NCBI GenBank assembly: GCA_001915545.1
Contig: MNQS01000015.1
Span: forward strand, 1-44,175
Length of the DNA: 44,175 nt
Reading direction: 5' to 3'
Source of the DNA: Bacteroides sp. 43_108
GTDB taxonomy: Bacteria; Bacteroidota; Bacteroidia; Bacteroidales; Bacteroidaceae
Shown here in pieces: positions 1-44,175 of this stretch (its first letter is position 1; every line of letters begins with the position of its first letter). The notes under the pieces are model-generated. The model was not told the DNA's origin, did no database searches, and worked only from the letters and a program-made list of their open reading frames with translations. The position numbers were made by a program, and so were the translations under genes.

Positions 1-23
1 GGGAATACCTAAAGATACAAAAA

Positions 24-65
24 AGCCAGCTAATTCGCAACACTTTGTGTATGAATTAGTTGGCT
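24..65 (-). terminator. Rho-independent terminator at the left edge
   Basis: Arms 24-36 and 53-65 pair over 13 bp with one G-U. On the minus strand the hairpin is followed by six T (the A run at 19-24). It lies downstream of the MATE gene and probably ends the dapB-lepB-WbqC-MATE direction of transcription. Confidence 0.7.
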
Positions 66-76
66 AATTTTATTCT

Positions 77-95
77 ATTTACTGAATATCCCTAA
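77..95 (-). repeat. 19-bp repeat, left copy (inverted relative to 44079-44097)
   Basis: Read on the minus strand this is TTAGGGATATTCAGTAAAT, identical to plus-strand 44079-44097. In both places the sense copy lies after the last gene (MATE here, deoC at the right) and 11-16 nt before a hairpin. Function unknown; it may be a conserved 3'-UTR element or part of a dispersed repeat. Confidence 0.75.
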
Positions 96-104
96 ATAAT
101 AAGC

Positions 105-148
105 AATACGCACGGAAAAGTAAATCATAAACTTTATCCATGCGTATT
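105..148. terminator. Hairpin downstream of the MATE gene
   Basis: Arms 105-121 and 131-148 pair with one mismatch and a one-base bulge. A T run (147-152) follows on the plus strand, so it looks best as a plus-strand terminator. On the minus strand it sits between the MATE stop and the 19-bp repeat. Confidence 0.5.
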
Positions 149-192
149 TTTTATATATGCATATCTGCTATCAAAGAACACGTCCTACAAGC

Positions 193-1491
193 CTATCCAA
201 ACAACAGCTTGCGCCCAAGCCACAATTGAACTATACCGCGCATGAGCAGATAAACTATAAATGCCATCCAGAGTGCATGATTGGCCAGCATCGCACTGAA
301 AGAATAGTAAACAACAAAGAACGATACCGCCGCTGCAAACATAGCCTTAAGCATATAACCAGTCTCAGCTGCACCGATGAACATACCGTCAAGCAGAAAT
401 GCAGAGAAACCGGCAAGAGGTATTGCCATAGCCCATACAGAATATGTTCCGGAGGCCGATATAACCGAAGAATCATCTGTCAGGAGACTCAGAAACGACT
501 CCCCTCCTACTCCATAGACAAGAGTGAAAAGCAGAGCCATGGCGAAGCCCCAGCGAAACAAACGTGCCGATGTCTGACGAAGCTCCGCATAACGGCCTCC
601 GCCTATACATTTGCCGGTAAGCGCTTCAGCTGAATAGGCAAAGCCGTCCATAATGTAAGAAAACAGCAGAAACAGCTGCATCAGCAGTGTGTTGACAGCC
701 AGAACGACATCACCCTGCGCCGCACCTGCAGAAGTAAAAAATACCGTGACGCTTACAAGACACAGCGTACGCAGAAATATATCCTTGTTCACATTGAAGA
801 ACTTGACCATTGCACTGCGTGCAAATATACACCTCTTGCGCACCTCTGAACGCATACTTCCGTACTTGCGCATCCAAAGTACAGCAGCTGTAATCAGACC
901 CGCATAAAGAGCAATGACAGTGCCCAATGCAACACCTTCCACCTTCATTCCCAACACGAATACAAGGAAAGAACTTACGGCAATATTAACCAGATTCTGA
1001 ACGATGGCCACAAACATCGGGAAACGCGAATTCTGCATACCAATGAACCATCCGGTAAAGCTGTAGAGACAGAAATTGGCCGGTGCTCCCCAAATACATA
1101 TATGGTAATATATCGAAGCAAGATTCTTTACTTCCTTGCTGGCATCTATGAACATGAAAGCCACCTCGCGTATAGGCCACTGAAACAACAAAAGAGCTGA
1201 AGAAAGCATAAGACTTATGCTCAGCGAACGCACCAGCATGTGTACCACTTCGCTCCTGTTACCGGCACCATAAGCCTGTGCAGTCAGTCCTCCAGTACCC
1301 ATACGCAGAAAAACAAATATCCAGTATATCATGCTGAACATCATGCCTCCGACAGCTATCGCACCTATATACGACGCAGCTCCGAGATGCCCGACAATTG
1401 TGACATCCACAAGTCCCAGCAAAGGAACCGTAATATTAGACACAATAGCAGGAAGAGCTATATCGAGAATCCTGCGGTCAATCTGATTCAT
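193..1491 (-). CDS. MATE family efflux transporter
   Basis: Predicted inner-membrane multidrug/toxin exporter of the MATE fold, driven by H+ or Na+. The 432-residue product is almost entirely hydrophobic and consistent with 12 membrane helices. Near the N-terminus it has the family pattern ALPAIVSNITVPLLGLVD followed by VGHLG, and then the conserved GTGGLTAQAYGAGN. The start was chosen at MNQIDRR because family members begin this close to the first helix; an in-frame ATG at 1509 and a TTG at 1518 would add 6 or 9 residues. It starts 55 nt after the WbqC stop and is probably co-transcribed with it. The substrate cannot be told from sequence. DinF/NorM-like is as far as the assignment can go. 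Confidence 0.88.
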   Translation of the reverse strand: MNQIDRRILDIALPAIVSNITVPLLGLVDVTIVGHLGAASYIGAIAVGGMMFSMIYWIFVFLRMGTGGLTAQAYGAGNRSEVVHMLVRSLSISLMLSSALLLFQWPIREVAFMFIDASKEVKNLASIYYHICIWGAPANFCLYSFTGWFIGMQNSRFPMFVAIVQNLVNIAVSSFLVFVLGMKVEGVALGTVIALYAGLITAAVLWMRKYGSMRSEVRKRCIFARSAMVKFFNVNKDIFLRTLCLVSVTVFFTSAGAAQGDVVLAVNTLLMQLFLLFSYIMDGFAYSAEALTGKCIGGGRYAELRQTSARLFRWGFAMALLFTLVYGVGGESFLSLLTDDSSVISASGTYSVWAMAIPLAGFSAFLLDGMFIGAAETGYMLKAMFAAAVSFFVVYYSFSAMLANHALWMAFIVYLLMRGIVQLWLGRKLLFG

Positions 1492-1546
1492 TCCAGACCA
1501 GAAACCCATAAATATCAAATAATATATTTAAAGACGAAAAAAAACA

Positions 1547-2185
1547 TCAATCATGCCTTGAAATGCTGTCGCGAAGCACAATCAAACTTTCAGGACCCAT
1601 ATTGAAAAGCAAATCGACAATGCTCAGATTTGGCAGAAAGCCGTGCTTCTGACTGAACACCTGATAATATTCCTTCGGACAGAAATCTGCGTCAGAGGCA
1701 AAATCTTTCTTTGGATGTATAGATGAACGCAAGTCCAGCTCATCATGTCCGAAATCGGTCTTGTAAGCCTCTGTACGGGCCATTCTAGGAGCCATGTCTA
1801 TAAGCTCACAGCATTTGGCACAAAGAGCCTCATTGAAGTCCATAAGAAACTCCCACTTCTTCTCATAGAACGGACGGAAATCATCCTGATAGTATTCAAA
1901 GAAAGGACTGGTGTAATAGCTCGAAACGAGGGCCTGCCAATGGTTGTGCCTCCACTTGTCGTGGTCGCTTATCCGAACATCCTTCATCAGACACTTGGCC
2001 GTATCGAATTTCTCCACCGGAACAGTAAGTGCCAGGACACCGTTTGGCGAATCTATCATGCAACGTGTACGATAAGTCTGCTTCATGTAGCTATCGTACT
2101 GCTCAACAAAAATTCTGTTGTCGCCATACAATTTTGTGAAATACTGCACAGGAGGCAGATAGGCCGAACTCAAATATATATCCAT
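1547..2185 (-). CDS. WbqC-like family protein
   Basis: A 212-residue soluble protein of the WbqC family, found next to polysaccharide or housekeeping genes in many Bacteroidetes; its biochemical role is not established. The N-terminal stretch LSSAYLPPVQYFTKLY is the family hallmark, and acidic and aromatic residues later in the chain (YYQDDFRPFYE) fit it. The frame stays open for 40 more codons upstream, but that extension crosses a strong terminator hairpin (2264-2292) and lacks similarity to the family, so the start is set at MDIYLSS. It lies downstream of dapB-lepB on the same strand and before the MATE exporter. A weak promoter-like TGCCTTTG occurs at 2213-2220. Confidence 0.85.
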   Translation of the reverse strand: MDIYLSSAYLPPVQYFTKLYGDNRIFVEQYDSYMKQTYRTRCMIDSPNGVLALTVPVEKFDTAKCLMKDVRISDHDKWRHNHWQALVSSYYTSPFFEYYQDDFRPFYEKKWEFLMDFNEALCAKCCELIDMAPRMARTEAYKTDFGHDELDLRSSIHPKKDFASDADFCPKEYYQVFSQKHGFLPNLSIVDLLFNMGPESLIVLRDSISRHD

Positions 2186-2263
2186 ATTCTTAGTGTGTTC
2201 ATTTAAATTATTCAAAGGCACAGCGTATGAACAAACACCATGTGCCCCGTCATTCAACAAAAA

Positions 2264-2292
2264 GGACAAGCCTTCAATAAGAGGGCTTGTCC
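2264..2292 (-). terminator. Rho-independent terminator after lepB
   Basis: Perfect 9-bp arms (2264-2272 and 2284-2292) with an 11-nt loop, followed on the minus strand by TTTTTTGTTG. It begins 20 nt past the lepB stop. It argues against the long upstream start for the WbqC gene and separates dapB-lepB from WbqC-MATE. Confidence 0.85.
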
Positions 2293-2311
2293 GAAAAAAG
2301 TTCACATCTTG

Positions 2312-3766
2312 TCACTTTATATTGTCAACCCTTCGGAATATGCGGTCCCAGCGTATTCTGCTCGAAGGATTATAATCAGGACTGATAGAAAGCCATATCA
2401 TTATAGGCTTGCCCACAACGTGGTCCTCCGGAACAAAGCCCCAATAGCGCGAGTCGGCCGAATTGTGGCGGTTGTCGCCCATCATCCAGAAATAGTCCAT
2501 CTTGAACTTGTAGCTGTCAGCTTCCTTTCCGTTGATATATATCTTTCCATTCTTTACCTCAAGCTGATTGCCCTCATAAACCCTTATAGGACGCTCATAT
2601 ATGGCAATGTTGTCCATTGTGAGCTTCACGCTCTGTCCCTTTGCCGGAATCCATATAGGTCCGTAGTTATCGCGTGTCCATCCTGTGTAATGATTGAGCG
2701 GATACAGATTGCCGTACCATCCGTCCTTGATTTCCACAATGCTGTCCACAAGGTCCTTGCGTGCCATCAGACCATCGTAGGCCTTCTTCGTAAGAGGCAC
2801 ACCGTTCTCCATGTCCATAATCTTGTCGCGGTCCTCATCGCTTATGCCGAGCTCGTTGCATATATCGTCCGTAAGATCGCCCTTGAGGTATATTCTATAG
2901 TTGAACTGCACTTCCTCAGGCTGCTTCATTGGTTTTCCGTCGAGATAGATCACCTTGTCCTTTATCTGCAGTGTCTGTCCAGGAAGTCCAACACAACGCT
3001 TCACATAGTTCTCGCGCTTGTCCACCGGACGGCTTACAATCTCGCCGTACTGCGCCTTCTGCATTCCTACAATCTGACGTCCAAGTCCGTAAAGCTCCTG
3101 ATAAAGCTTCATCTGCCCCTCAGAATCGAGCGAAGCCATGTTAGGCACATTCTCGCCCATCTGCTGTTTGTAGGCATAACCGAGAGAATAACAAAGGTCG
3201 TAGAAATCGTAGTTGTAGTTCACAGCCACTGTATCGCCGGTAGGATAGTTGAACACAACGATATCGCCCAACTGCACCTTGCCTAATCCATCCACTCTGC
3301 GGTAATCCCACTTAGGCCATTCAATGTACGACTTGCATCCAAATACAGGCAACGTATGTTGTGTAAGAGGCATAGACAGCGGAGTCTGCGGTATGCGCGG
3401 ACCGTAGCTCATCTTGCTCACAAGCAGATAATCGCCAACAAGGAGAGATTTCTCCAGCGATGATGAAGGAATCTTATAGTTCTGGAAGAAGAAGTTGTTT
3501 ACGAAGTATACTGCCACCAGCGCAAACACAATGGCATCTACCCAGCTCATGACGGTTCTCGAAACAGGATTCTCCAAATCCTTCCACCATGTCCAGCGTA
3601 TCTTCTTCGTTATATATGCATCGAATATGAAAGGAACCACAATCAGTCCCAACCAGCTTTCTACCCAATAGAGGAATGCAAGATACAGCAGAAGCACCAC
3701 TGCAAACTTGATCCACGACTTAGCCGTAGGTTTTGCATTCGGCTTGCCGTTTTGCTTTTTTCTCAT
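2312..3766 (-). CDS. lepB: Signal peptidase I (S26 family)
   Basis: Membrane-bound serine protease that removes signal peptides from exported proteins. Hydrophobic segments lie at about residues 20-50 and 73-93. The nucleophile motif IPSSSLEKSLLVGD has the catalytic Ser at about 103. The general base is Lys at about 255 in NYVKRCVGLPGQTL, and the last conserved box is MMGDNRHNSADSRYWGFVP near residue 430. At 484 residues it is much longer than E. coli-type enzymes with respect to the catalytic core: about 150 residues separate Ser and Lys, against about 55 in E. coli LepB, and a further insert follows the Lys box. Such enlarged enzymes are usual in Bacteroidales. It begins 28 nt after dapB and is followed by a terminator, so dapB-lepB form one unit. 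Confidence 0.95.
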   Translation of the reverse strand: MRKKQNGKPNAKPTAKSWIKFAVVLLLYLAFLYWVESWLGLIVVPFIFDAYITKKIRWTWWKDLENPVSRTVMSWVDAIVFALVAVYFVNNFFFQNYKIPSSSLEKSLLVGDYLLVSKMSYGPRIPQTPLSMPLTQHTLPVFGCKSYIEWPKWDYRRVDGLGKVQLGDIVVFNYPTGDTVAVNYNYDFYDLCYSLGYAYKQQMGENVPNMASLDSEGQMKLYQELYGLGRQIVGMQKAQYGEIVSRPVDKRENYVKRCVGLPGQTLQIKDKVIYLDGKPMKQPEEVQFNYRIYLKGDLTDDICNELGISDEDRDKIMDMENGVPLTKKAYDGLMARKDLVDSIVEIKDGWYGNLYPLNHYTGWTRDNYGPIWIPAKGQSVKLTMDNIAIYERPIRVYEGNQLEVKNGKIYINGKEADSYKFKMDYFWMMGDNRHNSADSRYWGFVPEDHVVGKPIMIWLSISPDYNPSSRIRWDRIFRRVDNIK

Positions 3767-3794
3767 AACTGAACTTTATTGTTTAAACGGAATA

Positions 3795-4550
3795 TCAAAA
3801 ATCAAACAGGTCGCCCATCTGAAGCCATCCTTCATGATCGGCAGTGTATTCAGCAGCAAGCACAGCACCCAGTGCAAATCCCTTTCGGCTGTGAGCATCA
3901 TGTGTTATCTCTATACAGTCTGCTTCGCTGTCGTATATGACAGAGTGTATGCCCGGAACCTCATCACGGCGTATGGAATCTATTCTGAGTTCGTCTGCAG
4001 CACATTCCTCGCTTCCGCTCACAGTGCCGTCAGGATTGAGCAATGTGCCCTTCACCCAACTGGACTTTCTGTCAAGGTTGTCGATGATGCCCTCTGCCAG
4101 CGTGATGGCAGTACCGCTAGGTGCATCGAGCTTGTGCACATGGTGAGTCTCGACCATCTTCACGTCATAGGCGTCAAAACGGTTCATTATCTTTGCCAGA
4201 TACTTGTTGACAGCAGAGAATATGGCTACACCGAGACTGAAATTCGACGACCAGAACAGAGTCTTGCCCTCAGTTTCGCATGCCTTCTTCACCTCTGCTT
4301 CATGGTCTGCAAGCCAACCTGTACTTCCGGAAACAACCTTCACTCCGGCCTTCCATGCCTTCATGCAGTTGCCGTATGCAACATGAGGAGCAGTAAACTC
4401 AATGGCCACATCGGCACTCTTGAATGCCTCCGACTCAAAATCATCCTGATTGTCGACATCAATGATGCTGACTATTTCATGTCCACGGCTGAGAGCTATC
4501 TGTTCTATCATTTTGCCCATCTTGCCGTAACCTATCAATGCAATTTTCAT
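3795..4550 (-). CDS. dapB: 4-hydroxy-tetrahydrodipicolinate reductase
   Basis: NAD(P)H-dependent reductase of the diaminopimelate/lysine pathway, cytoplasmic. The 251-residue product opens with the Rossmann motif ALIGYGKMGKMI. It has the pattern VVSGSTGWL in the cofactor region and the catalytic/substrate motif ETHHVHKLDAPSGTA, in which the His pair, Lys and SGTA are diagnostic. The reading frame is open for another 240 codons upstream, but that part is antisense to the DUF2851 gene and unlike DapB, so the start is the ATG at 4550. It pairs functionally with dapL at 6086-7324. A TAACTTTG -7 box lies at 4576-4583 upstream. Confidence 0.97.
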   Translation of the reverse strand: MKIALIGYGKMGKMIEQIALSRGHEIVSIIDVDNQDDFESEAFKSADVAIEFTAPHVAYGNCMKAWKAGVKVVSGSTGWLADHEAEVKKACETEGKTLFWSSNFSLGVAIFSAVNKYLAKIMNRFDAYDVKMVETHHVHKLDAPSGTAITLAEGIIDNLDRKSSWVKGTLLNPDGTVSGSEECAADELRIDSIRRDEVPGIHSVIYDSEADCIEITHDAHSRKGFALGAVLAAEYTADHEGWLQMGDLFDF

Positions 4551-4575
4551 AAGTTCAAGTAAATTAATTATTCGC

Positions 4576-4612
4576 AAAGTTAAGCATAATACCACAAAAA
4601 AGTTATATTTGA
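4576..4612. promoter_or_regulatory. Divergent promoter region of dapB and the DUF2851 gene
   Basis: Two Bacteroidetes-type -7 boxes (TAnnTTTG) face away from each other: TAACTTTG on the minus strand at 4576-4583 for dapB, and TATATTTG on the plus strand at 4605-4612 for the DUF2851 gene. No good TTG -33 element was found for either at 19-21 nt, so the assignment rests on the -7 boxes and position. Confidence 0.5.
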
Positions 4613-4652
4613 CACTAATTTTAATGACTTTAAACCATTGGGGGACACTGCC

Positions 4653-5960
4653 ATGGAGAAACTTCTTCACTATATATGGAAACACAAGATACTTCCTCTG
4701 CACCAACTGTTTACAACCGACGGGAGTCAGGTGGAAATAATAAATCCGGGAATGCACAATCAGAATGCAGGTCCTGACTTTCTGAATGCAAAAATAAAGA
4801 TTGACGGAACACTGTGGGCCGGCAACATTGAAATACACACACTCTCGTCCGACTGGATGCGCCATAGGCACGATGAAAATCCGGCCTACGACAACGTGAT
4901 TCTGCACGTGGTCGGAACACCCGACTGTACCGTTTTCAACAGTCACGGAAAACCTATTCCGCAGATGCAGCTCGACATTCCCGACTACATACGCGCCAAT
5001 TTCAACGAACTGCAGAATTCCGACCGCTCGCCTCGATGCGCCGACATCATCCCCAGCCTGCCGCGAATCATGGTGCACAGCTGGATGAATTCGCTCCTGG
5101 CCGAACGAATGGAGAAACGCACTGAGGAAATAAAGACCCGCAACGCCAGATGTACCAACGACTGGGAAACAACGCTGTTCGTGACGCTCTCGCGCAACTT
5201 CGGCTTCGGTCTCAACGGCGATACGTTCGAAACATGGGCCAAGACCATACAGATGAACGCTGTCAACAAACATCGCGACAGCCTCCTGCAGATAGAAGCA
5301 ATGTTTTTCGGACAGGCAGGACTGCTCGAAACCGCTTCCGCAAACAACAGCGAAGACGAATATTTAAAACAGCTGAAAAACGAATACCGGTTCCTGAAAA
5401 ACAAATTCTCGCTGACGCCGATAGATGCCTCACTATGGAAATTCCTCAGACTCAGACCGCAGAACTTTCCGCACATAAGGATTGCACAACTGGCAAATCT
5501 AGTATACAGCAAGAAACTGAACATGTCGGCAATAGTAGAGGCCTCAGACCTTCAGGACATGCACAGACTGCTTGACACACAAGTGTCCGAATACTGGCAG
5601 ACTCACTACACATTTGCGTCCGCCCAATCGGCAAAGACAGAAAAACGTCTGTCCAATTCCTCAAAAAACCTACTGATAATCAATACGCTCTGCCCGATGC
5701 TTTTCGCCTACGGGAAATACAAGAACGACGAAGCACTGTGCGAGAAATCGCTCAACATGCTGCAGGAAATCAAGCCGGAAGACAACCACATCACCCGTGC
5801 ATGGAATGCATGCGGAGTGACAGCCGAATCGGCGGCCGACAGTCAGGCGCTCATACAGCTTGAACAAAACTACTGCAGCACGCACAACTGCCTTAGATGC
5901 CGTTTCGGATATGAATTCATAAGACAGAATCCAAACGTGTTCCGCGAAAAACAAGAATAA
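4653..5960 (+). CDS. DUF2851 family protein
   Basis: A 435-residue soluble protein of DUF2851, common in Bacteroidetes and of unknown function. The recognisable N-terminal half contains NPGMHNQNAGPDFLNAKI followed by GNIEIHTLSSDWMRHRH; the conserved Asn, Asp, Glu and His residues there look like a catalytic or metal site, but that is inference. The C-terminus holds a CxxC-like group (HNCLRCRFGYEF). The start is the ATG at 4653, preceded by GGGGGACA; a TTG at 4638 is the alternative. It is the only plus-strand gene on the left arm, divergent from dapB, and even so its sense strand is C-rich, like the surrounding plus strand. Confidence 0.88.
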   Translation: MEKLLHYIWKHKILPLHQLFTTDGSQVEIINPGMHNQNAGPDFLNAKIKIDGTLWAGNIEIHTLSSDWMRHRHDENPAYDNVILHVVGTPDCTVFNSHGKPIPQMQLDIPDYIRANFNELQNSDRSPRCADIIPSLPRIMVHSWMNSLLAERMEKRTEEIKTRNARCTNDWETTLFVTLSRNFGFGLNGDTFETWAKTIQMNAVNKHRDSLLQIEAMFFGQAGLLETASANNSEDEYLKQLKNEYRFLKNKFSLTPIDASLWKFLRLRPQNFPHIRIAQLANLVYSKKLNMSAIVEASDLQDMHRLLDTQVSEYWQTHYTFASAQSAKTEKRLSNSSKNLLIINTLCPMLFAYGKYKNDEALCEKSLNMLQEIKPEDNHITRAWNACGVTAESAADSQALIQLEQNYCSTHNCLRCRFGYEFIRQNPNVFREKQE

Positions 5961-6000
5961 AAACAGAATTCTTCCGCACACTTAACAGTGAAAACATTTT

Positions 6001-6076
6001 CGGGCGCTCAGGAAAATAATTCCGAGCGCCCGAAAACAAAATTGCAAGCGCCCATAAAATGCACGACAGGCGCCCG
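6001..6076. repeat. 22-bp-period GCGCYC array, copy A (four cores)
   Basis: Cores GCGCTC at 6004, GCGCCC at 6026, GCGCCC at 6048 and GCGCCC at 6070 are each exactly 22 bp apart, with A-rich spacers. The first two cores form a perfect 9-bp hairpin (6001-6009 with 6024-6032, extendable by A-T pairs). It fills the gap between the convergent DUF2851 and dapL genes, so it may serve as a bidirectional terminator. The same architecture recurs at 22611 and 38852. Confidence 0.75.
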
Positions 6077-6085
6077 CAAAACAAA

Positions 6086-7324
6086 TCATTTCAACCTTAC
6101 ATGCTTTAAAAATCTCTTCATAGCCACTTCGCACTCCTCCCGTGCACAGAACGATGCCAAGCGGACAAAACCTTCTCCCGAAGGCCCAAATCCCTTTCCT
6201 GGTACGCATACAATATTTGCCTCGTACAGCAGATGATTGAAAAAATCCGACGAACTCATTCCATCAGGTACCTTCAACCACAGATATGGTGCATTTTCAC
6301 CACCATAGACCGTCATTCCAGCCTGTTCGAGAAAGCCTCGCATCATAGCGGCATTGGACAGATAATAGTCGACCAGCGCACGCGTCTGCTCCATTCCTTC
6401 AGGAGTATATAGAGCTTCGGCGGCACGCTGCGACACATAGCTGGCACCATTGAAACGTGTGCACTGATGGCGGTACCACAATGTGTTGAGCGAGATTGTG
6501 CCTCCGCTCACGGTTGTCGCCATAAGTTCCTTCGGCACTATTGTGTATCCGCATCTCAACCCCGTAAATCCGGCAGTCTTTGAATAGCTTCGTATCTCAA
6601 TGGCACATTTTCTTGCCCCCTTAATTTCATATATAGAACGCGGAATATTCTTGTCGCGTACGTAAGCCGAATAGGCTGAATCAAATATGATGAGAGTTTC
6701 GTTTTTCAAAGCGTAATCCACCCATTTCTTGAGCTGTGCCTTGGTAAGTACCGTTCCTGTAGGGTTATTAGGAAAACAGAGATAAATGAGATCTATACGC
6801 GAAGCCGGAATTTCGGGAACAAACCCATTATCCTCAGTGCAAGGCATGTATGTAACCCCGCTCCATTTACCGTCGGAAAGAAGCATGCCCGAACGTCCGT
6901 ACATGGCATTGCACTCCACAAAGACCGGATATGTCGGGTCGGTCATACAGATGCTGTTGTCGCTATGCAGAATCTCGCTAATGTTTCCCACATCGCCCTT
7001 GGCTCCATCACTGATGAAAATCTCCGAACGGCTGAATCTTAGTCCTCGCGGAAGCAAGTCGTTCTTGATAATGGCATCTATCAGAAAATCGTATCCCCTG
7101 ACCGGTCCGTATCCTCTAAAGGTTTCGGCCGACGACATATCGGCCACAGCCTTCATCATGGCCTCGATGCAAACCTGCGGAAGAGGCCGTGTGACATCAC
7201 CCCTGTCAAGCCTTACAAGATGATGTCCGGGATGGGTAACGCTGTAACTTTTCACTCGGCTCTCTATGTCGGAAAACAGATAGCCCTCAGGAAGTCTCAA
7301 AAGATTTTCATTTGCCAGTGCCAT
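6086..7324 (-). CDS. dapL: LL-diaminopimelate aminotransferase
   Basis: PLP-dependent fold-type I aminotransferase that makes LL-diaminopimelate directly from tetrahydrodipicolinate, bypassing the succinylase/acetylase steps. The 412-residue chain matches the family length. Diagnostic features are the N-terminal YLFSDIESRV, the LDRGDVTRPLP segment, FPNNPTGTVL (PLP/substrate), FDSAYSAYV (the Asp that contacts the PLP ring nitrogen), and the Schiff-base Lys at 249 in SYSKTAGFTGLRCGY. Together with dapB it points to a DapL-type lysine pathway. It lies 165 nt downstream of the ammonium transporter gene, separated by a hairpin, and may have its own promoter; none with a clear consensus was seen. 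Confidence 0.95.
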   Translation of the reverse strand: MALANENLLRLPEGYLFSDIESRVKSYSVTHPGHHLVRLDRGDVTRPLPQVCIEAMMKAVADMSSAETFRGYGPVRGYDFLIDAIIKNDLLPRGLRFSRSEIFISDGAKGDVGNISEILHSDNSICMTDPTYPVFVECNAMYGRSGMLLSDGKWSGVTYMPCTEDNGFVPEIPASRIDLIYLCFPNNPTGTVLTKAQLKKWVDYALKNETLIIFDSAYSAYVRDKNIPRSIYEIKGARKCAIEIRSYSKTAGFTGLRCGYTIVPKELMATTVSGGTISLNTLWYRHQCTRFNGASYVSQRAAEALYTPEGMEQTRALVDYYLSNAAMMRGFLEQAGMTVYGGENAPYLWLKVPDGMSSSDFFNHLLYEANIVCVPGKGFGPSGEGFVRLASFCAREECEVAMKRFLKHVRLK

Positions 7325-7372
7325 ATATTATACGCGTATATATTTATTTCTAATTCTTTAAAAACAGTAACG

Positions 7373-7406
7373 GGAACCGGATTTCCCTGCAGAAAAATCC
7401 GGTTCC
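7373..7406 (-). terminator. Hairpin between amtB and dapL
   Basis: Perfect 10-bp arms (7373-7382 and 7397-7406). On the minus strand it follows amtB by about 85 nt; the first T run after it (GTTTTTAAAG) is about 7 nt away, so it may be a weak terminator or an mRNA-stabilising stem. Confidence 0.5.
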
Positions 7407-7489
7407 GTACAAAAAAACCAACATAAAACATCAGTACAGAATCTGATGAAATATCTTCTGTCCATGCCAGACATGGAATCTTTCAGTCA

Positions 7490-8887
7490 TCATTTGTTAT
7501 ATGCAGACTCTCCGTGTTCGTATACATCAAGTCCCTCTTCCTCTATGCGCTTCGGAACACGCAGACCGTGAACCTTGTCGAGCACCTTGAAGATTATGTA
7601 TCCCATAACAGCAGCCCATGCACTGATTACCACAGCTCCGAAAATCTGAGCTCCGAGGAATCCGAAACCACCTCCGTAGAAAAGACCTCCGTCGACAGCC
7701 AAAAGACCTGTCATTATTGTGCCGAGTGAACCGCAAACTCCGTGTACAGAAGAAGCACCCACCGGATCGTCTATCTTAAGTTTGTGATCTATGAAATCAA
7801 CCGCAAATATCATCACTGTACCGCAGACAGCACCGATTATAACTGCACCGAGAGGAGAAACAAGGTCGCATCCGGCAGTAACACCTACGAGTCCAGCAAG
7901 TATACCGTTGAGTGTAAATGAAAGTGACGGTTTGCCATACTTGAACCAGCTTACGAACAATGCAAAGACACCTCCTGTACATGCTGCAAGGTTGGTTGTG
8001 AGGAACACGTGTGAAATGGCAGTTTGATCAGCACCTGTTGCAGCTGCAAGCTGTGAACCCGGGTTGAATCCGAACCATCCGAACCAGAGAATGAACACTC
8101 CAAGACATGCAAGTGTGAGGCTGTGTCCTGGTATGGCCTTAGGTTTGCCGTCGGCTGTATATTTGCCCAAACGCGGACCGAGTATCGCAGCTCCGACGAG
8201 CGAAATCCATCCTCCTACAGAGTGTACGACTGCTGAACCTGCAAAATCGTGGAACGTGAATCCGAATGTGTCCATCATGAACGAACCTTCTGAACCGTCC
8301 ATCAGCCAGCCGCCGCCCCATGTCCAATGACCGGAAACAGGATATATCAGTACGCTGATTGCTACTGTATATACAAGATACATGGAAAATTTTGTGCGCT
8401 CGGCCATTGCACCTGAGACGATAGTGGCAGATGTGGCACAGAATACTGTCTGGAGAATCAGAAAACCTTCAATAGGCAGACCGTTGCCTATGATTTTGTC
8501 CATCATGTCGAGGTCGATGAAATGCGGCGCTCCTACAAATCCTCCTGTTCCGAACATAAGACCGAATCCGATTAGCCAGAACAACATCGAACCTACCATG
8601 AAGTCTACAAGATTCTTCATCAAAATGTTGGCGGTGTTCTTCATTCGCGTGAATCCTGCCTCGACCAATGCAAATCCCGGCTGCATGAAAAATACAAGCA
8701 TTGCGGCAAGAAGCATCCAGACCGTGTTCAAACCTGTGGCAAGTTCAGCTGTGGCGTCGGCTGTGGCGTCGGCTCCGGCACCTTCTTCTTGTGCCGACAA
8801 AGCAAACGGAATCAGCATAAGCATGGCAATAGCCATAGACCTCTTGAGACTGTATGAAAGAAATCTCTTTCCCGACTTTTCCTTCAT
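7490..8887 (-). CDS. amtB: Ammonium transporter (Amt family)
   Basis: Inner-membrane ammonium channel. A cleavable signal peptide is likely (about residues 1-33, ending FALSAQ), followed by a short Ala/Thr-rich linker and about 11 helices, as in E. coli AmtB. Family signatures are GFALVEAGFTR, the FHDFAGSAVVHSVGG motif that carries the conserved Asp and the first pore His, and SSVHGVCGSLGT with the second pore His. The length is 465 residues from the ATG at 8887; the TTG at 8893 was not used. The C-terminal cytoplasmic tail is long enough to contact a P-II protein, and the P-II gene lies just upstream (53 nt). Confidence 0.96.
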   Translation of the reverse strand: MKEKSGKRFLSYSLKRSMAIAMLMLIPFALSAQEEGAGADATADATAELATGLNTVWMLLAAMLVFFMQPGFALVEAGFTRMKNTANILMKNLVDFMVGSMLFWLIGFGLMFGTGGFVGAPHFIDLDMMDKIIGNGLPIEGFLILQTVFCATSATIVSGAMAERTKFSMYLVYTVAISVLIYPVSGHWTWGGGWLMDGSEGSFMMDTFGFTFHDFAGSAVVHSVGGWISLVGAAILGPRLGKYTADGKPKAIPGHSLTLACLGVFILWFGWFGFNPGSQLAAATGADQTAISHVFLTTNLAACTGGVFALFVSWFKYGKPSLSFTLNGILAGLVGVTAGCDLVSPLGAVIIGAVCGTVMIFAVDFIDHKLKIDDPVGASSVHGVCGSLGTIMTGLLAVDGGLFYGGGFGFLGAQIFGAVVISAWAAVMGYIIFKVLDKVHGLRVPKRIEEEGLDVYEHGESAYNK

Positions 8888-8940
8888 AATCAATATACTG
8901 TTATTTCCTGAAACAATTCATTTAAAAAATCTCGCCTGTT

Positions 8941-9297
8941 TTATTTCTCGTGTTCGGCATTGTAAAGTGCTATGTCGCCACGCTCTCCGGTACGTATTCT
9001 GATGGCATCCTCCACCGGAATTATGAATATGCGTCCGTCACCGATTTCTCCGGTATGTGCCGACTGCATTATGGCATTGACTGTTTTCTCTACGTTCTTG
9101 TCGCGGACAATGATTGATATCAAAATTCTCTCTATAGAACTGGTGTCATACACGACGCCTCTATAGATTCTTCCTTCGCGGGTCTTTCCGATTCCCCTAA
9201 CGTCATAATACGAGAACCATTCTATGTCGGCGTTGAGAAGCGCCTCCTTGACATCATCGAATTTGGTTCTGCGTATAACAGCTTCAATTTTTTTCAT
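8941..9297 (-). CDS. glnK: P-II family nitrogen regulator
   Basis: Small trimeric signal protein expected to sense ATP/ADP and 2-oxoglutarate and to gate the adjacent Amt channel. The 118-residue chain has the P-II core: the MKKIEAVIRR first strand, the T-loop region, and the nucleotide motifs TGEIGDGRIF and IRIRTGE. The T-loop is unusual. It reads GIGKTREGRIYRGVVY, one residue shorter than the E. coli type, with Thr where Gln39 binds Mg-ATP-2-oxoglutarate, and the following strand lacks the usual DFLPK. The Tyr in RIYRG is at about position 45. GlnK is chosen over GlnB only because of its place next to amtB. Confidence 0.9.
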   Translation of the reverse strand: MKKIEAVIRRTKFDDVKEALLNADIEWFSYYDVRGIGKTREGRIYRGVVYDTSSIERILISIIVRDKNVEKTVNAIMQSAHTGEIGDGRIFIIPVEDAIRIRTGERGDIALYNAEHEK

Positions 9298-9399
9298 ATA
9301 TCACATTATTTAGAATTTAGAATTAATACCTGAAAACAAATTACCTTTAAAAAAACTCCTATCGAACAAAAACGTCAGACGTATTGAACAGAGATAATG

Positions 9400-10101
9400 T
9401 CAAAGGTGCAGGCCGAAAACAAAATATGCACCTTCTGTAGCCGGATTCCATGTAGCCTTGGCATAGACAGGCAAAGAGAACTTGTCTGTTATTGCAATGT
9501 CCTTCGATACTCCCAATGAAACATTGCAGACTTCAAAGCCATCAGCATAACCGTATGTAGCGCTAGATTTCCAAGGCACCATTCCGACTTCGGCAGACCA
9601 GTCAAGGCTCCCAAGCCTGAAAGGTGCACTTATAGAAAAATATGATGAAAACGCTCTGTCGCCATCTGCATTGTAATCGTCACCGGCAAAATTCGTATAC
9701 CAGTTCACAGCAAGAATATCAAAATCGTATCCCACCTGTGCCTCGAATACATGAGCTGTATTATGCGCTTCGTAATGGAAATATTTCTTAGTGTTGAACC
9801 AATAATCGGTCACCGATACGCTGAAACCACCAGTGGCATATCCTAAGGTAAGATCAAACTCTTTTGTATCTGTCTTGTCTATTCCTACCGACCCCCATCC
9901 TGTCAATGAGAATCCCTTGTATGATATTGAAGCCGAAGGCTGGATGCTTACACCTCCTAGATTCTGACCACGCCAAACATAACCGCTTACAAGATCGGCA
10001 CCAACGCTCGAATCAACCTTGTCTTGAGCAAACGAAACTGCCGGCATACACAATCCTAATGATAAAAGCGACAACATCTCAATTCTCATCTTTCTTTCCA
10101 T
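9400..10101 (-). CDS. Predicted outer-membrane beta-barrel protein of the ammonium operon
   Basis: A 233-residue exported protein with a signal peptide (about 1-25, ending VSFAQ). The mature part has alternating hydrophobic/polar strands, many Tyr, Trp and Gly, and ends in the hydrophobic VFGLHL typical of barrel proteins. The early SGYVWRGQNLGG resembles the VTSDYVWRG start of TorF-type putative porins. It is first in the series porin, P-II, Amt (gaps 102 and 53 nt), so it probably helps ammonium or another nitrogen source cross the outer membrane; that role is inferred from context. An internal ATG at 10089 is a possible alternative start. Confidence 0.7.
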   Translation of the reverse strand: MERKMRIEMLSLLSLGLCMPAVSFAQDKVDSSVGADLVSGYVWRGQNLGGVSIQPSASISYKGFSLTGWGSVGIDKTDTKEFDLTLGYATGGFSVSVTDYWFNTKKYFHYEAHNTAHVFEAQVGYDFDILAVNWYTNFAGDDYNADGDRAFSSYFSISAPFRLGSLDWSAEVGMVPWKSSATYGYADGFEVCNVSLGVSKDIAITDKFSLPVYAKATWNPATEGAYFVFGLHL

Positions 10102-10523
10102 AATCGTTGAATTTTAATTATACATCAATGAATCTACTCAAATATTATTTTGATAGCAAAATTCATTATTTATATACTTTTATCTTTATTTGCCTGCAAA
10201 ATTATATCTTTTTGCACTTATATTCATAAAATAAGCAATCTTTTTATCATACAAAATTCCATATATTTCAAAGTATAAGATAAACAGATATAAATTGTAT
10301 TATTTTGTAAGCAAAAACATAGTAATTGATTTACATATATAAGTACAGGTCTTTTATAAGAGTAATTATGATATTAAATTAGGAATAAAAAAAGGCGTCT
10401 ACGGCATAATAATGATATGCCATAGACGCCTAAGCGTTTCAAAATGTCAGACTTTATGGTTTACAGCTATACAATTGACATGAAAGTCTACATGAAATCC
10501 TATATAACTATAAAACGGAATTG
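10102..10523. other. Intergenic region between the btu and ammonium operons
   Basis: 422 bp without a credible gene. The part from 10102 to about 10390 is AT-rich and should hold the promoter of the ammonium operon, but no full consensus was found (only a near-match AATATTTG on the minus strand). The btu terminator lies at 10393-10431. Confidence 0.5.
10393..10431 (-). terminator. Rho-independent terminator of the btu operon
   Basis: Arms 10393-10408 and 10416-10431 pair over 16 bp with one G-U and a 7-nt loop. On the minus strand eight or more T follow at once. It is about 95 nt past the btuD stop. Confidence 0.9.
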
Positions 10524-11543
10524 TCAACGTAAGGCCTCAATAAGTTCTTCAAACGAATTGAAAGTTTTTGATACTGAATTTCGGGACAATACGAAGTCAT
10601 GTGCAGACTTAACTTCAAGAAGAGGGAGCGAAGCATCGGAGTTCTCGGACGAGAGGCAGAAATAATCCATACGATTGAGTGCATTCTGCGTCCAGTGCTT
10701 AAGCACTTCATCGTCTGTCTTAAGACATATCGAACGTCTGCCGTTGACGCCTGGCGAGAACACACCGTGCATGAGATCGAAATGTACATTTCTCTTTTTC
10801 TCTGCAAAAAGAGTATCCATGCGGTTATTGAGAATCAAATCTTCTGTGACACCGCACTCAAGTCCGTCGGCACGTGTCAGCAACCAAAGACTGTCGGCGA
10901 TGACAAGCGACTGCTCCACATTGTGAGTCGACAGAAGTATGGCCTTATTGTCCTCTCTGGCCAGACGGTGCAGAAGAATCATTATGTCGATGCAGCTGAC
11001 GATGTCGAGAAAGGCAGTAGGCTCATCAAGCAATATTACGGGGCATTCCTGAACAAGCGCTTTAGCAATCATAACCTTCTGACGCTCGCCGTCGGAAAGT
11101 TCGGCCACGTATCGCGAAGACTTATCGGCAACGCCTACTTGCTCAAGGGCATGTTCTATCATCAATTTGTCTGCGCGTCTTAGACGGCCGAAGAAACCTG
11201 TATGAGGCTGACGCCCCAAAGCTACAAGTTCGTAAACTGTCAATCCTCCAGCCTGTGTTTTGTCTGTCAACACAACACCTACAAGTCTGGAAAGTTCACG
11301 TTCAGAATAAGTATCTATAGGTCTGCCGAACAGTTCCAATGAGCCTGACAACTGAGGCTGTGAAGCAGAGAGGGTTCGCAGAAGCGTAGATTTTCCTACA
11401 CCGTTGGCACCCAGCATACATGTCAGTCTACCTCTGTGCAGACAGAAATCCAGGTGCTCATGTATCATGCTTGTGTGCTTGCCGTTACGGTATCCGATAC
11501 TCAAGTCACGGCCTTCAATAACTACAGTAGATTGCTTGTCCAT
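10524..11543 (-). CDS. btuD: Vitamin B12 ABC transporter ATPase
   Basis: Cytoplasmic ATPase of the B12 importer. The ABC domain fills about residues 1-235: Walker A GANGVGKSTLLR, signature LSDGERQKVMIAKAL, Walker B PVILLDEPTAFLD, and the H-loop LSTHNVEQ. About 100 further residues follow the domain and match nothing I recognise; such tails occur in iron/B12-type ATPases of this phylum. Its ATG overlaps the btuC stop by one base (TGATG), indicating translational coupling. It is the last gene of the riboswitch-controlled operon and is followed by a strong terminator. By sequence alone it could serve a ferric siderophore; the operon decides for B12. Confidence 0.9.
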   Translation of the reverse strand: MDKQSTVVIEGRDLSIGYRNGKHTSMIHEHLDFCLHRGRLTCMLGANGVGKSTLLRTLSASQPQLSGSLELFGRPIDTYSERELSRLVGVVLTDKTQAGGLTVYELVALGRQPHTGFFGRLRRADKLMIEHALEQVGVADKSSRYVAELSDGERQKVMIAKALVQECPVILLDEPTAFLDIVSCIDIMILLHRLAREDNKAILLSTHNVEQSLVIADSLWLLTRADGLECGVTEDLILNNRMDTLFAEKKRNVHFDLMHGVFSPGVNGRRSICLKTDDEVLKHWTQNALNRMDYFCLSSENSDASLPLLEVKSAHDFVLSRNSVSKTFNSFEELIEALR

Positions 11544-12583
11544 CAGTTGAAGTATTGGATTTTACGCTGGTTAATGATGACATATATTATTACTGGTGCA
11601 CCGAGCACAGGAGTTACGGCATTAAGAGGAATAATGCCGTTGTCGCCGGGTATGATGCAGATGAGATTGCAGAGCAGGGCTGTTGCCGCACCGGAGAGAA
11701 GCGTCACAGGCATAAGAGAATTGTGGTTGGATGTGCCCAGCATGAGGCGGGCCACATGAGGAACGGCAAGTCCTATGAAGGATATAGGACCGCAGAAAGA
11801 TGTGGTCACAGCCGTAAGTATACCTGTCGAAGCAAGCATGAGGTTGCGTACCCTTTTAATATTTATTCCAAGGTTCTCTGCATAACGTGTACCCAGCAGA
11901 AGCGCGTTCATCGGTTTTATAAGAAGTACGGCCATTGCCAATCCCAACAGCACAACTATGGTAAAAGCTGGAAGCTGGTCAACAGAGACACCTCCGAAAT
12001 TGCCCATTCCCCATACCATATAAGACTGGACACCTTCGGCCGAAGAAAAGAAATTGAGAAGCGAAATGAGCGATGATGCCACATAACCAATCATTATGCC
12101 GACAATCAGAAGCATAACGCTGTTCTTGATTACAGTGGACAAAAGAAGGATTATTCCCAAAATAACTGCAGCTCCGGCAAAAGCACCGAACAGAACAGAA
12201 ATGAAACCAGACAGAGTGAATGCACCGGCTGTAACAGCACCGCCGCTGGCAAGAATAACAAGAGCCACTCCTAGACTTGCGCCTGAACTTATGCCGAGGA
12301 TAGACGAATCGGCAAGAGGATTGCTGAACACCGTCTGAAGCATAAGTCCGGAAACTGAAAGGGATGCTCCGCAAAGCAGTGCTGTGATGCACTGTGGCAG
12401 GCGCAACTCAAGTACAATGAATTTCCATGTTTCATTTTCGGGTTCTCTTCCTGCAAGAATATCGGCAACAGCAGAAAATGGTATGTCAGCCGAACCGAAC
12501 AGCAGATTTGCCACGGCAAGAACAAGTGTCACGACAACCAATGCTCCGCTCAATATGTAGAATCTCTTATTCACTTCTGTCAT
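11543..12583 (-). CDS. btuC: Vitamin B12 ABC transporter permease
   Basis: FecCD/BtuC-type inner-membrane permease, 346 residues, about ten helices. Typical features are LRLPQCITALLCGASLSVSG at about residue 50, LGISSGASLGVALVI, the MVWGMGNFGG segment, and the C-terminal CGPISFIGLAVPHVARL, which includes the coupling region that contacts the ATPase. It starts 68 nt after btuF and is coupled to btuD by the TGATG overlap. Confidence 0.93.
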   Translation of the reverse strand: MTEVNKRFYILSGALVVVTLVLAVANLLFGSADIPFSAVADILAGREPENETWKFIVLELRLPQCITALLCGASLSVSGLMLQTVFSNPLADSSILGISSGASLGVALVILASGGAVTAGAFTLSGFISVLFGAFAGAAVILGIILLLSTVIKNSVMLLIVGIMIGYVASSLISLLNFFSSAEGVQSYMVWGMGNFGGVSVDQLPAFTIVVLLGLAMAVLLIKPMNALLLGTRYAENLGINIKRVRNLMLASTGILTAVTTSFCGPISFIGLAVPHVARLMLGTSNHNSLMPVTLLSGAATALLCNLICIIPGDNGIIPLNAVTPVLGAPVIIYVIINQRKIQYFN

Positions 12584-12651
12584 TTATAAAAAAGATGTGT
12601 TGGAAATGAATGATCTCTGTTTTATTCAAAAAAACAAATAAAGGTCAGTGG

Positions 12652-13791
12652 TCATTCATCCGCTAAATTACTGAAATATTCCGGAACATAGCCTTCAAGC
12701 AGTTCAGGATGGATAATTTTCGCTATATCCTTAAGGAGTTTCTCTGGATGGAACGTCAATTCTTCATAATAAGGAATACGATTTGTGTTGCATCCGTATA
12801 TATGCTTTTCCTTGAAAGCTTTGAAACGTGCATAAGGAGCATAGTCGGTCTTCAGTTCCTTATATGTCTTGTCGGTCTTCTGATTATACTTCACGAACCA
12901 GTAGTCTGCATCGCGTGCCGCATCAAACACTGCTTCGAAAGACATAGGCACAGAACCGCTGTTCTTCAGATCAGAGAATATATAATCGGCACCGGCATCT
13001 GCATAAAGTTTTCCGGTAGTACTGTTTCCGCCTGGAATATACCATGCAGAACCATATCTGAGATCGCTCAGAACTGTAGGCCTGTTTTCTGCATTTTTCA
13101 CAGCATCACGCACAGACATATATTCTTTCTCTACCGATGCAAACAGCGAATCGGCCTGTTTTTCACGTCCGGCAAGCATTCCATAGAAAAGCATCCATTC
13201 GGCACGTCCCAACGGAGATGTTTCCATGTAGTCGGCACACTCTATGATGGGAATATTAAGTTTGCCTATACGTCCATATCCGCCATTATTCTCAAACGGC
13301 GACAACATAATTGCATCAGGCGAGAGTGCAATGACTTTTTCTATGTCAGGATTCATGCCGTTGCCGCAATCCATTATCTTGCCTTCGCCATGAAGTTTTT
13401 GTATCTTCGGCATCTTGAAGTATTCCATATTGCATACACCAGCAATACTTCCTATTGCACCAAGCTCGTCAAGCAGTCCTCCATGAACCACGGAATATAC
13501 AAGTGCTTTTTTCACAGGCACACGCACCACTGTCCCTTCAGGCAAATGCTCCGGTACAGGCTTCTGCTTGTCCACAAGAACGTATATATGCAGAGTTTTC
13601 AGTGTGTCCCAAGGGTTGCGCACAGTAGCGACGGTATAGTCTGAGAATCGTACAATCTTAAGATTGGTGGCATAGCGTATCTCAAGCGTATCACCGCCGT
13701 CAACAATACAAGAGGTCTTGCTTCCTCCTGTGCAGGCAGAGAAAAGCAAGACCACAATAACTATATTGGCAAATAGTAATTTAGTTTTCAT
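12652..13791 (-). CDS. btuF: Vitamin B12-binding lipoprotein of the ABC importer
   Basis: Class III periplasmic binding protein (379 residues), here membrane-anchored. The lipobox LLFSAC puts the lipid on Cys20, with TGGSK after it. Two lobes joined by a helix are expected: LGAIGSIAGVCN and IEKVIALSPDAIMLSP belong to the first lobe, and LSDLRYGSAWYIPGGNSTTG and the DADYWFVKYNQ region to the second. It would take cobalamin from the TonB-dependent receptor and deliver it to BtuCD. Sequence alone would also allow an iron-siderophore ligand; the riboswitch and btuG make B12 the best call. It lies only 9 nt downstream of btuG. Confidence 0.88.
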   Translation of the reverse strand: MKTKLLFANIVIVVLLFSACTGGSKTSCIVDGGDTLEIRYATNLKIVRFSDYTVATVRNPWDTLKTLHIYVLVDKQKPVPEHLPEGTVVRVPVKKALVYSVVHGGLLDELGAIGSIAGVCNMEYFKMPKIQKLHGEGKIMDCGNGMNPDIEKVIALSPDAIMLSPFENNGGYGRIGKLNIPIIECADYMETSPLGRAEWMLFYGMLAGREKQADSLFASVEKEYMSVRDAVKNAENRPTVLSDLRYGSAWYIPGGNSTTGKLYADAGADYIFSDLKNSGSVPMSFEAVFDAARDADYWFVKYNQKTDKTYKELKTDYAPYARFKAFKEKHIYGCNTNRIPYYEELTFHPEKLLKDIAKIIHPELLEGYVPEYFSNLADE

Positions 13792-13800
13792 ACAGACTTA

Positions 13801-14889
13801 TCAGTCTACAAAAACAACCTTCTTAGGATTTACGCCACCGCTCTCGAACTTGGCAACGAAGCTTCCATCTTTTCTGAAACGATATACATCGCCTTTTGTA
13901 TCATAAGAAGAAGTACAGATGTAAATGTCGCCATTGTCAGAGTCAACACTCATGCCGTAAACAGAACTTGTAGCAAGTTCGGCTGGAGCGTATTTAAGGA
14001 ATGAAGTCTGATTCCAAACGCCAGTCTTTACATTATATGTAGAGAAAGTTGTTGTTGTCGTGTATGTGCTCCAATCAGTATCTGAGTAAGCAAGGTAGAT
14101 GATACCGTCGTCCTCAGCCATATTTGTTGCATTAGCAACCTTTGTAACTTCACCAGTCTTAGGATTATACATTTCAACCGGATAAGTGTAATTCGGATAA
14201 TCACCTCCGTAACTCAAAATGAATATACGTCCTTCAGATTCAAGAATCTTCTCAGGATTTGTTGAAACAGTAACAGTCTTATCTACAGTGAAAGTCCTTG
14301 TGTTGATGACGCTCATAGTGTTACCGCTTCCCCATCCTCCGTTGAGAGCATAAACGTATCCGTCTTCTTCAACGATACCTTCAGGATTATTGTTTACCTT
14401 TACCATACCCTCTTTCTTGAGTGTCTTGGCATTTATCTTCATGACATTACCGCTATAGAGAGTTACATAGATCTTGCCGTCGTCGGCAGTCATGAAACGA
14501 GGTGAACCTTCCTCAGCTGTGAAATGAATGCTGTCGAGCTCTACACCTGCAGAATTGAGCTTTACAAGAAGATTAGAACCATATACAGTTACATAGAGAT
14601 AATCGTCATATTCAATTATGTCCTGACCTGTATCACCGAGAGATCTGCCGTTCTGAGTTTTGTAGATATCATCTATGAAAGATGCATTTCCATTAGGTGC
14701 ATAGAATGAAATTCCAGCATTATTGCCGTTATAGCTTCCTTCGTTAAGTATGAAAGCACGCTTGTTAGGCAACTGTACTGTTGAACCTCCATCTTTAAAA
14801 CCATCATTGTCATCATCGCTGCACGATGTGAATGTGCAGGCCAAAGCCAATGTACAGAGTGAACCTGCAAATAATTTTCTAAAATCCAT
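13801..14889 (-). CDS. btuG: Surface B12-capturing lipoprotein, BtuG family
   Basis: A 362-residue beta-propeller lipoprotein. BtuG proteins of Bacteroides sit on the cell surface, form a complex with BtuB and bind cobalamin with very high affinity. Here a signal peptide ends at a lipobox with Cys23 followed by SDDDND, the acidic tail that sends lipoproteins to the surface in this phylum. The rest is a series of similar blades (for example GQDIIEYDDYLYVTVYGSN, NPEGIVEEDGYVYALNGGW, NPEKILESEGRIFILSYGG) and a C-terminus GVNPKKVVFVD typical of the family. Its place between btuB and btuF supports the call. A plain YncE-like propeller of other function is the alternative. Confidence 0.88.
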   Translation of the reverse strand: MDFRKLFAGSLCTLALACTFTSCSDDDNDGFKDGGSTVQLPNKRAFILNEGSYNGNNAGISFYAPNGNASFIDDIYKTQNGRSLGDTGQDIIEYDDYLYVTVYGSNLLVKLNSAGVELDSIHFTAEEGSPRFMTADDGKIYVTLYSGNVMKINAKTLKKEGMVKVNNNPEGIVEEDGYVYALNGGWGSGNTMSVINTRTFTVDKTVTVSTNPEKILESEGRIFILSYGGDYPNYTYPVEMYNPKTGEVTKVANATNMAEDDGIIYLAYSDTDWSTYTTTTTFSTYNVKTGVWNQTSFLKYAPAELATSSVYGMSVDSDNGDIYICTSSYDTKGDVYRFRKDGSFVAKFESGGVNPKKVVFVD

Positions 14890-14918
14890 AATAATACTTT
14901 TTATTTATCTGTTTATGT

Positions 14919-16946
14919 TTAAAAATCTATTCTCACCGTTCCTCTCCACGATCTTCCGGGCATAGGATAATATTTTATAACATCATACTGCTCATCCATC
15001 AGGTTTATGACTTCGGCCTGAAGGCGCAGCTTCACATTCTTTATACTGAATGTATGCGATGCCGAAAGCGAATGTTCCTGATAGCCCTTTATGAGATTTT
15101 CAGGGATGTTCTGCTTCTGAAAATACCTGTCGCCGGCGAACACGGCACTGTAACCCAAATCAACCCAAGGTGTCTCGAACATAAGCGAAGCGCTTCCGCT
15201 GTGGCGCGGTGTGTAAGGTATCTGATCGCCGTAATTCTTGGCATCCGGATTTGTCTGATCCGTAGCGTGCTGATATGTATAGCTTCCTGAAAGCGTCATC
15301 TTTATATTGTTTGTCAATACAAACTTTGCCTGCAGTGAAACGTCAGCACCCAAGATGTCGACCTTGCCGTAGTTGACCATTTTCCAAACATAAGTAGAAG
15401 GAAAAGCTACAATCTTATCATCTACTTTGTTGTAATAGCAATCGGCTGTAATCAATATGAAATCGGTAAACGCAAAAGGCGCTCCGTTCCATGTTATACC
15501 GAAATTGTATTCGTGAGCCTTCTCAGGATCGAGACCGGCATTTCCCATACGCTGGTAATACATGTCATTGAATGTAGGCACTCGAAAAGTGTCCTTATAC
15601 ATAAGTCTCAGGAACAAGTTGCTTCTTCTCCAAGGCTTGTACATGACCGATACCGTAGGCGAAAGATGAAGACGGTCGTCCGGACGCTCACCGGTCTCAA
15701 CAGATTCAGTCATGAAAGTATTGACAAGAGTACCGGAAAATGTAAGCGAACGCCATACATATTTGGCATTCAATGCCGACAACCACGAAGTACGTACAGG
15801 CTGCGGAGCCGAAGGCAGATTGCTGTCGAGCGTATTCACAGCAAAATCGTTTGCCCAAGACATTGCCAGTCTGCGTACAGGCTTCCACATGAATGTGCCC
15901 GACAGATAATATTCGTTCTGCGTATTGATATCTATCTGTTTGCCACCTTCATATTTTACATTCGTGTCGACATATTTGCTCCATGAATAGTTATATTTTG
16001 CCAGGGCCTGCATGCTCCATTCTTCAGAAAGCTCGTTTTCATACTTCATCTGTACAAATCCGTTCTTATCCCAAAGACGTTCATTGGCCTGGTCGTTATA
16101 TAAAATTACAGAACCAGGCAACCCTCGCTCAGAATCAAAATAATAACCTTTGACACTGAGACGACTGTGTTCGTTTATGTCGTGACGAACATTGCCTTCA
16201 ACGTGCCACGAATGCACATCGCTGTTTTTCCGCTTTTCTTCAGTTGTATATTTTCCATTTACCAGTTCAAACGGATATTCTCCGTCGGCATACAGAAAGT
16301 TACCCGACAGCGAACCTATTGTATTCTTTCCCAGACGTTGCGTCCATCTGATCGAAGGATTTATCAAACCGAAAGAGCCTCCTTTTATCTGTCCGCTGAA
16401 CTTATAATTTCTATCTGCATCAAGCAGTGCATCTCTGCTGAACAACTCCAGCACACCGGCCGAAGCAAAAGCGCGTGCCGACTGCATCAGTTCGCTGGTC
16501 TGTCCTATCGAAAGAGAAAGCATCTCGATATCGTCAAGATTGAATCGGCCTATGTCTATCTGCCCTGCCTGACAATTGCTTACGACTACACCGTCATACA
16601 CTACAGCAGTGTGTTCTGCACCGAGACTTCTTACAGAAACAGTCTTCAGTCCACCTATGCCCCCGTAATCCTTTACATCGGCACCTGCAAACCGGCGCAC
16701 TGCATCTGCAACATTCTGAAGAGCCAATCCCTCCAGCTCTTTTCTTCCTATAACCTGTGTAGGATATGACACTGCATTGCGCTGCGGCATACGTCTGGCA
16801 CTCACTGTCACATCCGGAATGTCATGTACACGCCCGGTTATGCTGTCATTCGATGCTACCTGTGCCTTTGCGGACAAAGGAGCAAGAACGGACAACACTA
16901 CGACAAAACGCAAGTCGGCATTATATGCTGGTCCCTTAATTTTCAT
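14919..16946 (-). CDS. btuB: TonB-dependent cobalamin receptor
   Basis: Outer-membrane receptor, 675 residues. A signal peptide (about 1-29, ending LSAKAQ) is followed by a TonB-box-like DIPDVTVSARR, a plug domain (VIGRKELEGLALQNVADAVR through LLDADRN) and a 22-strand barrel that ends in the aromatic WRGTVRIDF. The start is the ATG at 16946; the TTG at 16949 is unlikely. It is the first gene of the operon, and a cobalamin riboswitch occupies the leader, 64 nt before the start codon. With BtuG it would form the surface capture complex. The specificity is inferred from the riboswitch and neighbours. Confidence 0.92.
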   Translation of the reverse strand: MKIKGPAYNADLRFVVVLSVLAPLSAKAQVASNDSITGRVHDIPDVTVSARRMPQRNAVSYPTQVIGRKELEGLALQNVADAVRRFAGADVKDYGGIGGLKTVSVRSLGAEHTAVVYDGVVVSNCQAGQIDIGRFNLDDIEMLSLSIGQTSELMQSARAFASAGVLELFSRDALLDADRNYKFSGQIKGGSFGLINPSIRWTQRLGKNTIGSLSGNFLYADGEYPFELVNGKYTTEEKRKNSDVHSWHVEGNVRHDINEHSRLSVKGYYFDSERGLPGSVILYNDQANERLWDKNGFVQMKYENELSEEWSMQALAKYNYSWSKYVDTNVKYEGGKQIDINTQNEYYLSGTFMWKPVRRLAMSWANDFAVNTLDSNLPSAPQPVRTSWLSALNAKYVWRSLTFSGTLVNTFMTESVETGERPDDRLHLSPTVSVMYKPWRRSNLFLRLMYKDTFRVPTFNDMYYQRMGNAGLDPEKAHEYNFGITWNGAPFAFTDFILITADCYYNKVDDKIVAFPSTYVWKMVNYGKVDILGADVSLQAKFVLTNNIKMTLSGSYTYQHATDQTNPDAKNYGDQIPYTPRHSGSASLMFETPWVDLGYSAVFAGDRYFQKQNIPENLIKGYQEHSLSASHTFSIKNVKLRLQAEVINLMDEQYDVIKYYPMPGRSWRGTVRIDF

Positions 16947-17010
16947 CAACTGTCAGTATAAAAACAAATTCAGACTTTGCTGTCCTTTCCTCGAGAACGC
17001 AAAATTATAT

Positions 17011-17204
17011 ACGTTTTGCAGGTCTTCTGACTTACTCCGGCTTGCCTTGCCTTCCCATCCGTAAAAACATAGGACAGTGGCTTTGTGGGGTTTCGATAAG
17101 CAAACCTAAAAAACGGAGCTCACAGCAGCGGGACTGTTCGGGACTTTCACCCGATTCCCTTTTCATCCGAACCCTCGCTAAGGAAGATTGACGGAACAAA
17201 ACGT
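17011..17204 (-). ncRNA. Cobalamin riboswitch
   Basis: The minus strand shows the conserved core in order: AAAAGGGAATCGGGTG, AAGTCCCGAACAGTCCC, CCGCTGCTGTGAG, GCCACTG, and the 3' box AAGCCGGAGTAAGTCAG then AAGACCTGC. Closing stem P1 is formed by 17197-17204 with 17011-17018 (8 bp, perfect). It lies in the btuB leader. Only about 64 nt separate it from the start codon and no clear U-tract terminator is visible, so control of translation initiation is the likelier mode. Confidence 0.95.
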
Positions 17205-17250
17205 TGCAAAGATATATCTTTAATTTATAAAAGTACAATAATACATGACA

Positions 17251-17301
17251 TAAAATGGCGTCTGACAGATATAAAAATGTATATCTACAGACGCCATTTT
17301 A
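17251..17301 (-). terminator. Hairpin terminator after the lipoprotein gene
   Basis: A 14-bp perfect outer stem (17251-17264 with the arm ending at 17301) continues past a small bulge into a 7-bp inner stem. On the minus strand it follows the 17343 gene and ends in ATTTTATGTC. It also lies upstream of the cobalamin riboswitch, so it separates the two operons. Its core GGCGTCTG resembles the btu terminator. Confidence 0.8.
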
Positions 17302-17342
17302 TAATTATTATTTTTCAAAAACAAATTAGTCTTCAGTAATTA

Positions 17343-18131
17343 TCACCAACTGACTTCATTCTGCCTCCATCTTCCTATCGAATTAACGGAATAATACTCA
17401 ATTTCATAAATAGTCGGTTGATAGTTCTCACTATCAGTACTTTCTATTTTGACAGGCAAATTTTTTGATGGTTTTCCGAGGAAACCTGCATAAAGTGCAC
17501 AATCGAGTCCACATTCAAACCACCAATCCATTGAAGAAACAAAAGGTCCAAGTTCAACTCCAAGCAAGAATGGGGACATGCCGTAATAGTAGAAATCCGT
17601 ATCAGAACCATAGGTTATATACGACTTTGCATCATATTCCTGATCTTCTACATAAGTAAGATTGCCGTCTGTATACTTCATCCTCAGTATGTCACCATAA
17701 TTATCCATATAAATCAGATGGCCTTCACTGTCATAATTGAGTTTGATAAGTGAAGATTCTTCAGTATCATTTTGAATTATACGATAAGCAAAGCCGTTTT
17801 CTCCAAAAGCAAACGTATAAGTGAAAGTAAAATAAGGATCATAATAAACCAATACAGCACGATTGCTTTGAGGATAAGTAATTGTAGCTTTGGTTACAAG
17901 TATACTGTGACTGTTGCCATCTTCATCTGTTTCAGTTTCATATTTACTCATTTTAGTTACGAGTCCCTGTCCATTATACTCGTAAGCATATCCGTTCCTA
18001 AGCACTACGTTTTCAGCTTTAGGCGAACCGTCGCCGAAATCATCTCCTGCTTCATCCTTTTCGCATGCACTAAATCCTACAGTTATCAAAAAGAAAAAGG
18101 CAAAATACTTGATGAATGAATAATTTCTCAT
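17343..18131 (-). CDS. Putative lipoprotein, unknown function
   Basis: A 262-residue protein with an N-terminal signal peptide and lipobox GFSAC (Cys23), followed by EKDEAGDD, an acidic stretch compatible with surface export. The mature part shows short repeats such as YEYNGQGLVTKMS, LNYDSEGHLIYMDNYGD and MKYTDGNLTYVED, a pattern like DUF4595/YD-repeat lipoproteins of Bacteroidetes, so a beta-rich fold is likely. It begins 30 nt after the 18162 gene and the two probably form an operon that ends at the terminator at 17251-17301. No enzymatic motif was seen. Confidence 0.7.
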   Translation of the reverse strand: MRNYSFIKYFAFFFLITVGFSACEKDEAGDDFGDGSPKAENVVLRNGYAYEYNGQGLVTKMSKYETETDEDGNSHSILVTKATITYPQSNRAVLVYYDPYFTFTYTFAFGENGFAYRIIQNDTEESSLIKLNYDSEGHLIYMDNYGDILRMKYTDGNLTYVEDQEYDAKSYITYGSDTDFYYYGMSPFLLGVELGPFVSSMDWWFECGLDCALYAGFLGKPSKNLPVKIESTDSENYQPTIYEIEYYSVNSIGRWRQNEVSW

Positions 18132-18161
18132 AATACTAAAAATTTATTATAATTCTTTTTC

Positions 18162-18980
18162 TTACCAACGTAAACCTATGAAAATACGGAAAGTATTTGT
18201 CTTCATCTTCATACCTATACTTTCAAAAGGATCATGGAAAACTCCATCATCATCATAAACATCATCAGTCCTATCCATAGCCAAACCGTCATAACTGGTC
18301 TTTCCAGACCAACGGCTCTCAATACCTAGAGATATAATCTTATATGAAACAGTCAATCCTAAATTGAAAAATGTAGCATAATGACGATACGCATTATTAT
18401 TCTGAACCATCAAAGAATAAGATGGTGTAACATGAAAATAAACACATGCCTTAAGCTGATCCACAGGATTAATCGTTATAGAAGGACCGATACCCATACC
18501 GGCTTCCAACTGCATAATTCCCAAATCAATGTCCCCCTCATCATCATAATCTTCCGAATAACCGTCCGATGAATCAATGTTTGGATATTTTGCAAAGTTT
18601 ATATCAAAATAGTTCCAATCCAATCCGAATTTAATCATTCCCAACAAAGGCTTTTTATGCAAATAGTAAGTTCTACCATTTATCAAAGCAAAAGCCATAT
18701 CACTGTTCATCTTATCATAATCACTCTTAAAGCTTTGTATACCATAAGTAAAATAAATGTATTTTTTGCGCTTTTTCCACACCTTTTGATACATTTCTCC
18801 ATAAGTATCATCTGATGTTTCAAGACTGATGCTGTCGCCAGCTGTCATAACAGAATCGCTGTAAGCACTGATTTCGTTGTTAGAAACATCCACCGAATCT
18901 ACATTATACTCCTGTGCACTCACAGTAGAAAAAAACATCGCCATCAAAGCCAAACCAGCAATTATACGCTTGCTTTTCAT
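18162..18980 (-). CDS. Putative outer-membrane beta-rich protein, unknown function
   Basis: 272 residues with a clear signal peptide (about 1-22, ending STVSAQ). A Ser/Asp-rich linker follows (to about residue 60), then a basic patch KVWKKRKKYIY, and then alternating strands rich in Tyr and Gly (IYFTYGIQSF, GLDWNYFDINF, LGLTVSYKIISLGIESRW) ending in FRIFIGLRW. The terminal aromatic residue suggests an outer-membrane barrel of 8-10 strands. It precedes the 17343 lipoprotein gene, so the pair may act together at the outer membrane. I do not recognise the family. Confidence 0.65.
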   Translation of the reverse strand: MKSKRIIAGLALMAMFFSTVSAQEYNVDSVDVSNNEISAYSDSVMTAGDSISLETSDDTYGEMYQKVWKKRKKYIYFTYGIQSFKSDYDKMNSDMAFALINGRTYYLHKKPLLGMIKFGLDWNYFDINFAKYPNIDSSDGYSEDYDDEGDIDLGIMQLEAGMGIGPSITINPVDQLKACVYFHVTPSYSLMVQNNNAYRHYATFFNLGLTVSYKIISLGIESRWSGKTSYDGLAMDRTDDVYDDDGVFHDPFESIGMKMKTNTFRIFIGLRW

Positions 18981-19190
18981 AACTAAACAATTTGTTGTCT
19001 GTGCCGTCTTCGGTTCCTGAAACGGCTTTTTTGAAATTCACAATAAGGTGCGAAACCGCAATGCTCCCCACTAACAAATATGAGTGTAAAACTGTCTGCA
19101 GATAGTAACATCCGTCAATATGATAGTTTCAATAAACACTCAATGTAAGAAAACACTTCACCTCTTTTCCGTATTATCTCTATTTGCTGG

Positions 19191-19198
19191 CAAATGTA
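19191..19198 (-). promoter_or_regulatory. Possible -7 promoter box (TACATTTG)
   Basis: Matches the Bacteroidetes TAnnTTTG element exactly and lies between the ars terminator and the 18162 gene. The -33 element is not evident, so this is a weak call. Confidence 0.4.
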
Positions 19199-19246
19199 AG
19201 ATTTAATTCACAATTATTTCATTTTTCAATCTATAAATAATAAAAT

Positions 19247-19296
19247 ATGCAAACATTCATAGCTGTAAACACTAAACAAACAATGAATATTTGCAT
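19247..19296 (-). terminator. Terminator of the ars operon
   Basis: Arms 19247-19259 and 19284-19296 pair over 13 bp with one mismatch. On the minus strand a T-rich ATTTTATTATTTAT follows. It begins about 55 nt past the arsC stop. Confidence 0.65.
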
Positions 19297-19352
19297 ATAT
19301 ATAGAAATCGGTCATCATCAGAACGACCTATCCATCAATGAAAAACATATTA

Positions 19353-19778
19353 TTATCCTAAACTGCAGATTTCATTTTTATAGAAACCTTCAAAAGCAGT
19401 CTTGATTTCATCGCGTACACGTCTGAACTCATTGTAAACAAATTCTTCACTACCTGTCGCTTCAGATGGATCATCAAAACCTATATGCATTCTCTTGCCG
19501 ACTTTGCCATTGAAAACCGGACAATTCTTATCGGCATTGCTGCATACGGTAATTACATAATCCCATTCTTTGTCAATATATGTCTGAACATTGACAGGAA
19601 CGTGATTGCTTATGTCTACACCGGCTTCTTTCATCACCTCAACAGCCTTCGGATTGACCCGCTCAGCAGGTTCCGTTCCTCCAGAATATACCTCAAGAGA
19701 ATCGTCGAAAGATTTCAGAAACCCATGTGCCATCTGGCTTCGGCAGCTGTTGCCGGTACAAAGTATAAGAATTCTCAT
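19353..19778 (-). CDS. arsC: Arsenate reductase, thioredoxin-coupled type
   Basis: Cytoplasmic reductase of arsenate to arsenite in the low-molecular-weight phosphatase fold, 141 residues. The P-loop CTGNSCRSQ (CX5R) starts at Cys7. A second cysteine pair, ITVCSNADKNCPVF, matches the Cys82/Cys89 relay of the S. aureus-type enzyme, and the DDPSEATGSEE segment carries the acid Asp. It is the last gene of the ars operon, 12 nt after the permease gene. The small thioredoxin at 20869 could be its reductant; that is inference. Confidence 0.92.
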   Translation of the reverse strand: MRILILCTGNSCRSQMAHGFLKSFDDSLEVYSGGTEPAERVNPKAVEVMKEAGVDISNHVPVNVQTYIDKEWDYVITVCSNADKNCPVFNGKVGKRMHIGFDDPSEATGSEEFVYNEFRRVRDEIKTAFEGFYKNEICSLG

Positions 19779-19790
19779 AGCTTAAAAACT

Positions 19791-20759
19791 TTACAAGATA
19801 ATGTTGAACAAATATCCTGACAGGACAATAAAGACTGTTACTGTACCGAAAAATATTCCTATCAGCCTCCATGTCATAACTTTCTTCAGCAACGTAGCTT
19901 CAGGAAGAGAAAGTCCTACGACAGCCATCATGAAAGATATGGCCGTTCCCAACGGAATGCCTTTGGCCACAAACACCTCGATGACAGGAACGATGCCGGC
20001 TGCATTGGCATACATAGGTACTGCCAGAACAACAGACAAAGGTACGGCAAACCAATTGTCTTTCGACATGTATTGCTCGAAAAATCCTTCAGGAACAAAA
20101 CCGTGCATGAAAGCACCGATTCCTATACCTATCAATATGTATACAAGCACACCACGGACAATCTTCCATGCACCGCGTACAATGTCGGGAAGCCTGTCAA
20201 AGAATCCTGTACGGTCTCTCTCCCATGCATCCGACTGAACCGACGAATCAGCCTGAATCTGCTTGACCCAATCGCTCAGATATCCGTCGAGACGCATCTT
20301 GCCAAGAACAAAACCGCCTATAATACCAAGCAATATACCGCTGATCACATATATAAGCGTAACCTTCAGTCCGAAGGTTCCGAGGAACATGGCAACAGCA
20401 ACTTCATTGACAAGCGGAGAAGTAATGAGAAAAGCAAATGTGACACCCAAAGGTATGCCTCCTTTCACAAAACCTATGAACAGAGGAATGGATGAACACG
20501 AACAGAACGGTGTGATAGCACCGAACATAGATGCCAGCAAATATTGCAATCCGTACATCTTATGTGTCATAAGATAGTTGCGCAAACGTTCTATTGGGAA
20601 ATAGGCATTCACAATACCCATAAGCACACTTATGAAAAACAGCAGAAGAAGTATCTTTATAGAATCATAAAAGAAAAAATTAACTGCCGAACCAAGCTGC
20701 GTATCAGCACTAAGACCGAAAATACCGTACACAAGCCAATCTGCAAAATCCTGTATCAT
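19791..20759 (-). CDS. Permease of the ArsP / DUF318 type
   Basis: A 322-residue inner-membrane permease with about eight helices. The motif ITPFCSCSSIPLFIGF, with its CxC group, and ITSPLVNEVAV are hallmarks of this family; the repeat half has MYANAAGIVPV. Members export arsenicals, including methylated or aromatic forms (ArsP), though some are uncharacterised. Its place with arsC, arsF and arsG favours an arsenical substrate. It is preceded by a hairpin (20812-20846) that may lower its expression relative to the upstream genes. Confidence 0.85.
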   Translation of the reverse strand: MIQDFADWLVYGIFGLSADTQLGSAVNFFFYDSIKILLLLFFISVLMGIVNAYFPIERLRNYLMTHKMYGLQYLLASMFGAITPFCSCSSIPLFIGFVKGGIPLGVTFAFLITSPLVNEVAVAMFLGTFGLKVTLIYVISGILLGIIGGFVLGKMRLDGYLSDWVKQIQADSSVQSDAWERDRTGFFDRLPDIVRGAWKIVRGVLVYILIGIGIGAFMHGFVPEGFFEQYMSKDNWFAVPLSVVLAVPMYANAAGIVPVIEVFVAKGIPLGTAISFMMAVVGLSLPEATLLKKVMTWRLIGIFFGTVTVFIVLSGYLFNIIL

Positions 20760-20811
20760 AACAATGAAGAAAATAAAATTCGTAATAAGACGAACATTAA
20801 AAACATAAATA

Positions 20812-20846
20812 ACGGCGGAAAAGTATCCAGTGCTTATTTCCGCCGT
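20812..20846 (-). terminator. Internal hairpin of the ars operon
   Basis: Perfect 10-bp arms (20812-20821 and 20837-20846). On the minus strand TATTTATGTTTTTAAT follows. It sits in the 109-nt gap between the thioredoxin gene and the permease gene, so it may be a partial terminator or an mRNA-stability element. Confidence 0.55.
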
Positions 20847-20868
20847 ATATCAGTAGAAGAAAACAGCA

Positions 20869-21102
20869 TCAGATGCCAAGAAGTTTCTTTACTTCACTCT
20901 CTGTAGGCACCTGTCCTTTCATCTTGACAACGCCGTCTATGACAATTGCCGGAGTAGACATGATGTTGTACTTCATAATCTCCATTATGTCATCCACCTT
21001 CTCAACAACAGCATCAACATTGTTTTCCTTAACCACTTTTTCGATTACCTGATAAACAGACTTGCATCTGGCACAGCCAGAACCTAAAACCTTTATTTCC
21101 AT
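20869..21102 (-). CDS. Small thioredoxin family protein
   Basis: A 77-residue glutaredoxin-like/thioredoxin-like protein of the type often seen beside metal and arsenic permeases. The redox site is GCARCK (CxxC at Cys10 and Cys13), and the cis-Pro loop is STPAIVID. The predicted order is beta-alpha-beta-alpha-beta-beta-alpha, with no signal peptide. It may reduce ArsC or shuttle electrons to the ArsG-like membrane protein 32 nt upstream. Confidence 0.9.
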   Translation of the reverse strand: MEIKVLGSGCARCKSVYQVIEKVVKENNVDAVVEKVDDIMEIMKYNIMSTPAIVIDGVVKMKGQVPTESEVKKLLGI

Positions 21103-21134
21103 AATTACTTATAATTTGATTACGTATTATATTT

Positions 21135-21842
21135 TCAAAAAAACATTATACAACAATAGTATATACCTATGCCGACAAACAATATTCCGACAATAACCTT
21201 GAGCCATGCCTGAAACGTTTGTATCTTGCCGTATACACTTCCAATCTTGTTTACACTGAAAGCAAGCAGCCATGCAAACAGCAGGACCGGAAGAGCTGTA
21301 GCAACTGCAAACGCCACCGGAAGAAAATATCCGGCAGAAACAGTTGCAGACATCGGTATGAGCATACCGAAATAGAAAACTCCACTGGCCGGACAAAAGG
21401 CCAAAGCAAACAGAATGCCTATAAGCAAAGCTCCCCATCCACCTTTCTCAGCCAGCTTCTCTGCATTTCCGCTGAATCCGAATCGTTGCAGATTAAGCCT
21501 ATCGCCAACAAGCATGAACAATCCGATGAGTATGAGCAAAGGCCCTACAAATATTTCTCCAAGTGAAGCTATTGCCTTCTGTATATCGAACATGCTCGAT
21601 CCTTCACGTATGACAGCTATCAGCACAATGCCCAAGACAGTATAAGACAATATCCTGCCCAATGTATAAAGCAGTCCGTTGGCAAATATTCTCCTTCTGT
21701 CCGTTACATCCTTGCTCAGATAACCTATTGCAGCTATATTTGTAGCAAGCGGACATGGAGAAACAGCAGTCAGCAGTCCCAATATGAAAGCAGTCAGCAC
21801 AGGCATACTGCTGCTGTCAAGCAATGTCTGCAGATATTCCAT
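21135..21842 (-). CDS. arsG: ArsG-like membrane transporter (CcdA/DsbD-type fold)
   Basis: A 235-residue protein with about six helices. Each half carries a Pro/Cys motif at a helix start, AVSPCPLATN and FCPASGVFYFG, as in the CcdA/DsbD transmembrane domain. In arsenic clusters of Bacteroides this family is named ArsG, a putative aromatic aminobenzylarsenical efflux permease. A role as an electron conduit for the thioredoxins on either side is an equally plausible reading of the two Cys motifs. It begins 10 nt after arsF. Confidence 0.8.
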   Translation of the reverse strand: MEYLQTLLDSSSMPVLTAFILGLLTAVSPCPLATNIAAIGYLSKDVTDRRRIFANGLLYTLGRILSYTVLGIVLIAVIREGSSMFDIQKAIASLGEIFVGPLLILIGLFMLVGDRLNLQRFGFSGNAEKLAEKGGWGALLIGILFALAFCPASGVFYFGMLIPMSATVSAGYFLPVAFAVATALPVLLFAWLLAFSVNKIGSVYGKIQTFQAWLKVIVGILFVGIGIYYCCIMFF

Positions 21843-21852
21843 AACAAACTAT

Positions 21853-22296
21853 TCACTTCAACAACTGATCAATCTTCTTAATCAATCCTGACTTGAACAC
21901 ATCAGGTTTCTTTCTCGCATTGGAAAAGGCAAAATTCGTCATGTTCTCCTTTATTTCGCTTTTCTTTCCATGTTTTACAACAAACAATGAAGACCATGTC
22001 ACTTCGTACTTGTCTGCCAGTGCCTCATTTTCCTTTTTGCTTATGTCCACAGCTCTGAACTTCACCTTTCCCTTTTTCAACTCATCCGCATATTCTTTCT
22101 GCAAGACCTCTTTCGTATGCTTCTCAATCGCAATGCAGGTTGCACAACGCTGTTTGCCGTGAAAATAAAGAATCTCCACATAATCGTTCTGCTGTACACT
22201 AACGGCATCAGCAACAGTTGACCTTGCCACAGTCGATGCTGATGTAGCTGTAGTAAGAGTCATAAACGAAAACAATACTGCTAATAACTTTTTCAT
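21853..22296 (-). CDS. arsF: ArsF-like exported thioredoxin-fold protein
   Basis: A 147-residue protein. A signal peptide (about 1-20, ending ATSAS) is followed by a thioredoxin-like domain: EILYFHGKQRCATCIAIEK contains the CxxC, and EVTWSSLFVVKHGKK corresponds to the later strand pair. It belongs to the ArsF family that accompanies arsG in Bacteroidetes arsenic clusters; the ArsE partner is absent here. The start is the ATG at 22296; the TTG at 22308 would add four residues. It is the first gene of the operon, with operator-like palindromes upstream. Confidence 0.8.
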   Translation of the reverse strand: MKKLLAVLFSFMTLTTATSASTVARSTVADAVSVQQNDYVEILYFHGKQRCATCIAIEKHTKEVLQKEYADELKKGKVKFRAVDISKKENEALADKYEVTWSSLFVVKHGKKSEIKENMTNFAFSNARKKPDVFKSGLIKKIDQLLK

Positions 22297-22332
22297 ACGT
22301 TCAACCAACTAGGATATTTTACATAATAGTAA

Positions 22333-22350
22333 ATTCGTAAAAATACGAAT
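22333..22350. promoter_or_regulatory. Operator-like palindrome of the ars operon
   Basis: ATTCGTA and TACGAAT arms (7 bp, perfect) around AAAA, 37 nt upstream of the arsF start. Placement and size fit a dimeric repressor such as ArsR. The binding protein is not known from this window. Confidence 0.5.
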
Positions 22351-22450
22351 ATTGAATCCAAAAAAAAATTCTTTTCGCTGATGCATGTTATGAAAAAGCC
22401 GTGCACAAGCTATATTCATAAACACGTAGTAGGCTCAAAGAATATCTTTT

Positions 22451-22472
22451 ATTCGTTCGCAAAATTACGAAT
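22451..22472. promoter_or_regulatory. Second ATTCGT/ACGAAT palindrome
   Basis: Six-base arms identical to those of 22333-22350, with a 10-nt spacer. It could be a second operator or part of the promoter of the HTH/DUF2975 cluster's downstream region. Confidence 0.35.
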
Positions 22473-22610
22473 ATATATTTAAATAAAATACACATTTCAG
22501 TTATTTAACTAAATTATATAACAATAATTATTCGCATATATAAATTGATTCAACAGTCTTTTGAATATAAGTAAAGGCAAGCCCAATGTACTGCATCAAA
22601 AAAATTGCAG

Positions 22611-22662
22611 GCGCTCACAAACATAAATACGAGGGCCCGCAATTTTAATCGCGAGCCCTCGG
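22611..22662. repeat. 22-bp-period GCGCYC array, copy B (three cores)
   Basis: Cores GCGCTC at 22611, GGGCCC at 22633 and GCCCTC at 22655 keep exact 22-bp spacing, although two cores deviate. CGAGGGC (from 22630) can pair with GCCCTCG (ending 22661). It lies 46 bp past the stop of the HTH gene. Confidence 0.65.
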
Positions 22663-22707
22663 ACAGATTGAATCATTTATATTTGAAAAACTACATGAAA
22701 AAGCATA

Positions 22708-22917
22708 TCATTCTTCAGCCCTATATTCCAATATATCTCCAGGCTGGCAATCAAGTTCCTTGCATATTGCTTCGAGAGTGGAAAAACGTACAGCCTTGGC
22801 CTTGCCGGTCTTCAATATAGAAAGATTGGCAGGCGTAAGATCAATCTTCGCCGCCAAATCGCCCAAAGAGATTTTACGCTTTGCCATCATTACATCTAAG
22901 TTTACTATTATTGGCAT
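22708..22917 (-). CDS. Small HTH regulator (Cro/C1-type, YozG-like)
   Basis: A 69-residue DNA-binding protein made of little more than a helix-turn-helix: KISLGDLAAKIDLTPANLSI is the HTH, followed by LKTGKAKAVRFSTLEAICKE and the C-terminal LDCQPGDILEY, a set typical of YozG-type regulators. These are commonly found beside DUF2975 membrane proteins, as here (20 nt gap). A target could be the twin palindromes at 24597 and 24663, or an element elsewhere; this is inference. Confidence 0.9.
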   Translation of the reverse strand: MPIIVNLDVMMAKRKISLGDLAAKIDLTPANLSILKTGKAKAVRFSTLEAICKELDCQPGDILEYRAEE

Positions 22918-22937
22918 ATATATAAATTTTTAATCAT

Positions 22938-23378
22938 TCAAATTGTCAAGTCCTGCTCTTCTTTCAGCTTTACACCGATAGCAAATACTTCAGAAAATAT
23001 GTTTATGAAAACTCCTATCAAAAGATAAAACATATAAGTCTGACTGTCAGAATCTGACAGAGAATGCAATATTACCAAAATAATTCCTGTAAGCATAACC
23101 GTATATCCGAAGAACCGCAAAGGAAATATATTCTTCTTATCAAATATGTATCCTCGGTCCACATTTTTCAGAAAACGTACAATGGCAACGGCAGATATGG
23201 TGATGCATACGTACATAACAAGTAGAGTTATTATGCTTAAATCAACTTCGGCACCAGTAAATACAACTTTACCTATTTCGAGGCAGAATCGCAATATTCC
23301 GACAAACATACTTACGTATGCAACAGTAAGACTGCAAAACATAACCAGCTGTCTTTTCTGCTTTATCTTATTTTCCAT
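22938..23378 (-). CDS. DUF2975 family membrane protein (short paralogue)
   Basis: 146 residues with about four helices (roughly residues 12-34, 44-68, 85-105, 113-135). The C-terminal GVKLKEEQDLTI is the hallmark of DUF2975 and is shared almost exactly with the neighbour at 23425. The family has no known biochemical activity; because it so regularly accompanies a small HTH protein, a membrane-sensor or regulator-modulating role has some appeal, but it is a guess. Spacing to the neighbours is 46 and 20 nt. Confidence 0.85.
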   Translation of the reverse strand: MENKIKQKRQLVMFCSLTVAYVSMFVGILRFCLEIGKVVFTGAEVDLSIITLLVMYVCITISAVAIVRFLKNVDRGYIFDKKNIFPLRFFGYTVMLTGIILVILHSLSDSDSQTYMFYLLIGVFINIFSEVFAIGVKLKEEQDLTI

Positions 23379-23424
23379 AATCCATGGTGTTTTAAATTTA
23401 ATATCGTCTATTTACCGAACTGAA

Positions 23425-24066
23425 TCAAATAGTCAAATCCTGCTCTTCCTTCAGCTTTACTGCAAGAACAAAGATTTCTGTAAGGAATATCATGATAAAC
23501 ATATCTGTCCAATCAAACATTGTCAGGTCTTCAGCCAATTTCATGCCTTTAAACTCAAGCTGATTTTCGATACTCGTCAAGAATACATAACGATGAATCT
23601 CTTTAAAGAGTTTGAAGGTCATAAAGAAATATATAAATTTTCTGAGACGTGATGCATTTTTAGATGTAAGAACATTACCCTTGCAGATTGATATGTACAT
23701 CTTGATAAGACAGATAATTCCGTAAAGTCCCAATAAAGCAACTATTATTTCTACAATCCAGCAGATGTAATATGTAAAGTTGTCTACGTATATCTGCGTT
23801 GTCAGCTCGTTTATACGTGCAGGAACCTTATTGCCAAGATAGCTGTTGTATATACTGTCGCATATAGTATTATTGTTGTCTAATTCGACAACGTCTATGC
23901 CGTTCACGTAGCTTATCTTTCCACCGTCGAATTCCACATCAGTTACATCTCTCCAACCTGCGGAAGAACCGTGATAGCCATCAGAAAAACCTTTGTAGAA
24001 ATCCATGAATGTTAATATCAAGAACAGTGAAAAAAGAACTATTCCTAAAATCTTTATGTGTTTCAT
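23425..24066 (-). CDS. DUF2975 family membrane protein (long paralogue)
   Basis: 213 residues. A helix at about 7-25 is followed by an extracytoplasmic stretch of about 70 residues (SDGYHGSSAGWRDVTDVEFD and on), then helices near 95-122, 145-160 and 185-205, and the tail AVKLKEEQDLTI. The extra outer domain, absent from the neighbour at 22938, could sense something outside the membrane. It lies 80 nt downstream of the DUF3836 gene. Confidence 0.82.
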   Translation of the reverse strand: MKHIKILGIVLFSLFLILTFMDFYKGFSDGYHGSSAGWRDVTDVEFDGGKISYVNGIDVVELDNNNTICDSIYNSYLGNKVPARINELTTQIYVDNFTYYICWIVEIIVALLGLYGIICLIKMYISICKGNVLTSKNASRLRKFIYFFMTFKLFKEIHRYVFLTSIENQLEFKGMKLAEDLTMFDWTDMFIMIFLTEIFVLAVKLKEEQDLTI

Positions 24067-24090
24067 ATCGTATGTAAATTTTTATTATAT

Positions 24091-24129
24091 ATATGTACGT
24101 CAGTCACATCTGTTTTCTGACGTACATAT
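24091..24129 (-). other. Perfect hairpin between DUF3836 and DUF2975 genes
   Basis: 13-bp perfect arms (24091-24103 and 24117-24129). On the minus strand no U run follows (ATATAATAAAAATTT), so it may be a processing or stability element and transcription may read on from the DUF3836 gene into the DUF2975 genes. Confidence 0.6.
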
Positions 24130-24146
24130 TATATGCAGTTTGATGA

Positions 24147-24545
24147 TTATTTGTTGGCCGGCGTTGAAATAAGGAATGGGAATTTATCGGCATCATAGCT
24201 CTGCGACTTGCAGTTTGCAGAGAAAGTGCATTTTTTTTCGTCCCATGCAGCATAAGAGAGAATATTTGAAGTTTCACCATACTTTACAGTATATACGAAC
24301 GAAGGTTTCCAAGCCTTTGAACTGTTGTCCCACTTGTATGCTGTCTTTGCAAGAACTCTGCCTGCATTGTCGCTCACATATTCATACTTGTAATCCCCAT
24401 TAACCTGAGTTACGCAGTTGTATACCTTGTTCTGATGTGCTTCTATTTCAGATATGTTGTCTACTCCATTTGCATAAGATGATGCACAAGATGCTGCAAA
24501 CAATACTGCTGTTGAAAGAACTGATTTGAAGAATGCTGTTTTCAT
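24147..24545 (-). CDS. DUF3836 family secreted protein
   Basis: 132 residues with a signal peptide (about 1-25; LFAASCASSYA, where Cys20 could be a lipidation site but no good lipobox follows). The mature part has a two-strand repeat character (GDYKYEYVSDNAGRVLAKTA, YKWDNSSKAWKPSFVYTVKY) and two late Cys (KKCTFSANCKS) that may form a disulfide. DUF3836 is restricted to Bacteroidetes; function unknown. It has the clearest promoter in the window and is flanked by twin palindromes, so its expression is probably tightly controlled. Confidence 0.8.
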   Translation of the reverse strand: MKTAFFKSVLSTAVLFAASCASSYANGVDNISEIEAHQNKVYNCVTQVNGDYKYEYVSDNAGRVLAKTAYKWDNSSKAWKPSFVYTVKYGETSNILSYAAWDEKKCTFSANCKSQSYDADKFPFLISTPANK

Positions 24546-24596
24546 AAGTCTTTTATTTTTTAATGTTAGTACTTTTTTTGTTATTCATTATTTGTT

Positions 24597-24611
24597 TATC
24601 GTTTTTCGATA
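24597..24611. promoter_or_regulatory. Operator-like palindrome 1 (TATCG-TTTTT-CGATA)
   Basis: Perfect 5-bp arms around TTTTT. It begins 3 bp downstream of the -7 box of the DUF3836 promoter and covers the expected transcription start near 24608, as expected for a repressor site. Confidence 0.65.
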
Positions 24612-24613
24612 TG

Positions 24614-24644
24614 CAAATGTATATTGTTTTCTGACAATAACAAA
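24614..24644 (-). promoter_or_regulatory. Promoter of the DUF3836 gene
   Basis: Minus strand: -33 TTTG (24644-24641), 19-nt spacer, -7 TACATTTG (24621-24614). This matches the Bacteroidetes primary-sigma consensus fully. The start codon is about 70 nt downstream. Confidence 0.8.
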
Positions 24645-24662
24645 ATATTTTCAATAAAAATT

Positions 24663-24677
24663 TATCGTTTTTCGATA
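24663..24677. promoter_or_regulatory. Operator-like palindrome 2 (TATCG-TTTTT-CGATA)
   Basis: Identical 15-mer to 24597-24611, centred 66 bp away (about six helical turns) and upstream of the -33 element. Here the symmetry extends to 12-bp arms (24656-24667 and 24673-24684). Confidence 0.65.
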
Positions 24678-24754
24678 AATTTTTATTCTTAAATATAAAA
24701 TAGGCCTATACGAAGGCAGTACACATTATTATAAAAGACCTATGACAGCTTTTT

Positions 24755-25291
24755 TTACTTTGAAATCTCAAGCATTTTGGCAAATTCCCATATCACGATT
24801 CCTGCTGTAGTGGAAACATTGAGCGAATGTTTTGTACCGAACTGAGGAATTTCTATACATCCATCGCTCATGTCGACAACTTCCTGTTTGACTCCCTTAA
24901 CTTCGTTGCCCATTACGATGGCATACTTCTTTCCTTCTTCCAGCTGAAGATCCTGGAGCATGGTGCTGTGTTCAACCTGCTCGACGGAATAGACAGTATA
25001 ACCCATTTCGTGGAGTTCAGAAACGGCATCGCGCGTATCTTTGAAATATTTCCAGTCGACCGTATCCTCTGCTCCAAGAGCAGTCTTGTGGATTTCCGGA
25101 TGAGGAGGAACAGCAGATATACCGCACAGATATATTGATTCTACCCTGAAAGCGTCGGAAGTGCGGAAAACAGAACCTACATTATACATGCTGCGGATAT
25201 CATCCATCACTACTACAAGAGGAAGCTTATCGCTTTTCTTGAACTCTTCAACGGTAATTCTGTTGAGTTCAGTTATCTTAAGTTTTCTCAT
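24755..25291 (-). CDS. TrmH/SpoU family RNA 2'-O-methyltransferase
   Basis: A 178-residue SPOUT-fold enzyme that uses S-adenosylmethionine to methylate a ribose in tRNA or rRNA. SPOUT motif 1 is LDDIRSMYNVGSVFRTSDAF-like (VVMDDIRSMYNVGSVFRTSD), motif 2 is YAIVMGNEVKGV and motif 3 is IPQFGTKHSLNVSTTAGI, which form the knotted cofactor site. The frame extends 19 codons upstream to 25348, but those residues are Gln/Asn/Lys-rich and unlike the family, so the ATG at 25291 is preferred. The RNA target is not predictable. It is the first gene of the left arm beside the origin region. Confidence 0.9.
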   Translation of the reverse strand: MRKLKITELNRITVEEFKKSDKLPLVVVMDDIRSMYNVGSVFRTSDAFRVESIYLCGISAVPPHPEIHKTALGAEDTVDWKYFKDTRDAVSELHEMGYTVYSVEQVEHSTMLQDLQLEEGKKYAIVMGNEVKGVKQEVVDMSDGCIEIPQFGTKHSLNVSTTAGIVIWEFAKMLEISK

Positions 25292-25316
25292 TTTACGGCT
25301 ATTTTGTTTATAACAT

Positions 25317-25325
25317 TGTTGATAA
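25317..25325 (-). promoter_or_regulatory. DnaA-box-like 9-mer
   Basis: TGTTGATAA, the complement of TTATCAACA, one base from the TTATCCACA consensus. It lies 26 bp upstream of the TrmH-family start codon, outside the duplicated segments. Confidence 0.55.
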
Positions 25326-25390
25326 GTATGTTTAAAACCGCTTTTCACACAAAAAAATGATGAAAAGCATATCAGTAATGCAAAATTACA

Positions 25391-25830
25391 GAGTTATAAA
25401 CAAATTGCTGATAAAATCTGTTGAAAACTTGTTGATAGCCCGTTAAGAGCCTGTAGAAAGAAAATGAAAAATAAATGTTGTCTGTTAACTTCAAAAATCA
25501 TATATACCACATATTCCGAACGAGCAAAGAAAAGTTGTTTTTTAGTATCAATAAATTTTCTACACCTTAAAAACCGGTTTTAAACATGTCAACAGGAAGA
25601 AAAATATAAACATAATGAATTATCAACACAATGTTAAGAACTTTAACTTGGCATTGTGTCTCAATAATTTACGAAGAAAACGGCTGTTGATAACGCTGTG
25701 AAAGCGAAATACCTAATGTTCAAAAACTAATATGCAAATATGACACGGATTTTTTATCTACACTTTCAACAGCCTATTATTATTAACATAGAATTTAAAA
25801 ACTGAAAATAGGATATATTAATTATTATAG
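25391..25830. repeat. Origin-region direct repeat, copy 1
   Basis: About 440 bp, repeated at 26248-26687 (offset 856-857). I count 16 mismatches over the last ~340 bp (about 95% identity); the first ~100 bp are more divergent. DnaA-box-like sites: TTATCAACA 25620-25628, TGTTGATAA 25685-25693, TTATCTACA 25754-25762. A palindrome AAAACCGGTTTT lies near 25571. Confidence 0.92.
25620..25762. promoter_or_regulatory. DnaA-box cluster 1
   Basis: Three 9-mers, each one base from TTATCCACA on one strand or the other, at 25620, 25685 and 25754 (spacings 65 and 69). Looser matches are TGTTGATAG at 25430 and TGTTGATGG near 25833. Confidence 0.7.
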
Positions 25831-25925
25831 TTCTGTTGATGGTGGTGGTGAATAGCCAACATTTATGTTGATATAGGATTTTCAGCTTTAATATGGCATA
25901 GAACTTACTATAAGCCTTCAGGTAT

Positions 25926-25953
25926 GCAAATATACATCTTAGCGTATATTTGC
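25926..25953. repeat. Inverted repeat between the two origin repeats
   Basis: Perfect 9-bp arms GCAAATATA (25926-25934) and TATATTTGC (25945-25953) with a 10-nt loop, in the unique spacer between the two direct repeats. Role unknown; it may be an unwinding-prone or protein-binding site. Confidence 0.55.
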
Positions 25954-26247
25954 CCGTATAGCTCAAAATAATGGCCTCTAGCGTGATGAAAACATTATAA
26001 TGCTGTCCATATAAGCTCTTGAAACCAATTTCAGCTATATGTAAGACTCTTGATAAGCTTTCATAGAATGTATTTTCAGCATTCTGACCGGCAATAGCAT
26101 TATAATGGCATATACATACGAACAGAATTCACAGCATTTTTTGTCAACAACATTCATTACTGTGTTGAATACTGGGATTATTGACAGAGGAAATATGCGA
26201 ATATATAAGATGACTGATGAAAACTATAACCATGGTACAGAACATGC

Positions 26248-26687
26248 AGTTATAAACAGTTTTATAATAAAATCTGTTGAAAAGCCTGTTGATTACCTGT
26301 GGAAAGTGCGTAGAAAGAAAATAAAAAGTAAATATTGACTGTTAACTCCAAAAATCATATATACCACATATTCCGAATGGACAAAGAAAAGTTGTTTTTT
26401 AGTATCAATAATTTTTCTACACCTTAAAAACCGGTTTTAAACATGTCAACAAGAAGAAAAATGTAAACATAATGAATTATCAACATAATGTTAAGAACTT
26501 TAACTTGGCATTGTATATCAATAATTTATGAAGAAAACGGCTGTTGATAACACTGTGAAAGCGAAATATCTAATGTTCAAAAACTAATATGCAAATATGG
26601 CACGGATTTTTTATCTACACTTTCAACAGCCTATTATTATTAACATAGAATTTAAAAACTAAAAATAGGATATAATAATTATTATAG
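26248..26687. repeat. Origin-region direct repeat, copy 2
   Basis: Partner of 25391-25830. The DnaA-box-like sites are kept without change and with identical spacing: TTATCAACA 26477-26485, TGTTGATAA 26542-26550, TTATCTACA 26611-26619. A near-box TGTTGATTA occurs at 26287. Confidence 0.92.
26477..26619. promoter_or_regulatory. DnaA-box cluster 2
   Basis: Same three boxes as in cluster 1, 857 bp further on, with the same 65- and 69-bp spacings, although the DNA between them carries substitutions. Confidence 0.7.
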
Positions 26688-26892
26688 GTTTGAGGTTGTG
26701 CAGAATGGTTGATGATATCAATATAGTGCTTGGATATATGAGCATGTTTGATTCTATTCCTATATATATAATGTGAAGATAACTCAAAAGTGATTGATCA
26801 AACGGTTTTTTAGGGAAAAAAGAGTTATTTTCGCAAAGCATATTGAGGTCTGCCTTCATGGCAGATCAAACAAACTAAATAGAAAGCATATA

Positions 26893-27927
26893 ATGACAGA
26901 CGACTTTGATATACGTGAAGAGCAGAATTTGTCTCCTAAGGAAAAGGAGTTTGAAAATGCTCTGCGCCCTCTTCGATTTGAAGATTTCAACGGACAGAAT
27001 AAGGTGGTTGAAAATCTTCGGATATTTGTAGAAGCCGCTAAATACCGCGGTGAACCGCTCGACCATACTCTTCTGCACGGTCCTCCAGGACTTGGAAAAA
27101 CAACTCTTTCTAACATTATAGCCAATGAACTTGGTGTAGGTTTTAAGGTTACTTCTGGACCTGTTCTCGACAAACCTGGCGACCTTGCCGGAATACTTAC
27201 TTCGCTTCAGGAAAACGATGTGTTGTTCATAGATGAGATACATCGTCTGTCGCCTGTTGTGGAAGAATATCTTTATTCGGCAATGGAGGATTACCGTATA
27301 GACATCATGATAGACAAGGGGCCGTCTGCACGAAGCATACAGATAGATTTGAATCCTTTCACACTGGTCGGCGCCACAACCCGAAGCGGTCTTCTCACAG
27401 CTCCTTTGAGAGCCAGATTCGGTATAAATCTTCATTTGGAATACTACGATGCAGAGATTCTGACGAAAATCATAATGCGCTCGGCAAAACTTCTGAACGT
27501 GCCATGCGACTTCGATGCTGCAGGCGAGATTGCCGGCAGAAGCCGAGGCACGCCACGTATTGCCAATGCTCTCCTGCGCCGTGTGAGAGATTTTGCTCAG
27601 GTCAAGGGCAACGGCAGAATAAATATGGAGATTGCTCATATTGCTCTTGAGGCACTGAACATCGACAAGTTCGGACTCGACGAGATAGACAATAAGATAC
27701 TCACAACAATCATCGATAAATTCAAAGGCGGTCCTGTAGGTATAAACACGATTGCAACTGCCATCGGTGAAGACGGAGGTACAGTAGAAGAAGTTTACGA
27801 ACCTTTCCTCATAAAGGAAGGTTTCATCAAACGTACACCAAGAGGACGTGAGGTGACAGAATTGGCCTATAAGCATCTGGGACGCCTGCGTACGCCTGAC
27901 GGAATGCAGAGGAGTCTGTTCGACTGA
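26893..27927 (+). CDS. ruvB: Holliday junction branch migration DNA helicase
   Basis: AAA+ ATPase motor of the RuvABC complex, 344 residues. Walker [11 protein letters not shown] at about 63-72, Walker B DEIHRL at 114-119, sensor 1 GATTRSG, the arginine-finger region TAPLRARFG, and the C-terminal winged helix with [16 protein letters not shown]. The start is MTDDFDIRE; the frame is open 33 codons upstream, but that part is unlike RuvB and begins in the origin-side gap. It is the first gene of the right arm, followed at 40 nt by rdgB. Confidence 0.98.
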
Positions 27928-27967
27928 TAGAAATATTTTAAAAAATCCATTTATACTTTTAGTTTTT

Positions 27968-28555
27968 ATGGTTCAACTGGTTTTTGCTACAAACAACAAG
28001 CATAAGCTTGAAGAGGTAAGAGAGATTCTTAAAGACAAATTCGAGATATTGAGTCTGGCAGATATTGGATGCGATGCAGATATTCCAGAAACGGCAGACA
28101 CTTTCAAGGGCAATGCTCTGCAGAAAGCTCAGTATATAAAGGAACACTACAATATGGATTGTTTTGCCGACGATTCCGGACTGGAATGCGATGCTCTTAA
28201 CGGCGAGCCAGGTGTGTTTTCTGCAAGATATGCCGGTGGTCAAGGACACGACTCTGAGGCCAACATGGACAAGCTTCTGAAAAATCTTGAAGAAAAATCT
28301 GATAGGAATGCACAATTTCACACTGTTGTTGCGTTGATATATAATGGTGAGACACATTTCTTTGAAGGCATAGTAAGAGGACACATCACGAAGGAGCGTC
28401 GCGGAGAAGGCGGTTTCGGCTATGACCCAATATTTGTGCCTGAGGGATATGACATGACATATTCCGAGATGGGAAGTGAGGCCAAGAATGCCATGAGCCA
28501 CAGAGCACTGGCTGTAAAGAAGCTGGCCGAGTTTCTTACCGGAAATCAGCAGTAA
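27968..28555 (+). CDS. rdgB: Non-canonical purine NTP pyrophosphatase (XTP/dITP)
   Basis: House-cleaning enzyme of the HAM1/RdgB family that hydrolyses dITP and XTP to monophosphates, 195 residues. Motifs: [16 protein letters not shown] at the N-terminus, [14 protein letters not shown] with the catalytic and metal-binding Asp68/Asp69, [20 protein letters not shown], and SHRALA near the end. It probably shares a transcript with ruvB upstream and the PorZ-like gene 29 nt downstream. Confidence 0.97.
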
Positions 28556-28584
28556 CAGTATCAATTCAAATAATTGTCTTTTTT

Positions 28585-30900
28585 ATGGTATATAATGTCA
28601 GACGTCTAATATTGTTTTTCCTGATGTCGTTCGTATTGGTACAGGCGTATCCGCAGAACAACAGATGGACCATTTATGCGGCATATCACGATGCTTCAAA
28701 ATGCGTGTCGGTAGGAAGCAAGATATATGTTTTGAGCGACGGCGGACTGTATTCATACGATTATGAAGATATGGATGTGGTGACGTACGACAAGAGCGGT
28801 GTGCTTAGCGACAACGGCATATTCGACATTTCGTATTGTTCAGAAGAAAAAACTCTTGTCATAGTCTACAACAACGGCAACATTGATCTTCTTTACGATG
28901 ACGGCAGTGTGTACAACATGACCGATTTCAAGAACAAGACGGCTGGCGACAAGACCATAAATGATATCTACGTCAACGGCAAGAATATGTATATGTCGAC
29001 CAACTATGGTCTGCTTATAGTAGATATTGCCGAACGTATTTTTTCTAAGACATATACCCTCGATTACGGAATAAACAGTGTTGCAGTGGATGGCAATTTC
29101 ATCTATGCCGCTACTGACAATGGAGTATATAAGGGAAATACAGCAGACAATCTGCAGGACAAGTCGAAATGGAGCGTCATAACCAAGAATGCCATCGATG
29201 AATTTATTGATTTCAATGGAAAACTGTATAGTCTCACCTCGTCAGGCGTATTCTCTATAGATAAGAGTACGTTTGCCATGACAAATATTTCAAAGTTTTC
29301 TGCAAAGTATTGGAGCATCTGCAACGATATGCTTTTGCTTTCCGATGCCAGCAGCTTGTATTCTGTAGGCACAGACGGTAAGATGACCCTTCTTGACGGT
29401 AAAGGCATCAGAACTGCCGATTATGCAGGAAATACATATTGGTGTGCATGCGGTACAGACGGACTTAAGGGTATGAGTCTGAAGGACGGTAAATTTACGG
29501 AAAACGTTTCTTCTGTTATTCCTGACAGTCCTATGAGAAATTACAGTTATTTCCTCAGAATGACGCCAGAAAACAGATTGCTTGTGGCAGGAGGTTCATT
29601 CAATTACAACGGGCAGTCTTTTCCTGGTACATTGATGAAGTACGAAAACCAGAGCTGGACTTGCTTTGATGAAGAGACACCTATAGCAACTGTTGGAAAA
29701 AGTCTCTATGTAAACGTAACAGATATCGCTCAGGATCCTAACGACAGCGAACATCATTTTGCAGGTTCTGCTTCGGATGGAATATTTGAGTTCAAGGATT
29801 ACAAGATGGTAAATCATTATGATTACCGCAACAGTCCTCTACAATCGATTCTTCCTAGTAGTTCTCGTCCTAATGCTTATGTTTGGATTACTGGTCTGGA
29901 ATACGATAAAGACGGCAATCTTTGGATGCTCAACAATCAGACAGATACAATTGTGCGTATTCTGAAAAACGATGGTAAATGGGCTACACTGTATTATTCT
30001 GAAATAAAGGATATTCCTACGTTGGATCAGGTTTTGTTCGACAACAGAGGTTGGGCATGGATAAATTGCAGGCGAACTACAAATAACCCTGTAAACTATG
30101 CTGGAGTTTTCTGTGTAGACACGAAAGGAACACTGGAAAATACTGCCGACGATTCACGTAAATTCATAACCCGTTTCAGCAATCAGGATGGTGTTGCTTA
30201 CAGTCCGGACCTTTTCAACTGTATAGCTGAAGATCTTGACGGAAATATATGGTTTGGTACTGACAAGGGACCATTCGTCACATACAGTCCTGAAGATGTC
30301 TTCGACAACGGCTTTTATTTTACTCAGGTGAAGATTCCTAGAAACGACGGTACTAACCTTGCCGACTACCTTCTCAGCGATGTAAACATCACTTGCATAA
30401 CTATTGATGGAGGCAACAGAAAATGGATGGGAACGAGTGGCAACGGCGTTTATCTGTTGAGCAGTGACGGTATTGAAATGATAGAACATTTCACAACTGA
30501 AAACAGTCCTCTCATATCCGACAACATAGAATCAATAGCTATTGACGGTTCAACAGGCGAAGTGTTCTTCGGTACGGATGCAGGTTTGGTTTCTTACCTT
30601 GGAACGGCCACAGATCCTGCCGGTTCGCTTTCAGATGACAATATAAAGGTTTACCCTAATCCTGTACGTCCTGAATACACCGGACGCATATATATAACAG
30701 GTCTTATGCGCGATACAGATGTGAAGATTGTGAGTGCTTCCGGATACCTTGTCAACAGTGGTACTTCAGTCGGAGGTGAATACACTTGGGACGGAAAGAA
30801 CAAGGGTGGAAAACGAGTTGCATCGGGCGTTTACTACGTCTTGGCAGCTGATGCTGAAGGAAACAGCGGAACTGTAGCTAAAATATTGGTTATAAGATAA
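28585..30900 (+). CDS. porZ: PorZ-like beta-propeller protein of the type IX secretion system
   Basis: 771 residues. A signal peptide (about 1-23, ending VQAYPQ) is followed by many propeller blades of the two-component-regulator/ligand-binding type (NGIFDISYCSEEKTLVIVY, NSVAVDGNFIYAATDNGVY, NCIAEDLDGNIWFGTDKG, ESIAIDGSTGEVFFGTDAG), enough for two seven-bladed propellers. The last ~85 residues form a sorting-domain-like beta sandwich (VYPNPVRPEYTGRIYITGL through GVYYVLAADAEGN). Size and order match PorZ of Porphyromonas gingivalis, a surface part of the attachment complex that handles anionic LPS for T9SS cargo. A propeller protein of other function is the alternative. It ends at a terminator (30939-30982). 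Confidence 0.72.
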   Translation: MVYNVRRLILFFLMSFVLVQAYPQNNRWTIYAAYHDASKCVSVGSKIYVLSDGGLYSYDYEDMDVVTYDKSGVLSDNGIFDISYCSEEKTLVIVYNNGNIDLLYDDGSVYNMTDFKNKTAGDKTINDIYVNGKNMYMSTNYGLLIVDIAERIFSKTYTLDYGINSVAVDGNFIYAATDNGVYKGNTADNLQDKSKWSVITKNAIDEFIDFNGKLYSLTSSGVFSIDKSTFAMTNISKFSAKYWSICNDMLLLSDASSLYSVGTDGKMTLLDGKGIRTADYAGNTYWCACGTDGLKGMSLKDGKFTENVSSVIPDSPMRNYSYFLRMTPENRLLVAGGSFNYNGQSFPGTLMKYENQSWTCFDEETPIATVGKSLYVNVTDIAQDPNDSEHHFAGSASDGIFEFKDYKMVNHYDYRNSPLQSILPSSSRPNAYVWITGLEYDKDGNLWMLNNQTDTIVRILKNDGKWATLYYSEIKDIPTLDQVLFDNRGWAWINCRRTTNNPVNYAGVFCVDTKGTLENTADDSRKFITRFSNQDGVAYSPDLFNCIAEDLDGNIWFGTDKGPFVTYSPEDVFDNGFYFTQVKIPRNDGTNLADYLLSDVNITCITIDGGNRKWMGTSGNGVYLLSSDGIEMIEHFTTENSPLISDNIESIAIDGSTGEVFFGTDAGLVSYLGTATDPAGSLSDDNIKVYPNPVRPEYTGRIYITGLMRDTDVKIVSASGYLVNSGTSVGGEYTWDGKNKGGKRVASGVYYVLAADAEGNSGTVAKILVIR

Positions 30901-30938
30901 ATAGGTATTTATAATACTATACTTCTCACTTTATACGC

Positions 30939-30982
30939 AATATGGCATTATCTGGTATGTTTTACTACCATAATGCCATATT
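30939..30982 (+). terminator. Rho-independent terminator after the PorZ-like gene
   Basis: 12-bp perfect outer arms (30939-30950 and 30971-30982) with further pairing inside, then eight T (30981-30988). It is 39 nt past the stop. Confidence 0.9.
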
Positions 30983-31087
30983 TTTTTTGTTATATATTGT
31001 AATAAATACAGTGTTATAATTTATAATATTACATTTTGTTTAATCATATACCATAAGAATGGTATTTCTAGTTTGTAAATTCTGCTT

Positions 31088-31095
31088 TATATTTG
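31088..31095 (+). promoter_or_regulatory. -7 promoter box of cysK
   Basis: TATATTTG matches TAnnTTTG and lies 32 nt before the cysK start codon. No convincing -33 TTG was found at 19-21 nt. Confidence 0.5.
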
Positions 31096-31127
31096 TACTC
31101 AAGTAACAAACTTAAAAAATTCTGCTT

Positions 31128-32075
31128 ATGGCAAAGATTTTTTCAAGCCTTACCGAACTGATAGGCAATACACCGCTGATGTATCTTAACAATATTGCGG
31201 CCAACCATGGAGTACAGGCTAATCTGATAGCAAAAATTGAGTTTTTCAATCATGGAGGAAGCGTGAAGGACCGTGTGGCACTGTCGATGATTGAGGATGC
31301 CGAGAAGAGCGGAAAGCTCAAACCGGGCGCTGTAATCATCGAGCCGACAAGCGGCAATACAGGTGTTGGTTTGGCTTGGATTGCTTCTGTAAAGGGCTAC
31401 AAAACAATTCTGACAATGCCTGAAACAATGAGCGTAGAGCGTCAGAATCTGCTCAAGGCAATGGGTGCACAGCTGGTTTTGACACCTGGCAGTGAGGGTA
31501 TGTCTGGAGCCATAAAAAAGGCAAAAGAACTAAGAGACAGCATACCTGGTTCTGTGATTCTTCAGCAGTTTGAGAACCCTGCCAATCCTTTGGCTCACGT
31601 ACACACTACAGCCGAGGAAATATGGAAAGATACAGACGGCAAAGTTGATGTTTTCATTGCCGGTGTAGGAACAGGAGGTACACTCTCTGGTGTAGGACGC
31701 GGTTTAAAGGCCCATAGAAGCGATATAGAGATAGTTGCAATGGAACCTGATAGTTCGGCCGTTCTGTCAGGAGACAAGCCTGGAATGCACAAAATTCAAG
31801 GTATAGGAGCCGGATTCGTTCCTGCTACATACGATGCAGAAGTTGTAGACCGTGTAATGCGTGTCACTGACGACGATGCCATACGTATGGGACGTGAATT
31901 GTCGCTTAAGGAGGGATTGCTCGTTGGAATTTCCTCTGGTGCAGCTGTACATGCCGCTGTAACTTTGGGGCGTATGCCGGAATATAAGGATAAGAATATA
32001 GTAGTCCTTTTGCCGGATACAGGCGAGCGCTATTTGTCTACTGTCCTCTATGCGTTTGATGAATATCCGCTTTGA
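31128..32075 (+). CDS. cysK: Cysteine synthase A
   Basis: PLP-dependent O-acetylserine sulfhydrylase, 315 residues, cytoplasmic. The PLP Lys is K47 in NHGGSVKDRVALSM; PTSGNTGVGLAW binds the substrate carboxylate, GTGGTLSGVGRGL holds the phosphate, and PDTGERYLST is at the C-terminus. It is followed by metY with its own promoter, giving two routes for sulfide assimilation side by side. Confidence 0.97.
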   Translation: MAKIFSSLTELIGNTPLMYLNNIAANHGVQANLIAKIEFFNHGGSVKDRVALSMIEDAEKSGKLKPGAVIIEPTSGNTGVGLAWIASVKGYKTILTMPETMSVERQNLLKAMGAQLVLTPGSEGMSGAIKKAKELRDSIPGSVILQQFENPANPLAHVHTTAEEIWKDTDGKVDVFIAGVGTGGTLSGVGRGLKAHRSDIEIVAMEPDSSAVLSGDKPGMHKIQGIGAGFVPATYDAEVVDRVMRVTDDDAIRMGRELSLKEGLLVGISSGAAVHAAVTLGRMPEYKDKNIVVLLPDTGERYLSTVLYAFDEYPL

Positions 32076-32101
32076 TTCAGATTTTGACATTTATAATTTT
32101 G
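32071..32101 (+). promoter_or_regulatory. Promoter of metY
   Basis: TTTG (32071-32074), 19-nt spacer, TAATTTTG (32094-32101): full match to the Bacteroidetes consensus. The -33 element overlaps the cysK stop codon. Transcription would start near 32107, at the foot of the stem-loop 32106-32152. Confidence 0.65.
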
Positions 32102-32105
32102 CATG

Positions 32106-32152
32106 AATCTGCTTTAGGGTGGCATAAATCTGTCTTAACTCTAAAGCAGATT
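32106..32152 (+). other. Stem-loop: cysK terminator or metY 5' leader
   Basis: Perfect 12-bp arms (32106-32117 and 32141-32152), 23-nt loop, TTTG after. Read from cysK it could end the transcript, though the T run is short. Read from the promoter just upstream it is the very 5' end of the ~150-nt metY leader, where it could protect or regulate the mRNA. Confidence 0.6.
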
Positions 32153-32259
32153 TGTTCGAAGATAAAAGTCCATCCGTGCTAATAAACTATGCTGATACAG
32201 TTAACATTTTATACTTCCATTATTAGCTCTGTCAACAAACATTCTTAATACGAATATTA

Positions 32260-33546
32260 ATGAATACCAATAAATTGCATTTTGAGACGCTTCAGCTTCA
32301 TGCTGGGCAGGAAACGCCTGATCCGGCAACGGGTTCGCGTGCAGTACCGATTTATCAGACCGCTTCTTATGTTTTCAATGACTCTGCGCATGCCGCTGCG
32401 CGTTTTGCCTTGCAGGAACCTGGAAACATATATACCAGATTGACAAACCCTACTCAGGACGTTTTCGAACAGCGTATGGCCGCTCTTGAGGGCGGTGCCG
32501 GAGCATTGGCCGTTGCATCGGGAGCTGCAGCCATCACTTATGCCTTTTCGAATATAGTGCGTGCAGGCGACCATATAGTTTCAGCCAACACAATATATGG
32601 AGGCACATACAATTTGTTGGCACACACGTTGCCTGCATCGGGTGTTGAAACAACGTTTGTAGACCCTAGCAAACCTGAGAATTTTGAGAATGCCATAAGG
32701 GAAAATACAAAACTTCTGTTCCTTGAAACTTTGGGCAATCCTAATTCAAATATAACTGATATAGAGAGAGTTGCCACTATTGCCCATTCGCATGGCATCC
32801 CTCTTATTGTAGACAATACTTTCGCTACTCCATATTTGCTCAGACCTATTGAATACGGTGCTGACATAGTGGTGCATTCTGCCACAAAATTCATTGGCGG
32901 ACACGGTACAAGTCTTGGTGGAGTGATAGTGGATTCTGGAAAATTCGATTGGAAAAAGTCTGGAAAATTTGCTCAACTTACGGAGCCTGATCCATGCTAT
33001 CACGGAATATCTTTCACAGAGGCTGCAGGCAATCTTGCCTATATTGTCAGAATTCGTGCTGTGCTGCTCCGTGACACTGGAGCTTGCATAAGTCCTTTCA
33101 ATTCTTTCATGCTTCTTCAGGGATTGGAAACGTTGTCTCTGAGAGTTGAAAGGCATGTAGATAATGCAATAAAGATTGTTGATTTTCTAAACAGTCATCC
33201 TAAGATTGAAGCTGTTAATCACCCTTCATTGCCGACACGTCAGGATAACGGTTTATACAAAAAATATTTCCCTAATGGTGGCGGTTCAATATTTACAGTC
33301 AATGTGAAAGGTGGTGTTAATGAGGCACATAAATTCATTGACAATCTTAAGATATTCTCACTGCTTGCCAATGTTGCAGACATGAAATCTCTTGTTATCC
33401 ATCCTGCTACGACTACTCATTCTCAGCTCAACGATGAAGAACTGAAGGATCAGGGAATCGGACAGAACACAGTGAGATTGTCCATAGGAACAGAGCATGT
33501 AGATGACTTGATTGATGATTTGAGCCAGGCTTTAGCTCAGATATAA
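32260..33546 (+). CDS. metY: O-acetylhomoserine aminocarboxypropyltransferase (sulfhydrylase)
   Basis: PLP enzyme of the Cys/Met-metabolism family that makes homocysteine from O-acetylhomoserine and sulfide; 428 residues, longer than MetB/MetC as usual for MetY. Motifs: YTRLTNPTQDVFEQRMAALE, the PLP-phosphate SGAAAI, DNTFATPYLLRP, and the Schiff-base Lys at 210 in VHSATKFIGGHG. The C-terminal VIHPATTTHSQL and RLSIGTEHVDDLIDDL are conserved. Its last 10 bases overlap the 3' end of the convergent response regulator gene. Confidence 0.95.
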   Translation: MNTNKLHFETLQLHAGQETPDPATGSRAVPIYQTASYVFNDSAHAAARFALQEPGNIYTRLTNPTQDVFEQRMAALEGGAGALAVASGAAAITYAFSNIVRAGDHIVSANTIYGGTYNLLAHTLPASGVETTFVDPSKPENFENAIRENTKLLFLETLGNPNSNITDIERVATIAHSHGIPLIVDNTFATPYLLRPIEYGADIVVHSATKFIGGHGTSLGGVIVDSGKFDWKKSGKFAQLTEPDPCYHGISFTEAAGNLAYIVRIRAVLLRDTGACISPFNSFMLLQGLETLSLRVERHVDNAIKIVDFLNSHPKIEAVNHPSLPTRQDNGLYKKYFPNGGGSIFTVNVKGGVNEAHKFIDNLKIFSLLANVADMKSLVIHPATTTHSQLNDEELKDQGIGQNTVRLSIGTEHVDDLIDDLSQALAQI

Positions 33547-34184
33547 TATTCAGTTATGTCAACTATGCCTGCGCGTATGGCATAGCGTACAGCCTCGTTG
33601 AGGTTGTTTACATTAAGCTTTCTGAATATGTTTTTTCGGTGAGTAATTGCCGTATGAATGCTTATAAGGCGTTCTGAAGCTATATCCTTCGTGCTTTTGC
33701 CTAGTGTAAGTGCGCGGAGGATTTCTTTTTCTGTTGCAGTGAGAGGCTGTACGTTGTCTTTCCTGTCTTCACTTTTGTTCTGAAGATAGGCTTTTGCTCT
33801 CTCGCTTATGTATTGTTTGCCTTCTGAAGCATCGTTAAGACAGGCCGTTATTTCCTTCAGTTCGGCATCCTTGAATATGATGCTGAAGCACTCTCCGCTG
33901 AACACCATGGAGCGTACAAACGTTTCGTTGAGGTTGTCGCTGAACAAGATGAAATATGCCTCAGGAAACCTTTTCTTGGCCACAAGGAGCTGTTCTGCGG
34001 TGCAGTCAAACAGTGTGTAGTCTATTATGCATACTGCATCTGGATGATGCAGAAGTTCTTCTATAAGAGTGTGGATATCAGTGGTTTCGTGTTCACAAAT
34101 GTGGAATACGCCCATACCTGCCGATATGGAGCGTATACCTTCTTTTGTGATGGCTTGATTGTCAGCCAATATCAGAGTTTTCAT
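33537..34184 (-). CDS. LuxR/NarL-family response regulator
   Basis: 215 residues. The N-terminal receiver domain (about 1-120) begins LILADNQAITKEGI and has the probable phosphoacceptor Asp in CIIDYTLFD, with the conserved Lys in IIFKDAEL. The C-terminal LuxR-type HTH (about 145-210) reads LTATEKEILRALTLGKSTKD and so on to KNIFRKLNVNNLNEAV. Its first 23 bases overlap the end of the U32 peptidase gene, so it is probably translated by coupling to it. No histidine kinase is nearby, making it an orphan regulator. The gene is one of two that run against the right arm's direction. Confidence 0.92.
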   Translation of the reverse strand: MKTLILADNQAITKEGIRSISAGMGVFHICEHETTDIHTLIEELLHHPDAVCIIDYTLFDCTAEQLLVAKKRFPEAYFILFSDNLNETFVRSMVFSGECFSIIFKDAELKEITACLNDASEGKQYISERAKAYLQNKSEDRKDNVQPLTATEKEILRALTLGKSTKDIASERLISIHTAITHRKNIFRKLNVNNLNEAVRYAIRAGIVDITEYYI

Positions 34185-35475
34185 CTTTCTGGTTCTTTTT
34201 TGCCTGAAGATAATTCTGCTGAATGAGTGCCAGTTCGTTTGTGCTGACGAGCTTGTAGAGCTTGTCGTTAGACCTTACCTTTCCAGGTACTCTGAACGAA
34301 ATGTGTTGACCTTTTACGGCGCAGTTCACTGGTTCCAAATCGAATCTTATTTCGTCAACCACTTCTTCAATTACGCCGGTAGTTGTACCTGTAATGAGAA
34401 TCTTGTCGCCTATATTCAGTTCGTTGCTTTCTATGACGAATTCAGCTACTCCTATCTTGCTGAAATATTTCACAGCCTTGCCGACATATACCTTTCTTTC
34501 TGTTGCTTTTGAGCCGTATACGTCGCACCATTCTCCGAGTTTTTGACCCTGATAATAGCCGTCCCAGAAGCCGCGGTTGAACACTGTTTTGAGTTCTTCA
34601 TCCCACTTGTCTTTCTTATCTTCTGTGAACGTATTGTCGAGTACGCTGTTTATGGCTTCATTGTAGGCCTTTACAACAGTGTGCACATATTCAGGTCCGC
34701 GCGCCCTACCCTCTATCTTGAAAACTCTCACTCCGGCATTCATCATTATGTCTATGAACCTTATGGTTTTCAAGTCTTTAGGTGACATGATGTATTTATT
34801 GTCGATGTTGAGTTCTGTACCGGTTTCGATGTCTCTGACCTCATATCCGCGTCTGCACAACTGAATGCAGTCGCCCCTGTTTGCGCTTCTGTTTGCATTG
34901 TTCAGGCTGAGATAGCACTTTCCGCTTATTGCCATGCAGAGTGCGCCGTGGCAGAACATTTCTATGCGTATGAGATTTCCGCTTGGACCGCAGATGTGCT
35001 CTTCCACAATCTGGTCGTATATTGCCTTGACCTGCCACATATTGAGTTCGCGTGCCAAGACAACAACATCTGCAAACTGTGCATAGAATTTGAGAGCTTC
35101 GATGTTGGAAATGTTGAGCTGTGTAGAAAGATGCACTTCCTGCCCTATTTTTCTGCAATATGTCATTACGGCAACGTCCGATGCTATGACGGCAGAAATC
35201 TTGGCCTCTTTTGCAGCATCTACAATTTCGTGCATGGTCTCAATGTCCTCACCGTATATTATCGTGTTGACGGTAAGATAACTCTTCAGTCCGTTCTCGT
35301 GGCAAATCGATGCTATCTCTTTCAGATCGTTAATTCCGAATGCGTTTGCAGAATGGGCTCGCATATTCAGTTTACCTATTCCAAAGTAAACCGAGTTCGC
35401 TCCTGCATGTATGGCGGCTGCAAGTGATTCGCGTGATCCCACAGGAGCCATAATCTCAAAGTCTTTCCTTTCCAT
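34162..35475 (-). CDS. U32 family peptidase (possible RNA-hydroxylation protein)
   Basis: 437 residues. The U32 signature is present: EMFCHGALCMAISGKCYLS at about 170, followed by NRSANRGDCIQLCRRGYEV, with the four Cys that in this family can bind an Fe-S cluster. N-terminal MAPVGSRESLAAAIHAGANS and YFGIGKLNMRA are also typical, as is the later FKIEGRARGPEYV. Bacterial relatives include TrhP/YegQ (tRNA wobble uridine hydroxylation) and RlhA (23S rRNA), so an RNA-modifying role is likelier than proteolysis. A TAACTTTG -7 box lies at 35503-35510. It is translationally linked to the response regulator downstream. Confidence 0.88.
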   Translation of the reverse strand: MERKDFEIMAPVGSRESLAAAIHAGANSVYFGIGKLNMRAHSANAFGINDLKEIASICHENGLKSYLTVNTIIYGEDIETMHEIVDAAKEAKISAVIASDVAVMTYCRKIGQEVHLSTQLNISNIEALKFYAQFADVVVLARELNMWQVKAIYDQIVEEHICGPSGNLIRIEMFCHGALCMAISGKCYLSLNNANRSANRGDCIQLCRRGYEVRDIETGTELNIDNKYIMSPKDLKTIRFIDIMMNAGVRVFKIEGRARGPEYVHTVVKAYNEAINSVLDNTFTEDKKDKWDEELKTVFNRGFWDGYYQGQKLGEWCDVYGSKATERKVYVGKAVKYFSKIGVAEFVIESNELNIGDKILITGTTTGVIEEVVDEIRFDLEPVNCAVKGQHISFRVPGKVRSNDKLYKLVSTNELALIQQNYLQAKKNQKDENSDIG

Positions 35476-35502
35476 TATATATTATATATAGTGTAGTTGT
35501 TG

Positions 35503-35510
35503 CAAAGTTA
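35503..35510 (-). promoter_or_regulatory. -7 promoter box of the U32 peptidase gene
   Basis: TAACTTTG on the minus strand, 27 nt before the start codon; a -33 TTG is not evident. Confidence 0.5.
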
Positions 35511-35937
35511 ATCATTCTTGTTTTTAAGCTTTCATATAATTGGACTACTTTTGCGTACGCTTTGCATTATAGTGTCGCTTTATGTCAATTTTGCCCTCTT
35601 TCGCACTTTTAAGCCGTCAAAACAGCAAAAAATGCTTTTTTACCCTTTTTCAACTTTTCTGAAGTGTTTTTAGATGCATTTTAATACTTATATTATGATA
35701 GTATAAAAGATAATAAGCTGTCAAAATACTTTTAAATATGACGTTTATTGTAAAATAATGCTTTTGTAATATTGTTTTAATCTTACATAATGATAATTCT
35801 TAAATCCGCGAGATTTGAATATTTAATCATTTCTGATCAATCGGCTTGGTATACTGAAATCTAATGGCGTTAAATTTCAGTCAATAATTTTGGTTATTAT
35901 AAAAATAATTATAAAGATATGAATCGTCTTTTTTTCC

Positions 35938-35945
35938 TAATTTTG
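35938..35945 (+). promoter_or_regulatory. -7 promoter box of mnmG
   Basis: TAATTTTG, 19 nt before the mnmG start codon, implying a leader of only about 12-14 nt. A -33 TTG is not evident. Confidence 0.45.
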
Positions 35946-35964
35946 TATCGCTAAAATTAGTATC

Positions 35965-37836
35965 ATGATTTTTAAATATGATGTCATAGTTATAGGTGCG
36001 GGCCATGCAGGTTGTGAAGCTGCAGCTGCGTCCGCCAATCTGGGTGCAAAGACATGTCTCATAACAATGGACATGAACAAGATTGCACAGATGAGTTGCA
36101 ACCCTGCGGTCGGAGGAATTGCAAAGGGACAAATCGTTAGAGAGATAGATGCTCTCGGAGGATATATGGGAATTGTCACTGACAGATGTTCCATACAGTT
36201 CCGCATGCTCAATCGTTCCAAGGGACCTGCCGTATGGAGTCCGCGTGCACAGTGCGACAGGGCTAAGTTCATCTGGACCTGGAGAGAGATTTTGGAGAAT
36301 ATTCCTAATCTGAACATCTGGCAGGATCAGGTGAAGGAGCTTATTGTGGAGAACGGAGAAGTTGCAGGAGTGAGGACTTATCTCGATGCAGAATTCAGAG
36401 CTAAAGCTGTCATTCTTACAGCCGGAACATTCCTTAACGGACTTATGCATATCGGCCGTACAAAGCTTGAAGGCGGACGAATTTCTGAACCTGCTTCACA
36501 TTTGCTTACCGAATCGATAGCTTCAAACGGCATAAATTTCGGTCGTATGAAGACTGGAACTCCTGTAAGAATTGATAGGCGAAGTGTAGATTTCAGCGAG
36601 ATGACAATACAGGATGGAGAGGTAGATTTCCACTCTTTTTCATATCTTCCGCAGACACGAAAACTGCAGCAATTGCCTTGCTGGACGTGCTATACAAACA
36701 AAAAAGTACACGAAATTCTTGAGTCAGGTTTTGCTGATTCGCCTTTGTATAATGGTCAAATTCAGAGCATTGGGCCTAGATATTGCCCAAGTATCGAGAC
36801 AAAACTGCATACTTTCCCTGGCAAAGACCAGCATCAGCTCTTTCTTGAACCTGAAGGTGAGACGACTAACGAGATGTATCTCAACGGTTTTTCGTCTTCT
36901 CTTCCAATGGATATACAGATTCGTGCACTCAAGGAGATACCTTGTTTCAGAAATCTGGTGGTATACAGACCGGGATATGCAATCGAATATGATTACTTCG
37001 ATCCAACCCAGCTCAAGCATAATCTTGAGTCTAAAGTAGTCAAAAATCTCTTCTTTGCAGGTCAGGTAAATGGTACTACCGGCTATGAAGAAGCGGCCGG
37101 ACAGGGCCTTATTGCAGGTATAAATGCAGCAATAAATTGCTTTGGAGGAGAGCCTTTTGTACTTAACAGAAACGAGGCATACATAGGTGTTCTTATTGAT
37201 GATTTGGTTACAAAAGGTGTCGATGAACCATATAGAATGTTCACTTCTAGAGCAGAATATAGGATACTTTTGAGGCAGGATGATGCCGATATGCGACTCA
37301 CTGAAAAGTCTTATAATCTTGGTTTGGCAACTGCAGAAAGGTATAATTGGATGGCCGAAAAGAGGGAAAAAATTCAAAAACTTCTCGATTTCACAGACCG
37401 TTTTTCTATTAAACCTGCTCTGATAAACGACTCTTTGGAGAGGCTCGGCACTGCTCCTTTGAGACAAGGATGCAAACTTTCTGAGCTTATCGGACGTCCT
37501 CAAATCACTGTAAGCAATATCAGCGAATGCGTTTTGCCGTTCAAAAATGAGCTCAATAAGATAGAGTCTCGTAAGGAAGAAATCATAGAAGCTTTGGAAA
37601 TTCTCATAAAATATAAGGGCTATATAGAGCGTGAACAGATGGTTGCGGATAAGATGCTCAGGCTTGAAAACATAAAAATTCAGGGAGTTTTTGATTATGA
37701 TAAGCTGACTCAAATCACTATTGAAGCGCGTCAGAAACTTAAAAAAATCAATCCTACTACCCTGGCACAAGCTAGCCGTATTCCTGGAGTTTCACCGAGC
37801 GATATAAACGTTATGCTGATACTTTTAGGACGCTGA
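35965..37836 (+). CDS. mnmG: tRNA uridine-5-carboxymethylaminomethyl modification enzyme
   Basis: FAD-dependent subunit of the MnmEG complex that modifies wobble U34, 623 residues. The dinucleotide-binding GAGHAGCEAA lies at 11-20; SCNPAVGGIAKGQIVREIDA and the PRAQCDRAKF region follow; the second conserved box is TGYEEAAGQGLIAG, and FTSRAEYRILLRQDNAD-like FTSRAEYRILLRQDDAD is near residue 430. mnmG (gidA) is a frequent neighbour of replication origins. A parS-like site begins 8 bp past the stop and a strong terminator lies at 38004-38039. Confidence 0.98.
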   Translation: MIFKYDVIVIGAGHAGCEAAAASANLGAKTCLITMDMNKIAQMSCNPAVGGIAKGQIVREIDALGGYMGIVTDRCSIQFRMLNRSKGPAVWSPRAQCDRAKFIWTWREILENIPNLNIWQDQVKELIVENGEVAGVRTYLDAEFRAKAVILTAGTFLNGLMHIGRTKLEGGRISEPASHLLTESIASNGINFGRMKTGTPVRIDRRSVDFSEMTIQDGEVDFHSFSYLPQTRKLQQLPCWTCYTNKKVHEILESGFADSPLYNGQIQSIGPRYCPSIETKLHTFPGKDQHQLFLEPEGETTNEMYLNGFSSSLPMDIQIRALKEIPCFRNLVVYRPGYAIEYDYFDPTQLKHNLESKVVKNLFFAGQVNGTTGYEEAAGQGLIAGINAAINCFGGEPFVLNRNEAYIGVLIDDLVTKGVDEPYRMFTSRAEYRILLRQDDADMRLTEKSYNLGLATAERYNWMAEKREKIQKLLDFTDRFSIKPALINDSLERLGTAPLRQGCKLSELIGRPQITVSNISECVLPFKNELNKIESRKEEIIEALEILIKYKGYIEREQMVADKMLRLENIKIQGVFDYDKLTQITIEARQKLKKINPTTLAQASRIPGVSPSDINVMLILLGR

Positions 37837-37843
37837 AATTTAT

Positions 37844-37859
37844 AGTTTCACGTGAAACA
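37844..37859. promoter_or_regulatory. parS-like centromere site 1
   Basis: AGTTTCACGTGAAACA matches the bacterial parS consensus TGTTTCACGTGAAACA at 15 of 16 positions; the inner 14 bp (37845-37858) are a perfect palindrome. It lies 8 bp past the mnmG stop. Confidence 0.85.
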
Positions 37860-38003
37860 AATGGGCGAAAAAGCAGATGCTTAAATATTGGAAATCAGTG
37901 AAATATATATACTGCAATTTTCAGATTTTTGCATATTGAAATTGCCGCCTTTTTCAAATGTTTCCCGCATTTTGATATAGATTATAGAAATGATTAGTTT
38001 TTC

Positions 38004-38039
38004 CTGTCTCCCAGCCGGCATTTGTCGGCTGGGAGACAG
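38004..38039 (+). terminator. Rho-independent terminator after mnmG
   Basis: 14-bp perfect arms (38004-38017 and 38026-38039), 8-nt loop that can pair further, and eight T from 38040. Confidence 0.92.
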
Positions 38040-38851
38040 TTTTTTTTATGGAATATGCACAAACTTATGTCTTATATTTGCACTTGTAGTGCCATGTTTT
38101 CATGGTCTGGATATATAATATCTGCATAAAAACATGTTGTTTTTCTATTAAAATTCCATTTGAATTCTGCTATATTTAATATTTCAATAACAGATTTTCA
38201 AGCATTTTTCCCTGTTTAAATCATATTATTTCTCATTTCTTTTAGTACTGATAGTAGTTTTCTGGGGGTATTTTTGCGTATTAATCGTCATATACAAGCA
38301 TTATTTATCGTTTTATTTTGAGTTTTTCATGTATGTAATGGCTGTATTTCTCGTCGTTTTTTATGAATAGTATTTCAAGATTTATATTCTTTTATGTGGT
38401 TATTATGCGGTGCAAATAGGGTTTTGAGATACTCAATAGTATAGAAATATCATATATTATATGCGTTGTGTAGGCATATTTTAATGTTGTGTTTCATGTT
38501 TTTCTTGTGTTTTTCAGTGTTATTTTTCAATTATTTATTGCTTATATCCGCTTATTGCGTCTTATTTTTTTGTGGATTTTACCTGATAACTTTGTTTTCT
38601 ACAAGCCTATTTTTACCTTGAAATGGCCTTCTTCGGTGTTTAAAGAAGTAATATTTCTATGCTTATATGCTTCCTTTATGTGGATTTTCATGAATTACAA
38701 CAGCTGTTTTCAGAGGATATTTGCGCTATTTTATCGGCAAAATATTGTATTTATTATCATATTTCCGGCATAGTTTTAGTATTCTATAGCTCTGAAATAT
38801 GTGGCTTGATGCGGTTTTTATACTGATATTTTGAAGTGAAATGAGAATTCC

Positions 38852-38904
38852 GAGCGCTCATAAATTAATTTTTACGCGCTCGAAAATGTATTCGTGAGCG
38901 CTCG
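38852..38904. repeat. 22-bp-period GCGCYC array, copy C (three cores)
   Basis: GCGCTC cores at 38854, 38876 and 38898, exactly 22 bp apart. Two units are the perfect palindrome GAGCGCTC and the last extends to CGCTCG. The flank ATTCC and the spacing can be lined up with copy A base by base. Confidence 0.75.
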
Positions 38905-39385
38905 TAAATAGTATTTGGGTTGATAAATTCGCGTAAATTTTTGTTCCGGCAAGACTCAATTATAGGTGTTTTCTCAGTTTGCATTATGCGATTTGGTGGC
39001 TGTTTTTATATTAAATTATGGCGTTTTTAGTGGTGTATTTTATTCTTATTGGATAAGAAAACAAGTGTTTTTTGAGGTGTTTTCAAGTGTTTTTTACCAT
39101 TTTTTGAGGGAAATCTTCATCAAATTCAGGCTGTTTTTATGTGTATTTTATGCTTTACAGATGCCTTTTTTACTGTTTTGAATATCCAAAATTTTATAGT
39201 TTAAACAGATTCTTTTATAAAATATTCCTCCTTTTATGGTGTGTTTTTCGCTTTTCGTATGTATCTTTATGAGCATAAATCAAGTGTATATTTCTATTGA
39301 ATTTGGTTTGCCAGCTATATTTTTTACACGTTTTTTCAGCTCCGAAACAATATAAAATGTCTAACATAAGTATTAGTTTTGATTT

Positions 39386-39916
39386 ATGAATAACGAAATT
39401 TTGATGCAGAATCTAAGGGTAATTCCTGATTTTCCAAAGAAGGGAATACTGTTCAGAGATGTGACTACACTGTTCAAAAATCCAGATTGCCTTCGTATAA
39501 TTGATGATGAACTTTACGAAATTTACAAGGATAAAGGCATCACAAAAGTGGTCGGAATTGAGTCTCGTGGCTTCGTAATGGGGGCTGTTTTGGCACGCAG
39601 ATTGAACGCCGGATTTGTAATTTGCCGGAAGCCTGGAAAGCTTCCGGCTGACACAATAAAGCAGACTTACAAGAAAGAATATGGTGAAGATTCTATAGAA
39701 ATTCACAGTGATGCAATAGAGCCGAACGACGTTGTTTTGATTCACGATGACCTCCTTGCAACAGGTGAAACAATCAAGGCTGCTCTTGATCTTGTAAGGA
39801 AATTCAACCCTAAAAAATGCTATATAAATTTCATTATTGAGATCAGTGACGGAGGCCTGAACGGACGTGAAAACATAGGAAATGATGTTGAAATAACTTC
39901 TCTCATTAGTTGTTGA
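39386..39916 (+). CDS. apt: Adenine phosphoribosyltransferase
   Basis: Purine salvage enzyme, adenine plus PRPP to AMP; 176 residues. Motifs: IPDFPKKGILFRDVTTLF, GIESRGFVMGAVLARRL (adenine loop) and the PRPP loop VVLIHDDLLATGETIKAA, where the third residue of the TGxT box is Glu instead of the common Gly. The start at 39386 gives the usual family length; a TAGTTTTG box at 39374-39381 would then make the mRNA almost leaderless, unless M7 (39404) is used. A parS-like site and two terminators follow. Confidence 0.95.
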   Translation: MNNEILMQNLRVIPDFPKKGILFRDVTTLFKNPDCLRIIDDELYEIYKDKGITKVVGIESRGFVMGAVLARRLNAGFVICRKPGKLPADTIKQTYKKEYGEDSIEIHSDAIEPNDVVLIHDDLLATGETIKAALDLVRKFNPKKCYINFIIEISDGGLNGRENIGNDVEITSLISC

Positions 39917-39939
39917 AAACATGTAAGTTAGCTTCGTTT

Positions 39940-39955
39940 TGTTTCACGTGGAACT
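39940..39955. promoter_or_regulatory. parS-like centromere site 2
   Basis: TGTTTCACGTGGAACT matches the parS consensus at 14 of 16 positions, one of which (the G in GGAAC) is a known variable position. It lies 24 bp past the apt stop, 2.1 kb from site 1. Confidence 0.78.
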
Positions 39956-39989
39956 CTAACTTGAAGTATTACTTTAAGTGCTGTTTTAG

Positions 39990-40004
39990 GCCCTCTTTGA
40001 GGGC
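39990..40004 (+). terminator. Small terminator after apt
   Basis: GCCCTC-TTT-GAGGGC hairpin, then GTGTTTTTG. First of two in tandem. Confidence 0.6.
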
Positions 40005-40021
40005 GTGTTTTTGAAGCAGAT

Positions 40022-40052
40022 CCGGTCCTCTATTCTGGCGTATCAGGACCGG
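40022..40052 (+). terminator. Second terminator after apt
   Basis: Perfect 8-bp arms (40022-40029 and 40045-40052) with a 15-nt loop, then TACTTTTGTG. It overlaps the region just before an in-frame GTG at 40060, which supports the later uvrC start at 40090. Confidence 0.65.
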
Positions 40053-40089
40053 TACTTTTGTGAATTTCTTAATCGTTTTTTCTAGTAGT

Positions 40090-41919
40090 ATGACCAAGGA
40101 TGAAGAGCGTTTGGCTTATCTGAAAAATATAGTTTTGAACCTTCCGGAGTGTCCAGGATGCTATCAGTATTTTGACGAGAACGGCACGATAATTTATGTC
40201 GGCAAGGCCAAGAATCTGAAGCGCCGTGTAAGCTCCTATTTCAACAAAAATCAAATCTCGAACAAGACGAGAATTCTTGTCAGCAAGATTCAAAACATTA
40301 ACTACGTCGTCGTGAAGACGGAGGAGGATGCTTTGCTTCTTGAGAACAATCTTATCAAGAAGCACAAGCCTCGTTACAACATTTTGCTGAAGGACGACAA
40401 GACCTACCCTTCGGTGTGTGTGACGAACGAATATTTTCCGCGCGTGTTCAAGACGAGAAAAATTCTCAATGACGGTTCTACGTACTACGGACCCTTCAGC
40501 CATGTTGCCACGCTCAACAATATGCTTGAGCTGATAAATAGACTTTATCCTTTGAGAAGATGTCGTTTTCCGATGACTCCAGAAATGGTGGCTTCTGGAA
40601 AATTTCAGACTTGTCTGGAATACCACATAAAAAATTGCAAGGCACCTTGTGTGGGATTGCAGACGCGCGAGGAGTATATGGAGTACGTGAAGGAGGTGAG
40701 AGAAATTCTTCGTGGCAATACACGAGATATCTGCAACCGCATGTTGGAACAAATGGAGAAGCTATCGGAAGAGATGAAATTTGAAGAGGCTATGGAGTTG
40801 AAGAAAAAATACGACATGGCTTTGAACTTTTGCGAAAAGAGCGAAGTTGTCAGTCACGTTTATCACAACATCGATGTTTTTTCCATTGCCGACGATGAGA
40901 AGTCTGCATTCATAAATTATCTGCACATAACAAACGGATGTATCAATCAGGCTTTCACGTTTGAGTTCAAGAAACGAATGGACGAGTCTCCTGAAGATAT
41001 GCTGGCTCTCGGTATTGTAGAAATGCGTGAAAGATATAAAAGCAGATCCAAGGAAATCATCGTGCCTTTCCCAATCGAGGTGGAATTGGCTGATGTAGTA
41101 GTAACGGTTCCGCAGAGAGGCGACAAAAAACATCTTCTTGATCTTTCGCTAATGAATGTTAGGCAGTACAAGTTCGACAAGATCAAACAGGCCGAAAAAC
41201 TTAATCCGGAACAGAAGAGCGTAAATCTGATGAAAGAACTTCAGAATAAACTCAAGCTTCCAAAACTTCCGATGCATATAGAGTGTTTTGACAATTCCAA
41301 TATTTCCGGTACTGATGCAGTGGCTGCATGTGTGGTTTTCAAGAAAGCAAAGCCGTCGAAAAACGATTACAGAAAGTATAACATAAAAACTGTAGTCGGA
41401 CCCGATGATTATGCTTCGATGCACGAAGTAGTCTTAAGGCGTTATTCTCGTCTTGTAGAAGAAGGCTCGCCCCTGCCCGATTTGATTATTGCCGACGGAG
41501 GAAAAGGACAGATGGAAGTTATACGTCATGCAGTTGAAGACGAGCTGGGACTTTCCATCCCTATTGCAGGATTGGCGAAAGATGGGCATCACAGAACGTC
41601 CGAACTTCTTTATGGATTTCCACAGCAGACAATCGGTATCGAGATGAACAGTCAGCTTTTCAATTTCCTTACACGTATTCAAGATGAAGTACACAGGTTT
41701 GCAATTACATTCCATCGAGACAAACGAAGCAAACGTCAGATAGCTTCTGAACTTGATTCGATCAAAGGCATAGGAGCTGTAACGAAGACTCAGCTTCTGA
41801 AGAAATTCAAAAGCGTCAAACGAATACGCGAGGCGTCGTTGGATGAGATAGCCGAAGTGGTTGGACCAGCCAAAGCTAAGCTTGTTGAGGACGGACTTAG
41901 GGAAGGCGTCAAGGAGTAG
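40090..41919 (+). CDS. uvrC: Excinuclease ABC subunit C
   Basis: Nuclease subunit of nucleotide excision repair, 609 residues. An N-terminal GIY-YIG domain (PGCYQYFDENGTIIYVGKAK) makes the 3' incision; the UVR domain (MEKLSEEMKFEEAMELKKKY) contacts UvrB; the RNase H-like domain (IECFDNSNISGTDAVAACVV, then PDLIIADGGKGQ) makes the 5' incision; two helix-hairpin-helix motifs end the chain (SIKGIGAVTKTQLLKKF). The start is the ATG of MTKDEER; the GTG at 40060 directly follows a terminator and is disfavoured. Promoter not seen. Confidence 0.97.
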   Translation: MTKDEERLAYLKNIVLNLPECPGCYQYFDENGTIIYVGKAKNLKRRVSSYFNKNQISNKTRILVSKIQNINYVVVKTEEDALLLENNLIKKHKPRYNILLKDDKTYPSVCVTNEYFPRVFKTRKILNDGSTYYGPFSHVATLNNMLELINRLYPLRRCRFPMTPEMVASGKFQTCLEYHIKNCKAPCVGLQTREEYMEYVKEVREILRGNTRDICNRMLEQMEKLSEEMKFEEAMELKKKYDMALNFCEKSEVVSHVYHNIDVFSIADDEKSAFINYLHITNGCINQAFTFEFKKRMDESPEDMLALGIVEMRERYKSRSKEIIVPFPIEVELADVVVTVPQRGDKKHLLDLSLMNVRQYKFDKIKQAEKLNPEQKSVNLMKELQNKLKLPKLPMHIECFDNSNISGTDAVAACVVFKKAKPSKNDYRKYNIKTVVGPDDYASMHEVVLRRYSRLVEEGSPLPDLIIADGGKGQMEVIRHAVEDELGLSIPIAGLAKDGHHRTSELLYGFPQQTIGIEMNSQLFNFLTRIQDEVHRFAITFHRDKRSKRQIASELDSIKGIGAVTKTQLLKKFKSVKRIREASLDEIAEVVGPAKAKLVEDGLREGVKE

Positions 41920-42273
41920 CATTTCTGTATTCATGCACATTGTACGGTATATTCGTTGATTCTGTAGGCACTTTTTTGCAAGAAAGGTTAAATTTGATGT
42001 CTTTGAGTGTCTTTAATCATCGCATGTATTGTGTATTTGCTTGATTTATAGTTTGTTATCTATAGACGAATATGCTGATTATTCGTTGCAGATATTATTT
42101 ATGGCTGGAATGATGGACTATTGCGAAAAAATGTATCGGTGCAAACTAAAAAGGTCTGTTTAAACTTGCGTATTACGGAATTTTTTACTAACTTTGATTG
42201 GTTTTATGCGGTGTGAAAGATCTGGCAGATTTTGAATGGCGGAAGCACCGTGTACTTTAAAAACGAATATCTG
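41920..42273. other. Intergenic region between uvrC and dtd
   Basis: 354 bp, T-rich, with the dtd promoter at 42166-42196. No strong terminator for uvrC and no credible gene were seen. Confidence 0.55.
42166..42196 (+). promoter_or_regulatory. Promoter of the dtd-mazG-deoC operon
   Basis: TTG (42166-42168), 20-nt spacer, TAACTTTG (42189-42196): full match to the Bacteroidetes consensus. The leader would be about 70 nt. Confidence 0.7.
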
Positions 42274-42726
42274 ATGAGAGTAGTTATACAGCGCGTCAGC
42301 CATGCCTCGGTAACGATAAATGGCGAATGCAAGGCTTCTATAGGACGTGGATATCTGCTTCTGCTTGGAGTCTGCGAGGAAGACGATGAAAATGATATAG
42401 ATTGGCTTACTAGAAAGATTGCTTCGTTGCGTGTATTTGATGATGAAAACGGAGTGATGAACAAGTCCATCCTTGATGTTGGAGGAGAGATTCTGGTGGT
42501 TAGCCAATTTACTCTGTGGGCTTCATACAAGAAAGGCAATCGCCCATCCTATTTGCGTGCCGGCAGTCATGAGGTGACAGTTCCGTTGTATGAGAAGTTC
42601 TGCAAAGAAATGAGCGACAAGCTTGGACGTCAGGTGATGACCGGTGAGTTCGGTGCTGACATGAAGGTGGAGCTTCTGAATGATGGTCCTGTAACAATCT
42701 GCATGGACACCAAGAACAAAGAATGA
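42274..42726 (+). CDS. dtd: D-aminoacyl-tRNA deacylase
   Basis: Proofreading enzyme that removes D-amino acids from tRNA, 150 residues. It begins MRVVIQRVSHASVTI, the standard family start; 14 further codons upstream are open but are not like Dtd. Motifs: VSQFTLWASYKKGNRPS (the SQFTL box) and VELLNDGPVTICMDT (the GP cis-dipeptide that rejects L-substrates). It leads a three-gene operon with mazG (36 nt) and deoC. Confidence 0.96.
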   Translation: MRVVIQRVSHASVTINGECKASIGRGYLLLLGVCEEDDENDIDWLTRKIASLRVFDDENGVMNKSILDVGGEILVVSQFTLWASYKKGNRPSYLRAGSHEVTVPLYEKFCKEMSDKLGRQVMTGEFGADMKVELLNDGPVTICMDTKNKE

Positions 42727-42762
42727 TTTGTGTTTTATTCAATATGATTTCGTTTTTCGGAT

Positions 42763-43104
42763 ATGGATGCTGAACACAGTTTGACGTTGGAAGATATACA
42801 GAAAAAAGTCGATGATTGGATCAAGACTTACGGTGTACGCTATTTCAGCGAGCTTACAAATATGGCTGTCTTGACTGAAGAAGTCGGGGAACTGGCCCGT
42901 GTTATGGCCCGCAAATATGGCGACCAGTCATTCAAACCAGGTGAAAAAGACAATCTCTCTGAGGAGATGGCCGATATATTGTGGGTACTTGTGTGCCTTG
43001 CCAATCAGACCGGAGTGAATCTTACAGAAGCATTCTGTGCAAGTATGCAGAAGAAAACGGAACGTGACAAGAACAGACATTTGAATAATTCTAAGCTTTA
43101 TTAG
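42763..43104 (+). CDS. mazG: MazG-like nucleotide pyrophosphohydrolase
   Basis: A short, single-domain MazG (113 residues), an all-alpha NTP pyrophosphatase. The metal-binding set EEVGELARVMARKYGD, followed by LSEEMADILWVLVCLA (EExxE and ExxD), is complete. The exact nucleotide is not predictable; non-canonical or damaged dNTPs are usual. It sits 9 nt before deoC. Confidence 0.92.
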   Translation: MDAEHSLTLEDIQKKVDDWIKTYGVRYFSELTNMAVLTEEVGELARVMARKYGDQSFKPGEKDNLSEEMADILWVLVCLANQTGVNLTEAFCASMQKKTERDKNRHLNNSKLY

Positions 43105-43113
43105 TGAAAGATT

Positions 43114-44040
43114 ATGAGCGAACATATCCATACGCACGAAGACTCTGAATTTATGGAACAGAGCAAATATGATCAGGCTTTAGGTCATTATAAGCTTGAA
43201 GTGGATGAAACTTCTGTGAAGCGCCGTCTTGAGACGATTCTGAACGAATGTCTGCAGGACAATGATACCGATGAAGTTAAACGATTCATTTTCAATAGTC
43301 TGGAACTAACATCTTTGTCTGTTACAGATACGGAAGAGAGTATATTGAAGCTTGTTGAGAACGTGAACCGTTTTGATACTGAATATCCTGAATTGGGCAA
43401 CGTGGCATCGGTATGCGTATATCCTAATTTTGCGCAGATTTGTCATGATTCGCTTGAAAATGAGAATGTTAAGGTTGTTTGCGTATCTGGTAATTTCCCG
43501 TCGTCACAAACTTTTACTGAAATAAAAGTGGCTGAAACTGCCATGGCGGTGCATGATGGTGCAGACGAGATAGATATCGTCATTCCTGTAGGAAAGTTCA
43601 TTTCTGGAGATTATGAGGGATTCTCTGATGAGATTTCTGAATTGAAGGAAGTGTGCAGCGGAAAGAAACTTAAGGCCATACTTGAGGTCGGTGCTCTGGG
43701 CAGTTATACCAATATCCGCAAGGCTTCTATCCTTTCAATGTACGCTGGTGCAGACTTCATAAAGACATCTACAGGCAAAATAGGCGTTTCTGCCTTTCCT
43801 GAGGCTGCTTTCGTGATGTGTGAGGCTATACGCGACTATTACAACGAAACGGGCATACGCATAGGTTTTAAGCCCGCAGGAGGCATAAGAACGGTGCATG
43901 ATGCACTTGTTTATTATACGATATACAAGAAAATATTGGGCGAGGAGTGGTTGAACAATGATCTTTTCCGTATAGGTGCAAGTTCGTTGGCAAACAATCT
44001 GCTCAGTGATATTCAGGGAAAGGAAGTTTCTTTCTTCTGA
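43114..44040 (+). CDS. deoC: Deoxyribose-phosphate aldolase
   Basis: Cleaves 2-deoxyribose-5-phosphate to acetaldehyde and glyceraldehyde-3-phosphate in deoxynucleoside breakdown. 308 residues, about 45 more than the E. coli enzyme because of an N-terminal extension rich in acidic residues and His. Active-site Lys217 forms the Schiff base (FIKTSTGKIG), Lys253 is in GFKPAGGIRT, and VCVYPNFAQIC and DEIDIVIPVG are conserved. It is the last gene of its operon and is followed by the 19-bp repeat and a hairpin. Confidence 0.96.
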   Translation: MSEHIHTHEDSEFMEQSKYDQALGHYKLEVDETSVKRRLETILNECLQDNDTDEVKRFIFNSLELTSLSVTDTEESILKLVENVNRFDTEYPELGNVASVCVYPNFAQICHDSLENENVKVVCVSGNFPSSQTFTEIKVAETAMAVHDGADEIDIVIPVGKFISGDYEGFSDEISELKEVCSGKKLKAILEVGALGSYTNIRKASILSMYAGADFIKTSTGKIGVSAFPEAAFVMCEAIRDYYNETGIRIGFKPAGGIRTVHDALVYYTIYKKILGEEWLNNDLFRIGASSLANNLLSDIQGKEVSFF

Positions 44041-44078
44041 TTTGACTGCTTTAGCATTAGGTCAGATACAGGAATAAC

Positions 44079-44097
44079 TTAGGGATATTCAGTAAAT
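44079..44097 (+). repeat. 19-bp repeat, right copy
   Basis: TTAGGGATATTCAGTAAAT, identical to the complement of 77-95. It is followed by GTCCCTAA, so the local sequence also forms a short imperfect inverted repeat. It lies 38 bp past the deoC stop. Confidence 0.75.
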
Positions 44098-44113
44098 GTC
44101 CCTAAAAAGTAAT

Positions 44114-44156
44114 ATGGCATATAAAGTCGATAGAGTATAATCACTTTATGTGCCAT
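44114..44156 (+). terminator. Hairpin terminator after deoC
   Basis: Arms 44114-44127 and 44143-44156 pair over 14 bp with one mismatch; TATTATTG follows. It takes the same place relative to the 19-bp repeat as the hairpin 24-65 does on the left. Confidence 0.6.
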
Positions 44157-44175
44157 TATTATTGCCCATTTTCCG

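Follow-up and report, generated by a model that had tools for sequence, protein, structure and literature searches.

The basal unwinding system (BUS) of replication origins was first described in Bacillus subtilis (PMC8287927, PMC6669920, PMC10721633). In the passages of that work consulted here, it is a DnaA box with at most two mismatches, placed 0-16 bp from at least three DnaA-trios, with an optional weaker second box of at most four mismatches; the spacer length peaks at 10-13 bp, and a GAT trio adjoins the boxes (PMC8287927). The survey in the same paper spans nine phyla, and as its excerpts describe the screen, candidates are ranked to about one per genome, so that a duplicate would go unreported (PMC8287927). 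These BUS passages do not address the number of opening units per origin. Our literature search found no paper with both 'DnaA-trio' and 'Bacteroides' in the text that it covered. Bipartite origins, in the sections seen of PMC4285127, have two box clusters, only one of them with an unwinding element, and the gene in the spacer is usually dnaA. In Bacteroidetes, oriC commonly lies far from dnaA, according to the excerpts of PMC4755523.

Here we analyzed a 44,175-nucleotide stretch of DNA (the window). The original prediction was that the gap between two of its genes is a bipartite oriC made of two equal modules. We found that each module ends in a complete BUS, and that the better description is a tandemly duplicated unwinding module.

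The gap at the strand switch and its repeats

The features of the gap and its borders are as follows.

24755-25291, minus strand: SpoU/TrmH-family RNA methyltransferase gene, left border (Pfam SpoU_methylase, 1.8e-35)
25292-26892, no strand: intergenic region, almost certainly oriC (box cluster, skew minimum at 25787-25803, strand switch)
25317-25325, minus strand: DnaA box TTATCAACA, outside the modules (seventh box)
25392-25830, plus strand: origin module copy 1 (direct self-match and gapped alignment)
25620-25628, plus strand: DnaA box TTATCAACA, copy 1
25685-25693, minus strand: DnaA box TTATCAACA, copy 1
25754-25762, plus strand: DnaA box TTATCTACA, copy 1, part of BUS 1
25754-25785, plus strand: BUS 1, with TTATCTACA at 25754-25762, the abutting, weaker and co-oriented CTTTCAACA at 25763-25771, and minus-strand trios at 25774-25785
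25771-25840, no strand: low-stability DNA at BUS 1 (60-bp windows at 25771 and 25781, eighth and fourteenth least stable of those listed for the 44 kb)
26248-26687, plus strand: origin module copy 2 (direct self-match and gapped alignment)
26477-26485, plus strand: DnaA box TTATCAACA, copy 2
26542-26550, minus strand: DnaA box TTATCAACA, copy 2
From 26611, plus strand: DnaA box TTATCTACA, copy 2, part of BUS 2
26611-26642, plus strand: BUS 2, same layout as BUS 1
26631-26690, no strand: low-stability DNA at BUS 2 (third least stable 60-bp window listed for the 44 kb)
26893-27927, plus strand: ruvB, right border (NCBIfam RuvB, 5.9e-152)

Gene direction changes at the gap. A greedy choice of open reading frames gave 24 of 24 genes on the minus strand to the left and 10 of 13 on the plus strand to the right; the latter tally was corrected to 11 of 13, because the greedy choice had placed a minus-strand frame over rdgB, whose family match is on the plus strand. 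The right-hand tally thus equals the one claimed before, and the left-hand tally differs slightly from the earlier 25 of 26. The cumulative GC-skew minimum of the window was located at 25787-25803, so that the skew minimum and the divergent leading strands expected of an oriC coincide locally, within the 44-kb window. Across the gap the skew is nearly flat (-1322 at 25787, rising to about -1308, and about -1310 at 26631), and these values differ so little that they hardly separate copy 1 from copy 2.

A single direct self-match was found in the gap (25392-25830 with 26248-26687, 91.8% identity), and the two direct repeats of about 440 bp that had been predicted were thereby found again. They start 856-857 bp apart and are separated by a non-repeated spacer of 417 bp. 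The gapped alignment of 25391-25850 with 26247-26706 was 461 columns long, of which 46 were substitutions and 2 were indel columns. Identity was highest in the middle and right of the repeats and dropped at both ends (193 of 201 positions in 25600-25800; left end 71 of 90, right end 37 of 50). No ORF of more than 77 codons and no evident gene was found in the spacer; the longest ORF touching it, of 77 codons (26105-26338), extends into copy 2. A tRNA scan found none, and a viral-contig pattern scan gave zero matches.

Each module carries three DnaA boxes within one mismatch of TTATCCACA, and their spacings of 65 and 69 bp are the same in both copies, which supports the earlier description as two equal modules. 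Outside the gap, the 44-kb window has 11 nine-mers with at most one mismatch from TTATCCACA. In the 1.6-kb gap, TTATCNACA was observed 7 times, whereas 2000 dinucleotide shuffles averaged 0.12 and reached 3 at most, indicating a DnaA-box cluster above chance. In copy 1 alone it occurred 3 times, against 0.03 in shuffles, and none of the 2000 shuffles reached 3. The nine-mers are indeed unchanged between the copies, but this carries little weight: by our own arithmetic, at the core divergence of about 5%, chance alone would leave 27 bases unchanged in about a quarter of cases. The argument that unchanged nine-mers prove selection was dropped, since it is not significant at that divergence.

The unwinding element in the window and in relatives

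Each module ends at the right in a complete BUS, a core that was missed in the original prediction. The order is TTATCTACA, the abutting CTTTCAACA, GC, and then CTATTATTATTA, which on the other strand reads 3'-GAT AAT AAT AAT-5', that is, four DnaA-trios. In both copies 11 bp separate the strong box from the four trios, which is inside the 16-bp limit, and the minimum of three trios is exceeded. The second box is co-oriented and the upstream one is nearer the consensus (one mismatch to TTATCCACA in TTATCTACA, three in CTTTCAACA), which is the commonest arrangement. The A+T-rich unwinding element expected of an oriC is present as well, the 60-bp windows at 26631 and 25771 being the third and eighth least stable of those listed. 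Scanned for BUS, the 44-kb window yielded, besides these two, a single weaker match at 38595 (3-bp spacer, three trios).

Relatives were reached through other loci; among them were Bacteroides finegoldii DSM 17565 (G014) and an uncultured Paraprevotella (G008). A BLAST search with the gap hit 35 of 399 family genomes, often in the BUS part; of 20 BLAST-derived loci, 9 had the methyltransferase gene inside the fetched flanks. An element scan showed the element, with the same spacing, in further relative loci. We then used a profile, R1, of 65 positions built from 23 examples. The window copies, alike at 64 of the 65 positions, score 58.7 and 57.1 bits, values that are circular because both are among the 23 training sequences. 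Of the 399 family genomes, R1 matched 239 (E<=0.01) and gave no match in the other 160; of the 295 order genomes it matched 76 (E<=0.001). The two draws overlap (e.g. G073, G025, G055 and G036), so the counts are not additive, and such large profile searches use stricter filters, which lose weak matches. Among 20 stretches from relatives, a sample that was not blind because L142-L145 had been chosen via an earlier step centred on the methyltransferase gene, 17 contained the element (weakly in L144), and 14 of these also showed the methyltransferase gene. In 12 of these 14 loci the BUS lay 357-448 bp 5' of that gene. The corresponding distances from the 5' end of the gene in the window are 463 bp for copy 1 and 1320 bp for copy 2.

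Comparison of the trmH-ruvB gap among relatives had been proposed as a check, and it came out differently for the two borders. The methyltransferase gene, whose best NCBIfam match is RlmB, below the RlmB cut-off, is conserved beside the origin; ruvB is not. At 80 other ruvB loci we found zero TrmH-family genes beside ruvB and, up to 2.5 kb upstream of it, at most two DnaA boxes per locus. These 80 loci ruled out ruvB as a conserved anchor, and the methyltransferase gene was used instead. Best matches to ruvB were metagenome-assembled genomes and isolates named Bacteroidales, Bacteroidaceae and Prevotellaceae. In the window (27968-30900), as in L131, L132, L134, L137-L139 and L142, the origin has rdgB and porZ (type IX secretion) nearby, and the immediate right-hand neighbour of the origin varies between the window and those relatives. 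Among 637 PorZ relatives found, the 120 listed were 99-100% identical, suggesting that the window comes from an abundant gut bacterium. Elsewhere in the window we observed a run of arsenical-transport-like genes (19791-22308; an ArsP_1 permease, ArsG-type and ArsF-type proteins) and two adjacent genes that both match DUF2975 (22938-24066).

We also examined GC skew in the relatives. In 9 of 17 loci the skew minimum of the fetched stretch lay at most 0.33 kb from the BUS, in 7 of these at most 60 bp, and in the other 8 loci it lay elsewhere; where the two coincide exactly, this is in part an effect of the C run that precedes G within the element. In G315 the local minimum is at 2,667,487 and the matched element at 2,667,490-2,667,553, 3 bp apart. 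Chromosome skew was sampled in 20-kb pieces in three near-complete relative chromosomes (G032, G295 and G315). The sampled minimum was at 432 kb and the BUS at 435 kb in G032; in G295 and G315 the sampled minima were 134 kb and 95 kb from the BUS, with sampling steps of about 100-250 kb.

The gap is flanked by the methyltransferase gene and ruvB, so dnaA is not beside it. This had been stated in the original prediction and is normal for the phylum, as far as PMC4755523 goes in the parts seen. In relatives, dnaA was 0.43 Mb (G032), 0.83 Mb (G154), 0.84 Mb (G295) and 1.6 Mb (G315) away, in agreement with the account of Bacteroidetes in the excerpts of that paper. Besides dnaA, contig C1 of G350 has eight weak DnaA-domain matches of identical score across the chromosome, which are probably the ATPase of a repeated mobile element.

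Taken together, the DnaA boxes, the local skew minimum, the strand switch, the BUS in each module and the BUS beside the same methyltransferase gene in relatives uphold the assignment of the gap as oriC, of which we are nearly certain.

Two modules here and one strong BUS in the relatives sampled

Two strong BUS in one gap were seen in the window only; the family, order and placed-match searches gave none. More than one match occurred in 17 of the 239 matching family genomes; all 17 were placed, together with G052 (18 genomes), and none of the 17 had two strong matches in one gap. Within 2 kb either side of the BUS, 20 relative origins had no direct repeat of at least 60 bp; the same test on the window recovers a 439-bp repeat. 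Several candidates for a second doubled origin were rejected. The two equal matches of G224 are on contigs C29 and C30, which are identical over 8,956 bp, probably an assembly redundancy around the origin. The extra match is weak and no repeat of at least 60 bp accompanies it in G195 (19.2 bits, 687 bp apart) and in G346 (17.6 bits, about 290 bp apart, other strand). G083 has two matches separated by 10.8 kb, both of them weak (27.2 and 25.2 bits), and those of the order-level genomes G450 and G481 are on different contigs.

The closest genus found comprises three genomes (G052, G073 and G090), each with one module homologue and one strong BUS match. G073 is continuous from the module to the methyltransferase gene, with another gene between. 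In G052 and G090 the contig stops on one side, about 1.1 and 0.5 kb from the module respectively, so a second copy could lie past that point. The window copies resemble each other (0.89) more than they do the homologues in these three genomes (0.57-0.60), suggesting that the duplication is younger than the split from that genus, or that the copies were homogenised. Derived changes were polarised to copy 1 in 17 cases and to copy 2 in 15, and 18 were unpolarised. On comparison of the sampled sequences, the duplication very probably is specific to this lineage.

In this closest genus we also observed, at L141:9600-13250, that a further gene and some 2 kb of non-coding DNA lie between the methyltransferase gene and the BUS module; the non-coding stretch carries a short tandem repeat as well as palindromes rich in GCGC. 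Beside the module there is a second conserved non-coding block (L140:527-848 and its counterpart in L141, 69% identity), with TTATAAACA nine-mers in L140, possibly another origin part.

We propose the following mechanism. As established BUS biology would predict, DnaA-ATP binds the tandem boxes, TTATCTACA and then CTTTCAACA, and the DnaA oligomer would run rightward onto the minus-strand trios 3'-GAT AAT AAT AAT-5', opening the A+T-rich DNA to the right of each module for helicase loading. The comparison with relatives suggests that the module was tandemly duplicated after the split from the nearest genus seen. The origin would thus have two potential sites of opening, alternative or cooperating, that share one orientation and lie 857 bp apart. 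Judged from its letters, neither BUS is decayed; that both are intact could stem from recent duplication or gene conversion, and it is not significant against the divergence of about 5% in the module centre.

We next consider whether both units are used. Copy 1 is the likelier ancestral start, because its distance from the methyltransferase gene is the ancestral one and because the skew minimum falls there. These two points, a distance of 463 bp compared with 357-448 bp in relatives and the skew position, also speak for a possible but somewhat doubtful alternative, in which only one BUS works, probably copy 1, and the other module is only a DnaA-binding site for titration or timing that will decay; the examined relatives, too, manage with one strong BUS. 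However, the BUS of copy 2 scores as high as that of copy 1, substitutions are balanced (17 vs. 15), and a pure titration site need not retain trios and spacing. Copy 2 probably works as a second unit, or at the least binds DnaA. Direct repeats tend to recombine away, and the retention of both units despite this hints at the use of both. From sequence, the chances that both copies are able to open in the cell appear evenly balanced, and we put forward only tentatively, as a real possibility short of an even one, that this is a single origin with two complete, selectively maintained tandem opening units, both of which are used.

It is improbable that the doubling is an assembly artefact joining the single modules of two strains in one contig. 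The PorZ search points to a metagenome of many near-identical strains as the source, and the sister-genus contigs break beside the module. But the two copies differ by about 10%, compared with 99-100% identity among the 120 listed PorZ relatives, and the different flanks and the 417-bp non-repeated spacer are not expected from joining alleles of one locus.

That the gap is the origin of a plasmid, phage or second replicon is highly improbable. Direct repeats in an origin recall iteron origins, and Prevotella intermedia has a second chromosome, according to the excerpts of PMC4755523. Against this, a plasmid search of the gap gave no match, and phage matches start at the right border with ruvB and none is in the gap. 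The flanks are chromosomal housekeeping genes (ruvB, rdgB, mnmG and uvrC), no replication-initiator family was found among the 31 distinct window proteins searched, a subset of the ORFs, and the copies in relatives are on chromosome-sized contigs with dnaA. Equally improbable is a regulatory region that merely holds DnaA boxes: the gap does sit between divergent genes, but the BUS geometry, the skew minimum, the conservation beside varying right-hand neighbours and the zero Rfam matches in 24500-27400 argue against it.

We therefore regard it as likely that the gap is the chromosomal oriC of a member of the Bacteroides/Prevotella group of Bacteroidales, in which the module is duplicated, both copies are intact and there are two possible opening sites. 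If both units are used, the effect could be, for example, a higher initiation frequency, or the loading of two helicases from separate openings. A natural two-unit origin with one-unit relatives would allow unit number to be tested against initiation frequency, and would also bear on the loading of two helicases for bidirectional replication. The element fixed beside the methyltransferase gene is a simple landmark of oriC in many gut Bacteroidales, useful for estimating growth rates from metagenome read coverage.

Comparison with known origins

Compared with the B. subtilis BUS, as described in the passages cited above, the window likewise has two boxes in tandem and co-oriented, the upstream one being the stronger, a distance to the trios (11 bp) that falls in the reported peak of 10-13 bp, and a 3'-GAT-5' trio adjoining the boxes, with at least three trios. 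The difference is that the gap in the window holds two complete copies. The predicted oriC of Prevotella intermedia OMA14 likewise has several DnaA boxes, a skew transition and a position far from dnaA; it spans 476 bp, and the sections seen of PMC4755523 mention no duplication.

The word bipartite did not hold. As in the bipartite origins of B. subtilis and Helicobacter pylori, two DnaA-box clusters lie some hundreds of bases apart (PMC4285127, in the parts seen), here with three strong boxes per module. However, the unwinding element is in one part there and in both parts here, and a gene, usually dnaA, separates the parts there (same excerpts), whereas here the spacer has no evident gene, being touched by ORFs of at most 77 codons.

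Mycobacterium bovis BCG Pasteur shares with the window a natural chromosome with two oriC copies; as reported in the passages seen of PMC2448323, the duplication in that vaccine strain spans 29.7 kb, whereas in the window a module of 440 bp is doubled within one gap and has diverged by about 10%. The doubled opening unit is new among the genomes examined, and the kind of system is already known.
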